DNA of 64,000 bases from positions 1,020,852 through 1,084,851 of the forward strand of contig NW_006767442.1 of NCBI RefSeq assembly GCF_000264995.1, given 5' to 3'. Below, piece after piece: positions 1-64,000 of the stretch; positions within the stretch are counted from its first letter, which is position 1, and each line of letters starts with the position of its first letter. The notes under the pieces are model-generated. The model did no database searches and had not been told where the DNA came from. It saw nothing but the letters and a program-made list of their open reading frames with translations. This DNA comes from Punctularia strigosozonata HHB-11173 SS5. Its lineage: Eukaryota > Basidiomycota > Agaricomycetes > Corticiales > Punctulariaceae. Both the position numbers and the translations under genes were made by a program.

Positions 1-1123
1 GGCTAATCACCACGTACTTGCCCGATGCAGCGTTGGCAGCAGCCGCATCGAGCGCCTGCGCGCTTTCCTCCAACCCGTACTTCCCGACCACTTGTATCCC
101 AGCCCCTGGACCGATAGACAACACCCCCGTCTCGACCATCTTCAGCAGCTGCTGCAGCTGCTCCCGGGTATACATCCACGTTCCCTTGAGCGTCAAATTC
201 CGGTGCATAAACGAGATGTAGTCGAACGCGACGTCGCCGAACACGCCGCCCATGAGGCTCACGCGACCGCCATATCGGAGCGCGGCGATGCCCGCCCTGA
301 CGTGCGTCGACTTCGCCGCCATCGGGGGTGAGATGTCGAAGAAGACGTCGACGGGGCCGCGCGCTGCCGCCTTGAGCGCGCCCAGATCCGCGTCGAGGTC
401 GTTCGTGAGCCTGACCGTGGACACGCGGGACGGGTCGAGCGCCTCCAAGTGCGCCAGCGCGTCCGCGTTCCGGCCCATCGCGATCACCCGCGCACCCATC
501 GCGAGCGCGACGCGCACGGCCGCGCCGCCGAAGTGGCCCGTCGCGGGAGCGATCGCGACGGTCTCGCCCGCCTTCAATCCGACGTCGTCCAGCCCTCCGA
601 ACGGGACGGAGAGGGTCGCGAGGTGCGCCAAGTCCTCCACCGCATAGCCCAGCCCGCCGGCGCCCGGGCTCCCGAGCAAACGTCCTTCGTCTAGAGGAAC
701 GCAGTTCTCGAGCGGACACTTGGCGTACTCCGCGTAGGTCGAGTCCCGCCATTCGCCGCGCATGAGCGCCGCGCCGCCCTCGGTGAAGCCCTCGGCGAGT
801 CCGGAGAGGCAAGCGGCGGTGGGGTCGTCCCGGCCGCGGATGGTGCACTCGAAGAGGACGAGTTGGCCCGGCTTCAAGCTCGTCGCGTCCGGGCCGCAGG
901 CGACGACGCGGGCGATGGAGCTCGATCCATGGGTGAACGGCGTGGGGAAGGGGTACGGCCGGACGCCGGTGTAGACTTCTTTGGCGTAGGAGATGACGTT
1001 CGCGGCTAAGACGCGCACGACGACGGAGCCGGGTCCGGCTTGCGGCGTAGGCACGGTCTGGAGTGAGAGGGGTTGATCCCTCGAGATGAGTTTCAATGCA
1101 CGATGCGAGGTCGGGAGAGACAT
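1..1123 (-). CDS. Medium-chain (zinc-type) alcohol dehydrogenase-like oxidoreductase, 3' end cut by window
   Basis: About 374 residues are visible in one uninterrupted frame starting MSLPTSHRALKLISRD (ATG at complement 1121-1123); the last codons lie beyond base 1. The N-terminal GroES-like half carries SVVVRVLAANVISYAKEVY and a FTHGSSSIARVVACG stretch; the C-terminal half is a Rossmann fold with ETVAIAPATGHFGGAAVRVA, the nucleotide-binding turn. The family (MDR, alcohol dehydrogenase/quinone reductase-like) reduces or oxidises small alcohols, aldehydes or enones with NAD(P)H in the cytosol. The catalytic zinc ligands of classical ADHs (an early Cys, GHE) are not obvious: the GHE position reads THGSS, so this may be a zinc-independent member. 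Substrate unknown. No intron is needed. Its promoter lies towards base 1600, next to the 3' end of the following minus-strand gene. Confidence 0.88.
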   Translation of the reverse strand, partial: MSLPTSHRALKLISRDQPLSLQTVPTPQAGPGSVVVRVLAANVISYAKEVYTGVRPYPFPTPFTHGSSSIARVVACGPDATSLKPGQLVLFECTIRGRDDPTAACLSGLAEGFTEGGAALMRGEWRDSTYAEYAKCPLENCVPLDEGRLLGSPGAGGLGYAVEDLAHLATLSVPFGGLDDVGLKAGETVAIAPATGHFGGAAVRVALAMGARVIAMGRNADALAHLEALDPSRVSTVRLTNDLDADLGALKAAARGPVDVFFDISPPMAAKSTHVRAGIAALRYGGRVSLMGGVFGDVAFDYISFMHRNLTLKGTWMYTREQLQQLLKMVETGVLSIGPGAGIQVVGKYGLEESAQALDAAAANAASGKYVVIS

Positions 1124-1676
1124 GACGCTCTTGTTGGCCGACCTTCCACAGACATCCACTTTATACTCGACGACAGCCCCAAGTTCGAGCAGGATTCGGA
1201 CGTCGAGTCCATCCTTCCACCATCGACTTGAAGTGGATCAGTTTACAGACCAAGGGGAGGAGGGTGACGCGGGCGAAAGGCTAGCGCGGCTTCGCTACGT
1301 GGGTACTATGTGGGTAACTTCCCATGGAAATCTTAGAACTCTTCATAATAAATCCAGGAGTGAATACTGAGCGTTGAGCGCTGACCACTGAGTGGGAGGT
1401 GGGAGCCAGAGGTATGAATACCGAGGACTTCACCATGCCTGATACACGAGGACGCAATGTAAGGCAAAGCCGTGTCGCTACGCGTCGCCGGCACTTGTGC
1501 CATCTCGCGTAAACCTTCCGGGGACGGGGAAGGTCCTAAGCCGTCAGCGCGTCGAACAACGCAATATTAATACTTATCACTATCCACGACACATGCAACA
1601 TAATAGTACAACTGCTGTGTAAAGAAATAAAAAATCAAGCGTCAAGCACATACATACGCCCCCCCCCATCGCACTC
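1124..1676. other. Intergenic stretch, no gene recognised
   Basis: Holds the upstream region of the oxidoreductase gene and the 3' flank of the DUF6533 gene. Open frames here are short, without recognisable protein features. A short A-rich stretch near 1620 could belong to the 3' end of the DUF6533 transcript. Confidence 0.5.
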
Positions 1677-3395
1677 TCATCGGTGCGGCCTCGGCGACAA
1701 CCTCTCGCGATCATCCCAACCCACCCGCCTTTTCCCCGCCGCGCGTCCACCTTCACCGTCGTCCAGATCGAACGCCACACTCCGCTTCCCCACCGGCAAC
1801 ATCTCGATCTCCAGCCCCTCGTCGTCGATCCCCGATCCCTCCACCGCCAACTCGGACTCGCACGCCGTCGCCGTCGTCGCCGCGCCCGACGCGAGCGTGC
1901 TCGACCCCGCGATCGTCCGATAACACTCGCCGCCGCTCGGGGTCGCGTTCGTCGCAAAGTCCATGTGCGTCGACGTGAAGTCGGTCGACCGCCCGGTGGG
2001 GTTCGACCGTGCACGGCTGTGTTGGGGCGCGAGTCGCTGGATGTTGAGCAGCAGTCGGTATCCCTGTGCATGCATATATATATATAAATCTTCAGAACGA
2101 TCCGCATCGATCGTTCTATACCGAACGAGTAACGCACGGAGAACGAGAACGCTGTCAATAGCCACGCGTAGAACACTCCGGTAAAGGCGCCGTCGCTTGG
2201 TAGCAAGAACACGATTCCCTGCAGGAGGTACACAACTGCCATAGAAGTCAGAATCGATGCGCAGTCTGACGGAGGAAGGCCGGAGTGGTATTCACAGAAG
2301 ATGAGAAAGAAGGCCCACATCCCGTCCCGCATCAGCACATCCAACACGCGCGTCCTATGATACATATCCCTGAATAAACCGGAAGCTTTTGGGATTCTGG
2401 CAGCAACGTACCTCCCCCACCCGTGCCTCATCGTCTTGACGAATTGCCAGACCGTAAAGCCGAACAGGATTCCCTGAAACACCAACGGAAAGACGCTAAG
2501 TAGGCCCAATCGTCGAGTTGATAGCCTGGTCACTAGAGAGAGAGAGAAACGAGAAACGAGAAGGACGTACCCATAGGCGACAAACTCGATCGGCCACGAC
2601 GTGACGGTGCAGTCATCGTCGAAGCTGATCTTGCCCACCCCGAGCCCGAGGCTGACGGCCATACCGAGCAGCTCGGCGACGAAAAGGGCGAACAGGACGG
2701 CCCTGACGCGCGCGCTCCGGTTGTACAAGGCATGCACTGCGGTGGTCACCCTTATTAGGAGTCCGAGAGAGCACGACGAGGTATGTTTGGGTACGCACGT
2801 CGTAGGATGAGTATACAATCCACGGCTATGCCGAGTGCCAGGGCGGCAACTCCTTGCCACACCTGCCACGCAAAGCACGCGTGCGGGGTATAATCGAACG
2901 GGCGGGAGATCTCGGTGCCCACGAATAAAATAGTTCTGAGCCGAAGGGTTTTTTTTATCATCAGTTTCAAATATTCCCTGATCAAACCACGGACGAATCT
3001 TGGAGACGCACATCTGGACGCACGCCGCGAAATATCGTACAAAGAAATAAAGGTATTTGGTATAACTCCACGATCGCCTTCAGAAAAAGCACCGCCAGGT
3101 CAATTGATCACGCCGGAGTAGCGGTACGAGAGGGGGGAAGGATGACGTACGGCCACATCAGTCGGACTTCGTCATCGGTCGTAATCAAGATGTCCCAAAC
3201 CAAGAACGCGAGAGAGGCGACGGAGCTTCGGTTGACGGCCTGAGCGCCAGCGGCCGTAGCAGGATCGGGCACCACGAGGAGGATGTTCAGGGTCCTCTTG
3301 AGGATCGTGTGCTGGGGTGTGCTGCTGGTCGAGGACGACGCAAACAAGTTTTCGAGTGCAAGTGTCGTGCCATGGGGGGTAGCAGGATGGTTCAT
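1677..3395 (-). CDS. DUF6533-type multipass membrane protein
   Basis: Spliced gene of about seven exons. Exon 1 (ATG at complement 3393-3395) encodes VASLAFLVWDILITTDDEVRLMWP, the signature N-terminal helix and acidic loop of the basidiomycete DUF6533 family. Later exons give KYLYFFVRYF, the helix FDYTPHACFAWQVWQG followed by LALGIAVDCILILR, then VLFALFVAELLGMAVSLG, LGLLSVFPLVFQGILFGFT, MWAFFLIFC and YAWLLTAFSFS joined to GYRLLLNIQRL. The polar tail ends at complement 1677. The order of helices and the ending GYRLLLNIQRL match the family, whose members are seven-helix-like plasma-membrane proteins of unknown function, expanded in mushrooms. Introns such as the one ending in CTCTCTCTAG near 2533 are short. 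The splice between the second and third exons (around 2910-3030) is the least certain. No ligand or partner can be inferred. Confidence 0.82.
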
Positions 3396-4233
3396 GTGTA
3401 TAGGCTCGTTATCTCGTGAGGAAGGGGGTGTGAAGCGTCCTTGGAAACAAATGCATGTTCAGCGAACGTGTTGATTGCAGGAGAGACAGGAGCCCCGCTC
3501 GCTATGTGTTCCAGCGAGGACCGAAGGCGTCCGCAAGACGAGCAAACAAGCTTTGCGTCTACGAAGCGTCGCAGCCCGACCCGTCGGGAGAAGCTGATGA
3601 GACGCAGCGCTGACAAGCTACTCACAAAGAACGACAAGGGGCCGCCGCCTTGTGTCGGTGTGTCTGTCCCACCAACCACCACCAACGAGCGCGCGTAAGA
3701 TCCAGGGTTGGGCGCACTGGTCAAGTCCGAGGCATCACGACGCCCCCGCTCGAGCTGTCGACAAGAGAGGCAAGCCGCAAGCCAAAGGGCCCCAAGCGAC
3801 GGCGGGGGCTGCTTCTAGCTGCGCTTCGAAATCCCAGCCGAATATATGACCGCGGGGTCCTCGAGATCACGCCGAGGTTGGATCACGTCGCCAGTGCATC
3901 GGGCGCTCTGTTCCCCTCCTCGCTCCCTGGCAGAGATATTGCGCGCATGCATGGGGATTTACGAAGACGTGGACAGTGGAGTCGTTGGACATGAGCATAA
4001 TTACTCTGCGACACAAAACGGGCCCGGCCTCGGGGAAGAGCTCGGACCGGGAGGCGTTAGCAAATGGTTTCCCAGGCCGCACCCGATCGAGAAACGGCGT
4101 TTCCCGAAGACGGCCATCTGCTTCCTAACAGGTCAAGTACGTAGCTTACTTACTGAGTTACTCGCCAAAGACGCTCCGTCTTCGTCGAGGGCGCCGGCGT
4201 GGCTTTGGGCGGAGATCCCGCGCGCGTCGCCTC
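3396..4233. other. Divergent intergenic region
   Basis: Lies between the start codons of the DUF6533 gene (minus) and the RWD gene (plus), so it must contain both promoters. Several open frames of 60-140 codons exist on both strands, but none shows a domain or plausible splice chain. Nothing further is supported. Confidence 0.5.
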
Positions 4234-5010
4234 ATGCCCGCACAACCTCCCCGATCACCGCTATCTGAAACATGCCTGGCTGAGCAGCTATCGCTCTATG
4301 ACATGCTCAACGCCATCTACTGCCTTCCCGGCGAACTCTTCCAGAGCGACGAGGACCTGGCGGCAGTCGAGCGTCTCCGAGGCTATCTCGAGTCAACCGG
4401 AAACGATGCGGACGGGCCTAGGGACACGTCTGGGCTCGACCTGCCTCAGAGCGCCGCGCTCGTGCTGCACATCGCGCCGCCGGACGTCACGGTTGGGCCC
4501 GAGGAGCGATGCTTGGAGCTATCGATAGAGATTCCCTTGACCCGGGCAGCAGGCGGCGAAAAGGACTGCGACCGCCCTCCTTTCCCCGAACTCCGCCTGC
4601 GCCATCCGCACTGGCTGAACAGAACCGCGTTCGCGCATCTCCTCGACGCATGCGCCAACGCGCTTTCCACCCCACATGACGGGCAAGACACGAGCGCGCT
4701 CGACCACATCGGGCAAGCGGTGGACCACATCCAGCAACTGCTTCCCTCGTATGCCAGCCCGGTGGATCAACACGTGGTGGACGACGTCGAGCGCGCGCCG
4801 CCCTCTGCGATGATCTCGGACTACCCCCGCGTCCTCCGCGTATGGTACTGGCTCCCCTCTCTCTCCACCAAATCCAAGCGCGCCGACCTCGTCTCCTACG
4901 CGTCCCAGCCTGCCAAAGACGCCCGCCGCCCACCGCTCACCGGCTTCGTCCTCGCCGGCAAACCCGGCATCGTCTGCCTCGAATCGTCCCTCATCCCCTC
5001 CTCCTCCTCC

Positions 5011-5056
<46 letters not shown>

Positions 5057-6000
5057 NNNNNNNNNNNNNNNNNNNNNNNNNNNNNNNNNNNNNNNNNNNN
5101 NNNNNNNNNNNNNNNNNNNNNNNNNNNNNNNNNNNNNNNNNNNNNNNNNNNNNNNNNNNNNNNNNNNNNNNNNNNNNNNNNNNNNNNNNNNNNNNNNNNN
5201 NNNNNNNNNNNNNNNNNNNNNNNNNNNNNNNNNNNNNNNNNNNNNNNNNNNNNNNNNNNNNNNNNNNNNNNNNNNNNNNNNNNNNNNNNNNNNNNNNNNN
5301 NNNNNNNNNNNNNNNNNNNNNNNNNNNNNNNNNNNNNNNNNNNNNNNNNNNNNNNNNNNNNNNNNNNNNNNNNNNNNNNNNNNNNNNNNNNNNNNNNNNN
5401 NNNNNNNNNNNNNNNNNNNNNNNNNNNNNNNNNNNNNNNNNNNNNNNNNNNNNNNNNNNNNNNNNNNNNNNNNNNNNNNNNNNNNNNNNNNNNNNNNNNN
5501 NNNNNNNNNNNNNNNNNNNNNNNNNNNNNNNNNNNNNNNNNNNNNNNNNNNNNNNNNNNNNNNCCCTCCCCCCCCCCTCCTCCTCCTCCTCCTCCTCCTC
5601 CTCCTCCTCCCAGCCAGCACCAGACGCACTCGCAGCCGCCTCCGCCCAAATCGACGCCTACTGGAAGCGCATCAAGACCGAATCGTGGTCCGACATCCCA
5701 CCAGGACACAAGAAAGTCTCCGAGCGTCTCCGCGAGCCTCGCGCGCTCCGCGCCTTCGGCAACGCCTCGCCCTCGGACGCTCCCGGGATCATCGGCACCA
5801 AGGGCATGGTCGAGGTTACGGGCATGCTGCGCGCCGAGTCCGCGCACGGCATGCGCGGGCACAGGGCCAACCGCGGCGACTTGGCGGTGTTGATGCGATG
5901 GATGGACGGCCCGGACGGCGCGGGTGGTGTTACCCCGCGCGGGCTGGGCGCGAAACTGGGCGAGGTGCTCGGCGCGGAGTGGAACGCCGCAGAAGACTGA
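4234..6000 (+). CDS. RWD domain / DUF1115 protein (RWDD2-like), interrupted by an assembly gap
   Basis: Begins at ATG 4234 and ends at TGA 5998-6000. Residues 10-140 form an RWD domain: CLAEQLSLYDMLNAIYCLPG, then SIEIPLT and a proline-containing FPELRLRHPHW turn, followed by the closing helices. The region after about residue 190 is DUF1115-like: YPRVLRVWYWLP, GFVLAGKPGIVCLE, and after the gap IDAYWKRIKTESWSDIPPGHKK. This order (RWD then DUF1115) is that of RWDD2A/B proteins, a conserved eukaryotic family without a firmly known function. Bases 5057-5563 are unknown (N), flanked by poly-C and TCC repeats that translate as proline and serine; the real linker length is unknown. The gap is written as 507 bases, a multiple of three, so the frame is kept, which may be luck. 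Single coding exon as far as visible. Confidence 0.85.
4994..5610. repeat. Poly-C / TCC low-complexity tract containing a 507-base N gap
   Basis: A TCC repeat turns into an unbroken C run from 5012 to 5056, then N from 5057 to 5563, then C-rich sequence and another TCC repeat to about 5610. The tract lies inside the RWD/DUF1115 reading frame. The C run was probably extended by sequencing or assembly error next to the gap; the true sequence is likely a shorter Ser/Pro-coding repeat. Confidence 0.9.
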
Positions 6001-7472
6001 ACGACACAGAGGCGACCAACCACGGACCGTCGAGAATGGCCTGTTCGAGTTCACTTGGCGCGCTCGCGCGCGTTCTCGTGAGTCAAGGAAGCTTTTTTCC
6101 TTTTTTGAATCTACGCCCGATAGCTGATCGATCGCACGTATGCAGGCAGAGCTATCGCGAGTGGTTCACGTAGCGAACTCTCCCTTGCTTCCTTTTGGCG
6201 TACTCCCTACAGCAGCACGGGGGACCGTCCATCTAACCGCCCCGGAACCTCTACCGCTCTGCTCCGTATTATCACAGCGCGTGACCCTATCCCCGACTGA
6301 AGCTGTTCGAACTTCGGGATCGATCCCGCGCGCTGCGCACTATCCCCGCTTCGGCGGCGCCTCCAAGCCCAAGCTCCGCCCGCCTCCAAGCCGCCCCGCC
6401 GGCAGCGGCGTCGGTATCTGCTTAACTCTCCTCCATAGCGTACGCAACGCGCACGAACGGTCACGCGTAGCGCTGGACGACGACGACGGCTTCTTGTCCG
6501 GGGGATATGAAGACGCCGAGCAATGAGCAGGAGAAGGAGGCGCGGACGTTCCCGCCGATCCCTCCGAAGTGTGGGGCGCCCGGCGCGAGGAGGTGTACTT
6601 GCGCCAGAGGGTGTGGAGCGCGCACGGGCAACGCTCGAGGTTGGAGTAAAGACCTTGGCGCTGTCGTTGGCGTTGGCGTTGACGCTTGCCTGCGATAAGG
6701 GGCGCGTCGTCGGGGACGAGCGTGGCTGCTGTGGATTGGGCGTCCTCTGGCCAGACTGCCATGTCTTTTTGGCGCTGATTGATTGGTCGGGAGTTGTGTG
6801 GGTGTATACGGAGATACGGGATGGTAAGGAGTTCGATAGCTTTGCTCATCCGGTGTAAGTACATTGGTATTTGAGGCTTGCTCAACATGCACGGCTCCGA
6901 TCCTCGAGGGGTGTAATGACTCGCATCGACTCACATATTCATTGCGTCGTATGCGCACGCAAATCACTCTTGCCTCCGACTTCTGCGCGTCAACGACGAA
7001 CGTTCTGCGTGACTGACTTTCCTCGAAGAGAGAAGCCAAGTGACTAGGTTGGTCTCGCGGTCGGCGCGGCGAATGGCGCGTTTCCGTACCGCGAACTCAT
7101 CGCCTTCGTGAACGGTTTCCGCGATTGATGGAAGTTCGCGGACGCAGCTAACAGAGCGCTTGACGGAAACATACATAAGGTCCATCATTGGAAATCCGAA
7201 GCACGGGCCGCCAATCTATATGATAGCCATCGCTGACCAGCCTGGACGTCACGTAGCCTATGAGCTGCCGAGTTGAGGTTCGGAACAGCCTCGAACGAGT
7301 CAGAGGTTGATCATCGTGATCATCGTATTAAGCTGTCATTCCTTGCGGAGCCGTCAAGCTTCAGATGCTGAAACACCGGTACAGTGGAGCTATCGACTCT
7401 TCCAGGAGTCTATATCCATGCCATGCATCGCCGCGCAACAGCGTTTGTAGGTGGACTCTATAGATCGTCCGA
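6001..7472. other. Convergent intergenic region with one doubtful open frame
   Basis: Lies between the 3' ends of the RWD gene (plus) and the acyltransferase gene (minus). Apart from a minus-strand frame at 6340-6888, listed separately, nothing gene-like is seen. A short GTTGGC repeat occurs near 6668-6680. Confidence 0.4.
6340..6888 (-). CDS. Doubtful hypothetical open frame
   Basis: An open frame of 182 codons on the minus strand. Its translation contains a QRQRQRQRQ run and two loosely similar segments, CALHTLWRKYTS and CALRTLWRRVKQ, about 65 residues apart, and it is rich in Ser, Pro and Arg. No domain is recognised. High GC makes chance open frames common here, and all three minus-strand frames are partly open, so this may be no gene at all. 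Confidence 0.2.
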   Translation of the reverse strand: MLSKPQIPMYLHRMSKAIELLTIPYLRIHPHNSRPINQRQKDMAVWPEDAQSTAATLVPDDAPLIAGKRQRQRQRQRQGLYSNLERCPCALHTLWRKYTSSRRAPHTSEGSAGTSAPPSPAHCSASSYPPDKKPSSSSSATRDRSCALRTLWRRVKQIPTPLPAGRLGGGRSLGLEAPPKRG

Positions 7473-10400
7473 CTAATCCCAATTTATCTTGGCCGCGTAT
7501 TCTCGGATCCGGCTGACAAAGTTATCCTTGATCTCGCTGCCAGCTCCGGTAGCCACTTTGAGGATGATCTCATTGAGCCTGGTCGATCCGAGGATATCTA
7601 TGAAAGATGTACGTTATGTTTCGTACTCGGAGCGGGCCCTCGAAGAACGAGTGCTTACCGACGTGGTCACTCGTGTTGGCGCCGCCGCGCGGTATCGTTG
7701 GCGTCGGATGATGCGGGAGCTGCAGTCCGGGATCAGACACATTCACAATGAGGGTCCGGCCCCGACGAACCTCGACGGTGACGACATCGATCCCAGCTGG
7801 GTTCCACCGCTTTCGTTTCCAACCTTCGACGCACATCGCGCCCAAACTCAGCAAGCTGACGGTGCCGTCGCCTTCTCCCATCTTGACCCCGTTGATGACC
7901 TGGGCGGATGAAGGAACCGTAAAGAAGGGCTTCATCACGGGCAAGTCACGGCGTGCGGTACCTTCGGATTCGCGGTCTCATCCGTGTATTCGGAGTCTAT
8001 CCAGGTCGATCGATAGAGCGGCATGTCCAGTGGCGGACGGAGGCTCTCGCAATGTTCCATCGTCTCGTTCGCACATACCGCTCCAGCGGCATCCGCAATG
8101 GTCTCATCATACTCGTATTCGCCTCGTGCGTACCTATTCGCCTCGCGCAGGTACAAAATGAGCTACCCGGTCAAACCGCAAAACCAGAAACTGTCTCACC
8201 AGTACGAACGCTCGGTCTCCTTCCCGTGGCCGTAGACGCAGTACATTTTCATGGAGGGTGCATGAGGCAACCTGGATACATGAATCCATTCAGCCGAGTT
8301 GATTAGAAAACACGTTCTGGACTTACTGAACCTCGAGCGGATTGCTCCACTTGGACGGATCAGCATTGTTGCGTATCAGTTGACGCTCATCCTTCTCAAA
8401 CCCGTTTGAGTAGTTCGTCTCCATCATCCGCTGTTAGTATAAGCCATCATCAATATCGTATGAACCGAGCGTGTAGTTCCAAATATTACCTGGAAGGAAT
8501 TGGGCGTATGCGTCAATATCCACGTCCCTCCTTCCCGCGACGTCATGTTCGTGAGCTGCGCCTCGTGCTTCGTCAAGTCCTCGATAGTTTCGTTTGTTAC
8601 GCCTTTGAGCCTCAATGCGTCGAAGGCCGTGGCAAGCGTGCGCTCTGCGCGGAACGAGATAAGTTCACCATGGCTGTGGCCTGCATCCGGTGGGTCGTCG
8701 GGAGCCCAGGTTCCGTTGCCCCAGATGAGGTCGCCTCCCTACAGTAATGAGATATCAGCGCGACGATTCTGGATTTGAGGGAGACAGCGTTGCCTTGATC
8801 CACATGCTGGCACTGCCGGCCCAGCTGCGGAATAACCGTTGACGTTCCTTTCTGGAGAAAAAGCGTTCGAGGACTACCCATCTTTCTCAGAGCACATCCG
8901 TTAGTGATTTGTTCTATGTGACTCACCGTATGCGCCATAGGGATTGATCTGTACCGTATCCTTCATTTCTCCTGAGAGGAACGCTGCCATAGCTTTCGGC
9001 TATGCCGATATTTAGGAGAGTGTGACCTTGAGTACAATACAGGATGAGAATAGCAGGGGCCACTCACGACACCCTAGATGTGACAGGCTTGAGCATGATG
9101 CAAACAGTGGATAATAGGAAAGACACACCAAGTGCGTGCCACCTATCGTGATCAGGGCCTCGATGTTATTCTGATGTCCGAGTGAGCTTCGTCAGAATGA
9201 CGTTTTGGGTGCAGGGACTCAAATCCGACCGACCTCAACCCATTGAGGTCCTCCATTGCCGTGGTCCGGACTTTCGACCCATTTCATGCTGGTCGCCATA
9301 ACTCATCAGCTGGCGTCGAGGAGGGGCAAGTCGTGCTCACAAATACTGCATGTGCATTCAGCTGCCCGATCAGCTCCGTCAATGCGGATGCATGCAGGGT
9401 AAAAGGCGTTCGTACCAGTACAACCTATGGGGCAGAATGTCAATTTAGGTCACAGGACAAGGGCTGTGTTCTAAGACTTACCGTGCTGCCCATTGAGTGT
9501 GCGGCAATGACAACCTTTTTCCTTTCCTTCTTTCTGCATTGGCATGAGGAGTTAGTATGTTCGCACCAGCCGGACGCATATGAGGATACTGTACTCACAC
9601 AAATCCTTCGATGTTCGCCTTCAGCTTGCTGAAATATCCATCTCTCACTTCCAAGTTACCGTACGATAGCCTCCAGTCATAGGGTGCCAGATAAAGATTA
9701 TTGGTGTCGTAGTTCACTACCGCAAGGTTTTCGATGATTTTAGACCTGACAACGATGGAAAGTGATGTAAGTAACAACCCGCATGGACAGGCACGTAGTG
9801 AGGAAGGGGCAGGATGACTGACCATATCCAGTATCCCTGGATGAAACTGCTGGCGGCGCTAATTCCTTCCGCAGAGCGAACTTTGACTTTGGGAGGGTCG
9901 AGCCCGGTATACGGGTCAAGCAAGAGCGTAGACATCCACTGCAAGAAACCACCGATAAGTCGTGCTGCGTTCGGTTGATGTGACCAACGAACCCTGTCTT
10001 TGTCGAACATCACTTGCTGTATCATGGGGAACCCGCCCCAAACCTACGACACTGTGAGCAGTGGCGAACGCGGAGTAGAAGACAAAGTTACCTTGACGCG
10101 GAACAAGTCACGATACTCAGACTCGGTAGACCACGATTCCAGACCCTATTCGTGGTAAGTGAGCGAGGGATAGAAGAGTATGACGGCGCTAGGACGTACC
10201 GTAGAGATAACGCCTGGCACCAGAACCACCGGGTATTGTGCCGTAAGTCCCTGCGCCTTGATCTGTTCGCCGACCTGGAATTCACGTCCATCCGTGTTGA
10301 GCTTCCATACTTCGGGTATGCTGCTCCGGAATCGTTGCCACTCCGTCTCCACTCGCGAGAAGTCCATGCTGTATTTGAAGGGCAGATGTTCCAGAGAGAT

Positions 10401-10847
10401 GTTGGGCATGTTGAACAGGTCTTGGTATTCGGATAGCAGGATGGAGAGATGTGCCGGAAGTTCGGGTAGGTCTCCAGGTTGGACGAGGGCGAATCCGAGG
10501 AGAACACCAACTGTGAGGTAAATTCGGTCAGCAATCTTTCAGCCGAAAGACGATGGGACACCGACATAGAATGCCAAGGGGAAATATGAATTTTCGAGTG
10601 AGGTACCATGGGTTTTCTTGCTACATGATGGGCCTTGAGTTGGCTATCCAGAGGCATAACCAGAATAGCTCACTTTCGGTTTCTTGTGCGTTTCCTTCGC
10701 GTCCTGTACGTTCTGCGCGAGCTCGTCGCGTAGACCGTTCACACTGTCCACACCCGAGGTGGCATCCTTGCCTTGTGCATCATTTATGGCATGTTCGTCC
10801 TGCGTATCGACAGCGATTTTGTGCGCTCTACGGCGCCTTGGAGACAT
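7473..10847 (-). CDS. LRO1: Phospholipid:diacylglycerol acyltransferase (PDAT, Lro1-like)
   Basis: Transfers an acyl chain from a phospholipid to diacylglycerol, making triacylglycerol at the ER. The spliced protein starts MSPRRRRAHKIAVD (ATG at complement 10845-10847), has a basic N-terminus and one membrane anchor (FIFPLGILFGVLLGFALV), then PVVLVPGVISTGLESW, DPYTGLDPPKVKVRSAEG, LYLAPYDWRLSYGNLEVRDG, the lipase nucleophile motif VVIAAHSMGST, MKWVE...NGGPQWVE, GTHLGVPKAMAAFLSGEMKD, GDLIWGNGTWAPDD, the acid motif GDGTVSLLSLG and the histidine motif DHVDILGSTRLNE, so the Ser-Asp-His triad is complete. It ends KINWD at complement 7473. About 20 introns are needed. Three exons are tiny: 9416-9424 (VVL), 9341-9345 (TATTT) and 9068-9073 (GV). 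The intron at 8739-8793 has a GC donor. Family assignment is firm; the smallest exons are inferred from conservation of VVLYFMKWVE and HLGVPKA. Confidence 0.93.
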
Positions 10848-12591
10848 AGTGGTTGGTCTCCGTCCGTGTAGCCAATGTCAAAGAGCCCGTACGTCTATGT
10901 CACCACTCAAGCGCGAGCCGGTATGCACTCTGCCGGTCCGAGCTAGCCTCTACGTAACGATGATGACAGTCCACGTGAAATCAATCAGCGTCACTCAGTC
11001 TGAGTGATGCCTTGTACGCGGATGATATGGACGGTTGTGGATTGAAGCGATACTACTAGCTCTGTATGTAATACCGACGAACTGTTACACGAATACAGTC
11101 CACAGTTAACGCAGAACACCGGGGATGATCTACGTAGGAAATTCCGTATTTCGGTGTCCGAAACGTCCACACACCCTCGATGAACACTGGCAAGTTATGG
11201 CCATCGAACGCCTCCCAAGCATACACACTGACAACCAGCGGACCGTCCCATGGCACGCAGAGTGTGTGCTTCGCGATCCAGGCGGGATAACTCATTATCC
11301 TAACCCGTCGTTGAATGCGCTATAATCAACCCGCCTGGGCGTGGAATGCGGATATATAAATATCGATGGCATCGCTGCGAGGAACGTCAGACAAGCGCGT
11401 TCGAGGATCCAGCATGGTACTGCACTCACTTTCCGATACTACCAGTTATTATCGATAGATCCGAGGTAAATAACTATTTGCACGGATCTGTACTCCCTTT
11501 TCACTTGCCATGCGTCTTGAGCCGGCTGAGGAACGCTGGACGCGAGATCCAGTGTCCCTTGAGGACGGAGCGCAGATGGACGGAGATCGTTGCAGGTGAT
11601 ACGTGGGGTGCCCCGCGCGAGTGTGGAATTGCCGGGAGGAAACTGTCCGTAGGCGCTGGCGAATGCGCTGAATGATGTAAGGAGGGGATGTTCACGCCCA
11701 TACTATGGAATGCGAGAGATAGAAAATGTTGCGGAGATGCTTTGGCCCACAAGAGGGCGCCGGTCTAACGTTATATACACCATACTGCGGGGGTGAGAAC
11801 GGTTTTCTGTGTGTCTGTGTCATTCAGATTGGACTCGGTTTCCAGCAGCGAGGCGGATCAAACAAACGCACCTCTGCCTCCTTCCCGTGGGTCGCCGTTT
11901 CGGATGGGCACTTGCAGTGCAGAACGGCAGCGCCCGCGATGTACGGAATCCTGGATAGGAATCTTCGGAGGGAGCTCCGTGCTGTTAGCATCTTGAACAT
12001 AGCCTCGCAAGCCCTCGTGCGCAAGAAAACAGGTCCATTGGGATGTATGTTCCCTCCCACTGCGGCCTCCGTTTCGCTTGCAGGACGGTCTCCCAGCTCA
12101 TGTGGGTTCTCGGCTGCTCCACGCCATGCATATGAGTTGGCCGGCAGGGTTCTGTAACCATAGATGCAAACGCGTGTGTGGCATACTGCGGGGCTGCTCT
12201 ATAGATCTAGGCTCAAGTGTCAGCGCATAGAAGCCAAGGGCGTGCTCGGCGCGGAAGTCGTACTACGAGAGGTTGCATCGCGATGCCCATCGCGGCGTAA
12301 GCAATTGTAGTGGGTCGCATGGACAAGTGTCCGCAAGCCGCACCAATTGGCTGAGGAAAGTCGCAGTCGATCATATACCGTGAACTAGTCCAAGTCCAAG
12401 TCAAGATAAGAAGCATGAACGGGAATCACGAGACTACTACATAACGTTCTCAGTGAAGAAGTGCAAAGGTTACGACCACAGCAACCGTCAACGTCTCAAC
12501 ATGAGATGTACGATATTAGACCAAGATATAGCACGACGAGAACAGAGAGACACGGAGATGTTCAGGATGGTGATCAAGCAGGGGGAAAGCA
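10848..12591. other. Intergenic stretch, no gene recognised
   Basis: Contains the upstream region of the acyltransferase gene and the 3' flank of the RNA-binding protein gene. A TATATAAATA sequence lies near 11351. Short open frames occur (for example minus strand 11501-11752 and 11824-12060), but none has a domain or consistent splice chain. Confidence 0.45.
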
Positions 12592-13960
12592 TTAATCGAT
12601 ATCCATCCCTCCACCATTTCCGCCCCGTCGTCCACCTCTTCGTCCACGGCCTCGTCCACCACGCCCACGGCCTCCACCGCCTGTCACGACGCGGCGGAGA
12701 TCAGAAACACGTTCGCGACACGCCGCAGCAAAAGGTACGTACGCGTCGACTGCTGCTGGATATAATCCTTCGGGTCGCCACCTTGAGGCACGACCACGAG
12801 CGCGGCACGGGGATCCTCCCGCAGAATCGCGTCGCTCCGCATTTTCCTGGTTCGACCATAAGGATGCGTTACGACGTGAGGCGCAGGGGTGCTTTACGTA
12901 CGAATCGCTGTCGCTAGGTGGGAGGACGACCTGACCGTCTTGAACAGGATCAAGCCCGAAGCGGGACCCGATAGTAGTCCCTTTTGTCCCGGAAATGGTG
13001 ACATGGAGTTTCTTTCCATCCGCGTTCTGACGGATAGTTCAACGAGGTCGAGTTGAGAGTACCCGTTCTATGTAAGCACAACATCCTCCGATCATCTAAG
13101 GGCGCATGCGGGCACGAACCTGCCCGTCGAACTTCTCTACGGCTGTCTTGGCGTCCTTCTGCTCCTTGTAGGTGACACGGATGACCAGCTCCGGATGCTT
13201 CTGATGTATCTCAGCCTTGACGATAGGTCCACAGCGCTTGAAAATCGCCTAAGTGCGGATCGTGAGTAAAGCAATGCTGCTGACTGAATCGAATCATACC
13301 TCTACGTCCTCGGCTGTGGTTCCCACGGCAAGGCCTCGGACCTCGACTACGTTGCCAGACTTGGCAGCGCCTTTGATGGACATGCTATCACCCTGCACAA
13401 AGAAAAACAGACGAGGTTAGTCCAGATGATGATATGCGTATATGCGGGACGCGCCTGTTAAATATGGGATGATAGCTGAATGAGCAGGAGACGCGAGCGG
13501 AAACCTGGGTCAAGTTGATCCCACCTTTAGTGAAGGAGAGCGATCAACGTGGAACGACTGTAGGAAGAGGGCATGGACCAACCTGCTTGACCAGATACTG
13601 TAAGGCGGAAGTCGCATCGACACGGCGGGGACGACCGGGTGTGCCGTTGTCCGTGTCCGTTACTGCAGAGCGTTGAGCACGTCACAGGAAACGTTGGCGA
13701 CTTCGAACTTACTTCCGAGTCGCGCCGTGAGGCTGTTGTGCTTGTCAAACATATCGTGGCTCCATTGCCCATCCGGGTTACCAGGCGGGCCCCGGGTCTG
13801 CGCATCCCTTAGTCATACGATACTGGACAGGAATGCACGAGCCGCGACTCACGTAGGGTGACGATCGGCCACTCCCTCGACCGCCCGTCTTGCGCGTACC
13901 GCGAGCAGGACCGGCGGCGCTGTCCATGTTGACGTCCAAGCGCTCGAGCAGAGAAGGCAT
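12592..13960 (-). CDS. RRM RNA-binding protein of the Yra1/ALYREF (Mlo3) type
   Basis: Probable mRNA export adaptor. The spliced protein (ATG at complement 13958-13960) starts MPSLLERLDVNMDSAAGPARG, an N-terminal patch like the short helical Mex67/UAP56-binding motif, then a basic Gly/Arg linker. The RRM follows: NVVEVRGLAVGTTAEDVE (RNP2 region), AIFKRCGPIVKAEIHQKHPE, LVIRVTYKEQKDAKTAVEKF (RNP1 region) and NADGKKLHVTISG. The C-terminus is an RGG tail, GGGRGRGGRGRGRRGG, ending MDID. At least seven introns; the last joins STR to the RGG exon. The RRM-plus-RGG layout fits Yra1/Mlo3, but other small RRM proteins share it. It shares a 329-bp divergent promoter region with the cornichon gene. Confidence 0.83.
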
Positions 13961-14289
13961 CGCGAAGCGCTTCCAGATATATCACGAGAAAGAAAAGAGA
14001 GATACAGTAAATACTCCGGCACAGAGATCAGATATACAGTCGCGGTCGGGAGAGGGGTAGCAGAGGAAGGTGGCTGTCGTCGTCAGCAGCAAGCTGCCTG
14101 GGCCGAATCCTTGGGCGCTCGAAGCGCGTCACACTATTCCCAGCGCGTGACCGCCGCCTCTCTTGTCACGTCGTGACTGCTGGCGCGCACTCCGCTCAAG
14201 CTGACGTCGACCGCACGCCCTCCTTGATATCCCCGTCCCTCGGTGCTCTATCTTGCATAGACCTTCCTCCGTCGATAAGCTGAGCGAAA
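13961..14289. promoter_or_regulatory. Bidirectional promoter region
   Basis: The two start codons (13960 on minus, 14290 on plus) are only 329 bp apart with no other gene between, so both promoters must lie here. No TATA box is seen close to either start; motifs were not resolved further. Confidence 0.55.
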
Positions 14290-15221
14290 ATGGGTGGTGC
14301 AGGTATATCGCATTTTTCTTGCCCAAAAACTCTCTGACCAGAGCTCTTGTCCTCATTCTGCCCGTTTTCCCTGCTTTGGTGTTCATACGACTCGTCAACT
14401 CGGCATCGTCATCCTCCGACGGGCGCGTTGCTACCATCACACTCAACCTTTATATACTCTCCACACTCACAAATGACCCGGGTATCCGTCAATGTTGCGC
14501 GTTGATCCTTCTCGAACGCCTTCCGACACGTAGGATGGCTCTTCCTCTTCGCGGTCCTTATGGCTGCCGCGCTCCTCTTCACAATGGTTTTCTTCGTGCG
14601 TTGCATCTCTGCAAGTGCTTATGCTTGATCATAACATTCAACCCTCAACGCGCAGATCATCATGTTCTCTGACCTGGAATGCGACTATATCAACCCCATA
14701 GACCTTTGCAACAAACTCAACGCTGTATGCCTGCTCTGACCCGTTGTATGGCGCTGACTGTGATGCTCACGTCACTCCCTGTAGTTCGTCCTACCCGAAA
14801 ACATGGCACATGCTTTCCTCACGCTGCTCTTCCTTCTATCTGGGCAATGGACTGCGCTACTCTTGAACTTGCCATTGGTAGCCTTCAACGCAAATAAGTC
14901 AGTTTACTGTCGATACAAGGACCTCTTGCTTTCTTCCTATGCTTTCTTTCTCCCTATACTCTTACTCTCAGTGAAGATACAGGGGCTGACATCGGCGCTC
15001 TAGGATAATGCAGAAATCACACATGTACGATGCGACGGAGATTTTCCGCTCCTTGTCAACCCACAAGAAAGAGTCGTTCATCAAGCTCGGCTTCTACCTC
15101 CTCAGCTTCTTCTACTACCTCTACCGGTGCGCGTCCCCGGCTTCATCCCCCGCGTGCACGAGTCTCTGACTTTCCCCTTCCCAGCATGATCGTCGCCCTC
15201 ATCGCAGACAGCGAACCCTAA
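14290..15221 (+). CDS. ERV14: Cornichon-family COPII cargo receptor (Erv14-like)
   Basis: Helps package membrane proteins into COPII vesicles leaving the ER. The spliced protein of about 138 residues starts [20 protein letters not shown]: the first coding exon is only 13 nt (14290-14302) and is followed by a 231-nt intron ending at 14533, long for this window. Then come [24 protein letters not shown] (the family hallmark), [52 protein letters not shown] (the IFRSL cargo-binding loop), [19 protein letters not shown] and [11 protein letters not shown]. Four transmembrane segments are evident. Five introns. The start was chosen because ATGGGTGGTGCAG plus GATGG restores the conserved ...W-LFLF N-terminus in frame, with A at -3. 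Confidence 0.93.
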
Positions 15222-17980
<2,759 letters not shown>

Positions 17981-19254
17981 TTCTCGTCTTTTTGCGTACC
18001 TATATGTACTTTCTTCTATCTGAGCCATGAGACACACGAAGATGCAATTGGGGACTGTGTGCATGTGTATTGCCAACAACCCCATGGAGATCAACTGGCT
18101 ATTTCCAGGGTTGAGAGCAGAGTGAAGGAACTCGGTTGAGATTGCGCTGACTACTGTACAGTACGTGACATACAGCGACAGAAATGTGGTGAACCTATGG
18201 ACACCGATCAGCTTCAGTGGAAGAAAGAGCGTAGCAATATTATCAGAGGGTCAAATTCTGGAGCACGCCCCAGCGCCGCGAGGACACCAGGTATACTCCC
18301 TGAAGAAATTCAAGAAAAGAAGCATCATGGAATGCGAACAAAAGTAAGGAGACATACCCGAAGCAATTTGCCCCACCTCCGTTCAACCGAGCGACGTGAC
18401 GGCGAACCGTCAGGGATGGAAAAAATAGTCTTCGCCGACACAAGAGCAAGCCCCATTGAGTTGACCAATGCAATATGAATTGCAGGCAATCGCATAACTT
18501 TGTCTATGAGCAACGATGCTCGCCTCGAGCCAACCAAGGCACTCAGACAACGGGATCGCTCATATCTTCGCGACCCCGCGTCCTTGCCCCTTGCGGGGCA
18601 GAGCACCTCGATTGTCCAAGAACGAGCTGCAGATTCGGTCGAAGGAGAGGGCGACTGCTACCACGAAGGATGAGCGCGTGCCTCCGGGCCCTTGACCGCG
18701 TCCATGCATGGTCCGAGGATTCTGACTTGCTTAACGCCAGACGCTTTCCAGTACGGACGGGACAGTAAATCTGCGTCTCCGGGGACTTTGCCCACAGCGG
18801 AAGATGAGAGCGTCAGGGAGCTCTGCGTTCGGGAGCTGCGATGGCGATTCTTCGGTCGGCGAAGTATGATGTGAAGGAGAGCCAAGAAATTTTGGGATAT
18901 GTCCATGAGCGGAGTCGGGGATCCAAGTTCAAGCTCCTCTACATACGGCCCCATCCAGGACAACTCCGCCGCAAGGGCCGAATTTTCATCAACAACCTCT
19001 AGGCTCGAATGCAACTCGCGATCGTCTCTTCGAAGCTCTCGCGCGGAGCTCCGGCGAGTGTGTTACCATTTTATGCCGCAGTATCTGAGTGTGCTTCCAA
19101 ATGAAGAATACGAAGTGGCGCTCTTGGCCGTCAACGGTCTGTCATCGGTGAACGTACCGGCGACATATTGCGTGTGCAGTGGTATGCCTCGCGTTTTTAC
19201 GCATTGTCGCTCACCGGAATCCTTGAACCTGTACTTTCTGAGCTCCGTGTCAGA
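17981..19254. other. Intergenic region, unresolved open frames
   Basis: Minus-strand frames at 18658-19014 and 18325-18606 are the longest, the first reading ALAAELSWMGPYVEELELGS, but no splice chain or domain could be assembled. They may be remnants or chance. The promoter of the GT49 gene should lie at the right-hand end. Confidence 0.35.
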
Positions 19255-20768
19255 ATGACCTTCAATGGGACACGAAGACTGATTCAGCCTATCGCCTATG
19301 CTGCGATCCTCGTTCTCGTTCTTTATGCAACAGGGATCTCTCCCTTACCGATTTTCAACGTCTTTCATAGTCCAACACACCGATTCAATGGGGAATCTAC
19401 AAAGATGTCCACGACTTCTGGAGGCCGCTCTTTGGACGTGCTTGCGAGTATCCTTTCTGACCCCAACTTCGGTGACCGTGGTGATCTGGAGAAGCTGCTA
19501 TTAGCCAAGGTGTTTTCGCAATCGATGCACCCGTCGGATATCACTCCCTTCTTCTATCGCGCGTCAAAATCCCCACAGAAGGACGACATCACCATCACCA
19601 CCATTGTGACACCCAACCGCTTGCAGCGGCTCGCGGATCTGGTTGATCATTACCAGGGACCCGTATCCGCCGCCGTGCATATATCCACCTCAAACGCAAC
19701 CGCGTGCGCCGAGATGCTCACCGCATTACACGGGATATACAGATCGGGAAGCCTTCGGCGTTACTTGGACGTGCACCTCGTCCTGGACCCCTTCGATCGG
19801 CAATTCAACACCTGGCGTAACATCGCCCGGCTGTTCGCTCGGACTGACTACGTGATGCTGCTCGATGTCGACTTTTGGCTCTGCACCGACTTCGGGTCCG
19901 CTCTCAAGAAGCGAGCAAGCAGAGAAGTGGTGGCTAAATTAGATGGAGGAAATGCCGCGTTGGTGATTCCCGCCTTTGAGTACACGAAACAGGAAGAAGG
20001 GCGGGACCCGAGCCTCTTCCCCAGGGACAAAGAGGTACGTAATCGCGTCTGCGCGCATTGGCGTGCACTGACCAATATAGACATTACTATCGCTTGTCCG
20101 ACAAGAACGCCTGGGGATGTTTCACCGCTCATGGGCGCCGGGGCACAATAGCACGGACTATAATAGGTACTACGCAGCGCCGCCCGGACAGGTGTATAGA
20201 GTTACCCAATACCAAGCTGCGTACGAGCCGTACGTCATATTCAAGAAAGATGGCCCCCCTTGGTAGGTTCATGCCCCGCACCATGCGCATATAGTCAAAT
20301 GTGTCGATGGTTACCAGGTGCGACGAACGGTTTGTGGGATACGGCGGCAATAAAGCTGCTTGCCTCTTCGAGATGTACATCTCGGGAATGTCCTTCTATG
20401 TGCTCGCGGACCACTTCATTATTCACCAGAGTCACGCGTACGAAGAAGAGGCCAGACGCGTTGAGGTATGTTCAAAGCAACTCCTTGATCTGATTCGCCT
20501 CTGAGAGGAACTTCAGCGCAAATACAATCGCAAGGTTTACGCCGATTTCAAAGAGGAGACGTGCATAAGGTGGATATTCCCTTTGTTGCTCGTCAGCGAA
20601 TGTGGACGTCTAACGTTGCACAGATACATCAGGCGATTCTATGAGGAAGGTACACTCGGCGGACCCGATGGGTACAACGCCCAGTCGGAATGCACCAAGA
20701 TCAAATCTGTGGTCCGCTTTGTATCTGAGGTGGAATATCTTTTGGGTCAATCCCACAAATATCACTGA
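19255..20768 (+). CDS. GT49 family glycosyltransferase (LARGE-type), Golgi type II membrane protein
   Basis: A short cytosolic tail (MTFNGTRRLIQ) is followed by one signal anchor, PIAYAAILVLVLYATGIS, then a lumenal catalytic region: ITITTIVTPNRLQRLADLVD, GPVSAAVHISTSNATACAEM, FNTWRNIARLFARTDYVMLL, the metal-binding DVD in LLDVDFW, MFHRSWAPGHNSTDYNR, QAAYEPYVIFKKDGPPWCDE, RFVGYGGNKAACLFEMY and FYVLADHFIIHQSHAYEEE. These match the Glyco_transf_49 family, whose animal members extend xylose-glucuronate or N-acetylglucosaminyl-glucuronate chains; fungal substrates are not known. Five exons; exon 1 runs 19255-20034 and the last ends at TGA 20768. ATG 19255 was chosen because it gives a compact tail before the anchor; the frame is open upstream. 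Its 3' end converges on the CoA ligase gene, only 167 bp apart. Confidence 0.88.
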
Positions 20769-20935
20769 ACGGCCTTTGAGTAGATGTTTGGTAACGGACA
20801 GGGCAACAAAGCAAAGACGGAAGGCTACAGGCTTCCCAGTGACTGAGAGCCGTGCCTCTACAGCATACGTAGCATGATATGCAAAAAATGCAGTATACAT
20901 TCACCCCGCTCCGCGCAGTCCGACCAAGATAATGA

Positions 20936-23461
20936 CTATAACTTAGCCTTCACCTCCGACAGTTCCTTCTTGGCCCGCTCCCTGAGTTCTCGGCGGAGGA
21001 TCTTGCCGGCAGCGCTTTTCACAAAGTTAAGTCAACAACGGTGCGGTCACAGGGCGGGATACATGACACACCTTTTGGGCACCACATCGATGACAACCAC
21101 GCCGCCGCGGAGGTATTTGTGCTTTGCAACCCGTCCTTCGATCCATTTCTGCACTGCGCGCCCAAACGCCTCCCGTTCTTGGGATGCCGAAGGCTCAAGC
21201 AGCGCCTTATTCGCCGGCACGACGTAAGCCCTGTGGTGTGTACATAAAACCGTTAGCGCATGGATGGGCCGGATCGCACGGCGATCAAGAGAGATAAACG
21301 GACCGCGGAAGTTCAGTCGCTTCCTTAACGGAATTGACGCCTATGACCGCGGCATCGACAATCTCCGGATGCTGCAAGAGGGTGCTCTCGAGTTCTGCCG
21401 GCGGGACCTGGAAGCCCTTGTACTTGATGAGCTCCTTCTTCCGGTCGACGATGGTGTAGAAGCCTTCGCTGTCCCGGATGCAGACGTCGCCGGTCTTGAA
21501 CCAACCATCGGGGGTGATAGCGTCTGCGGTTGCCTCTGGGTTGTTGATGTATCCCTAAGACAGACGTTAATCAGTTGGTGGAACGAGAAAAGCGATGCCA
21601 TGTATGAATGCCTACTTTCATAACGGTGGGGCCACGGGTCCAGAGCTCGCCCCTCTCGCCTTCTTCAGCATCCTCGCCGTCATCGTTTACCAGCCGTGCC
21701 TCCAGATTGGGCAGAAGTTGGCCTAAACGTAACGCCGTGCTAGTGAGAATCCGGCTGGAGCGTCTATCTCCGGCGTACGTACCGATGCTCCCAACTTTCC
21801 TCAGAGCTTCCTTGTCCTGAAGCAGGTGCGACGTGGGAGATGTTTCCGTCAGACCGTATCCTATCCAAGTATCGTCAAATCAATAAGGACAAGTCCGAAT
21901 TTTTGCTGGATACACGAACCTTGTGTGATAACGACCTCCTTTCCTCCATTAGCCTTCATCAGCCGCTGCCTGACCGCGTTGGCCAGAGGTGCCCCAAGTG
22001 GCGCTGCACCCGAAAACATGATGCGCAAAGACGAGATGTCATATTTGTCGACAACAGGGTGGTGCACCAGCGCCAAGAGGATCGGTGGGACGATGAGGGA
22101 GATCGTGCACCGCCAGCGCTCGATGAGCGACACGAACTTCACAATATCGAATCGCGGCATGATCACCACCGGCAGGCCGGTAGTGTACGGCCAATGCAGC
22201 AGCTTGACGGCGCCTGAGAAATCCCCGGAGGTTATCAGATGCCGGAATCTTGTACGAGAAACGAGACAGGTGAACCGGCAAATTACCATAGATGTGATAG
22301 AACGGTAACACGCCGAGCATGACATCCTTCGTGAGGCCGGTCTCCGGATTGGGACTAGCGTCTGTCGGAGTGAATAGAGGCGATATGATGCAGCACAGCG
22401 AGGTCAAGTTGCGGTGGGTCGTCTAACAAAACAAGACGGTAAAACGATAACGTGAGAGGGTGCTGCGTCGGGTCAAGGGCAACACAACTCCTACCATGAC
22501 TCCCTTTGCGCGCCCGGTGGTGCCGCTGGAGTAACACAACAAAGCGGTTTCATTTGCAGCCGGGCCATCGAAGCGAACTTCGTGCGGCAGGGCCTTCCCC
22601 GAGAGCAGGGATCTGAGTGCAAGATAACCGGGAAGTCTATCTGCCATTGAACATTAATCTCGTGTTTGGTCGGGGATACGCCTAGCAACGGTCCATAAAT
22701 AAAAAAAACGCACTAGCGGCGGTCCCAGTTCCGGGCCATTCGGCAATAATGATACGCCTCCTGGCGTCGGCGCCTTCAACGCCGCACAATTGTAGCATTT
22801 GCAATACAATTGGAAGCATGTCTGCGTGGACGAAGATTGCCGAGGCCCCCGAGTCGGTGTATTGGTGCTTGAGTTCGCCTGGGCGGTGTGCGTTAGAAAC
22901 CGATCTCGGATAAGATTCCAGCGACAGCATCCCATGGCAGGAAATTGAAAGAGTGGGATACTGGACGCCACAGGACTGCAGCCTGAAATCGCATGTCTGC
23001 TCACCTGGGGTATAAGCGGTGTTCGCGAGCGTCACGCGCAGGCCTGCGGCGAAGGCACCGTGGAGCATGACCGGGTACGCGAGCGAGTTGGGACTGAAGA
23101 TCATCACAGTGTCGCCTTTCTGCAGCTTGATACCGGGCCCTGAGTTCGTGTCCTTCGCGATCTCCTCGAGATGTAGCATCCCCCAGCCGATCTCGAGCGT
23201 CCGCTTGCGCATATCGCCGCGCGTAAGGACGATGCCCGTGGGGCCATCGACGAAGGCCGGGTGCGAGAGAGGGAATATGTCGAACTCGGATTGCGTCGCA
23301 ACCGCAGGGTTGAGCTTAGCTGACACGTCTACCGGCGTCGGAGGCAGCGGCGGGTAAAGCAGACTGTAGATCGAGCGGGACGGCAGCGGCAAATCCGGGA
23401 CGTGCGACTTGTAGATGCGCGGGGCCTTGGCCTTCGGCGAGGGGGATGTGCTGCTGGTCAT
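20936..23461 (-). CDS. Acyl-CoA synthetase / 4-coumarate-CoA ligase-like AMP-binding enzyme, peroxisomal
   Basis: Activates a carboxylic acid through an acyl-adenylate to its CoA thioester. The spliced protein of about 600 residues (ATG at complement 23459-23461) shows AFVDGPTGIVLTRGD, GDTVMIFSPNSLAYPVMLHG, the P-loop-like motif CYSSGTTGRAKGVM, TTHRNLTSLC, GVLPFYHIYG, SLIVPPILLALVHHPVVDKY, LRIMFSGAAPLG, VITQGYGLTETSP, MKGYINNPEATADAI, GWFKTGD, ELIKYKGFQVPPAELE and SAAGKILRREL with the catalytic lysine. It ends KAKL: the last three residues, AKL, are a PTS1-type peroxisomal signal. About eight introns; the first (22879-23004, 126 nt) has no stop in frame. An in-frame upstream ATG at 23575 exists but adds a non-conserved leader. 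The substrate could be an aryl acid (4CL-like) or a medium-chain fatty acid. Confidence 0.9.
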
Positions 23462-25679
23462 GGTCGAAAAGATAGGTGCTGCTGGTGCCGGACCGTGGCC
23501 GAGCAAGTTTATTAAGACGCAAGCGAGCGGATGACGGATGCCGGGGCATGCGGGGTCAAATAGGGGCCCCGGCATCCGGCTTTCTTACCCCGGACAGCAA
23601 CTGTCATCCTAATTCGTATCTTGATTTCCCACATTCGTCTTCACTTTCCACACACCTCTTGTCGCTTTACCTTCGCGACCACGACCGGATCTGTTACCGG
23701 ATTGCGTATAGCGCAAGTCCTCGGAAAATACACGGACTGAATACATACACCTCGGGTTCAGCGGCGCGTGCCTGCGGATCTGGCGTGGACGATGGTGCTT
23801 GTCCGGGGAGAACGCTTGAGGCACGGGTGCCAACGTGATACTTGTTACTGCATAGATCAGGTACAGATCCCCATATAGGGGCGCAGACTTGTTGAAGTGG
23901 ACGCGAACCACTCAAGGAAGAAATATCCTGCACCGCGCCCAGTATCGCGAGCTTGCAAACTGCCATGGAACGTAGCACACAGTAACCCTCCGCAACTTTG
24001 ACTTGCTTATGTTCTCAGAGAGATGTCACTGTCATCAGCGTACTCCCAGAATCTCGTCGGGAGCTTTGTCCACCAGACTCCGATGAATGGCGAACGAATG
24101 GACTGGATCGGCCCTCCTCTGCGCGAGGCCGAGTGTCGTGCCCCCGTTCACCAGTGAGGTGACTAGACGGCCCTATCGATTATGTTGTTCCTGCCAGTGG
24201 CGGCTGTCCCTCCGTATCACTCCGAAGCCGACCTCTGCGTAATACGTTCATGTTCTGATCATCGACCACGCGCATGCCGTATTGTTTACTTCACATCGCT
24301 TCGAGGTCAGTGTTCGAGTATCTCCGCAACTCGAGGCACACCTCAATGAAGCCGTCTGACAAAATGTGTATAGCTGTCGTATATACACCTCTCAACAAGG
24401 TTGGACATGTCGTCGATGCCCCTGCGGTACTGCTTGGGATCGGAGGCGTCGTACCATCGTTCCAGGCGATATCAGACCATCTTCATTAACAGGAGACCTT
24501 ATCTGTACCTACGATCTATGCACGGTCACTCTACGGTCTCCGGTCACGTCCTCTGTAGCGACGACGACATGTCGCGGGGTATTGTAAAAGGCTTTATGAA
24601 TTCGCGATAATCATACATAGCAGACGTCGTGATTCCCAGCTCGAAGCCATTCGTCGGGTCTATCGGCAGCTAATCGATATCAGCATATATATGTACTTAC
24701 AACTACACGTTATGGGTTTAATCTCGCTACCGCCGGCGCCGTTGCAGAGCCGATAGATTGAATTTAGCAATGCGGTCTCGGTTTCAGCCGTGTACAAACA
24801 TAACGCAGCGCTGAATCCCGCTGATCGACTTCCAAACATAAATCCATACAAACGGGCTTCGCCGACACAGAGCGCGATGCAGTCGGATCAGGCACTGATC
24901 GTGAGCTGAAGTAGGCTGAAGTGTGGCTTATCATCGCATGTGGGTCCGTCAGAGTCAGATGACACCGGCAAGCTTGACCTCCGCCTTGCCTCGTCGACGT
25001 CAGCGCAACTTGTGCTCGAACTCGTGCCGGTTCCTTCAGCTTGGCTGGAACGAGAGGATGGCCTGTCATCCGGTTCTCAATTTCAAGTACTTACGTGGCA
25101 GTCAAGTTCGAGCTGGAGTCGTCTCTCGCCGCCCTCGTCATGCGTTGATCAATCGGTCGCCGAGATGCACATGGCCGATGCTGTACATGTCCTGCAGCGC
25201 GAGGACCGAATAAATATGCAGCAATGGATGAGGGATCGCAGATTGAACTTGATAGTCGTCAGTCTGTCGTCGGCTTGTCCTTCGCGGATCAAAAATTATT
25301 GGCTCATGGTCACCCTGGTACGCGACATGGCACTGGAGGAAGCCTGCAAGGTCGAATCTGATCCGCCTGTCGTCTGCCCTCGTCGTTCCCGGATCATACA
25401 TTGCTGACTCGTGGCTCTCGAAGTGAGCATAGCCGATGCTGTCCCTGTTCGCCGCAACACGAATACAGTAACATCGTCTCGAGTCTATGGAGTCGGGATG
25501 CGTCGGTGTGCTACTCGTGAAGCCGTGCCGCGATGAGCGTGGAAGATAAAGCTGTTGTCCATCCGTACTTCAAGGAACGCGCCGAGGTAGTTTCGCCTCC
25601 TGGATATCCCCAGAATTTTGCCACCCAACGAGCGCTAAACTGCGCCTTCACCTGCAACTCAAATAGTCAATAGTTGAAT
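23462..25679. other. Long intergenic region with a degenerate repeat
   Basis: About 2.2 kb without a supported gene. Scattered frames of 60-150 codons lack domains. The right half contains a diverged repeat pair, listed separately. The promoters of the CoA ligase (left end) and the small unknown gene (right end) should lie here. Confidence 0.45.
25097..25460. repeat. Two diverged direct repeat units about 250 bp apart
   Basis: A unit around 25100-25200 (with GCCGATGCTGTACATGTCC and a CCCTCGTC stretch upstream) resembles one around 25355-25455 (GCCGATGCTGTCCCTGTTC, again preceded by CCCTCGTC). Similarity extends over roughly 90-100 bases with small gaps. Origin unknown; no transposon ends were recognised. 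Confidence 0.4.
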
Positions 25680-26361
25680 ATGGCCGCTGCTCCTCATCGC
25701 GTCCCCGCCTACCTAAAAGCGCACGTTGACACTGACGCGCTTTCGTTCGTCACGGGAACCGACAGTACTCAATCCGACATGACGGGGGCCGGACGCGTCC
25801 TCGACAATTTCATAGGAATGCTGGCGCGGAAGATCGTGCCACGACCGTCCGCAGCGTCTCAAGCGGGGTATGCCCGACTTCCGGGCGAAGCCTTTGCTCC
25901 AGAACTGCCGTCGCCCGATATCGTCATCTATCGACTCGGCGGACGGTGGTCCTATGTTCCACGCGCGGTATCGTACGAGGTGAGCAATCACATGTTCATC
26001 TAAGGGTGGTAGTGACTGACGCGTCTCTGTAGCAAGCAATCGATTACGTATACTGTGCCTTCCCTGAACTGCGTCCCATTGTTCGAGAGCAGCTCTCGTT
26101 CATGATCACAGTACCAAGACAGTTCGACAGAGCGATCATCACCCCTCAATTTTGGAACTCAGGTACGTGAATGGCGCACTGATATGACAGAGCTCTGAAG
26201 TAAATTGCTCAGTTGTACCGACGATGAATCGTTTCGGGATCATTGATATCGTGGTTAGCGATCCCAAAACTCCGCTGCTGCTGCGTAAGGTACTTTCGTG
26301 GATCTCCAATACTACCGCTGATATCCTGATTCAGGACAATCCCGCCGGTCGCATGACTTGA
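25680..26361 (+). CDS. Small hypothetical protein, four exons
   Basis: Family not recognised. Four exons (25680-25979, then from 26033) join cleanly into about 178 residues: MAAAPHRVPAYLKAHVDTDA..., PDIVIYRLGGRWSYVPRAVSYEQAIDYVYCAFPELR, QLSFMITVPRQFDRAIITPQ, WNSVVPTMNRFGIIDIVVSD and RKDNPAGRMT. The introns all have GT...AG ends and lengths near 50 nt, and the frame is kept through each, which supports a real gene. The middle part (a YEQAIDYVYCAFPELR helix followed by short strands) looks like a compact alpha/beta domain, perhaps ubiquitin-like, but this is a guess from pattern alone. No signal peptide or membrane segment. Confidence 0.7.
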
Positions 26362-27751
26362 CGTACCCGCGTCACGATGTCGAATGGAACCCGGATCACC
26401 AAGGGCTTCCTACGACAAGGCCGCATGCTATCGGGCATCGAACATCGCGGCACCGACCTCTCCACCGAAACTCTTCCACCTCGCTCACTAGCAGAGCAGT
26501 CGAGCACGATCCTGCGACGTCGTACTCTTCGCATCAACTCATCACCTCTCTACCTCCCCATTGGCCGCAAGAGGATTTTGCTCGCGTTGCAGTCGAGCGA
26601 AAGCACCCCAGGATGCATCCGGACGCGGGTTCGAGCTCTACGAAGAAGCTTGCATCGTCCTAATGCGGTGTCCTTGTCCATTCTTCAACTAATGAGGTCT
26701 CATGAATTTGAGAAGGAAGTGGGAATTACACCTAATTCTCCTGCTTTGCAATCTAGCTCATCTGGTTCGTTGTATGTGCCTAACCGAATTTGAAGCATCC
26801 AGCGTCATACCCGAGGCACATCGTTGCGTTCTTAATTGCAGACCGGGTCCAGACTATCTACGTATCGTCCGCGAACGTCATCAACTGCAGGACGGTACAT
26901 GTGGTACTCTACCAAGCGACGATCGTTATCATACTTTGGGGCTTTCGAATGCCGGATATAGTTATGTGTATCAGAGACAGTCGATGACATTAAGCACTGT
27001 GTAGCTGGAATATGTGGCGTCCTGAGTTCGCCGATCCTCTAACCACATTGCGAGCGGTGTCCTGCGATATTGGCCGTACCCCTTGAGTTCCCCGCCCTCT
27101 GTGCGACAGAACAGAAAGAAACTGGATTGGAGGGCAAAGCAAGCACGTGACTGCATAAGAATATTTGACTGCAGGGGAACGGGCGGAAGCAACCCGACGT
27201 CGTCCACGACGACGCCTGGATTCCGGAACTGCGCTTGGCTTCGTATCCATTCCGAAGGACTTCCTCCGACTGAAACCTATGCAGCGTGGATCGTGTTCCT
27301 ATTTGCAAAAAAGGCACTCACTGTCAGCGGCGACATCACACAACGAAGCCACCAATTTCGAGAACGACGCCGTGGTTGCACATGACTTTCGGTTCACCAT
27401 ATCAACGTTCGTTTGCTTACTCGGCTGAGTCTTTGTCTGAAACCGCGTACCGGCTTGATCAATGTGTCCCTGGGTCCTGGGAAGTCTGCGCGGGTCTTTG
27501 CGTGCCCTTCGTCATTGCTCCCGAGCCTACTCGGTCGAGGCTCCCAAACTCGCTCATTCTTTTTTCAAACTCGTGTGTTCGGAGCGGCCTTCGCCAGGCG
27601 CATATATCGGTGCCGCGCGGTGACATGGACGCATTTCTCACCACGTTGGGGAGTGACCGAAGTCCGAAGTGCTGAAACAGCACACGCCGGGGGATGGGAC
27701 AGCCAAGATACAAAAGGAGAGACCTTGGTTCAAGACCTGGCTTCCTGACCA
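26362..27751. other. Intergenic region, no gene recognised
   Basis: Several open frames of 60-140 codons on both strands, none with a domain or coherent splice sites. The promoter of the P450 gene should be at its right end. Confidence 0.45.
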
Positions 27752-30138
27752 ATGCCGCAACCCGTCATGATACCCTCCTCTTGGTACGGCATGTGTATAC
27801 CCCTTTTCGGTCTCGTTCTTATCGTCTTGTATCTGGCTTATCGTCATTGGAGTCGACCATCTCTCTACCCACCTGGACCGCCAGGCTTACCACTGCTTGG
27901 CAACCTGCTAGACATTCCTCAGCACTTCGAGTGGATAGCGTACCAGAAGTGGGGTCGTGACTATGGTGGGTCGTCCCGCCTCCGATGCATCGGGACTTGG
28001 CGTTTCATCCGCGTGTTTCCATAGACACGGGCCTCGTTCATCTCCGGGTATTGCGTAAACACATATTTGTCGTCAACTCGGCGAAGGTCGCGCGAGATCT
28101 TTGTGAGTTCGACGTTAGACGCCGCCAGAAGCTCCGTTACCTAACGTCTCTTTCTTCACAGTTGATGAGAGGGCGTCAATTTACTCTGACAGGTCCTGAG
28201 CGGTATCCTTGCGACCCTCTGATTTTCACGACTAATGTAATTTGTATAGACCTTTGCCGACTATGGCGATGGAATTGTACGCTTCAGCCCCCTCTTTCGG
28301 CGTGGTTGATGACTGAATGGTCTCCATTCACTTTCAGGTGCGACTTCAGCTGGAATCCCGGGTTCTTGCCCTATGGGGACGCCTTCCAGAATTACCGCAA
28401 GGTGATGCATCGATACGTTGGGCCGGGAGCGGCTGCGATGCGACAACCGAAGCAACGCAAAGGCGTTCACGACCTTCTACGACGACTAGTAACGAGTCCA
28501 GATGATTTATATTCTCACATAAGATTGTGAGCGAATACCTTCGTTCATTGGGTTCCGAGCGGATGTTGACACGAATCTAGTACTACAGCTAGTCAAGTAC
28601 TCTCGATTGCATATGGTATCGATGCTAAACGCGAGGTAAATAGTAACATATCGTCAGACCAGGTTACTCGAGATATTGACCCTCCAAGCAGGACGATCCC
28701 TACATCTCTGTAGTCGAGCGCGGAAACAACGCTTTTCTATCAGCTATACAGCCCGGGCATTGGCTCGTGGACGCTTTCCCACTTCGTGAGCGTTTGTTTA
28801 CTTTCCTGTCATCTGTCCAACCTACCAGGCTCGTAGTGAGACATGTCCCCGATTGGGTCCCCGGCGCGGAATTCAAACGGCTGGCCAAGGCATGGCGAAA
28901 GTGCTCGCACGATTGGCGCGAGATCCCGTTCATGGCTGCGAAAAGAGCAGGCGTGAGTCACTTACTTCATCCATCGTGCCATGGTGATTCAACGTTTCTC
29001 TAGCTCTATTCGATTAGCGTTAGCGCAGTATCCTTGTACCTCGATTCACTCGGCGAAAAGGCCGATTTGCCTGAAAACCATGACTTTATAAAAGGTGCGG
29101 TTCTCCGATACGCAAATTCCTGTCTCCGAATTCACATCCATGCATATTCACAGGCATATCTGCTTTGATGTACGCAGGTGAGCACGAACATTATTGAAAC
29201 TTGGTAAACATGACGGCTAATCGCGTCTGGTAGCCGCGGTCGATACGGTGTGCTATGCCCATGTCCGGAATGCCTACTGGCACACTGACATATTATCAGA
29301 CGGCCGCGACGATAGAATGCTTCTTCTACGAAATGCTACGAAATCCTCATGTACAAAAACAAGCACAGCAAGAGCTCGACAGCGTCCTCCACGGTCGCTT
29401 GCCGGACTTCACAGATTGTGCGACGCTCCCTTATACACGCGCCCTCGTGGCGGAACTTTTGCGATGCCAACCCGTCGCCCCGATAGGTAGGCCGCGTGCA
29501 ACGAATGAAGAAGAAGGCCTCCTGACGCGCCACCAGGTCTGCCTCGCGAAATTCGCGACGACGACGTGTATATGGGGTATTACATGCCGAAGGGCTCTGT
29601 CGTAATAGGTACGCGGAAGTTTTTTTGGCACCCCATGAGGCCGGGCTTATCCTGACTTCTCGTAACTGCACAGGCAACGTATGGTAAGCAAGACTCCACA
29701 ACCGTGCCTTCATCACCAATTCATCCGAATCGCGCTCAGGGCTCTAACGCACGATGAACGCGTGTACCCAGACCCGTACGCATTCAAACCAGAGCGCTTC
29801 CTTGACGAGAAGGGACAACTGCGTCCGGGCATGACGGAACCCGCGGGCGCGTGGGGATTCGGTCGTCGGGCATGTCCCGGGCGGTTTCTCGCGCTCGACA
29901 CGATCTTCCTCACGGTCGCGACCGTGCTTACCACCTTCGACATCTTGGCGCAACCGGGTCAGGTATTCACTCTCGACGACGATTTCGAGACCACTGGCGT
30001 CACTCGGTAAGATTAACTGACCTCGGAGATCGCCGGATGCTCATCACCATTAAACAGGCATCCGAAACCGTTCAAGTGCGAGATACGGCCAAGGTCTGCG
30101 GCGCATGCGCGCACGGCGATGGCGACTGCTGAGGAGTA
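27752..30138 (+). CDS. Cytochrome P450 monooxygenase
   Basis: Membrane-anchored haem enzyme of about 510 residues built from 16 short exons. It starts MPQPVMIPSSWYGMCIPLFG with one N-terminal anchor, then the proline hinge YPPGPPGLPLLGN, the C-helix region WNPGFLPYGDAFQNYRKVMH, the I-helix AAVDTTAAT (usually AGADTT; the Gly is Ala here), the K-helix ExxR in VAELLRCQPVAPIG, PKGSVVIGNVWALTHDERVY, the PERF motif FKPERFLDE and the haem loop GFGRRACPGRFLALDTIF with the Cys ligand. It ends HPKPFKCEIRPRS...TAEE at TAG 30138. Unspliced frames look broken by stops, but each is removed by an intron with GT...AG ends, so the gene looks whole. The overall type is that of fungal detoxification or secondary-metabolite P450s; CYP family and substrate cannot be given. 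Confidence 0.9.
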
Positions 30139-30479
30139 GGCCTTCGTGTATTTCCCTGCCTCATGATCATGCCTGTTATTTCACCTGCGCATTCAACTTC
30201 GTTCACGCAGAAGTCCGATCTTATACTACCTTTTCTGCCATAATTCCAATGCAATGCTGTATCCATACCCTATCTGTCTGGAATATACCTTATCTGAATC
30301 GGGGAAGGAATGCAAATTGTCTGCTCCGATCGCGCAAACTGCAAGCAGTTCAGTCACGCCGAGCCGCTAATGGTATTCTACCAACAAACAAACTTTACAC
30401 AGATGCCATGATTCGTACAATATGAATAGGTACAGATTAACTGCTGGTGATCGGGACTCGAAGGTTTGGCGGTACAAAC
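30139..30479. other. Convergent 3' region
   Basis: Lies between the 3' ends of the P450 gene (plus) and the large zinc-knuckle gene (minus). No gene is seen. Confidence 0.5.
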
Positions 30480-33400
30480 TCAACCCTTTGACCCTCCCGC
30501 GGTCTTCCGTTTCTTTGGAGCAGTTCGCGTATCCTCACCGTCATCCCCACGCGGGCGTTTAGCGCCGCTTCCACGGGCTTCGGCCTGCCCCGTTGTCGAC
30601 TCGTTCACTTTTTTAGCCCCGCCCTTCTGCCCTTTTGTTCGACGAGGTTGAGGGCGAACGTCGGAAGATTCCGATATTTCCGATAGTGGGGAGGACTCGC
30701 GCGGAGCGTATGCCGCAGCGTCCATGCTGAGGCGTTTCGTACGCCTTACCTTGGATGCGGTAGACGTCATCTTGACCGATGATCCACCACTCCGTGAAGG
30801 CGCAGCGGAAGCCGACTCCGTAGGTGAGGTTGGAGAAGGTTGAGATTGAACGCTGGCATCCTGGTCCGCGGCGGTCGAATCAGTCTCTGTGGATCGTGCG
30901 GGGTGCGAACGCGAGGTCGCAGCATGTAGCCTGAGCGGTCCCTTGGACTGTTGGCCGCCGGTCTGAGCAGGCATCGAGTTCTCGGTCCCATGGGTGCCAG
31001 AAGTGCCGTCGCTCAGCTCGTCAAGTTCCGACAGCGACGAAATTGATGCGGACTTCTGTCTTTTCCGTTTGCTCGAATATAGATGCTGCGGGCGCTCCGG
31101 GTTGAACAGAACGAACTTGTTTTCGCGTGGACGTTCCCTTCGCCTCCGGACCATTTCGCCAGGCTCTGGCACGTAAAAGATATCGTGCTCCTGCAGCATA
31201 TCGACACCAAGCAGGATCCGCAGTACGTGCACGAGATAAGCAGATATGTCGAGGCTTTCAATGTCGTTTACCATCCGTTCTTGATCAGCGGGTTCAGGTT
31301 CGCCTAAATCTTCGATCTCCTCTTCCTCCATGAATTCATGGTTAGCAAGCGAGCAACCAGGGACTAGGAAGCATATCCGAGGGCCATCCTCGGTTTTTGG
31401 GATGCTGATCTTGTGATACCTGCAATTCGATCGGGTTGTACGCGGGGAGCTGACGTCCAATGATGCCGTCTTCCGCACGCCTCTCGGCCTGGACGGGCTC
31501 CCTTGTATCGAGGAACTTCGCGACATGCTGGGAATGGATTGCGTCGCACTGAGTGGTCCAGCCGATTGTGGGTTTGCCTGAGAGGAGGGGGGAGGAGCTT
31601 GGGTTGGTGGTTGCGGTCCACTCTGAGCCTGCGTTTCCGCCTGTTTCGCTTTCGAGGTATATGTAGTAATAGGGGGTTTGCGACTATAAGTTTGTAGGGT
31701 TGTAGTGCGAGCTGGGGCATGGTGTTGATGACGTAAAATGCCGCCTATGAAATTGGGAGGAGGGGTAACAGGAGAAGCGTTGGTCCAGCTAACGTCATGA
31801 GTGAAGGAGGGGGAGGGCCCGGAGGTAGCTGACGTGGAAGCACTTCCGGATGCTTCGGAGTGTGCAGTCTCAGAAGCTGCTCGGTTTTGTCTAGCACTCT
31901 CTTCGACCGGTGTTGGTGCGACTGCCTCCATCTCAAGACGCGGTCGCTTTTTAGAGGGCGCGGGTTCTGCGACTGATTCCGGTTCCGTCGCCTTGCCCTT
32001 GTCTTTGCGCGAGTACGTTTTCAGCGGCGGAGGGTTGCGAGCTTTAGTGGTAGTGTTCTCCTTCGAGGCTTTCTTCCGTTCAGATTCATACCTCGAACGG
32101 GATCCCTTGCGATACCGAGGAGGAGCCTGGTCGTCAACCGGTGGGTTAGCGGCGGTCCGAATCTCCGCGATTGGCTTGGCAGCAGCCCCGTTCGACGATT
32201 TGTGAGCCAGCTGTTCTCCAGCCGCATCTGCCTTGCCGGGGTCCGCCGGTGTCGAGCTCGACCGGGTATCATGCTGTTTGGTGATGGTATCCCCAGACTT
32301 ATCACTGAAATGATATGTCAGCTTGAGCGAAGATTAGGATGCAAACACACTGACTCCTCGGTGGCGGCTGAGGATTTTATGGAAGACGCCTCAACCTTTT
32401 CAGTTGACGGAGTGTTATCATCCTTCATAGAGCCGGGAGCAACTGTGCTGTCGGAGCCCGTGAGCTTGAATGGGTCTTCCTCCTCTGGAGCTGTCGACTG
32501 GGTCGGGGATATCTCAGTCCACGGTGTCCCAAGGCCGGAATAATATTCTTCGTCAATCTCGCCTTCTGCATCCACCTCATCGCCCAGCTCTGCCGTCACG
32601 GAATCCGCTGGCACAATGTTCTCAGTAGCCCCTGGCTCAGAGTCGGGGTACTGCAGTGTAGCTTCTTCGAGTTCATCAGCCTCGGCTTCCTGTCCTTCCA
32701 GCAAGGATGCCACCACAAGGTCCTCCTCGAACGATCTGTCCTCCTGGGAGTCGGCATTCACAGCTTCACCCTCCGCTGTCGGTGAACGCAGTTCGGGCTG
32801 AGTATCCGCTAGCTCGGCAGAAACCGTTGCTTGGGTCTGAGATTCCTCTACTGTAGGCGTGGACTCTTCGGGCGCCTCCACCTTTGACTCGGCCTTCGCA
32901 GTCGCTTCCTGCTTCAGCGGGGAATGGGGAATCTGCCGCTTCTGCCGCTGGGGACACTTCATGGTAAGATGACCCTTAGGATGAAGATTCTTAAGCGTAG
33001 GCATGCGTGAAGTGGTGACCGGGCTTACCGTTTGACCGCATTCGAAGCACTGGATGCAATCGCGGGTGGTATGGCCCGTTCCACCGCAAGAGAAGCTAGA
33101 GACTTGGTGAGCAGCCTTCCAGCGGACGTGGAAGTCCTACTAACCACTTTTTGGCCGGGCTCCCGACGATACTTGGCGGTTCGTTGTTGCTTTGCGTGCA
33201 AGTTCCGCTCTCATGACCATTCCCTCCACACCGATCGCACACGCGCACGCTCGAATCCTCCTGGACAATGTCTGGATTCGCAGACAATGTAGCCAAACCA
33301 GGCGGCGTGTCGTCGGACGATGCAGATAACGACAAGACCGGAGGCTCCGGTACGTTGAGTTCTGTTGCCTGCTCATTGATAGAAACAGGTGACATATCCA

Positions 33401-36400
33401 TGTCCTGCCCTCCGAAATTGTCCTCCGCGTCGTCGACAGGGGCTTCAACCTGAACGTCCGGTACCACTGGTGATGGCGCTGTACTTCCCAGTGACCGCAA
33501 GGCGGACATAGACAGCTGCAGTGAAACGGGCGTGGGCTGCCTCACCAACGCGGGACGAACAGGCGTTAGACCGGGAGGCGACTCCGAATCCTCATGCGAC
33601 GCAGAGGGGGTATAGGACGCGAAGGGGGTGGATGTCATCTCGAATTGCGGGGTCAGATAGCCCTGTCCGATGTCCGTCATGACGGGCATGGCAATGTCAA
33701 TGTCGGGAAGGCGGGCAGTGTCGACCTCGCGTACTGTTGCCTCCAAGTCCTGGAAGAGCTCCCCGGCCGGGCCCGGGGTCGCAGGCTCCGCCATCACCTC
33801 CAGGTTCGTCGTGGTGACGACAGGAGACCTGCTATCCTCAGTCTGGGCATCGGAGGATATGGATGACTGGGCGCTGGATATCCCTTGAGGAGGCTTATCC
33901 TCATGTGCTTGCGGTCCCGAGAGCGCCGTCGAAGCCTGCACACCGCGAATGAGCACGGGCACAAGTGAAACGGGCGAGAGACGCAAACCTGGGTCATGAA
34001 TAGCCCTGGAATCTCCTCCTCTGGTGCGGCTGGAGCTGTGGAGACACTCTCACCGGCAGGCATGTCAGCACTTATTTCGCCATGTTCCTCCGCCAATGTG
34101 ATAGGGGTTGGAACCTGAGGGGTAGGTGTTGCCCTGTTCGCCTCGGCTTCTTCCGGGGTGGGGGTTGCACTGTTCGCCTCGGCTTCAGCAGATGAAGATG
34201 CGATGCTGCTCTCCCGTGACTGGAGACGGCTCGTGTAGTCGTCTTCGGCGGCCTGCGCAGTTTCCAGTTCATCTGGGAGTTCATCCACCTCCTCGTCCTA
34301 GGCCGGCGTCAGCACCGGGAGCAACAGTACCACGCGGAAGCACTCACCTCGTCTCCGGATACCAAGCCAGTCTCCTCCACCTGGTAGTCAATTTTCACGA
34401 ACTCGGGCCCAGAGCCTCCTGGAACCGTGAGGACACTTGATCCTCTCCGAACATACCCATCGAGATGTTCACCCGGTTCTTCTACCTCATAGGCGAGCTC
34501 CTCCACGGCAGACTCGACGACAGCGTCGAACGTCTCCTTTTCCTCGCGATCCTGCATCTCCCGTAACGCGGTGTCCACCATGTCCTCCATCACGCTGCCC
34601 GCCGCTTCGGAGTCAAAGAACGCCTGCATCGTCGCGGAACTATCCTCGAGCTCCCTCGCGACATCGTCCTTCTGCGCCGTATCAGACATTGAGGGACCTT
34701 CTTCGACAGCCGGGGTGGACGGCAGAGTGCCAAAGGTGGAGTGTACGCTGTCCTTGGACATCGCGGGAGAGCTGAGGCCTGGGATATCGGCCTCGTCCTC
34801 GCCTGCCCCCTCAGCCTCGAAAAACACCGCAGGTTCGGAGACGTCCGGGGTCTCGATGGATTCGGGAATGGCTGGGGATGCAGACTCGTCGGCCGCGGCT
34901 GGTTCATCGACATCCATCGCGTCGTCATCAGCGTCCACGACTTCCTCCGCGGCGTGAGGTGTTTGTGCTTGTTGCTCGGGTTCTTGTCCAGTCGGAGCAT
35001 GTTCCGCCTTTTCCTTAGAGTCGAGGTTTTGGACAGTCTCCTCGATGGCCTGCTCAGACGTCGATATAGGCGCCGATGTGAGCTCAGAGGCAGGCTCGCT
35101 CTGCTCTTCAGCCGCGGCCTTTTCAGCCTCCTCGCTCCGCTGAATAACCTGCTGCACCTCATTCGCGGTCGTATCTGGACTCTCCCTCGTCTCCTCCGCC
35201 AACAGCGGCAGTCGCTTCGGCTCCACCCTCGGGCTCCTGCCTCGCGGAAAGGCAGGCGGATTGGTCCAATTCACATGCCCATTCGGCGCGACCTGCAGCG
35301 GCGACGCCGAGCGCTCGTGCGCGCGCAGGAGGGCGCCGCTGGACGAGGCTCGGGGGGAGATCGACATGCGCGTCGGCGTCGGCGTCGGGGACCTCGGCGC
35401 GGCGGCGAAAGAAGTGGAGGTGGGGAGAAGGTGGGGCGGCGGTTCGCGCGCGGGCGTGCTCGCGCGATTGCCGATATCCTCGCGCATTGGAGTCGTCGCG
35501 CGTTCGTGGCGGTCTTCGCGAGCAGGAGTCGTCGCCCGCACGCCGCGGTCCTCGCTTGCAGCCTCTCCGCGCTCCATCTCGCGGCGGATCTCGACAGCTT
35601 CTTGCATCGCGACGTCATTCGCTTCCGCGACCACGCGTACAGCTGGGGGAGGCGACGGCGCGGGCACGAACACGCCGTGCTTCGCCGCCTCGAGCATCGA
35701 CGCATCTCCACCGGGCGGAGGACGAAAGTCGCCGGCGGCGTAAAAGTCCTCCGCGAACGTGTCCACGTCCACCCACGGGTCCGCGAGCTGCATCCCGGGC
35801 GAGGGCGGGTCCTGGTAGTGCGAGTGCGCGGCGGCGGGCTCGAGTTCGTCGATGCCCTGAGAAAGTGGAGGTGGCGGCGAGGAGTCGGCGGATGCGCTCA
35901 AGATTTCGGGGAAGAGGGTGGCGGTGGTGTCGGGGTTGAGGGCCAACTCGGCATCGGAGAGCGTAGGGGCGAGCTCGGCGTCGGAGACAGATTGTGGAGT
36001 CGCGGGCTCGAGGTCGGACAGGACGCCTGGGGTAAGAATGGCTTTTTCGACGTCCACGACGGGAGGCTCGTCAAAGAGGTCGTCCGCAAGGTCCGGTTCG
36101 ACGACGGAGATCTCAGGGATCGCTTCGTCCTCCCCGACGTCTAGATACTCCAAGCCGTCGTCCTCTCGTCTCGGGGTAAGGTGTGAAGGGGTAGCGCCGG
36201 CTATATCGTTGTCTCGAAGGTCGCCGCTGGAGTAGAAGTCTTCGGCGTACATCCGTGGGCCTGTCCATGGATCTGGAAGTTCTATTGGTTGCGCTACTGA
36301 AGCGGAAGTTGGGGCGGCAGGAGCATCTATGGTAGGATAGTCAGTCATGTTGAATTCCATTGTCAATGAGAAGGTTGATCTCACCTTGATCCTCCTCTGG

Positions 36401-37378
36401 ATGCCCCTCGTCGTCCTCATCCACGTCGACGATAGAGATAACGTCGTCACCCCGTTCACCAGTAACTGCGTTCTCCTCATCGCTGTCGCCGAGAGGTTCC
36501 TCGTCGTAATGTTCCTGACGTTCATACTCCTCGTCGTCATATTCCTCCTCCTCTTCGTCGTCCTCTTCTAATTCATCCTCATCGAATTCATCCTCGTGTG
36601 CCCGTGTAGAGACCGCATCCTCTTCGGAGACAAACCCATCGACGTCCTCAGCTCCTGCACCGTTGACTTTTGGCGCCTCCTCGTCCTCCTCATCCTGATC
36701 GTCATATTCATCGTCTTCATAGACGCCCACATCCTCGTCGCTGGCGTCGACACGAGCGTGTGCCACTCCATCCACTGCTCCTTCCTCTTCGGCATAATCC
36801 TCGTCTTCTTCATATCCTTCCTCGTCCCCATCTTCCTCGTCTTCCTCATCGTCTTCCGCGTCGTCGTCTTCGTCGTCCGACAAGATCTCAATGGGCTGCT
36901 CCTTCGCTCCAGAAGCATCGAGTGCATCAGCCTCCTCAGGTCCACGCCCCGCGGTCCTCGCTGCCTTCCTCTCCTTCCACTCCGCAAACGAATCCTCCAA
37001 CACTCCTTCCTCTTCCTCCTGGCTTTCCCCATCCGTCGCAGCCTCTTCCTCCGGCAGTACGCCGCTCTCCTCGCGTGGTTCCGGCTCGACCTCGATCTCG
37101 TCCTCCCGGCCCAAAGCCCTCCTCAGCGCGCTCGTGATCCCGCCAATCCACTGATCAAACTCGTCCGCCGAGAACGCATCGTACGGGTTCAACACCGGTG
37201 GCCTGAGCTCTTTAGGCAGCATCCTATCCCGCGTCTCGGTCGCCGGCGTCGGGTGCGGCGCCACAGGGTAGTTGCGTCCATTGACATAAGGGGTCTGAGC
37301 GTACGCCGAACCGTTACCCGGGGTGTAACGGCTCGTAGGTGTCGTCGCGTTCGTCAGGTGCGACGTGGCGGTCGGCAT
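30480..37378 (-). CDS. Very large acidic, mostly disordered protein with three CCHC zinc knuckles
   Basis: About 2,190 residues in seven exons. Exon 1 (ATG at complement 37376-37378) has a short folded-looking part, LNPYDAFSADEFDQWIGGIT, then long Asp/Glu runs. Exon 2 has two copies of a DPW...AEDFY..GD motif and ATTPAREDR-type repeats. Around 33010-33260 three zinc knuckles stand in a row: VCDRCGGNGHESGTC, CFSCGGTGHTTRDC and CFECGQTGHLTMKC (each CX2CX4HX4C); introns split the second and third, so they appear only after splicing. The last exon carries TRSNCRYHKISIPKTEDGPR, ICFLVPGCSL and a helical stretch SLDISAYLVHVLRILLGVDM that looks like a folded domain, then basic KRKRQK, RRTKR and KKRKTA segments that suggest a nuclear location. 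Tandem knuckles recall Air1/Air2 of the TRAMP RNA-surveillance complex, but length and context differ. Function unknown; probably nuclear, RNA or single-stranded DNA binding. Confidence 0.85.
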
Positions 37379-38120
37379 GGCCGCCAATCAAGGGAGAAAA
37401 AGAGGAAAACGAGGTTGCACGGAGTGACCGAGCCTGACTGAGCCTGAGTTTCGCGTCAAGTTGAGGCCAATGTGTGTCTGCAGTGACTTCACCACCCGAG
37501 GGCAGGTCTCGATGTGGCTTCGACTTAAGATTGTTTTCGCGTGGTCGCCGGTCGCGTGCCCACCCGCCGACGAATATTCCGCTCGACCACGCTGGCCAAA
37601 GCGCCGAAGACCCGTGGACCATACGGCCCACAAGAATTCGTCTCTTTCTCTGCTGCCCTCGGAACGTGAAAAAGCATAAGATATCCTTCGAAAGCGCTGC
37701 TGAATCAAATGGGACAACGTTCTGCATCTTGATATCTACCCAACATGGGTGCTTCAGCCGTTCTTATCGCCAGCTCTATCCGGGCGATCTACGGCATCCT
37801 TGGGCGTTATCAACCCGTAACTACTCGCATGTAAAGGTAGCATCCTTCATTTCGGCCGCGGGCTTCACGATCCCTCCAGGTCAAGCTGCCACAGCAACGT
37901 TCTATCTGAGCAGCCTGCGCTTCGAGTGCTTGAGGTCCACTCAATTCCTTCGGATAAATACTGGTTTTCGTCGGCTTGATCTCACGAAGAGTCGAAGTCA
38001 TTGCCAGCGCGAAGGCCTTAGTGGTACCATCCTCCACCATCCTTGGTGATCTCATACGGTATGTTCATCCGTCGCAGCTGTTTCTTCGAGCCAGGTACTG
38101 ATCTCAACCTCTCTACAGAT
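37379..38120. promoter_or_regulatory. Divergent promoter region
   Basis: Separates the start codons of the large zinc-knuckle gene (minus, 37378) and the kinase gene (plus, 38121), so it holds both promoters. Open frames inside (for example 37474-38049) show no domain. No clear TATA box. Confidence 0.45.
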
Positions 38121-39383
38121 ATGTCCCTCTACCTATGCGTCGACTGCGGCGGGTCCAAGACCTCCGCCGTCATCTGCAGCGCCTCCGGTGAAGTCCTCGG
38201 CCGCGCGCTCGGCGGTCCATCCAACTTCGCCTACCTTGGCCCCGCCGCCTTCAAAGAAGCCGTCACCACCGCCGTCAGCGACGCGCTCAAAACCTGCATC
38301 TCCCCTCCCTCCATCTCCCCCGTCCCGCTCCCGCCCTCCTCTCCCTCCCTCCGCTTCGCCTCCGCCTGGCTCGGTGTCTCCGGCGTCGACTCTCCCGCCG
38401 ACGTCGCCGCGGTCACCGCCCTCGTCACGCCCCTCCTCGGCCCCGACGTGAACCTCACCGTCGCGAACGACACCCACCTCCTCGTCGCGCCCCTCGCCCT
38501 CCACCCGGACATCTCCACCGCCGTCGCCTGCATCGGCGGCACCGGCGCCATCGCTGTCTCCTTCCGCGCCGGCTCGCACGGCGCGCTCACCGAGCTCGGC
38601 CGCTTCGGCGGCTGGGGCTGGATGCTCGGCGACGAAGGCGGCGGGTTCCACGTCGGGCGCGAAGCCGTGCGCGCGCTCATGCGCGAGACGGACGAGGCCT
38701 CCGTCTTCCCCGCCTCCCCTTCCCCACTCGAGGGATCGTCGATGCAGCGCCGGATCCTCGACTTCTTCGCGGTCGACAACCCGTTCGGGCTCCTCACCGC
38801 CGTGCACTACAACGACCCCGACCCGAACGGGAAGACCGAGCCCCTCGGCGGTCAGGTCCCCGCGTACCGGCTCATGGCGCGCGAGAAGCGGCTGTCCTCC
38901 CTCGCGCCGCTCGTGTTCGCCGCCGCGTTCGACGACGGCGACCCGCTCGCGCTGCGCGTGCTCCGATCCTGCGCGGACGCGCTCGCGGATCAAGTCGCGG
39001 TGCTGCTCGAGCCGGATGCGACTGTGCCCGTAAGCATGCGCCCGGCGGGAAGCGGGCAGCCCGAGACCGTCGTCGTCAAGCCCGACGGGAGCGACGCGCC
39101 GATCGTGCTCCAGCCCGATCCGTCCGCGACGCAGAAACCGCCCACGCTCGTGCCGGCCGTCCACCCACCCCCACCCTCCTCGTCGAACGCGCCGGCGTCG
39201 AACAAGATCAGGGCGAAGGATAGCATACTGTGTTTCGGCGGGAGCTTGGTCGGCCAGGAGACTTACCGGAGCCTGGTATTGGAGGCGCTGGCGAAGAAGG
39301 GGCATGTGTTCAAGTATGTTGAGTTTGTCGACGACGTGGCGAAGGTGGGGGCGATAGGTTTGGCGAAGGCGGCGACTTCGTGA
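38121..39383 (+). CDS. N-acetylglucosamine kinase (BadF/BadG/BcrA/BcrD ATPase fold)
   Basis: Phosphorylates GlcNAc at O-6 for salvage into UDP-GlcNAc or catabolism, in the cytosol. A single exon of 420 residues starts MSLYLCVDCGGSKTSAVICS, the phosphate-1 motif of the ASKHA fold. Then LGGPSNFAYLGPAAFKEAV, ASAWLGVSGVDSPADV, the second phosphate motif VACIGGTGAIAVSF, the GlcNAc-kinase segment GRFGGWGWMLGDEGGGFHVG and the C-terminal SILCFGGSLVGQETYRSLVL. These match eukaryotic NAGK. A proline-rich insert (HPPPPSSSNAPASN) near residue 350 is unusual but in frame. ATG 38121 is the start that places DCGG near the N-terminus as in the family; an in-frame upstream ATG adds a non-conserved leader. The antisense strand is also open over most of the gene because of GC-rich codons. 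Confidence 0.92.
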   Translation: MSLYLCVDCGGSKTSAVICSASGEVLGRALGGPSNFAYLGPAAFKEAVTTAVSDALKTCISPPSISPVPLPPSSPSLRFASAWLGVSGVDSPADVAAVTALVTPLLGPDVNLTVANDTHLLVAPLALHPDISTAVACIGGTGAIAVSFRAGSHGALTELGRFGGWGWMLGDEGGGFHVGREAVRALMRETDEASVFPASPSPLEGSSMQRRILDFFAVDNPFGLLTAVHYNDPDPNGKTEPLGGQVPAYRLMAREKRLSSLAPLVFAAAFDDGDPLALRVLRSCADALADQVAVLLEPDATVPVSMRPAGSGQPETVVVKPDGSDAPIVLQPDPSATQKPPTLVPAVHPPPPSSSNAPASNKIRAKDSILCFGGSLVGQETYRSLVLEALAKKGHVFKYVEFVDDVAKVGAIGLAKAATS

Positions 39384-39609
39384 GGTGGTCGTGTTCGCTC
39401 GAAGGACAACATAATCTTGAGGCGCCGTCGCTTTTGCCCATCGACGATTACGAACGAACGGTGCATGTGTATAAACGTACTTTAAGTATACATGATGCCG
39501 AACAGAGGTGTATTGTATCACAGAGAAAAAAAAATCGAATGCGCGTTTAAGAGCGCGTTGTATACCAGATAACAGAGAGAAAAACGCTATAATGCTTCTT
39601 ACGCGAATG

Positions 39610-40543
39610 TTAGTGGCCGTATTCAACTGCAGCCTGCAAGAAACGCCGGTTGACCCTGAACCCCCACACCTGCACCTCCTCGAACTCGGGATCGCTAAGC
39701 AACGCGTTCTCGAGCTCCTCGATGTCTTCGACACGGATGCCAGTACTGCGACGACACGGTCAATCACGGACGTTCAGTAACACGAGGGGGCAACCCACGT
39801 CTTCGAGATATAAAAGATGTGCTCGCGTTTCAGGCTCTGCTTCCACGTCCGGTACTATATGAGATCGTCTCTTCGGCCAGATGGTCGAATCGGCCAGTCA
39901 CTGACACGTCACATCTCCGCGCTGATGTCCCATCAGAAACTTTGGTACTCCGCTCGGGGTGGCCGACTCGTCCTCGACAGACGATTTTTCGTACGATGTC
40001 TGAAGCTCACGTTCTATTATGAAGGATGTAAGCTACAGTAACAGCAACAATTTACAGCTAGCCGTGAGTAAGAACATAATCTGAATGAGTATCGTGGTGA
40101 TTAAGAGTCAAGGTCGTCAACAAGCATGTTTGAATCAGAACTCCCCGGGCAATCATGCGAGGCTTCATCAGATGTTGGGTCGAGAGATGTCAGATGCGAT
40201 GTGGAATCGGGGCAGGCTCTTTGCGCAGAGCGTCGGGAAGACTTGAAAAGGCCTGCAAACCGGTTGAGCTTGCTCTCGAACAGCGAGTCTGTCGTACTTT
40301 GATGCTGTCGTCCAATTCGGATAGTGTGTGCTCCGCTGCGTTTCTGGGTTCGATCTGCACCCATTGGCAGAGCAATACTGACATGAAAATGAGTGAATAC
40401 TTGTCTGTCGTCGCGTTGCCTGACGCGTTGCGACGCGTTCGGTGTTTGAACTCCGGCCGGCTGTCATCCGGCATTGTCGGCACCACATCACACAGCGTGA
40501 CTCGACCGACATTGTCTACCTCAACTTTGAGCAGTGTAACTCG
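39610..40543 (-). CDS. Unrecognised spliced gene, 5' part unresolved
   Basis: Three 3' exons are convincing. They run 40032-39913 (LTSFIIERELQTSYEKSSVE..., VPKFLMGHQRGD), 39854-39799 (YRTWKQSLKREHIFYISKT) and 39745-39610 (TGIRVEDIEELENALLSDPE, FEEVQVWGFRVNRRFLQAAV, EYGH, stop), with GT...AG introns keeping frame. Upstream, an exon after an acceptor at 40544 reads VEVDNVGRVTLCDVVPTMPD; its junction to the rest, and the start codon, could not be fixed. The charged sequence has no signal peptide or membrane segment and no family was recognised. The intron between exons at 39855-39912 contains one arm of a 44-nt inverted repeat whose other arm is at 40639-40682. The coordinates given cover only the supported part. 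Confidence 0.5.
39853..39896. repeat. Inverted repeat, left arm (mostly intronic)
   Basis: Starts TACTATATGAGATCGTC and ends GTCGAATCGGCCA. It matches the reverse complement of 40639-40682 at 40 of 44 positions. All but two bases of this arm lie in the intron 39855-39912 of the minus-strand gene and form its 3' two thirds, including the splice acceptor. Confidence 0.85.
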
Positions 40544-40879
40544 CTATATTATGCTCTCAAAACAATTGAAAACACAGTATATTGGGACAGTCAAAGAATG
40601 AAGTCGAACTGTGCCGTGGAACGTGAGATATAGCAGGGTGGCCGATTCGACGATGTGGCCGAAGTGATGATCTCATATAGTAGTGCGGGATGGTGATCTC
40701 GAGCAGGCGGCCGCCGATGCTGTCCGTCGGTGCCAAGCCATGGCGAGTAGAGACGAGCCTGGTATATCTTTCACGAGGAGTAATGAACTAATGTTACAAC
40801 AATGCGAATGGTGGACAAGGTAACGAATAATGATAGCCGAGGACGCTGCAATCGCCGCAAAACCACGCTGAAACCCGAC
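40544..40879. other. Short intergenic region
   Basis: Contains the right inverted-repeat arm and, presumably, the unresolved 5' exon and promoter of the preceding minus-strand gene, plus the 3' flank of the PARG gene. Confidence 0.4.
40639..40682. repeat. Inverted repeat, right arm
   Basis: Reads TGGCCGATTCGACGATG... and ends CATATAGTA on the plus strand. On this strand the flank also starts with an intron-like GTGAGAT at 40623 and ends with the same TCATATAG acceptor-like sequence as the left arm. Confidence 0.85.
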
Positions 40880-42205
40880 CTAATCGTCTTCATCGGACGC
40901 CGCCTTCTCCACCTCCGCCTCAAACACCCGCATGTCAAACGCGGTCTTGAACCTCTCGATCAATCGCGGGGGGATTGCAAACACGATTGACTCGAACACG
41001 TTGGCGAATCGGGCTTTGCCTTCTTCTGGGGAGGACGGGCCAGTGACAAGCAACTCGGCCCAGATCTCCGCGATCATCTCGACGTTGTTCTCGTTCGAGC
41101 CGCAGCCAAAGGCGCCTAACACCAACTGGCGATCGCCGTGATCTTCGAACACCCGCAGGACTCGCGCGAGCCGTTCCTTAGTGGCAGTACGTATGCCGTC
41201 CTCAAACATTTGAGAGTCTGACTCGGTGACGTGATACCGGCGTCGAACTGCAGCCGCATTGACGGGCACGGCAGATACGATGTCGACAGCGTAAGGCTCG
41301 ATGAATTTGCCTAGCCATAAATCATTAGCAGCTGCAACAAGTTGGGTTAGGTGAAGTGACATACCATCATCTCTTTCGTCGTCACTTCGTATTACTGAGA
41401 CGCCAGGACTGTATAAAACGGAGTGTGCCTGTAACCCGGATCCATCTTCAGACGCGAATCGTCTGAGCTCTTCGTAGAAGTTCAATCCGGCAGGGGCGGT
41501 GAGGCTGGCCACGAGAGCAGTCGAGCGTGCGAGGCGTTCTTCCTGCTCGTCGCCGCCATTGAGGTAGCCGCCGCCAGGGCGCTTGGCAGAGGCGAACGAC
41601 AGTACGCCGACCGCGGATGTCCGCGTGATCGACCTTGCGGTGGAAAGGGGAGACATCGAAGTGAACTCGATGGTAGTCGTGGGACTGGTCTGTGAGTCCT
41701 TCACCTGCGGCGCAATGTACCACTTGGCCAGGTGCTCGGAATAATGGGGGTAAAACTGGGTGCCTTGTCGGCTAAACTGGATCTGTAGGCCGATATCATG
41801 GACCACAGGCAGTGCAACCGAACCTTCGGAGAAAGGCTCTGTCAATAACGGAGACGGCAAGGAAGACGGGACGCATGTCCGTTCTTCAACGTACTTGCCG
41901 TCACCCATTACGATCCTCTGCGTTCCGAGAGCGATCTCTGCCCATCGGGCACGACGAGCCTTGCTGGCAGCTAGATTGGCCATGATATGCTGGCGATGCC
42001 TGCTCTTGATGATCGCGAGTTTCTTAGTCCGGTTATGACCCTGGGAGGAACTATGGTTGTTCTTCGGCTTGCTTGGTGCAGACCCGTGCCGAGACGGACG
42101 GGATCTGCGCCTGCGAGTAGATTTAGGCATGGGTTTGTTAGAACGGCTAGATGATGTGAGATAGGTTGCGGATGTCTGTACCAATGGAGCAGTGTGGGCG
42201 ACCAT
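40880..42205 (-). CDS. Microbial-type poly(ADP-ribose) glycohydrolase (TIGR02452 / DUF2263 family)
   Basis: Macrodomain-like enzyme that removes ADP-ribose chains. After a basic N-terminus (KSTRRRRSRPSRHGS, likely nuclear) come MANLAASKARRARWAEIALG, TSAVGVLSFASAKRPGGGYL, NGGDEQEERLARSTALVASL with the PARG signature GGG-X6-QEE, YSPGVSVIRSD, AVDIVSAVPVNAAAV and QLVLGAFGCGSNENN. These match the family in order. One intron, 41311-41364 (54 nt, GT...AG with a CTAAT branch-like site), keeps frame and has no stop, so an unspliced reading would add 18 residues between DDERDD and GKFIEPYAVD. ATG at complement 42203-42205 was chosen because a TATA-like box lies 64-72 bp upstream; the frame is open further. 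About 423 residues. The family is common in bacteria and fungi. Confidence 0.9.
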   Translation of the reverse strand: MVAHTAPLVQTSATYLTSSSRSNKPMPKSTRRRRSRPSRHGSAPSKPKNNHSSSQGHNRTKKLAIIKSRHRQHIMANLAASKARRARWAEIALGTQRIVMGDGKYVEERTCVPSSLPSPLLTEPFSEGSVALPVVHDIGLQIQFSRQGTQFYPHYSEHLAKWYIAPQVKDSQTSPTTTIEFTSMSPLSTARSITRTSAVGVLSFASAKRPGGGYLNGGDEQEERLARSTALVASLTAPAGLNFYEELRRFASEDGSGLQAHSVLYSPGVSVIRSDDERDDGMSLHLTQLVAAANDLWLGKFIEPYAVDIVSAVPVNAAAVRRRYHVTESDSQMFEDGIRTATKERLARVLRVFEDHGDRQLVLGAFGCGSNENNVEMIAEIWAELLVTGPSSPEEGKARFANVFESIVFAIPPRLIERFKTAFDMRVFEAEVEKAASDEDD

Positions 42206-42268
42206 CGTAGTTTCTTGGTGAGGGCGTGTTGGGGGTGTGGGATAAAAGACGATCGCGCGGCGTCGCAG

Positions 42269-42277
42269 TTTATATAG
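42269..42277 (-). promoter_or_regulatory. TATA box of the PARG gene
   Basis: CTATATAAA on the minus strand, 64-72 bases upstream of the chosen start codon. Confidence 0.5.
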
Positions 42278-42472
42278 TAGGCGGTGGCGTGAGAATTCAA
42301 CGACGCGTGTTGCAATGCGTAGTCCACGGGCCGGAACTCCGTCTCGTCGACGTCTTTGTCTTTCAGACGTGTTGTGCTGCAACTGGTCATCGCGCGTAAC
42401 AAGCAAGTCCGCAAAAGTACTTTTCATGTTGCAATCGACCACTGCTAGATCATAAAAACGGTACAGATGTAG

Positions 42473-43778
42473 TCAAGGGTTCAAGTACTGCAGTTTCATC
42501 CATTCCTTATCGTTCGTGTTGAAGTCCACACCCTTTCGCAACCACCAATCCCTCGCCGCCTCCCCGCCGCCGATCGCGTCCTCCAACGCCTCCTCTATGT
42601 CGCACATGCGGTACTGCACCGGCAGCCCACTCCTGTCCCACCACTCCAACACCTCCGGCCGATTGTGCTTCGTCGCCCCGACGAGCACGTCCTGGTCGAA
42701 CATGAGCTGCAGGCCGCTGTTGAGCCACCACTGCAGCACCTCGACCTTGCCGTGGCAGCTGGCATGGTACAGCGCCTGCTTATCGTAATGGATGTCATGC
42801 TCGTACCGGAACCACCACTCGAGCACGCCGACGTGCCCGGCCGTGCTGGCCATATCCATAACGCGCCCAATCTTCAACGGCAGCTTCGTCTGACGCCACC
42901 ACTCGAGCACAGGAATGTGGTTGCGCGCGCTTGCGTATTCCAGAGCAGTGTCGGTATACTCGAGCGGTATTCCCGAGGCGAGCCACCAGTCGAGCGATAA
43001 AACTTGTCCGTTCCGCGACGCGCCGTCGACGCATTCCGCAACGCATGATGGAGTAAGTGTAGGGAGGACGTCCCGGTTATGGTCCTGTTCAGAAGCACGC
43101 CTCCACCAGGAGAGAACGTGTGTGCGGCCGTGGAATGAAGCGGTGATGGGTATAATGGCGCCTTGGAAGAGGGAGGTGAAGATGGGTCGATGATGTATCA
43201 GGAAGTACTCCAGAACGTTGACGTAGCCGAAGCGAATGGCGAGAGTAGCGCCGATTTTCGTAGGAGGGGTTTGTGCAGGGTTCGCAGCTCGGAGGACGGG
43301 AAGGAAGCCTGACAGCATAGCTTCATCAGTAGAAGATGCGCGGGTCCATTCCTGGGGTCTGGGAAGAGATGTGGGTATACCGACGGCCTTTGCGAGTTCC
43401 CAGTCATTGACGTGATCCATGATCTCAGCGAGGATTTCGACCGGGAAATCGAGATGGGTCAACGTGCGAGGGCGGGTTACGGCGGAGTCGGGCGGACTGA
43501 GCGGCAGAGACGTCGAAGCAGATGGATCCTCGACGATCGTGATGTTCTCCAGCTTGCGTTCTATCTTGTAGGCAGTCAGGTCAAACTGAGCGAGACGGGC
43601 TGCGAGTTCTGCATCGTTGCCTGAAGTGGGCAGTTGCCGGACTTCGAGGAAAAAGACAAGCTGTTCATGATCAAGTCGTCGATAGGCGTCGTGTATCAGG
43701 TCCACGGGCGATTCATACTTCTGTAGCCCCTTTGAGTTACGCCCAACCACCTGGAAGTATCACACTCACCGTGGCCAT
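42473..43778 (-). CDS. SAP-like and ankyrin-like 'VLEWW' repeat protein
   Basis: Two exons: 43770-43778 codes only Met-Ala-Thr, then after a 49-nt intron 43720-42473 codes the rest (418 residues in all). Residues 5-55, YESPVDLIHDAYRRLDHEQL followed by VFFLEVRQLPTSGNDAELAA and RLAQFDLTAY, form a SAP-like helix-turn-helix expected to bind nucleic acid. An F-box-like or helical linker LTHLDFPVEILAEIMDHVND follows. The C-terminal half has repeated units of about 34 residues ending in LSWWRRA, LDWWLASGIPLEY, LEWWRQTKLPLKI, LEWWFRYEHDIHY, LQWWLNSGLQLMF and LEWWDRSGLPVQY, a divergent ankyrin-type array common in mushroom genomes. Its function is unknown; target binding by the repeats is likely. The tiny first exon was accepted because it gives a clean ATG and phase. 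Confidence 0.85.
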
Positions 43779-45830
43779 CCAAGACGATGACAGATGGAGA
43801 AAGACTGGGCGACCGGGCCTGTAGGTTGAAGCGGCGCGCTTTTACTGACAGCCGCATGATATCAGCCTCCAATGTCCGCATCCTCCAAGTGACATTCTCC
43901 ACTAACATCTCTGCCGGTATCAACGATGCGGTAATTGCCCAGGATTGTTGGGAGGGTAGTAGCAGCAGGGTCTCGTCATGAACGTCGAATCCTCAAGAGC
44001 GTGTGGCCAGCCGGAGAAGGCTGCTTACGGCAAACACGATCGAACCTACAACTCATTTACATCCGACCACGATGTGCGCAGCATACATATCATGGATCTT
44101 GGATCTATCCAGTTAAACCTCCATCAGTTTGGTACTCAGCTGCCAAGATGTGTATTTCCCTGCGTTTGAATCCCATTGTCCGCGCCTCAAAAGCGTACCT
44201 CATGTTCATATCCCAGGAGCAAACGCATATGATAGCTTGGTCTCTGAATCATCCCACATCTCAACGTCTATAATGTCATCCTGCAGAAGTCGACCCCACT
44301 GGATCGCACTCGAGCGGTCCGTCGTCGCCTCGCTCGCGTCTAGATATTGTCGACATCCACGGAGCCTGAAGCTCCTACCCACCGCCTCAGAGCTCGTTAG
44401 CTTCCGTCGGATGCACGAGAGGTCAGCTGGGCACCAACTCCGTCCGACCTATGCACAAGTTGTTTAGAGTTCGCTGTTCCGCGTCCTCCCGTTGCCTGAT
44501 CTGGCCGTGCCAAAGCATCGATGGCCATTAAGGGCACTTCGCCGCTGACATCACGACGTGGTATCTGCTCTCAAAGGCAACATCCGTCGGGACGTTGTCT
44601 TTCCATGGATTTCCCGCGGTCCTCCCGCGCTGAAGGTGCACGTTCTTCTTTCTATGCTGCAATGTCCTATGTTTGGTGAAGCTATAAACTCCAGTTGCAA
44701 TGCAATGCTGCTTTGGATGATGTATATGCAGTATTTGACCGACTGCATCCATGAGACCAGGCTGTGTATGGCAGGAAAGAGAAGTACACGAACGAAGTGC
44801 TCTGCAGCGGTGAAGGTCACTCGACCTTTCCGAATCATTCACATGCGCTCGTGCCTTCCTCGCCCCCGCATATCCTAGGACCACATCATCCACGAATAAT
44901 CGACCCAGAAGCAGGTATAGGCGACAATTCGGTGTATGATTCCCCACACCTCGCACGATTCCGACTCAGTGTTGCGCTAATCTTGGAGTCATATGTCGAA
45001 GGTTCCGGAGGCGTTGCTTCAGATTTGTGATTAAGTTGGGCTGGTCGCGGCCATTCTAGCACACTCAAGACCTGCGGGTTGAGATCGTGAACAAACACAG
45101 GTCAGCTGAACCGTTGGTTCCGAACAATATCAATCGCAAGGGCAGTCTCTCAAATTATCGATGGCGCAGAGGAGACGATCCAATGACTGGATATGCGTAG
45201 CAGGGCTTCGACCGGTAACACCGTCGCGCGTAGAACGAATTCCTGACATCATAGAGACGAATGCGTCATAGTGATATACGGAGTTGAACAATGGCCGGTC
45301 GTATCTGGACGCCCAGTCTTTATCCGCGGTCATGCCGAATTATAGACGTTTGCGGCTGGGGCGACGACAGTGGCGTCGGCCATTCAGTCAACGTGTCTTC
45401 TTGCATCAAGGCGATCGCCGAGCAGTGTTTCCTCTCGGATGGTCGGAACGGCGTTCGTTAAGCGGGCAGTGGCGATCATATGGATGAATTGCTGTCACAG
45501 TAGTATTGCGGAGGTTGTAGAGGTCATGCTGTCGGTGTATGTCAGGGCGGAGGTTGTCACACATGGCTTGGATACGAGGCCGTCGTAACACGGTCTTGGA
45601 TGCCTCACTTGTTAATTTTATGGAGAAGCGCGCGGCACTTCAAGTTGGATGCATCCGAGTTTAATTACAAGATGGGCTTCATGAACATGGTTCTGGCGTG
45701 ACGAGGTGGACATACATCGCCTTGTCGTTTGGGAAATTGAACAGCCGAGCCATACGGGGAGTATGTATGAGCATCCGAGACCTAGGCTGTAATCCGGCGG
45801 TGCGAAACACTCGAAGCTACTAGCGGCGCA
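43779..45830. other. Intergenic region, unresolved open frames
   Basis: About 2 kb with scattered frames (minus 44528-44956, 45130-45333 and 45406-45591). The last two read like coding sequence (SLDRLLCAIDNLRDCPCD; HDLYNLRNTTVTAIHPYDRH), but no consistent gene could be built, so they may be relics. Confidence 0.35.
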
Positions 45831-46370
45831 TCAAAGCCGCCCCAAGAACGCGATCAGGTCGGCATCGCGGAGGCCAGTGTCGACCATATCGAGCGTCGAA
45901 TTGTCCGACACAGCAATCGCATTGCCATGGGCGAAGGGTTTCCAGTTTCGCACATATCCGCTACCACATGTCAAGAGGTTTGAGTGCCCACCACGAGTAT
46001 CAGGAGATGTCTTCGATAGCCACTAGCCGAGGGCAGGTATCCCCAAAGTTAGAGACATTCGGGCTAGGAACAATTGGACAGGGTTCGGGCAGTTTCCATC
46101 GTGCTAACCGGATGCGCACACCTCGTCGGGAAATGACGAGAATATTGTTCACGGCGCGATCGTCCAGCCGCGGGTTTGGGCGGCGATGGGCCCTGTGGGG
46201 CGCGACTGTCGAGAGCCCCCTTCAATTTCGTCGTTGCGCCCACCCTCTTTGGACGCGGGGGCGCATTCCGCAGCTCGGTAAGGGGCGTTTACACCCACGC
46301 GACGCCAACCGAGATGGAGCGCTGTGATGAACACAATTTCGCAAGGAGAACCAAGGTACGAGTATGACAA
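45831..46370 (-). CDS. Probable C-terminal exon of an unresolved gene
   Basis: The exon 46022-45831 begins after an acceptor CTAG and reads WLSKTSPDTRGGHSNLLTCG, SGYVRNWKPFAHGNAIAVSD, NSTLDMVDTGLRDADLIAFL, GRL, stop. The composition is that of real protein, and the same strand upstream has open segments (EIVFITALHLGWRRVGVNAP; NNILVISRRGVRIRLARWKL), but the joins between them are not clear. No family recognised. It could also be the remains of a gene. Confidence 0.35.
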
Positions 46371-46897
46371 GCTATTTGCGCGTCCCGCTCATGCGATGAT
46401 CGGGGTGGAAAGAGGAGGGGCAGGCAGACGCGGCCGCTCGAGGGTGTGGTGAGGAGAGTGGCCTGAACGAGCTTGAAGGCGGTTGGAGCGTGGGCATTCG
46501 CACGGTTCCTTCGCTGAGAACTTGGTGCACTCGCCTGCGACATCCTGTGTGCTTTCCTCCCATCCTTTCCAGGGAGCGCGGAGATCCATGCCGGCCAGCG
46601 ACCGCTCCCGATAGTCCGGGCTCTTCTTCGTGAGCAAGTGCCTCGATGCGTCACGGTCGGGTTCCATGATAGCGGGCGTGGAATCACCTCGGAGCCTGTG
46701 TTCCCGTAGGTATAAACACTTCGGCAATTCTCTGGAGGATGCGCATCTCCTTCAAGCTCCATAGATTCTGAGCGTTCCAGTCAAGTCTCGCCCACGTTCC
46801 GTTGTGCTTAATTGCACCCAACGGCCCCTCAAACCGGTCGCGCATTCCTCCGTTCACGTCTTCCCCGTTTCTCCATCTCGAGGCCTCTCCTCTGGTC
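46371..46897. other. Region upstream of the TmpA-like gene
   Basis: Holds the promoter of the plus-strand membrane protein gene at its right end. A minus-strand frame with MEPDRDASRHLLTKKSPDYR (ending near 46389) is open for about 90 codons, but all three frames are open there, so it is not called. Confidence 0.4.
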
Positions 46898-49191
46898 ATG
46901 TCCGCTCCTACCCATCTACCTGACCCCGAGACGGGGCTCATGGACCGCGAGGCGCCGCTCGCATCGCCCCCGAGCTCGCGTTCGCATTCGACCTCGGGAG
47001 CGTCGACGCCCACCCTTAATTCGTCCACGCTCAACATCACCCCATTGAAGTCCCCCGCAGAGGAACGTACACTTTCCCTGAAGGATAGCATGCCGCAGAT
47101 GGGGGAAAAGACAGACGAGGTGTCGAAGTCGAAAAAGGAATTTTCTACCGCTGTCATCCCTTCCTCTCCTCGACCAGCCAAGCCACGAATCAAGATCAGC
47201 CGATGGGTTAGGTTCCAACTCTGGTTCAACACCTATCGGTAGGTCATTCGTGTGGGGATTATCCTTATGATGCTAACAACAATGACAGGAAATTCTTTAC
47301 ATTCATCGTCACTTTGAATGGAGTCGGCCTCTTCCTTGCCGCCTTTAACATCTGGGAGTATCCAAGAAGATACACCGGCGCTCTCGTACTGGGCAACCTG
47401 TTGTTTGCGATTCTTATGAGGAACGAGCTCTTCGGACGTGTTTTGTACCTGATCATAAACAAGTGTTTCGCCAAGGTTCGTCGTCATAATATATAGCGAG
47501 GCGACTGCTGACTCCTCCTGCAGTGGACACCATTATGGTGGCGGCTAGGCTGTACCTCTGTGTTGCAACACCTCGGCGGAATTCACTCAGGATGCGCATC
47601 GTCCGGTTTCGCATGGCTCATCTTCCGTGTCGTTCTTATCTTCATCGACCACAAGGCGAGTGGACTATGGCGCGCTCCATGTGCTAGAAACTCTTCTTAC
47701 CGTCTATGCCGTAGGATAACCACGACGCCGTCCTCGTCATGGGGGTCATTACCAACATTGCTGTCGCTGTCAGCATCGCTAGCGCTTTCCCCTGGGTTCG
47801 CAACACGCACCATAAGTAAGGGCTCCGCACCGTGTAACTGTTCTCTGCTAACCTTGAGAACAGCGTGTTCGAGCGCCACCACAGATTCATTGGCTGGTGA
47901 GTTCGAGCCCATATCCGGACACTTCTCCTGGACCGTTGTTAACCCGTACTTTTGATAGGCTCGGCCTTGCCTCAAGTAAGTAGTAGCTTCTCATCCGAAG
48001 CTCCGGCTACTTCGTCGGCGATCGCTCTCGTCGCTGAATCGATGAGATTCCGCTGCGCGTGGCGATACGGCTTCACATGCGCGTGCTGTGCCCGTCCATT
48101 CTTCTCACATTCTGCCCTTGCTCCGGTCGCTCTCTCTCATGCCCGCAGTTGCTGACCGTATCTTTACTCGTGTTTACAGCATGGGTGTTTGTCGTGCTTG
48201 GTGACAGTTACGACCTCGAGAAACACGCATGGAATCCCGATGGCGTGCGGGTCCTGCGCCAGCAAGACTTCTGGTACGCGTTTGGTATGACTGTCTTGTG
48301 AGTTATCGATTAGTTTTTCGTAACGCTTCATTGACTAACAAACGCTCCTTAGCATTCTCATCCCCTGGTGCACCGTTCGGGAAGTCCCCGTCGATGTTGA
48401 ATTGGTACGTCCTGGCCTGAAACCATTGCCAATGCCGGTTAAGCTTTGCCTCTGCCTTCCCAGCCGTCGCCCAAGGTTGCGGTACTGCGCTTCGAACGTG
48501 GGATGCAGCAGGGACTGTTGTCTCGAATTTCCCGCTCATCGATCATGGAGTATCACGCATTCGGCATCGTCTCTGAGGGCGTCCACGCGAAGTATCACTA
48601 CCTGATCTGCGGCGTGCAAGGCGATTTCACCCGGGGCCTCGTAAATAATCCTCCCACCCACATCTGGACCCGACAGCTCAAGGTAACGCCTACTTATATC
48701 TATTCGTGCACATCTTGCCATACTGACCCCTGCTGTTCAGTTCGCTGGGGTTTCTCATACCTCCACTCTATACAAGCGTGGCATCCGAGTGTGCACTGGG
48801 ACGGGCCTCGGTGCCGCCCTGTCCACATGCCTACAGAGCCCCAACTGGTATCTAATCTGGATTGGCTCTGACCAAGAGGTACGAGGTGTCCAGACCGTGC
48901 CATTACCTCCCTCGACTGACCAGCGCCCCGGTTCTCTCCTCACCATAGAAAACCTTCGGACCGACCATTACCGGCCTCATTCGCAACAACCTGGGACCTG
49001 AGCGTGTCTGCCTGTGGGACTCCAAGGCGCGCGGCGGCCGCCCCGATGTCCTGAAGCTTGTCAAAGACGCCTACCGGGACTGGGACGCCGAGGTCGTCTT
49101 CATCACCTCCAACTTCCACGGCAACAAGGAAATCATGGAGGGCTGCAAGGCGGCCGGCATCCCAGCCTTCGGCACCCTCTGGGACTTCTGA
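46898..49191 (+). CDS. TmpA-like multipass membrane protein with ferredoxin-reductase-like C-terminus
   Basis: The cytosolic N-terminus (MSAPTHLPDPETGLMDREAP) is disordered. Membrane helices follow: KFFTFIVTLNGVGLFLAAFN, ALVLGNLLFAILMRNELFG, then HRFIGWLGLAS, STWVFVVLGDSY and FGMTVFILIPWCTV. The paired histidine segments (LQHLGGIHSGCASSGFAW; FERHHRFIGW) are of the kind seen in ferric-reductase-like cores. The C-terminal half, KVAVLRFERGMQQGLLSRIS, SIMEYHAFGIVSEGVHAKYH, CTGTGLGAALSTCLQSPNWY and LWDSKARGGRPDVLKLVKDA, resembles FAD/NAD-binding reductase domains. This architecture fits the TmpA group of fungal membrane proteins, linked in Aspergillus to developmental signalling, and the C-termini of some NRPS-like synthetases. 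About ten introns; one at 47656-47714 has a GC donor (AAG|GCGAGT), and one of about 200 nt lies before STWVFVV. Confidence 0.8.
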
Positions 49192-49578
49192 GGTTAGACG
49201 GGGATACATAACCGGAGAAATCTTGACGACGGATAACAACAACTTGCAATCGCCCATGGGAGCTGTACGGGCCCCAGCCGGGAGGCAGTCATTGGGAACA
49301 CTCGCAGCCTCCAGCATCGCCTGGCAGCGCTAACTTCAGCGGCATATACTACCTTCTTACCTGTAGTGTAGCAAATTCCACACGTGTACGTAGGTACCGG
49401 TGGAGTGTATGCGTCTAGCAATGTATTATTTTCCCTGTTTTCAGTTTGTCCCGTCCGCTCTACTCTGTCGCGTTTTTCCACATCACTGTTGGCTTCAAAG
49501 CAATTGCGTCTTTCCCCGGGAAGGAGCAGTATGAACAAGCGGTAGAAGACATGGTCAATAACTGACGGGCTGAGAGCG
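49192..49578. other. Intergenic region between two plus-strand genes
   Basis: 3' flank of the TmpA-like gene and promoter of REX2. Nothing else is seen. Confidence 0.5.
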
Positions 49579-50849
49579 ATGTTACGGTCCTCATACTTAG
49601 CTCCCCATCGCCCGTTGTGGCTTTCCTGTGCACCGTCTTCGATGCTACGAGCTCTACCTCACTTTGGGCGGCTCCTGTCTGGCTCGAGACTCTTCCACAA
49701 CTCATACGCGGGTATACTACGAAGTGCTGCGCGGAACATGGCGACGTCTTGGGTGCCGAGACCTATGGACTTCAAAGCCGGGCCTATGGTATGGATCGAC
49801 TGCGAGATGACGGGTCTCGATCCGAAGAAGGACAAAATTATGGAGATTGCTGTATGTCGCACTTCCGCCATGCGTCAAAGCAACGTCGGGCATCCTTGAC
49901 GGGCTTGCTAGGTTATAATCACGAATGGTGACCTTCAATTGGTTGACGATGGCGTCGAATACGTGGTGTACGTGGAAAAGGAATCGCTCGACGGGTTAGT
50001 ACTTGTCATGCATTGGTCCATACGACTCCCTCAGCGAGAAAACCTATAGAATGGACGAGTGGTGTACAAATCAGCATGGGAAGGTCAGGTTTTTCGACTG
50101 TGCTGCCACCATGCGAAGAAGGACTGAAGGGCATATGCCAGATAGTCAGGCTTAACACATGCATGTCTAGCCTCTCCACACTCTCGCCAGTGGGTGGCTC
50201 AACAGGTCCTTGAGTACATCAAAAAATGGGTACCGGAACGACGCACGGCCGTCCTAGCTGGGAACTCTGTGCATGCCGACCGGGCCTTTCTCGTCGAAGA
50301 GATGCCTGAAGTTGTGGATTGGCTTCACTACCGGTATGCTCTCTCTCACGATCGTGCAAGGCTTGAGCACTAAGTTTAGCAGCATCGTAGGTCCGTTGCA
50401 TCGTCGAACTTCTCCGACAATGGCTGATTCTTGAGGGGCAGACGTGTCTTCAATAAAGGTAAAAGGGTGCCATTACCTGTCGTACGCGTCTCTGACACTT
50501 ACACAGGAAGTAGTGCGCCGATGGTATCCCAAGGCCGGCTTGACCTATCGATACGCGGCAGCAGATAGTCGGCATCGGTATGAACGTTGATCGTCTATTC
50601 TAATCACCCCCCTGATATCACAAAAATTCAGGGCATTGGATGATATCAAGGGCTCTATAAGAGGTGGTTGCCATTACATCATGGTTATGTTTGCACGCGT
50701 ACTTATTTGAGGAACGTCCAGAGCTACAATGGTATCGCGAGAATGTATTTGTCCCTGCGACTGCCCTCAATTCGCCACCCACCCTATCCACCGCGACGAA
50801 GGTTCTCGAAGAGTTGGACGGGGACGCGCTCAAAGTCCCGCCCAAGTGA
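49579..50849 (+). CDS. REX2: Oligoribonuclease (DEDDh 3'-5' exonuclease, REX2/Orn)
   Basis: Degrades 2-5-nt RNA fragments to mononucleotides, in mitochondria in yeast. The first exon reads MLRSSYLAPHRPLWLSCAPS..., a Ser/Arg/Leu-rich leader typical of mitochondrial targeting, then MATSWVPRPMDFKAG and the Exo I motif MVWIDCEMTGLDPKKDKIME. Later exons give VIITNGDLQLV, MDEWCTNQHGKSGLTHACLA, the Exo II region AVLAGNSVHADRAFLVEEMP, WLHYRIVDVSSIKEVVRRWY and the Exo III helix HRALDDIKGSIRELQWYREN. The DEDDh residues are present. Two micro-exons restore YRIVDVSSIK: 50383-50390 (8 nt, CATCGTAG) and 50442-50458 (17 nt). Three in-frame starts (49579, 49642, 49738) could give forms with and without the leader. 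The gene ends at TGA 50849. Confidence 0.92.
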
Positions 50850-50978
50850 GGACGAATCCGCAACCGCACGGGGAACGACTTTCGTATTTCTTAACTACCA
50901 CTTAGGCCTATGGATTCCTCGTATGCTATCCGGACCCCTCGCTAGGCATTAATGTATCGCTTCTCTAATTGCGCATGC

Positions 50979-52212
50979 CTATTTGAATTCGCCAACCAGA
51001 TCTTTGCCGTGGCCGGTAGTGAGGTAATCCCGAAGGTTCGTTAGCGCCCTAATCTCCATCTTCTTCTGCGAGTCCTGTGTCTCCGTTCCCAAATGCGGGA
51101 GCAGTGTGATGTTTGGGAATTCGAGCAGGCGTGGGTTCACCTCCGGTTCATTCGGGAAGACATCGAGCCCGACGGATGCAAGCTACAACAAAATGAGCGA
51201 CCTCTTCAGACAATCACGCAGATATACTCTCTGAACACACTCACATGGCCGTCTTCCAATGCTCGAATCATCGCCTGTTCGTCGATGACCTTGCCACGCG
51301 CAGTGTTGACGATGACGGATCCCCTCTTCAAGGCCCTGATCTCCTTCTCGCCCACAAGGCCCTCCGTCTGTTTGTTCAACGGCACATGCACGCTCAACAC
51401 GTCCGTCTGCTTGAGGAACTCTTGGATATCGCCCACGTACTCGGCCCACTCCGGGGCTTCCGCGGAGGGCTTGCGGTTATGATATATGACGCGCATCGGG
51501 AATGCATGGCACAATTCCGCAAGGCGTCCGCCAATTCCGCCCATGCCGAGGACGCCGAGTGTACGTCCTGTAAGGTCGTGCGTCGCAGCAGACGAAACCT
51601 CGGATTTCCACTTGCCCGCACGCAAGCTACGCTCGCCTCGCGCGAACTGGCGCAAGGTGGAGATGACGAGGTAGAGAGCAGTTGTCGCCGTTGCGTCGTC
51701 CACGGCTCCCGGAGTATTAGAGACCTTGATACCTGGATATCTATCAAATGCGGTGCTGCCTGAGATACGCAAAGTACTCGTACCCTTCTCTTTGCATGCC
51801 GCAACGTCGATCTGGTCGTACCCGGCTCCATTGTGGGCGATCCATTTCACGCTGGGTGCGAGAGCAGCGATGATTTCCTTGTCAAAAATTCCAATGCGGT
51901 CCGCAGAGACGTTATGCCGGTAAACACCGATAATGCCTTCGTACTTTCCGCCAGGCTGAAAGCCCTTCAAGAAATCTGCTCTGTCGGGCGAATCCATGCG
52001 CTGGACACGATCACATATGGGCATCAGCCTTTAGTAAATTCCGAGAACAGAGACGTACGACAACGTCAGCTAGGCCCTGAAACATATCTTTAGCCTCGGC
52101 ATCCGCCCAGACAAGATCACCTTGACGGCAAGACCAAAAGTCAGATAATTGTTTATGTTAGTCGCTCCTCTAGCACGAGGGACGCACCACAGATCAATAC
52201 CCTGTGTGTCAT
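50979..52212 (-). CDS. D-2-hydroxyacid dehydrogenase (glyoxylate/hydroxypyruvate reductase type)
   Basis: Reduces a 2-oxoacid such as glyoxylate or hydroxypyruvate with NAD(P)H. The spliced protein starts MTHRVLICGDLVWADAEAKD (exon 1, 52188-52212, ends within Gly-9), then PGGKYEGIIGVYRHN, IAALAPSVKWIAHNGAGYDQ, VSNTPGAVDDATATTALYLV, the Rossmann motif TLGVLGMGGIGGRLAELCHA, SVHVPLNKQTEGLV, the catalytic Arg motif VIVNTARGKVIDEQAM, GLDVFPNEPEVNP with the Glu, and the catalytic His in LLPHLGTETQDSQKKMEIRA. All catalytic residues are present. Several introns; the one at 51733-51783 (51 nt) has no stop and keeps frame, so some predictions would retain it. The protein ends GEFK at complement 50979. 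About 350 residues. Confidence 0.92.
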
Positions 52213-52984
52213 GATAAAATATCGGAGAGGTCAAGGGAGTAGGAGACAGGTTGTGTTGATATCCTTGGGACGAGACATCGATGACCAGAGTGACATGGAC
52301 GCTCGGGCCGGAGCCCCGGCTCACCTTAGATCCCCCTGACCCTGGCCTCGAAACCTGGGGGCCAGGCCAATGAACGGATTGCATGTTCTGGCACGCAGGA
52401 CGTGCCCCGTAACATTCGATCGGTTCCCCAAGGGGGTCAGCAGATCCGTGGATTATGGCATACGACGATACCACGCGTTGAGCTGACATATCGAAGATAG
52501 CTGACGGGAAACCTGATCACCGAGTTTGCGCTGTAATGTATATGTTCATTGACCACGAGTGGAACTTGAAGCCGAGCGATAAGCGGAAGACTGAGATTCT
52601 CATATCCAGAACTTCAGAAGATTCATCATGGGTCAGCCGTCCGTCGAAGGTATTGCGGGTCGTCGGTGGTGGCGGTGCGCCCCGCTGACCGTCGACGCTC
52701 AGGGGCTTGCTCATAACACTGATCAGGAAAGTGGAGAGTTGGCCGCTATAGATCTCTCGGCCGGAAGACGACATGAATGGCGGTAATATCGACCGAATAG
52801 GGTCAGGATTGTATGCAGAAGTTCAGGCACTGATCGAGGTTCGCAGAGTCTGTGCACGGCCCCGCGAAACGTTCTCTCAAGAAACGATGGGGTTGCGTCT
52901 CTCAGATAGGGACACTTGTGGTGCACCAGGACTAAACGGAAAACATGCCTATTAGCTCAACAAGGCCGTGTAGATTATCGACGG
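52213..52984. other. Intergenic region, no gene recognised
   Basis: Promoter side of the dehydrogenase gene and 3' side of the decayed permease copy. Short frames only. Confidence 0.5.
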
Positions 52985-54240
52985 CTCACCCGAAGTCTGG
53001 AGTGCCTCCGAGCGTCGCGAAAGCGTCCCGGATATAGTTGGTAGGCATGATGCCTTCAGCGAACCCTCCGTCCCATTGAGTGAGGATCCCTTCAACCAAC
53101 TACATTACAACGTTGTACAGGTTTCGAAGGGATGTTTCGGAAACACCAGAATCGGCGAATATGAGGTTGTCCAGGACGCTCTGGTCTATCAATCTGCATC
53201 ATATATTTGCCAGTTTCTAGTGCGGAAGGTGGACGCACCAGGTCAGGGTCGGTCAGAAGTAGACAGCAAACGCATCACTGTGGAGAAAGAACTCCATAAG
53301 TGTGGCTCCGAACTTGCGGAGGTCCGCACTCACGTATGACACGGTCGAAATCTATCTTACCTGCCTTCGCTGTGCGCGCATGAGCGCTGCCAACGAACCA
53401 CTGCTCTCTTGTGCTGTCGCGCAATGCCGTCCAGTCCCATTCATGATGGCCATCACGTATCAATCGAAAATTTTCCCGAGAAGAAGGCCGCTGTAATATA
53501 CGTCCGATGTGACGGCGTCACACTCGACACCGGATGGTGGAACTAAAGCTGCATTATACGAGGCACTGCTACCGAGGTGCCCCAGCACTCGTGCACGATG
53601 TGAGTGTCCGCCACAACATCCCTTTGAGCGAAGGAGACAACCTATATGCATAGGTCAACGGTCTGAAGGTAGAACTAAGCGCCGGACTTCACCGTTTTGC
53701 GTAGCGCGTTGTTAAGCTCGAAGACATCGGTCCTGTATACCAACCACCGACACCCGGATTCGTGTCCGGCTTTTCGATCTCAAACGCAAGATACCCGCCT
53801 TGAAATCGGCTCCTGCTTCGCGTGGGTCGATCTCGTGTTGCAATGCGACCTGCACCGCGTAGCGAGCGACTGCTATCTCACGGGTTCTCATTCGAACGGG
53901 ATTTGCGCCCGGCAATGAGAAAGTACGCAGACGTGAGATCGAACTTTGACGAAGATGCGGGGGTATATATAGTGCTGGCGGCGCCGATCTCTACATTACA
54001 GGATGTGAACAGCGATTAGTGGCTTGAACGTGCAGTGAGGGTGGACACTCACCAGCTTCTCCTGTGATGAGTTGACACAATTCGCAGCGCGTACAATGCG
54101 CGCCTGGAAAGAGGAGAGAATTCGGGGATGTTGTGTTCTAACAGGTTGAACTCCCGGATCGTCGTGGCCTTCGGCAAGAATTATCAATCCAGGGTCGTCT
54201 GAGTGTATGCAGGAAGCAGAATATACACATCATGCTGATA
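52985..54240 (-). pseudogene. Decayed purine nucleoside permease paralog (copy A)
   Basis: A remnant of the NUP family related to the two copies downstream. Recognisable pieces in order are REFNLLEHNIP, the GEAG intron junction, FDLTSAYFLIAG (in part), VARYAVQVALQHEIDPREAG, VECDAVTSDVYYSGLLLGKI, the DFDRV-like segment near 53350 and GIMPTNYIRDAFATLGGTPDFG at the 3' end (stop near 52985). They lie in different frames with stops and frameshifts between them, and the signal peptide exon is hard to find. It is therefore not expected to make a working protein. Divergence from copies B and C is larger than that between B and C, so the copy is probably old. Confidence 0.85.
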
Positions 54241-55281
54241 GTAAAATATTAAGGCTTCACAATTCTATCCCCGAGTACTTGGGCGCCGCCCCATTCCTCC
54301 AGTGGTCACGAATGCACGAGAGCGCGTAGCACACAATAGATATAGAATTGGCATAGTATCGCACTATCATGGGCGGCGATTGATTATCCGGGTCGAAGAG
54401 CTTCGACAGGAACCAGCGTGATGGTCCGTAACCCTCTGCGACGCACTCTTGGCTTGAATTCCGAAGGTACTGTTTGCGAGGGAAAATGTGTAAATCTTAA
54501 CAGATCATCAGTGGCTGAGCGCCTACCACCTCCCAGGTGGCTGGTGATTGTACTCACCACCGAATCCTACCTGAATATCCGAAGCGTCCGGACGAGAGGT
54601 TGTATAGGTATCATGACATCACTCACTACCGGGCATTGAGTAAGGCATCTGTTGAAGACGTGCGGTTAAGTTTTTCTATGAGCGCTTCACAGACACAAGA
54701 GGAACATTCACAGCTGCAGGGCCCGGAGGACTTGTAAACCAGTGACGACTGAGCAGTGAGATTCGGCAGCCTCCGGTGAAATGTCAATGTCGCGTGCTTC
54801 ATTGAAAAGCTGACAACGTCGAGAGTGTACGACCATGGCGTTCACACACGTACCTGCATCATCACGTTCATAAGTAACAAAGGTGGTCCTGTTCTACTCA
54901 ATTGCGCGGAACGCACGAGGTCGCGTTGCAGGCCTACTCTCCCCCACAAACCACCTCAAATCTGAAAAGGACCAAGACCCAGTCTTCTTCTCGGAAAGCT
55001 TGTATATGGGAAGACTTTCACATGCGTTGAGGTGAGTTGCCGACGCTCATTTTCCTTTGCATATGCTGTTTCTGAATCGTGTAATAAATAGTCTGTGTAG
55101 AATAAATCCTAATCGGCGTCGTTACCGACGTCGATGGCGTCCCAGGATCTGTCGATCCTCAGCGCCTACGGTATCCCAGTCCCCGCCTTCGGAGCGACAC
55201 TCCAGTTGAGGCAGCTGTTTTACCCGGGCTGCAACGACTTCGTTCAGCACGCCGCCTCTGTTATCTATGATGGAGTGGTCC
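54241..55281. other. Intergenic region within the permease cluster
   Basis: No gene recognised. A minus-strand frame at 55122-55304 (LNEVVAARVKQLPQLECRSE) has no known relative and adjoins the 3' end of copy B. Confidence 0.4.
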
Positions 55282-56726
55282 CTACCCGAAGTCGGCTGTG
55301 CCACCTAGCGTCTCGAAGATATCGCCGATGTAGTTCGTAGGCTTGATGCCTTTCTCGAACTCGGACTTCCAGCCAGAAAGGATGCCTTGCACGACCTGGA
55401 CACCAGCTTTGTATATGTTCGCGAGCGCGATGTCGAAGCCACCCGAGTTCGCCGACACCAAATGGAATAAAGGGTCCTCGCCTACGCCGCATAATTCAGC
55501 AAAGGAGTACAACGCAACGCATCTAGCTAAGTAGCGCACCAGGGTACGGCCGGTCGAAATTGGAGATCGTGCGCATGACTGTCGATGTTGTTCAACGATC
55601 ACACACCCAAGGTAAGGGTCGCACGCGCGAAGTCTCACCGATGATGCGGCTGAAATCGACCATTCCTGCCTTAGCGCCGCGCAGGAGCGCTTCCAACGAA
55701 GCATTGTCCTCTTCAGCCGAGGAGCAGTACTTCGCAGTGCCGTTCGTGACCACCGAGGCGTATATAGCGAAATTGCTGCTCAGAATGTTTCCGCTGAAGT
55801 AGACGTCGGACGTCGTGACGTCGCACTCCTGCACGGAGGGTTTCAAGGTCGCTGGCCCAAAGGACGCGTTGGCGGCGTAATTGGCACGGTACGACTCCGC
55901 GATGTCGCTATCCTCCAGGGTTGCGTTCTGAGCAAAGCTGATGGCCTGCATGTTGGTATCAGATCGCGCGAATCGATCTGTAGTTCTTCCAGAACAACCT
56001 TTTGACGGAGAGCATCGTTCACTTCGAAGGCCTCCGTCCCATACCATGCTCCTGGATTGAACATATTCGGTGCGTCTGTGTTGAACGCGAAATAACCAGT
56101 GCTGACATTGCCTCCAAGCTCCCGAGGGTCGATCTCGTACGAAACACCGAGTTGGACGATGTATCTCGCAAATCCGACGCTGCCTGTGGTGGTCACGTCC
56201 GGAGCTCCACCCGAGATGCCTCCGATGAGGAAGTACGTGGACTTCAAATCAAAGATCGGAGATGCAACTAGGAAAGCCACCGTCGTGGCGGCGTTGATCT
56301 CTTCAGAACATACGGAACGTGATCAATTCGCGCGCTTGAGTTGTTGGCTGTGTTGTACGTACCGGCTTCCCCAGTGACAAGCTGGCATATCTCACCGTTC
56401 TTCGTGCAGTGCGCCTGAGGGTATAACGGAGCGAACCCAGGAACGGTGATGTTATGCTCCAGCAGGTTGAACTCCGGAATGCCGTACCAAGCATCTGCTT
56501 CAGGTTGGAACTGCGGTCACGGCGGACGGGTTAGAAACGTCTATATCACAACTCCTCCCAACCCCGGACTCACCATGCTGAAGATGAACACCTTCGGTTT
56601 TATGACATGTCCGGAGTGGCGCTTATCGTTCTGGCCCCGTGCGTCGTGTTCCGCGCTGTCCGGGACTAACATGGCAACGGCGAGTGCCGTCCAGGCCAGG
56701 AGAAACGCACCCAGTCTTGCTATCAT
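55282..56726 (-). CDS. Purine nucleoside permease (NUP family), copy B, intact
   Basis: Member of the NUP family (PF06516), first known as purine nucleoside permease in Candida; the fold is nucleoside-phosphorylase-like. The spliced protein starts MIARLGAFLLAWTALAVAML, a secretion signal, then GHVIKPKVFIFSM, FQPEADAWYGIPEFNLLEHN, ITVPGFAPLYPQAHCTKNGE, ICQLVTGEAEINAATTVAF, STYFLIGGISGGAPDVTTTG, VGFARYIVQLGVSYEIDPRE, WYGTEAFEVNDALRQKAIS, VQECDVTTSDVYFSGNILSS, KYCSSAEEDNASLEALLRGA, VMRTISNFDRPYPGEDPL, VQVVQGILSGWKSEFEKGIK and TNYIGDIFETLGGTADFG. Five introns, all GT...AG. About 410 residues. A TATA box lies 72 bp upstream. This is the only copy of the three that looks whole. Confidence 0.92.
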
Positions 56727-57986
56727 GGCTCGACGCTGGTGAAGTCGGAGGTCTAAAGACGCCGGATGAAGAGCCGTCAACGTCGGTCACCTCGACCTAT
56801 ATACAGCACGGTGCTCCGCGTAATGCAATGTCTTGCCGTGAGACGCGGGATCGTTATTTGAGTTCTTCTCAAAATAAACTCCATTCGCTCCGCTTCTCGT
56901 GTCACCCGTGCGTGAGATGCACTGCATGAGCGCTCTCCGCGTGCGAAGTTGACGGCAGGTCTACTCAGGCTGCAGTGATAAAACGCCAAACGAAACGAAA
57001 ACCACATTTGCATCATTGCAAGCGGCGGGAATTACCATATCGGGTGGATCGCGCACCACAATGGTCCTGTAAAAATTCGTCAAGCCGCGGTCTTCTTTGT
57101 GCATATGGTAAGCAATCCATTTCAAAATGTATTTTTATGAAGACACCGACAAGCCAAGTATAATTGATGTTGTCCAGCTTCCCTTGCCACCCACCGGGAG
57201 CAATCCTCCTTCGACTGTTCCGCGCTTAGGTATGATGCTGCCTTCGATGTTGGCAGAAGATTGCATTTATATTCGGAACTAAGACACAGGGACAGCATCA
57301 TGAGTATGGCGGAGCAGACGAAGCTTCGTAGCATGCGATTGCGTATACCGCGGGTACTACGTCTTCATGCGTAGCACCCGCCCATCAGCGCTGAACATAT
57401 TTTAGCTGGAACCATCAGTCGAGAGTCATCGCGCCTGCCGAGAATCCCCCTTGTTCTGCTCCTTACCCTGCGGTTGCGAGTGATGCTGTGAAAGGACGAT
57501 GGAGTCGGCAGCTCCGTATGGTGCTACATGAACCCCGTGCCCTGCCTCAATCTAAAAGTGGTGATTAGGGATTCAATCAGGTGGGCATCATTACAAGTTA
57601 GTACTGGCATAAAGATGGGGTAGCTAAAAATCATGAATGAGGCCCGCGGGATCCCATGTGCCGCGATATCAGCTCACTAACACTACCAATATTATCGTGT
57701 CGACGCGAAGCTCCGCCAAAGTCAAGAAATATTCTCTTCCCCTCTGACCTACTCATGGTCGTTGTGCTGTTCCCCCGGCTCCGACAGAATACGATATATC
57801 CCATCCGTTTCCTTGTCGAAGATCTCGGAGTCAGATGGAACCATGCCATTTTAGAAACATCATACGACAGCTATCGCAGCTACCTTACGATTGCATATCC
57901 AAGGACACGTGAAATACGATCGGGTTCATACGGAAAAACCGTGGTTGACTTCAGATACATCGAGATGGGCATCTGGTGAAGCGCAG
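56727..57986. other. Intergenic region, promoter of copy B and unassigned sequence
   Basis: Apart from the TATA box no gene or repeat is recognised. It ends at the target-site duplication of the inserted element. Confidence 0.45.
56798..56803 (-). promoter_or_regulatory. TATA box of permease copy B
   Basis: TATATA (GTATATAGG on the minus strand), 72-77 bases upstream of the start codon at 56726. Confidence 0.5.
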
Positions 57987-57993
57987 CCGGCAC

Positions 57994-58060
57994 TATGGTG
58001 CACCGAGTGCACAAAAATACAATTACTAGGAATGGCAGTGATTTTCTAGTAATTCAGGTA
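57994..58060 (+). repeat. Left terminal inverted repeat of the MITE
   Basis: Starts TATGGTGCACCGAGTGCAC; contains the palindrome GGTGCACC and a second GTGCAC, a possible transposase-binding pair. Confidence 0.8.
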
Positions 58061-58659
58061 ATTACCTAGGTTTTATGTCGTATCGGCGATTTCGAAATGG
58101 ATTGCGATTCTCGATCTGTCGTAGCTTCGCATCGCAATTTCAGAAACGAGGTGTAGGGAAAATAACATGTATTTGTGACCATGCCATCCGGAATTGCGAA
58201 GTAATTCCGCAGAGACAAAGTGGTAATCAAGACGATCACAGCCAGTTTATGGAGTTCTATTGTACGATACAAGTAAATTACCATCTACACTGTATCTAAT
58301 TCTTACGCCAAGGATTCTTCTGCACATTCTTGGGGATTGTGACAACAGACTCAAACCTAATGAAGTACACATTGATGAGTTGCATTGTCATGATCAGAAT
58401 GGAGCATCGTTAAGGTCACTTCAATCACTTCGCACAGATCAGTTACAAATGTAGTGGTATCATGTCAATTTCCCACGACCCGTCCAGGCTGGACGGCATC
58501 AGAAACCCCTCTTGTGAACTCGCAAATTCGATTCTAAACGCTGAACTCTGCTACTGACATCGGAAACACTGGACTTCCTTCGGAAATACGATAAAGACTG
58601 GATTCCGAAACCAACATCAACTCGCGATTACGATACCACGAATCAAAATCTCGAAGTTT

Positions 58660-58726
58660 ACCTGAATTGTTAGGAAATCATGGGTATTTACTAGTAATTG
58701 TATTTTTGTGCACTTGGTGCACCATA
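58660..58726 (-). repeat. Right terminal inverted repeat of the MITE
   Basis: On the minus strand starts TATGGTGCACCAAGTGCAC and matches the left end with one difference in the first 35 bases, then about 70 percent over the next 30. Confidence 0.8.
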
Positions 58727-58965
58727 CCGGCACTACTGGCCCGATAGACTCAATCCCTACGGAATAACTGCCTCCTCTTGCGCAAGGAATTGATAGTCGC
58801 ATTCAGCGACTGGCCAGGGCTGTTGTAGTGTTCCATGCGCATCTGTCAGAAAGCCGCCTTCTTATGCAGTCACGATGCTTACCCGAAATCAGCTGTGCCG
58901 CCGAGTGACTCGAAGACGTCGCCGATGTAGTTGGTTGCTTTGATGCCTCTCGCGAAATGGGAGTT

Positions 58966-60317
58966 TCATTCAGAGAGGATGCCTTGTACCACTTGTACTC
59001 CAGCTTTGTAGATATTGGTGACCGCTATGGCGTGTCCTCCTTGGCTCGCGAACCGCAAGTGATACAAAGCGCTTTCACCTGATTGGTATGGGGTAAGCAG
59101 TGAGAGAGTTCCCGGGCGATATAACATCTAACCAGGGTATGGCCGGTCAAAGTCGGAAATCGTGCGCATGACTGGCGTTCACGGTCAGTGATCAAAACTG
59201 GGTAGTCTATGTTATGCACGCTCACCAATGATGCGCCCGAAGTCGAGCACGCCAGCCATAGCGCCACGCATGAGCGCTTCCAACGTCGCGTTGTCCTCCT
59301 CGGCCGAGGAACAGTACACACCCGTGCCATTAGTGATGACCGAGGTGTATATCTCGAAGTTGCTGCTAAGAATGTCGCCACTGTAGTATACGTCGGACGT
59401 GGCGACATCGCACTCTTGAACCGAAGGACCAAGGATCGCTGGACCGTAGGACGCGTTGGCGGCGTAGTTGGCACGGTAAGACGCTGCCGCAGCACTGTCA
59501 ACCAGAGTCGCCCTCCGGGCAAAGCTGACAGCCTATTTATCATATAGCATATAGGAGCAACATGAGGGGCGATCGATTGCGCTGCAATCCATCGAGACTC
59601 GCCTTTTTACGGAGCGCGTCGTTGACCTCGAACACCTCCGTGCCGTACCACTCTTGCGGGTACATGTTGGGCGCGTTCGTGTGGAACGGGAAGTAACCGG
59701 TGCTGACATTCAGCCCCAAATCCCGAGGGTCGATTTCGTATTGAAGGGCGACCTGGACTGCATATCGGGCGAACGTGGCGCTGCCGGTGGTCGTCCGGAG
59801 CGGAGAGCCTCCGCCGATGCCAGCGATGAAAAAATAAGTAGATTTGAGATCGAATTCGGGTGACGCCACGAGTGCGCCTACAGTGACCGCCGCGTTGATC
59901 TCTGCGTCGAAAGATCCGATTAGTACAGCTTCAGAATTTGTTACTGGTTTATCCGTACCAGCTTCCCCAGTGACGAGTTGGCAGATCTCGCCGTTCATCG
60001 TGCACTGAGCTTGCGGGAATAGCGGAGAGAAGCCCGGAACGGTGATGTTGCGCTCGAGGAGGTTGAACTCTGGTATCCCGTACCAGACTTCGGCTTCAGG
60101 AGCGAACTACATACGTGACTTCGATACAGAGTTGCGCGAGATGTCCATCTGTGAGACTGACCATGCTGATGATGAACACCTTGGGTGCAATGGCATGTCG
60201 GGCTTGACGCTTCACACTCGGGCTGAGCACATCATTCGTCGAGCCGCCCGGGGCTGGGGTGGCGGCGACGAGTGTTGCTACGGAGGCCAAGAACAGCGCG
60301 CCTAGTTTCGCAAGCAT
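58966..60317 (-). CDS. Purine nucleoside permease (NUP family), copy C, with an early stop near the C-terminus
   Basis: Spliced protein closely related to copy B: signal peptide MLAKLGALFLASVATLVAAT, then AIAPKVFIISM, FAPEAEVWYGIPEFNLLERN, ICQLVTGEAEINAAVTVGAL, STYFFIAGIGGGSPLRTTTG, ATFARYAVQVALQYEIDPRD, EWYGTEVFEVNDALRKKAVS, VQECDVATSDVYYSGDILSS, YCSSAEEDNATLEALMRGAM, VMRTISDFDRPYPGESALYH and VTNIYKAGVQVVQGILSE. A TGA at complement 58966-58968 then takes the place of codons that read GWKSEF in copy B; the following 28 codons (ARGIKATNYIGDVFESLGG...) stay open to the ancestral stop at 58879. The intron 59533-59602 uses a GC donor (AAG|GCGAGT). The product lacks about 30 residues and may be inactive, or the stop may be a sequencing error. 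A TATA box lies at 60386-60392. Confidence 0.85.
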
Positions 60318-61588
60318 GGCTAGTACGGATTAGATCCAATGCAGGAGGGCGTCCCGTTGAGTAACTCGACAGTGGGTTGTCCGAGTTTTATACATCGTAA
60401 CGAGACTATTCTTGTCTTGACGTGCCGCGAAACGCGGTTTTGCTTGCACCAATTTTCACGGATTCTTGAAGATCGCTCTCTTGACGTCGCCGATGCCCGC
60501 GTGATACGCCCTCGCCGTCGGTGATAAGCGCGTCGGGGGCAAACCCGATGCTGACGGACCCCTTCAAAGTCGGAATGAGTGTATAGGGAACCGGTCAAAC
60601 AGCTTCCGAAAGCACTGATCGGCGATGCAATATATTTGAAGTGCGCCACGAGAGCGGAGGTAAGCCTTGTCGATGCCACAGCAACACGGGATACCAAATA
60701 CTCACTTACGTTGAACAACCATGACGTCGTTCGTCGAGGTGGGTGGACTGAATGACATGGGGGTATTCGTAATGTCAGAAGCGCGTAGGCTACGGCCGAC
60801 CTATAGCGTTGAGAATGGATCATTTTGGTAGTTGTCCCAACTTTGCGGCACAGACACTGGTCCGGTGACGAGTATATATTGGTGAAGCCATTGTGTAGTC
60901 GCACTTGAGTACCGCGGAATTCGCCAACTTTTGTCATACCACGAAAGAGGTAGAGACTCGGACACGAGACTAGCGAAGCTCAAGTCAGACGAAGTCATCG
61001 ATTCAAGATATCTGAGAACTTGTCAGCGGACACAGCACATGCAGTGCCATCGTCTATACTTGAATTGGAAATGACTCACAGCTGCCATCTCGACTGAACG
61101 TAAAATCGTTCTAGATTTCATCTCTTCTTTGCAGCGAGGGTCGCTTCATCGGTTTTGATCATATGCGGATTCCTGACCGCAAAATGGGGCATTTGCCATT
61201 AGTATCAATGACAATGTCGGACCCGATCCACAGACTGCGATCAACGCAAGGAATGTAACGGGATACACCGTTTTACATCACCTTCCCTTTTGCAGATTGA
61301 CCCTTGCAACGTGTTCGCCTGAACAACCTCGAACATTGGGGTGCTTATCGTATACGTTCTGGCCGTACATTCGTGCCCCTGCGCATCGATTATTGAGCGA
61401 ATCGAACTCTGGGCAAGGTCCATTGTCACAAGTAGCAGCAGCAGGGGGTCGTAAACCCTTTTTCCGGTTATGTCCCTATTACAGAAACCCGGAGCAGGAC
61501 GTGGGAAAGAGGGAGCACCTCCCGCCGTAACAGCTCATTGAGAACGGCATCCAATATCCGTATTCGCGGGGTAGATATGGTACAAGTG
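60318..61588. other. Intergenic region
   Basis: Promoter of copy C at the left, 3' flank of the SWIB gene at the right. A minus-strand frame at 60801-60998 (MTSSDLSFASLVSESLPLSW...) starts with ATG, but no partner exon or family was found. Confidence 0.4.
60386..60392 (-). promoter_or_regulatory. TATA box of permease copy C
   Basis: TATAAAA on the minus strand, 69-75 bases upstream of the start at 60317; its spacing matches that of copy B. Confidence 0.5.
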
Positions 61589-62632
61589 TCAGGGCTCATG
61601 TAAATGGCTGCAACATCAGCACGTCAAATCGGGTCAACGCATAGAGAAAACAGATACTGACTGAGAGAGGGTTTTGTTCATCTTGAACATGTTGGTGGAC
61701 GCTTCGGGTGATAGAGAGTCAGGGAATACACTTCACAGAAACAAAGACTAGACTTACGAGCATTAAAGATGCGCTGAAGCTTCTCATCACAGATAATCTC
61801 GCGCTTATCATTGGGATTTTGGAGGTTGTTCTCACGGATGTACTCCCACATGCGTTTCACTACTTGCGGTCGCGATAGCTTGTCTACATTCAACACCGCA
61901 GCCAAAGGCTCGCTTCGGAAAGCATCAGTACTGCCCGTACCTTGTTTCTCAGAGGACAACGAACCTGAGCGAGTACTCCTTCGCAAAACCGCCACGAGCA
62001 CCCCCGCCTCCAGAGGACTTTTTCTTCGTTTTGCTCTTCCCTCCTCCCTCAATGGCATCTGAGTCATCCTCCGAGTCGACAACATCTGCGCTCTTCTTCT
62101 TTCCCCGTCCCTTGGTCGTCGATTTGGCTCGGGCTTTCGGCTTCGGTGCTGCAGCCCGTGCAGCTCGCGGTCGACCGTTGAGTTCGCTCGACAGCTGCTT
62201 GGCCATTTCAGCGTCAGTCAACTCGTTCTTCGAGGTGACCTTCTTCTTCTTAGCAGGAGGGGGCGTCTGTTCGTCTTCGTCCGCGTCGTCATCCCCTGCG
62301 CCGTCATGCGTCGCGTCACCCTCGGTTGCGCCGTCCTCTTCCACGTCTTCCTCGGCATCCTCTTCTTCGTGTTCGCGTTTCCGTTTACTGGACGATTCCG
62401 CAGACTCCGAACGCGCTTCTTCTCCCCTCTCCGAGGTGACTTCGTTGAAAACGGCGGTGATGAGATCTTTCAATGCCAGCTTGTGCTCTTTCGCCAGCTC
62501 CGGCGTGAATGGGCCGTTCTCGTCAATCAGCGAGTCCCTAATTTGCTTCCGGCTGACTGACGCCAAGTCCGTGTTAGGGGCCACGAGGAATTCGCGTATC
62601 CTTGTTCGCAGAGATTCCACATCAAAAGACAT
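61589..62632 (-). CDS. DEK_C plus SWIB/MDM2 domain protein (Tri1/Uaf30-like)
   Basis: Likely chromatin or RNA-polymerase-I-linked factor in the nucleus. The N-terminus, MSFDVESLRTRIREFLVAPN with SRKQIRDSLIDENGPF and ELAKEHKLALKDLITAVFNE, is a DEK_C domain (residues 1-65). A long acidic/basic linker (HEEEDAEEDVEEDGATEGDA, PPPAKKKKVTSKNEL, KSKTKKKSSGGGG) follows. The SWIB domain at the C-terminus, GFAKEYSLSEPLAAVLNVDK, LSRPQVVKRMWEYIRENNLQ, NPNDKREIICDEKLQRIFNA and MFKMNKTLS, is split by three introns. About 296 residues, ending HHLHEP at complement 61589. In yeast, Uaf30 belongs to the upstream activating factor of rDNA and Tri1 is its paralog; which role applies here is unknown. Confidence 0.92.
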
Positions 62633-62911
62633 CTTGTAAGACGATTACTGAGATGTTATAACGAGGAGTAGTGTAGCATTAATGCACGAGGCTAGTGAGA
62701 TATTTGTCGCGAAGGGTGAACGCACCCTTAGCGAAAGGGACTTCGCCACGAAATCATACGTCAACACAACACGTGACAGAGTGCAGTCACTGACAGTGAC
62801 AACATTGACCGGCTTTGACCGGACCCGAGGCCCGAGGTTTGAGAGGACAAGATCGAGCAACATTATGATAGTTTACAGTCATGTAACATCAAGGCCGCAA
62901 AATGTTAGGGT

Positions 62912-64000
62912 TCATCGAAGGATTGCCCAGTCATCCCGTGCGGGATCACCTGCGGGTGGGAAGAGGCCGCCATCGGCTGGCGGTTGTCGGTCATCGTGCT
63001 CGGCAGCCTCCATTTCCCTCCGGATGCGATCCATCCATCGACCGCGCAGGTATACGAGAAGTGAGATGGCAAGGCACAACGCTACGAGGATCATCGTTTC
63101 CGCGAACTCATCAATCTCTTCCCCGGCGTCTCCGCGATAACCCCCGCGCATCGTGCCCTCGAAGTAGTCTTCGGGCCCGAAGTCGCCATCGCGCTCATTT
63201 TCGGCTGCACGACGGTCTCGAGCCCACTAGAGGGTGGTTGTCAGCGGACAAGTTCCGCGACATTTGTGTTAATATCATACCTGGATGGGATCTTCCTCGC
63301 CGTTCCTTACTCTGCGCGCGTCCTGATCACGTCTCCGGTTAAATTGGTCGCGCGCCTTTCCCAAGTACCATGGCCCATCGTCTCTTTCATCCTCTTGGTA
63401 AACGGCTTCGCCTTGCGCCGCACCGTCCGAGCTGGTCTCCTCACGATGACCTTCCAAGCCGGGAGTGTTGACAGATTCGAAGTAATCCGCGTCTGCTTCC
63501 AGCGTCAGCACAGCCCTTCAGCGAGCGCGAATAAATCGGCGTACCTTCGTTGTCAGCAGACCACAAGCTGAGACCGCCCTTTCCGCCCCTGAGTGTATGC
63601 CAGAAGCTACGTGCGTAGAGTTTTACGAGCGAAAGTGTGATGGGAAGGTACGCCTCGCTATTAGTGATGAGCGCCAAATCGTAATACCGTTTGGCGAGAT
63701 GGAAGTCCTGAAAACTCGAAATATCAGCTCCCGGAGTTGAATTTGCTCCACGATCATGCGTACCATCGGAACGCCTAAGCCATTCTCGTACATCCATCCT
63801 AAGTTCCACATGGCCAGAGCGCTCACTTGAGTATCGGCGGCGGAGCGATAGTATCCCGCTGCCTTCTCGTATCGTATGTGCTCTGGTTCATCCGGTACGC
63901 CCAGACCGTGGTAATAGTAATCGCCAACCTTGACGAGCGCATCCACGTTGAGCTGGGCAGCTGACCGCGTCCATTGCGTCAGCGCCAGTCGCGCAGTATC
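62912..64000 (-). CDS. HRD3: HRD3/SEL1L-like ER-associated degradation factor, 5' end cut by window
   Basis: Partner of the Hrd1 ubiquitin ligase that recruits misfolded ER proteins. The visible part starts inside SEL1 repeats: LNVDALVKVGDYYYHGLGVP, YEKAAGYYRSAADTQVSALA, MWNLGWMYENGLGVP, then DFHLAKRYYDLALITNSEAY and LPITLSLVKLYARSFWHTLR. A variable acidic loop (ADADYFESVNTPGLEGHREE) and an Arg-rich stretch precede the single C-terminal membrane anchor FAETMILVALCLAISLLVYL, after which a short cytosolic tail ends DDWAILR at complement 62912. Three introns in the visible part. The SEL1 repeats, the LSLVKLYARSFW segment and one C-terminal anchor are the SEL1L/Hrd3 layout. Confidence 0.9.

Follow-up and report, generated by a model that had tools for sequence, protein, structure and literature searches.

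Three probable coding micro-exons of 5 to 9 nucleotides in a PDAT-type acyltransferase gene of Punctularia strigosozonata

A PDAT-type gene split into 22 exons

The window analysed is a 64,000-nucleotide stretch (contig NW_006767442.1, forward-strand positions 1,020,852 to 1,084,851) from Punctularia strigosozonata HHB-11173 SS5, a wood-decay fungus of the order Corticiales. Its minus strand carries a PDAT-type gene (10847–7473, start to stop codon) whose 22 exons, with 2142 coding nt including the stop codon, splice into a single open frame of 713 amino acids. The protein matches the Pfam LCAT family (PF02450) over residues 195–677 and profile positions 2–391 of 392, scoring 272.9 bits against a cut-off of 21, which bears out the acyltransferase identity given to the gene in an earlier note on this DNA. 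The top protein match, at 99% identity, is the acyltransferase deposited for the same strain. The gene product is, as judged by homology, a PDAT/LCAT-family acyltransferase; the PDAT label is the name carried by many orthologues among the best 120 of 1584 matches, and the activity remains putative. The HSMG motif of the protein aligns with HSLG of the solved LCAT structure 5txf and is invariant in 30 orthologues, which were chosen as intact nearby. An AlphaFold model of one orthologue (P0002) places the nucleophile serine of this motif within a strand-turn-helix. A search of the 33.6-Mb, 32-contig assembly of the strain with PF02450, which scored three candidates exon by exon and could miss a paralogue in short exons, returned one match, an exon of the PDAT-type gene, and no paralogue. 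Elsewhere in the window, a run of unknown bases (approximately 5000–5600) is flanked by a proline/serine-rich open frame and marks an assembly gap or a masked stretch.

The 21 introns of the gene are all 48–77 nt long, and 20 are GT-AG. The exception is intron 15 (8739–8793, minus strand; GCAACG...TAG), a GC-AG intron at which the deposited Punctularia model inserts the residues ATLI. A Stereum model (P0085) has the insertion KAIPPEQGGD at the same place, and seven of the 103 models not classed as transcript-like below (from the best 120 of 1584 matches) have an indel there; the GC donor may thus be common to other species. We also noted an unusual donor, GTCGGT, in two introns (10565 and 9233, minus strand), the first of them after the exon at 10620–10566.

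Three micro-exons lie in the middle of the gene, all on the minus strand. Exon 8 (52 nt, 9482–9533) ends with HSMGST, the nucleophile serine motif, and is followed by intron 8 (57 nt, 9425–9481; GTAAGT...TAG) and micro-exon 9 (9 nt, 9416–9424; GTTGTACTG, phase 0/0), which encodes VVL. Intron 9 (70 nt, 9346–9415; GTACGA...CAG) leads to micro-exon 10 (5 nt, 9341–9345; TATTT), which supplies Y and two bases of F, and intron 10 (52 nt, 9289–9340; GTGAGC...CAG) leads to exon 11 (55 nt, 9234–9288; (F)MKWVESPDHGNGGPQWVE). Downstream, exon 12 (42 nt, 9129–9170; NNIEALITIGGTHL) and intron 12 (55 nt, 9074–9128; GTGTGT...TAG) precede micro-exon 13 (6 nt, 9068–9073; GGTGTC, phase 0/0), which encodes GV and is separated by intron 13 (68 nt, 9000–9067; GTGAGT...TAG) from exon 14 (73 nt, 8927–8999; PKAMAAFLSGEMKDTVQINPYGAY). 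The earlier note had predicted these exons, and we found each at its position with the predicted letters, with AG directly upstream and GT directly downstream. All three are internal exons of at most 15 nt with canonical splice sites on both sides, the definition of a coding microexon. The protein rebuilt with them reads HSMGST-VVL-YF-MKWVE and GGTHL-GV-PKAM in the one open 713-residue frame, again as predicted. If the micro-exons were left out, the interval from exon 8 to exon 11 would form one intron of 193 nt, and that from exon 12 to exon 14 one of 129 nt. By an ad hoc score, the donors and branch-point-like motifs of the five flanking introns are similar to those of the other 16, except in intron 12, where the branch-point-like motif is just weak, the weakest of the five.

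Reading frame and chance

We listed the GT-AG splicing paths across both intervals, keeping the outer exon ends fixed and allowing no more than three internal exons per interval. When introns must reach 40 nt and internal exons may not exceed 60 nt, 18 paths cross from exon 8 to exon 11 and three of them are open in frame. TATTT is part of all three open paths, and VVLYF arises from the path with the 9- and 5-nt exons alone. Extending the internal exons to 80 nt and varying the intron minimum between 20 and 50 nt recovered the same three paths. Allowing GC donors raises the number of open paths to 46, and allowing GC and AT donors raises it to 81, many of them without TATTT. The frame argument for the 5-nt exon therefore holds for GT-AG splicing only, and the gene itself has a GC-AG intron. 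Hence, the claim that VVLYFMKWVE can be rebuilt only from the 9- and 5-nt exons stands under GT-AG rules, but the frame does not force it once GC donors are admitted.

Across the second interval (exon 12 to exon 14) we counted 13 paths, of which six are open, including plain skipping, and one yields GV alone. The 6-nt exon, proposed as required for HLGVPKA, can therefore be skipped with the frame still open. Since the 9-nt exon is likewise skippable in frame and unnecessary for it, the case for both of these exons depends on conservation.

To gauge chance, the intervals were shuffled 20,000 times with dinucleotides kept and the exon ends fixed. The pattern [VILM][VILM]LYF arose in none of the shuffles and a looser pattern in nine, and GV was obtained in two.

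Conservation of the micro-exon peptides

The orthologue set comprised the best 120 of 1584 homology matches, all of which were used. We classed 17 of them as transcript-like; these lack an NCBI entry, and their sole source label is 'lgn' (16) or 'jgi' (1). In 15 of the 17 the longest contig is at most 4.2 kb and the frame fills 51–96% of it; the other two, on contigs of 11–14 kb, are less certain. Short contigs mostly filled by the frame of a gene with about 20 introns were read as spliced cDNA. Both the V/I-x-L/P-YF segment and GV are present in 17/17 transcript-like orthologues, several of which are identical in local sequence and do not amount to 17 independent species. At the peptide level, the comparison with PDAT orthologues thus agrees with the view that the micro-exons restore conserved segments. 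Among the remaining 103 models, the VVLYF site is intact in 42, the GV site in 75 and both in 40. The difference in intact pairs, 17/17 versus 40/103, gives a Fisher p of 7e-7, a descriptive value as the sequences are related.

One or both sites are faulty in 63 of the 103 models and in none of the transcript-like sequences. Failures at the VVLYF site (61 models) take several shapes. In nine models, the loss is confined to the three residues encoded by the 9-nt exon; nine others lack four residues, the Punctularia model among them. Seven run on past V-x-L as if through the donor, five clearly and two (P0008 and P0034) ambiguously. Another 25 have other replacements after V, and 11 fail otherwise, some of them (such as P0099 and P0119) also without the HSMG part. 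Of the 28 failures at the GV site, 22 lack exactly GV and six differ in other ways. Exact losses of two or three residues at one place in different species are the footprint expected of missed 6-nt and 9-nt exons.

The errors concentrate at the micro-exon junctions. Indels within three residues of junctions 8, 9 and 10 were found in 44, 53 and 45 of the 103 models, respectively, and at junctions 12 and 13 in 25 models each. Leaving junction 1 aside, the other 15 junctions have indels in 0–7 models, and the per-residue mean away from junctions is 7.1 of 103 (1.2 of 17 for the transcript-like set). Junction 1, in the variable N-terminus, has indels in 46 of the 103 models and in 12 of the 17 transcript-like sequences, which show none at any other junction.

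These failures recur in several Agaricomycete orders. Six of the 22 models with exact GV loss were assigned to orders: Dentipellis and Amylostereum (Russulales), Coniophora (Boletales), Ganoderma (Polyporales), and Gymnopilus and Desarmillaria (Agaricales). The four-residue loss at the VVLYF site is also found in Rickenella (Hymenochaetales). Read-through past V-x-L in Suillus (Boletales), Agrocybe and Hypsizygus (Agaricales) suggests a donor directly after the V-x-L codons in these genera too. Intron positions in other species are read here from the shape of model errors, and intact models are uninformative on introns. The nine models without exactly VVL retain [YH]F; their species may thus have the 5-nt sequence fused with the following exon. 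Taken from these protein models, the pattern indicates that the micro-exons are probably common to several Agaricomycete orders and often mis-annotated. Related-locus searches of genome contigs and viral contigs found no relative's locus.

The micro-exon 9 and 10 peptide also has a structural place. The AlphaFold model of P0002 is poor overall (mean pLDDT 48.6), and residues 291–350 alone were used. This block (pLDDT 71–92) has a strand at 307–312, Ser313 and a helix at 314–327, and VVLYF corresponds to residues 318–322 inside the helix. GV, at residues 355–356, lies outside the block, and we make no structural claim for it. Skipping would probably disrupt the active site, an effect that would favour constitutive inclusion.

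Errors in the deposited models

The deposited Punctularia model (603 residues) starts 110 residues late and reads HSMGSTV-MKWVE, without VLYF, yet it includes the GV of the 6-nt exon. The missing N-terminal residues correspond to exons 1 and 2 and the start of exon 3 (10510–10847, minus strand) and contain a hydrophobic segment, FIFPLGILFGVLLGFALV. We found no canonical path to STV-MKW with GT, GC or AT donors, introns of at least 20 nt and up to two internal exons. The junction could have arisen from a transcript alignment that ran the initial GT of micro-exon 9 onto the initial GT of intron 8 and left out the 12 nt remaining of micro-exons 9 and 10. If so, the deposited model would be an indirect sign of an mRNA with the micro-exons.

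The expectation that gene finders miss such exons accordingly fits the 63 faulty models but not the 6-nt exon of the deposited Punctularia model. In practice, 61 of the 103 non-transcript-like models (from the best 120 of 1584 matches) give a faulty sequence for this core lipid enzyme beside its catalytic serine. A mushroom PDAT cloned or modelled from databases may thus start from a defective sequence. Conversely, losses of two or three residues at one junction that are absent from transcript-like sequences offer a cheap route to fungal micro-exons without RNA data.

Origin and inclusion of the micro-exons

We consider it very probable that this intron-dense PDAT gene has three genuine coding micro-exons, which are constitutively included and bounded by short, intron-defined introns. 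Fungal splicing is described as proceeding mainly by intron definition (PMC2397502). Short introns such as those of 52–70 nt here would be recognised singly by the spliceosome, across the intron, and exon length would then set no limit on splicing as long as each intron carries its own signals. The micro-exons would owe their origin to the tight spacing of introns along the coding sequence. Micro-exons 9 and 10 would supply VVLYF to finish the helix that follows the nucleophile serine, and micro-exon 13 would contribute the conserved GV.

Intron density goes far towards accounting for the cluster. If the 21 introns are scattered randomly over the 2142 coding nt, a mean of 1.7 internal exons no longer than 9 nt results, and three or more arise with a probability of 0.23. 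On these figures, the cluster is largely a by-product of intron density. Two adjacent tiny exons occur in 11% of random placements, and three within 120 coding nt with a probability of 0.022. The earlier note had called three such exons in 360 bp striking; they are so only to a mild degree, and their number is near the random expectation.

The micro-exons could also be real but alternatively included, the cluster serving to switch storage-lipid synthesis through splicing. Omission of the 5-nt exon (a frame shift) or in-frame omission of the 9- or 6-nt exon would then give an inactive or altered enzyme. In-frame skipping of the latter two is formally possible, and a regulated fungal microexon has been described in Trichoderma Xlr2 (PMC11121469). 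However, both segments are present in every one of the 17 transcript-like orthologues, the exact losses sit in models with NCBI entries, as expected of missed exons, and cassette exons are described as rare in fungi and protists, with an average fraction of 3% (PMC2397502). We regard a switch of this kind as improbable. An equally speculative proposal is that the Agaricomycetes have retained the 9- and 5-nt pair, together with the 6-nt exon, since ancient times because joint splicing of these exons controls PDAT output. If true, failure of the 5-nt exon would break the frame after the catalytic serine and couple spliceosome performance to storage-lipid synthesis. Least credible of all is a chance match of one or both in-frame micro-exons in a species that splices HSMGST-YF-MKW or GGTHL-PKAM: both frames are open, and exactly VVL or exactly GV is absent in 9 and 22 of the 103 models, respectively, but the rarity of the peptides in the shuffles, their presence throughout the transcript-like set, the GV of the deposited model and the position of VVL in the helix after the nucleophile in P0002 all argue against it.

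Comparison with known tiny exons

Constitutive inclusion of the three exons would add to a known kind, since published examples from fungi go down to 6 bp and even to 1 nt. Our literature search, with most subscription journals outside its scope, found no paper on micro-exons in PDAT. Some candidates proved irrelevant: 'microexon' is a mapping option in PMC3990503, an Agaricomycetes microexon match, and in PMC8022950, and PMC13149111 contained nothing relevant.

The closest likeness is to the P450 genes of Phanerochaete chrysosporium, also a white-rot basidiomycete, whose exons are described as coding for 2–10 amino acids, the shortest being 6 bp, between small introns of 45–55 bp (PMC1184071). 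Exons under 10 nt are on this account less exceptional than the earlier note had held. The tiny exons of P. chrysosporium are spread over the P450 gene set, whereas here three exons below 10 nt, one of them of 5 nt, fall within about 120 coding nt of a lipid enzyme gene.

Fusarium CYP621A has a 1-nt exon confirmed by SRA reads (PMC12940212). It resembles the PDAT case as an ultra-short, frame-keeping coding exon in a conserved motif that was first argued from orthologues. It differs in its ascomycete host, its length and its read support, the 5- to 9-nt exons here being known from sequence comparison. The Trichoderma virens Xlr2 microexon was likewise missing from the existing gene annotation, but its alternative inclusion alters a transcription factor (PMC11121469), whereas inclusion in PDAT looks constitutive.

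Plants offer the broadest comparison. The MEPDB resource reports 2398 exons of 1–15 nt in ten species, many of them unannotated (PMC12409088). These are, like the PDAT exons, coding and in conserved clusters; unlike them, they were found genome-wide from RNA-seq, and the MEPDB text mentions neither 'fungi' nor 'acyltransferase'. Set beside these systems, the three PDAT exons offer a clean case in which to test how a fungal spliceosome copes with exons of 5 to 9 nt.
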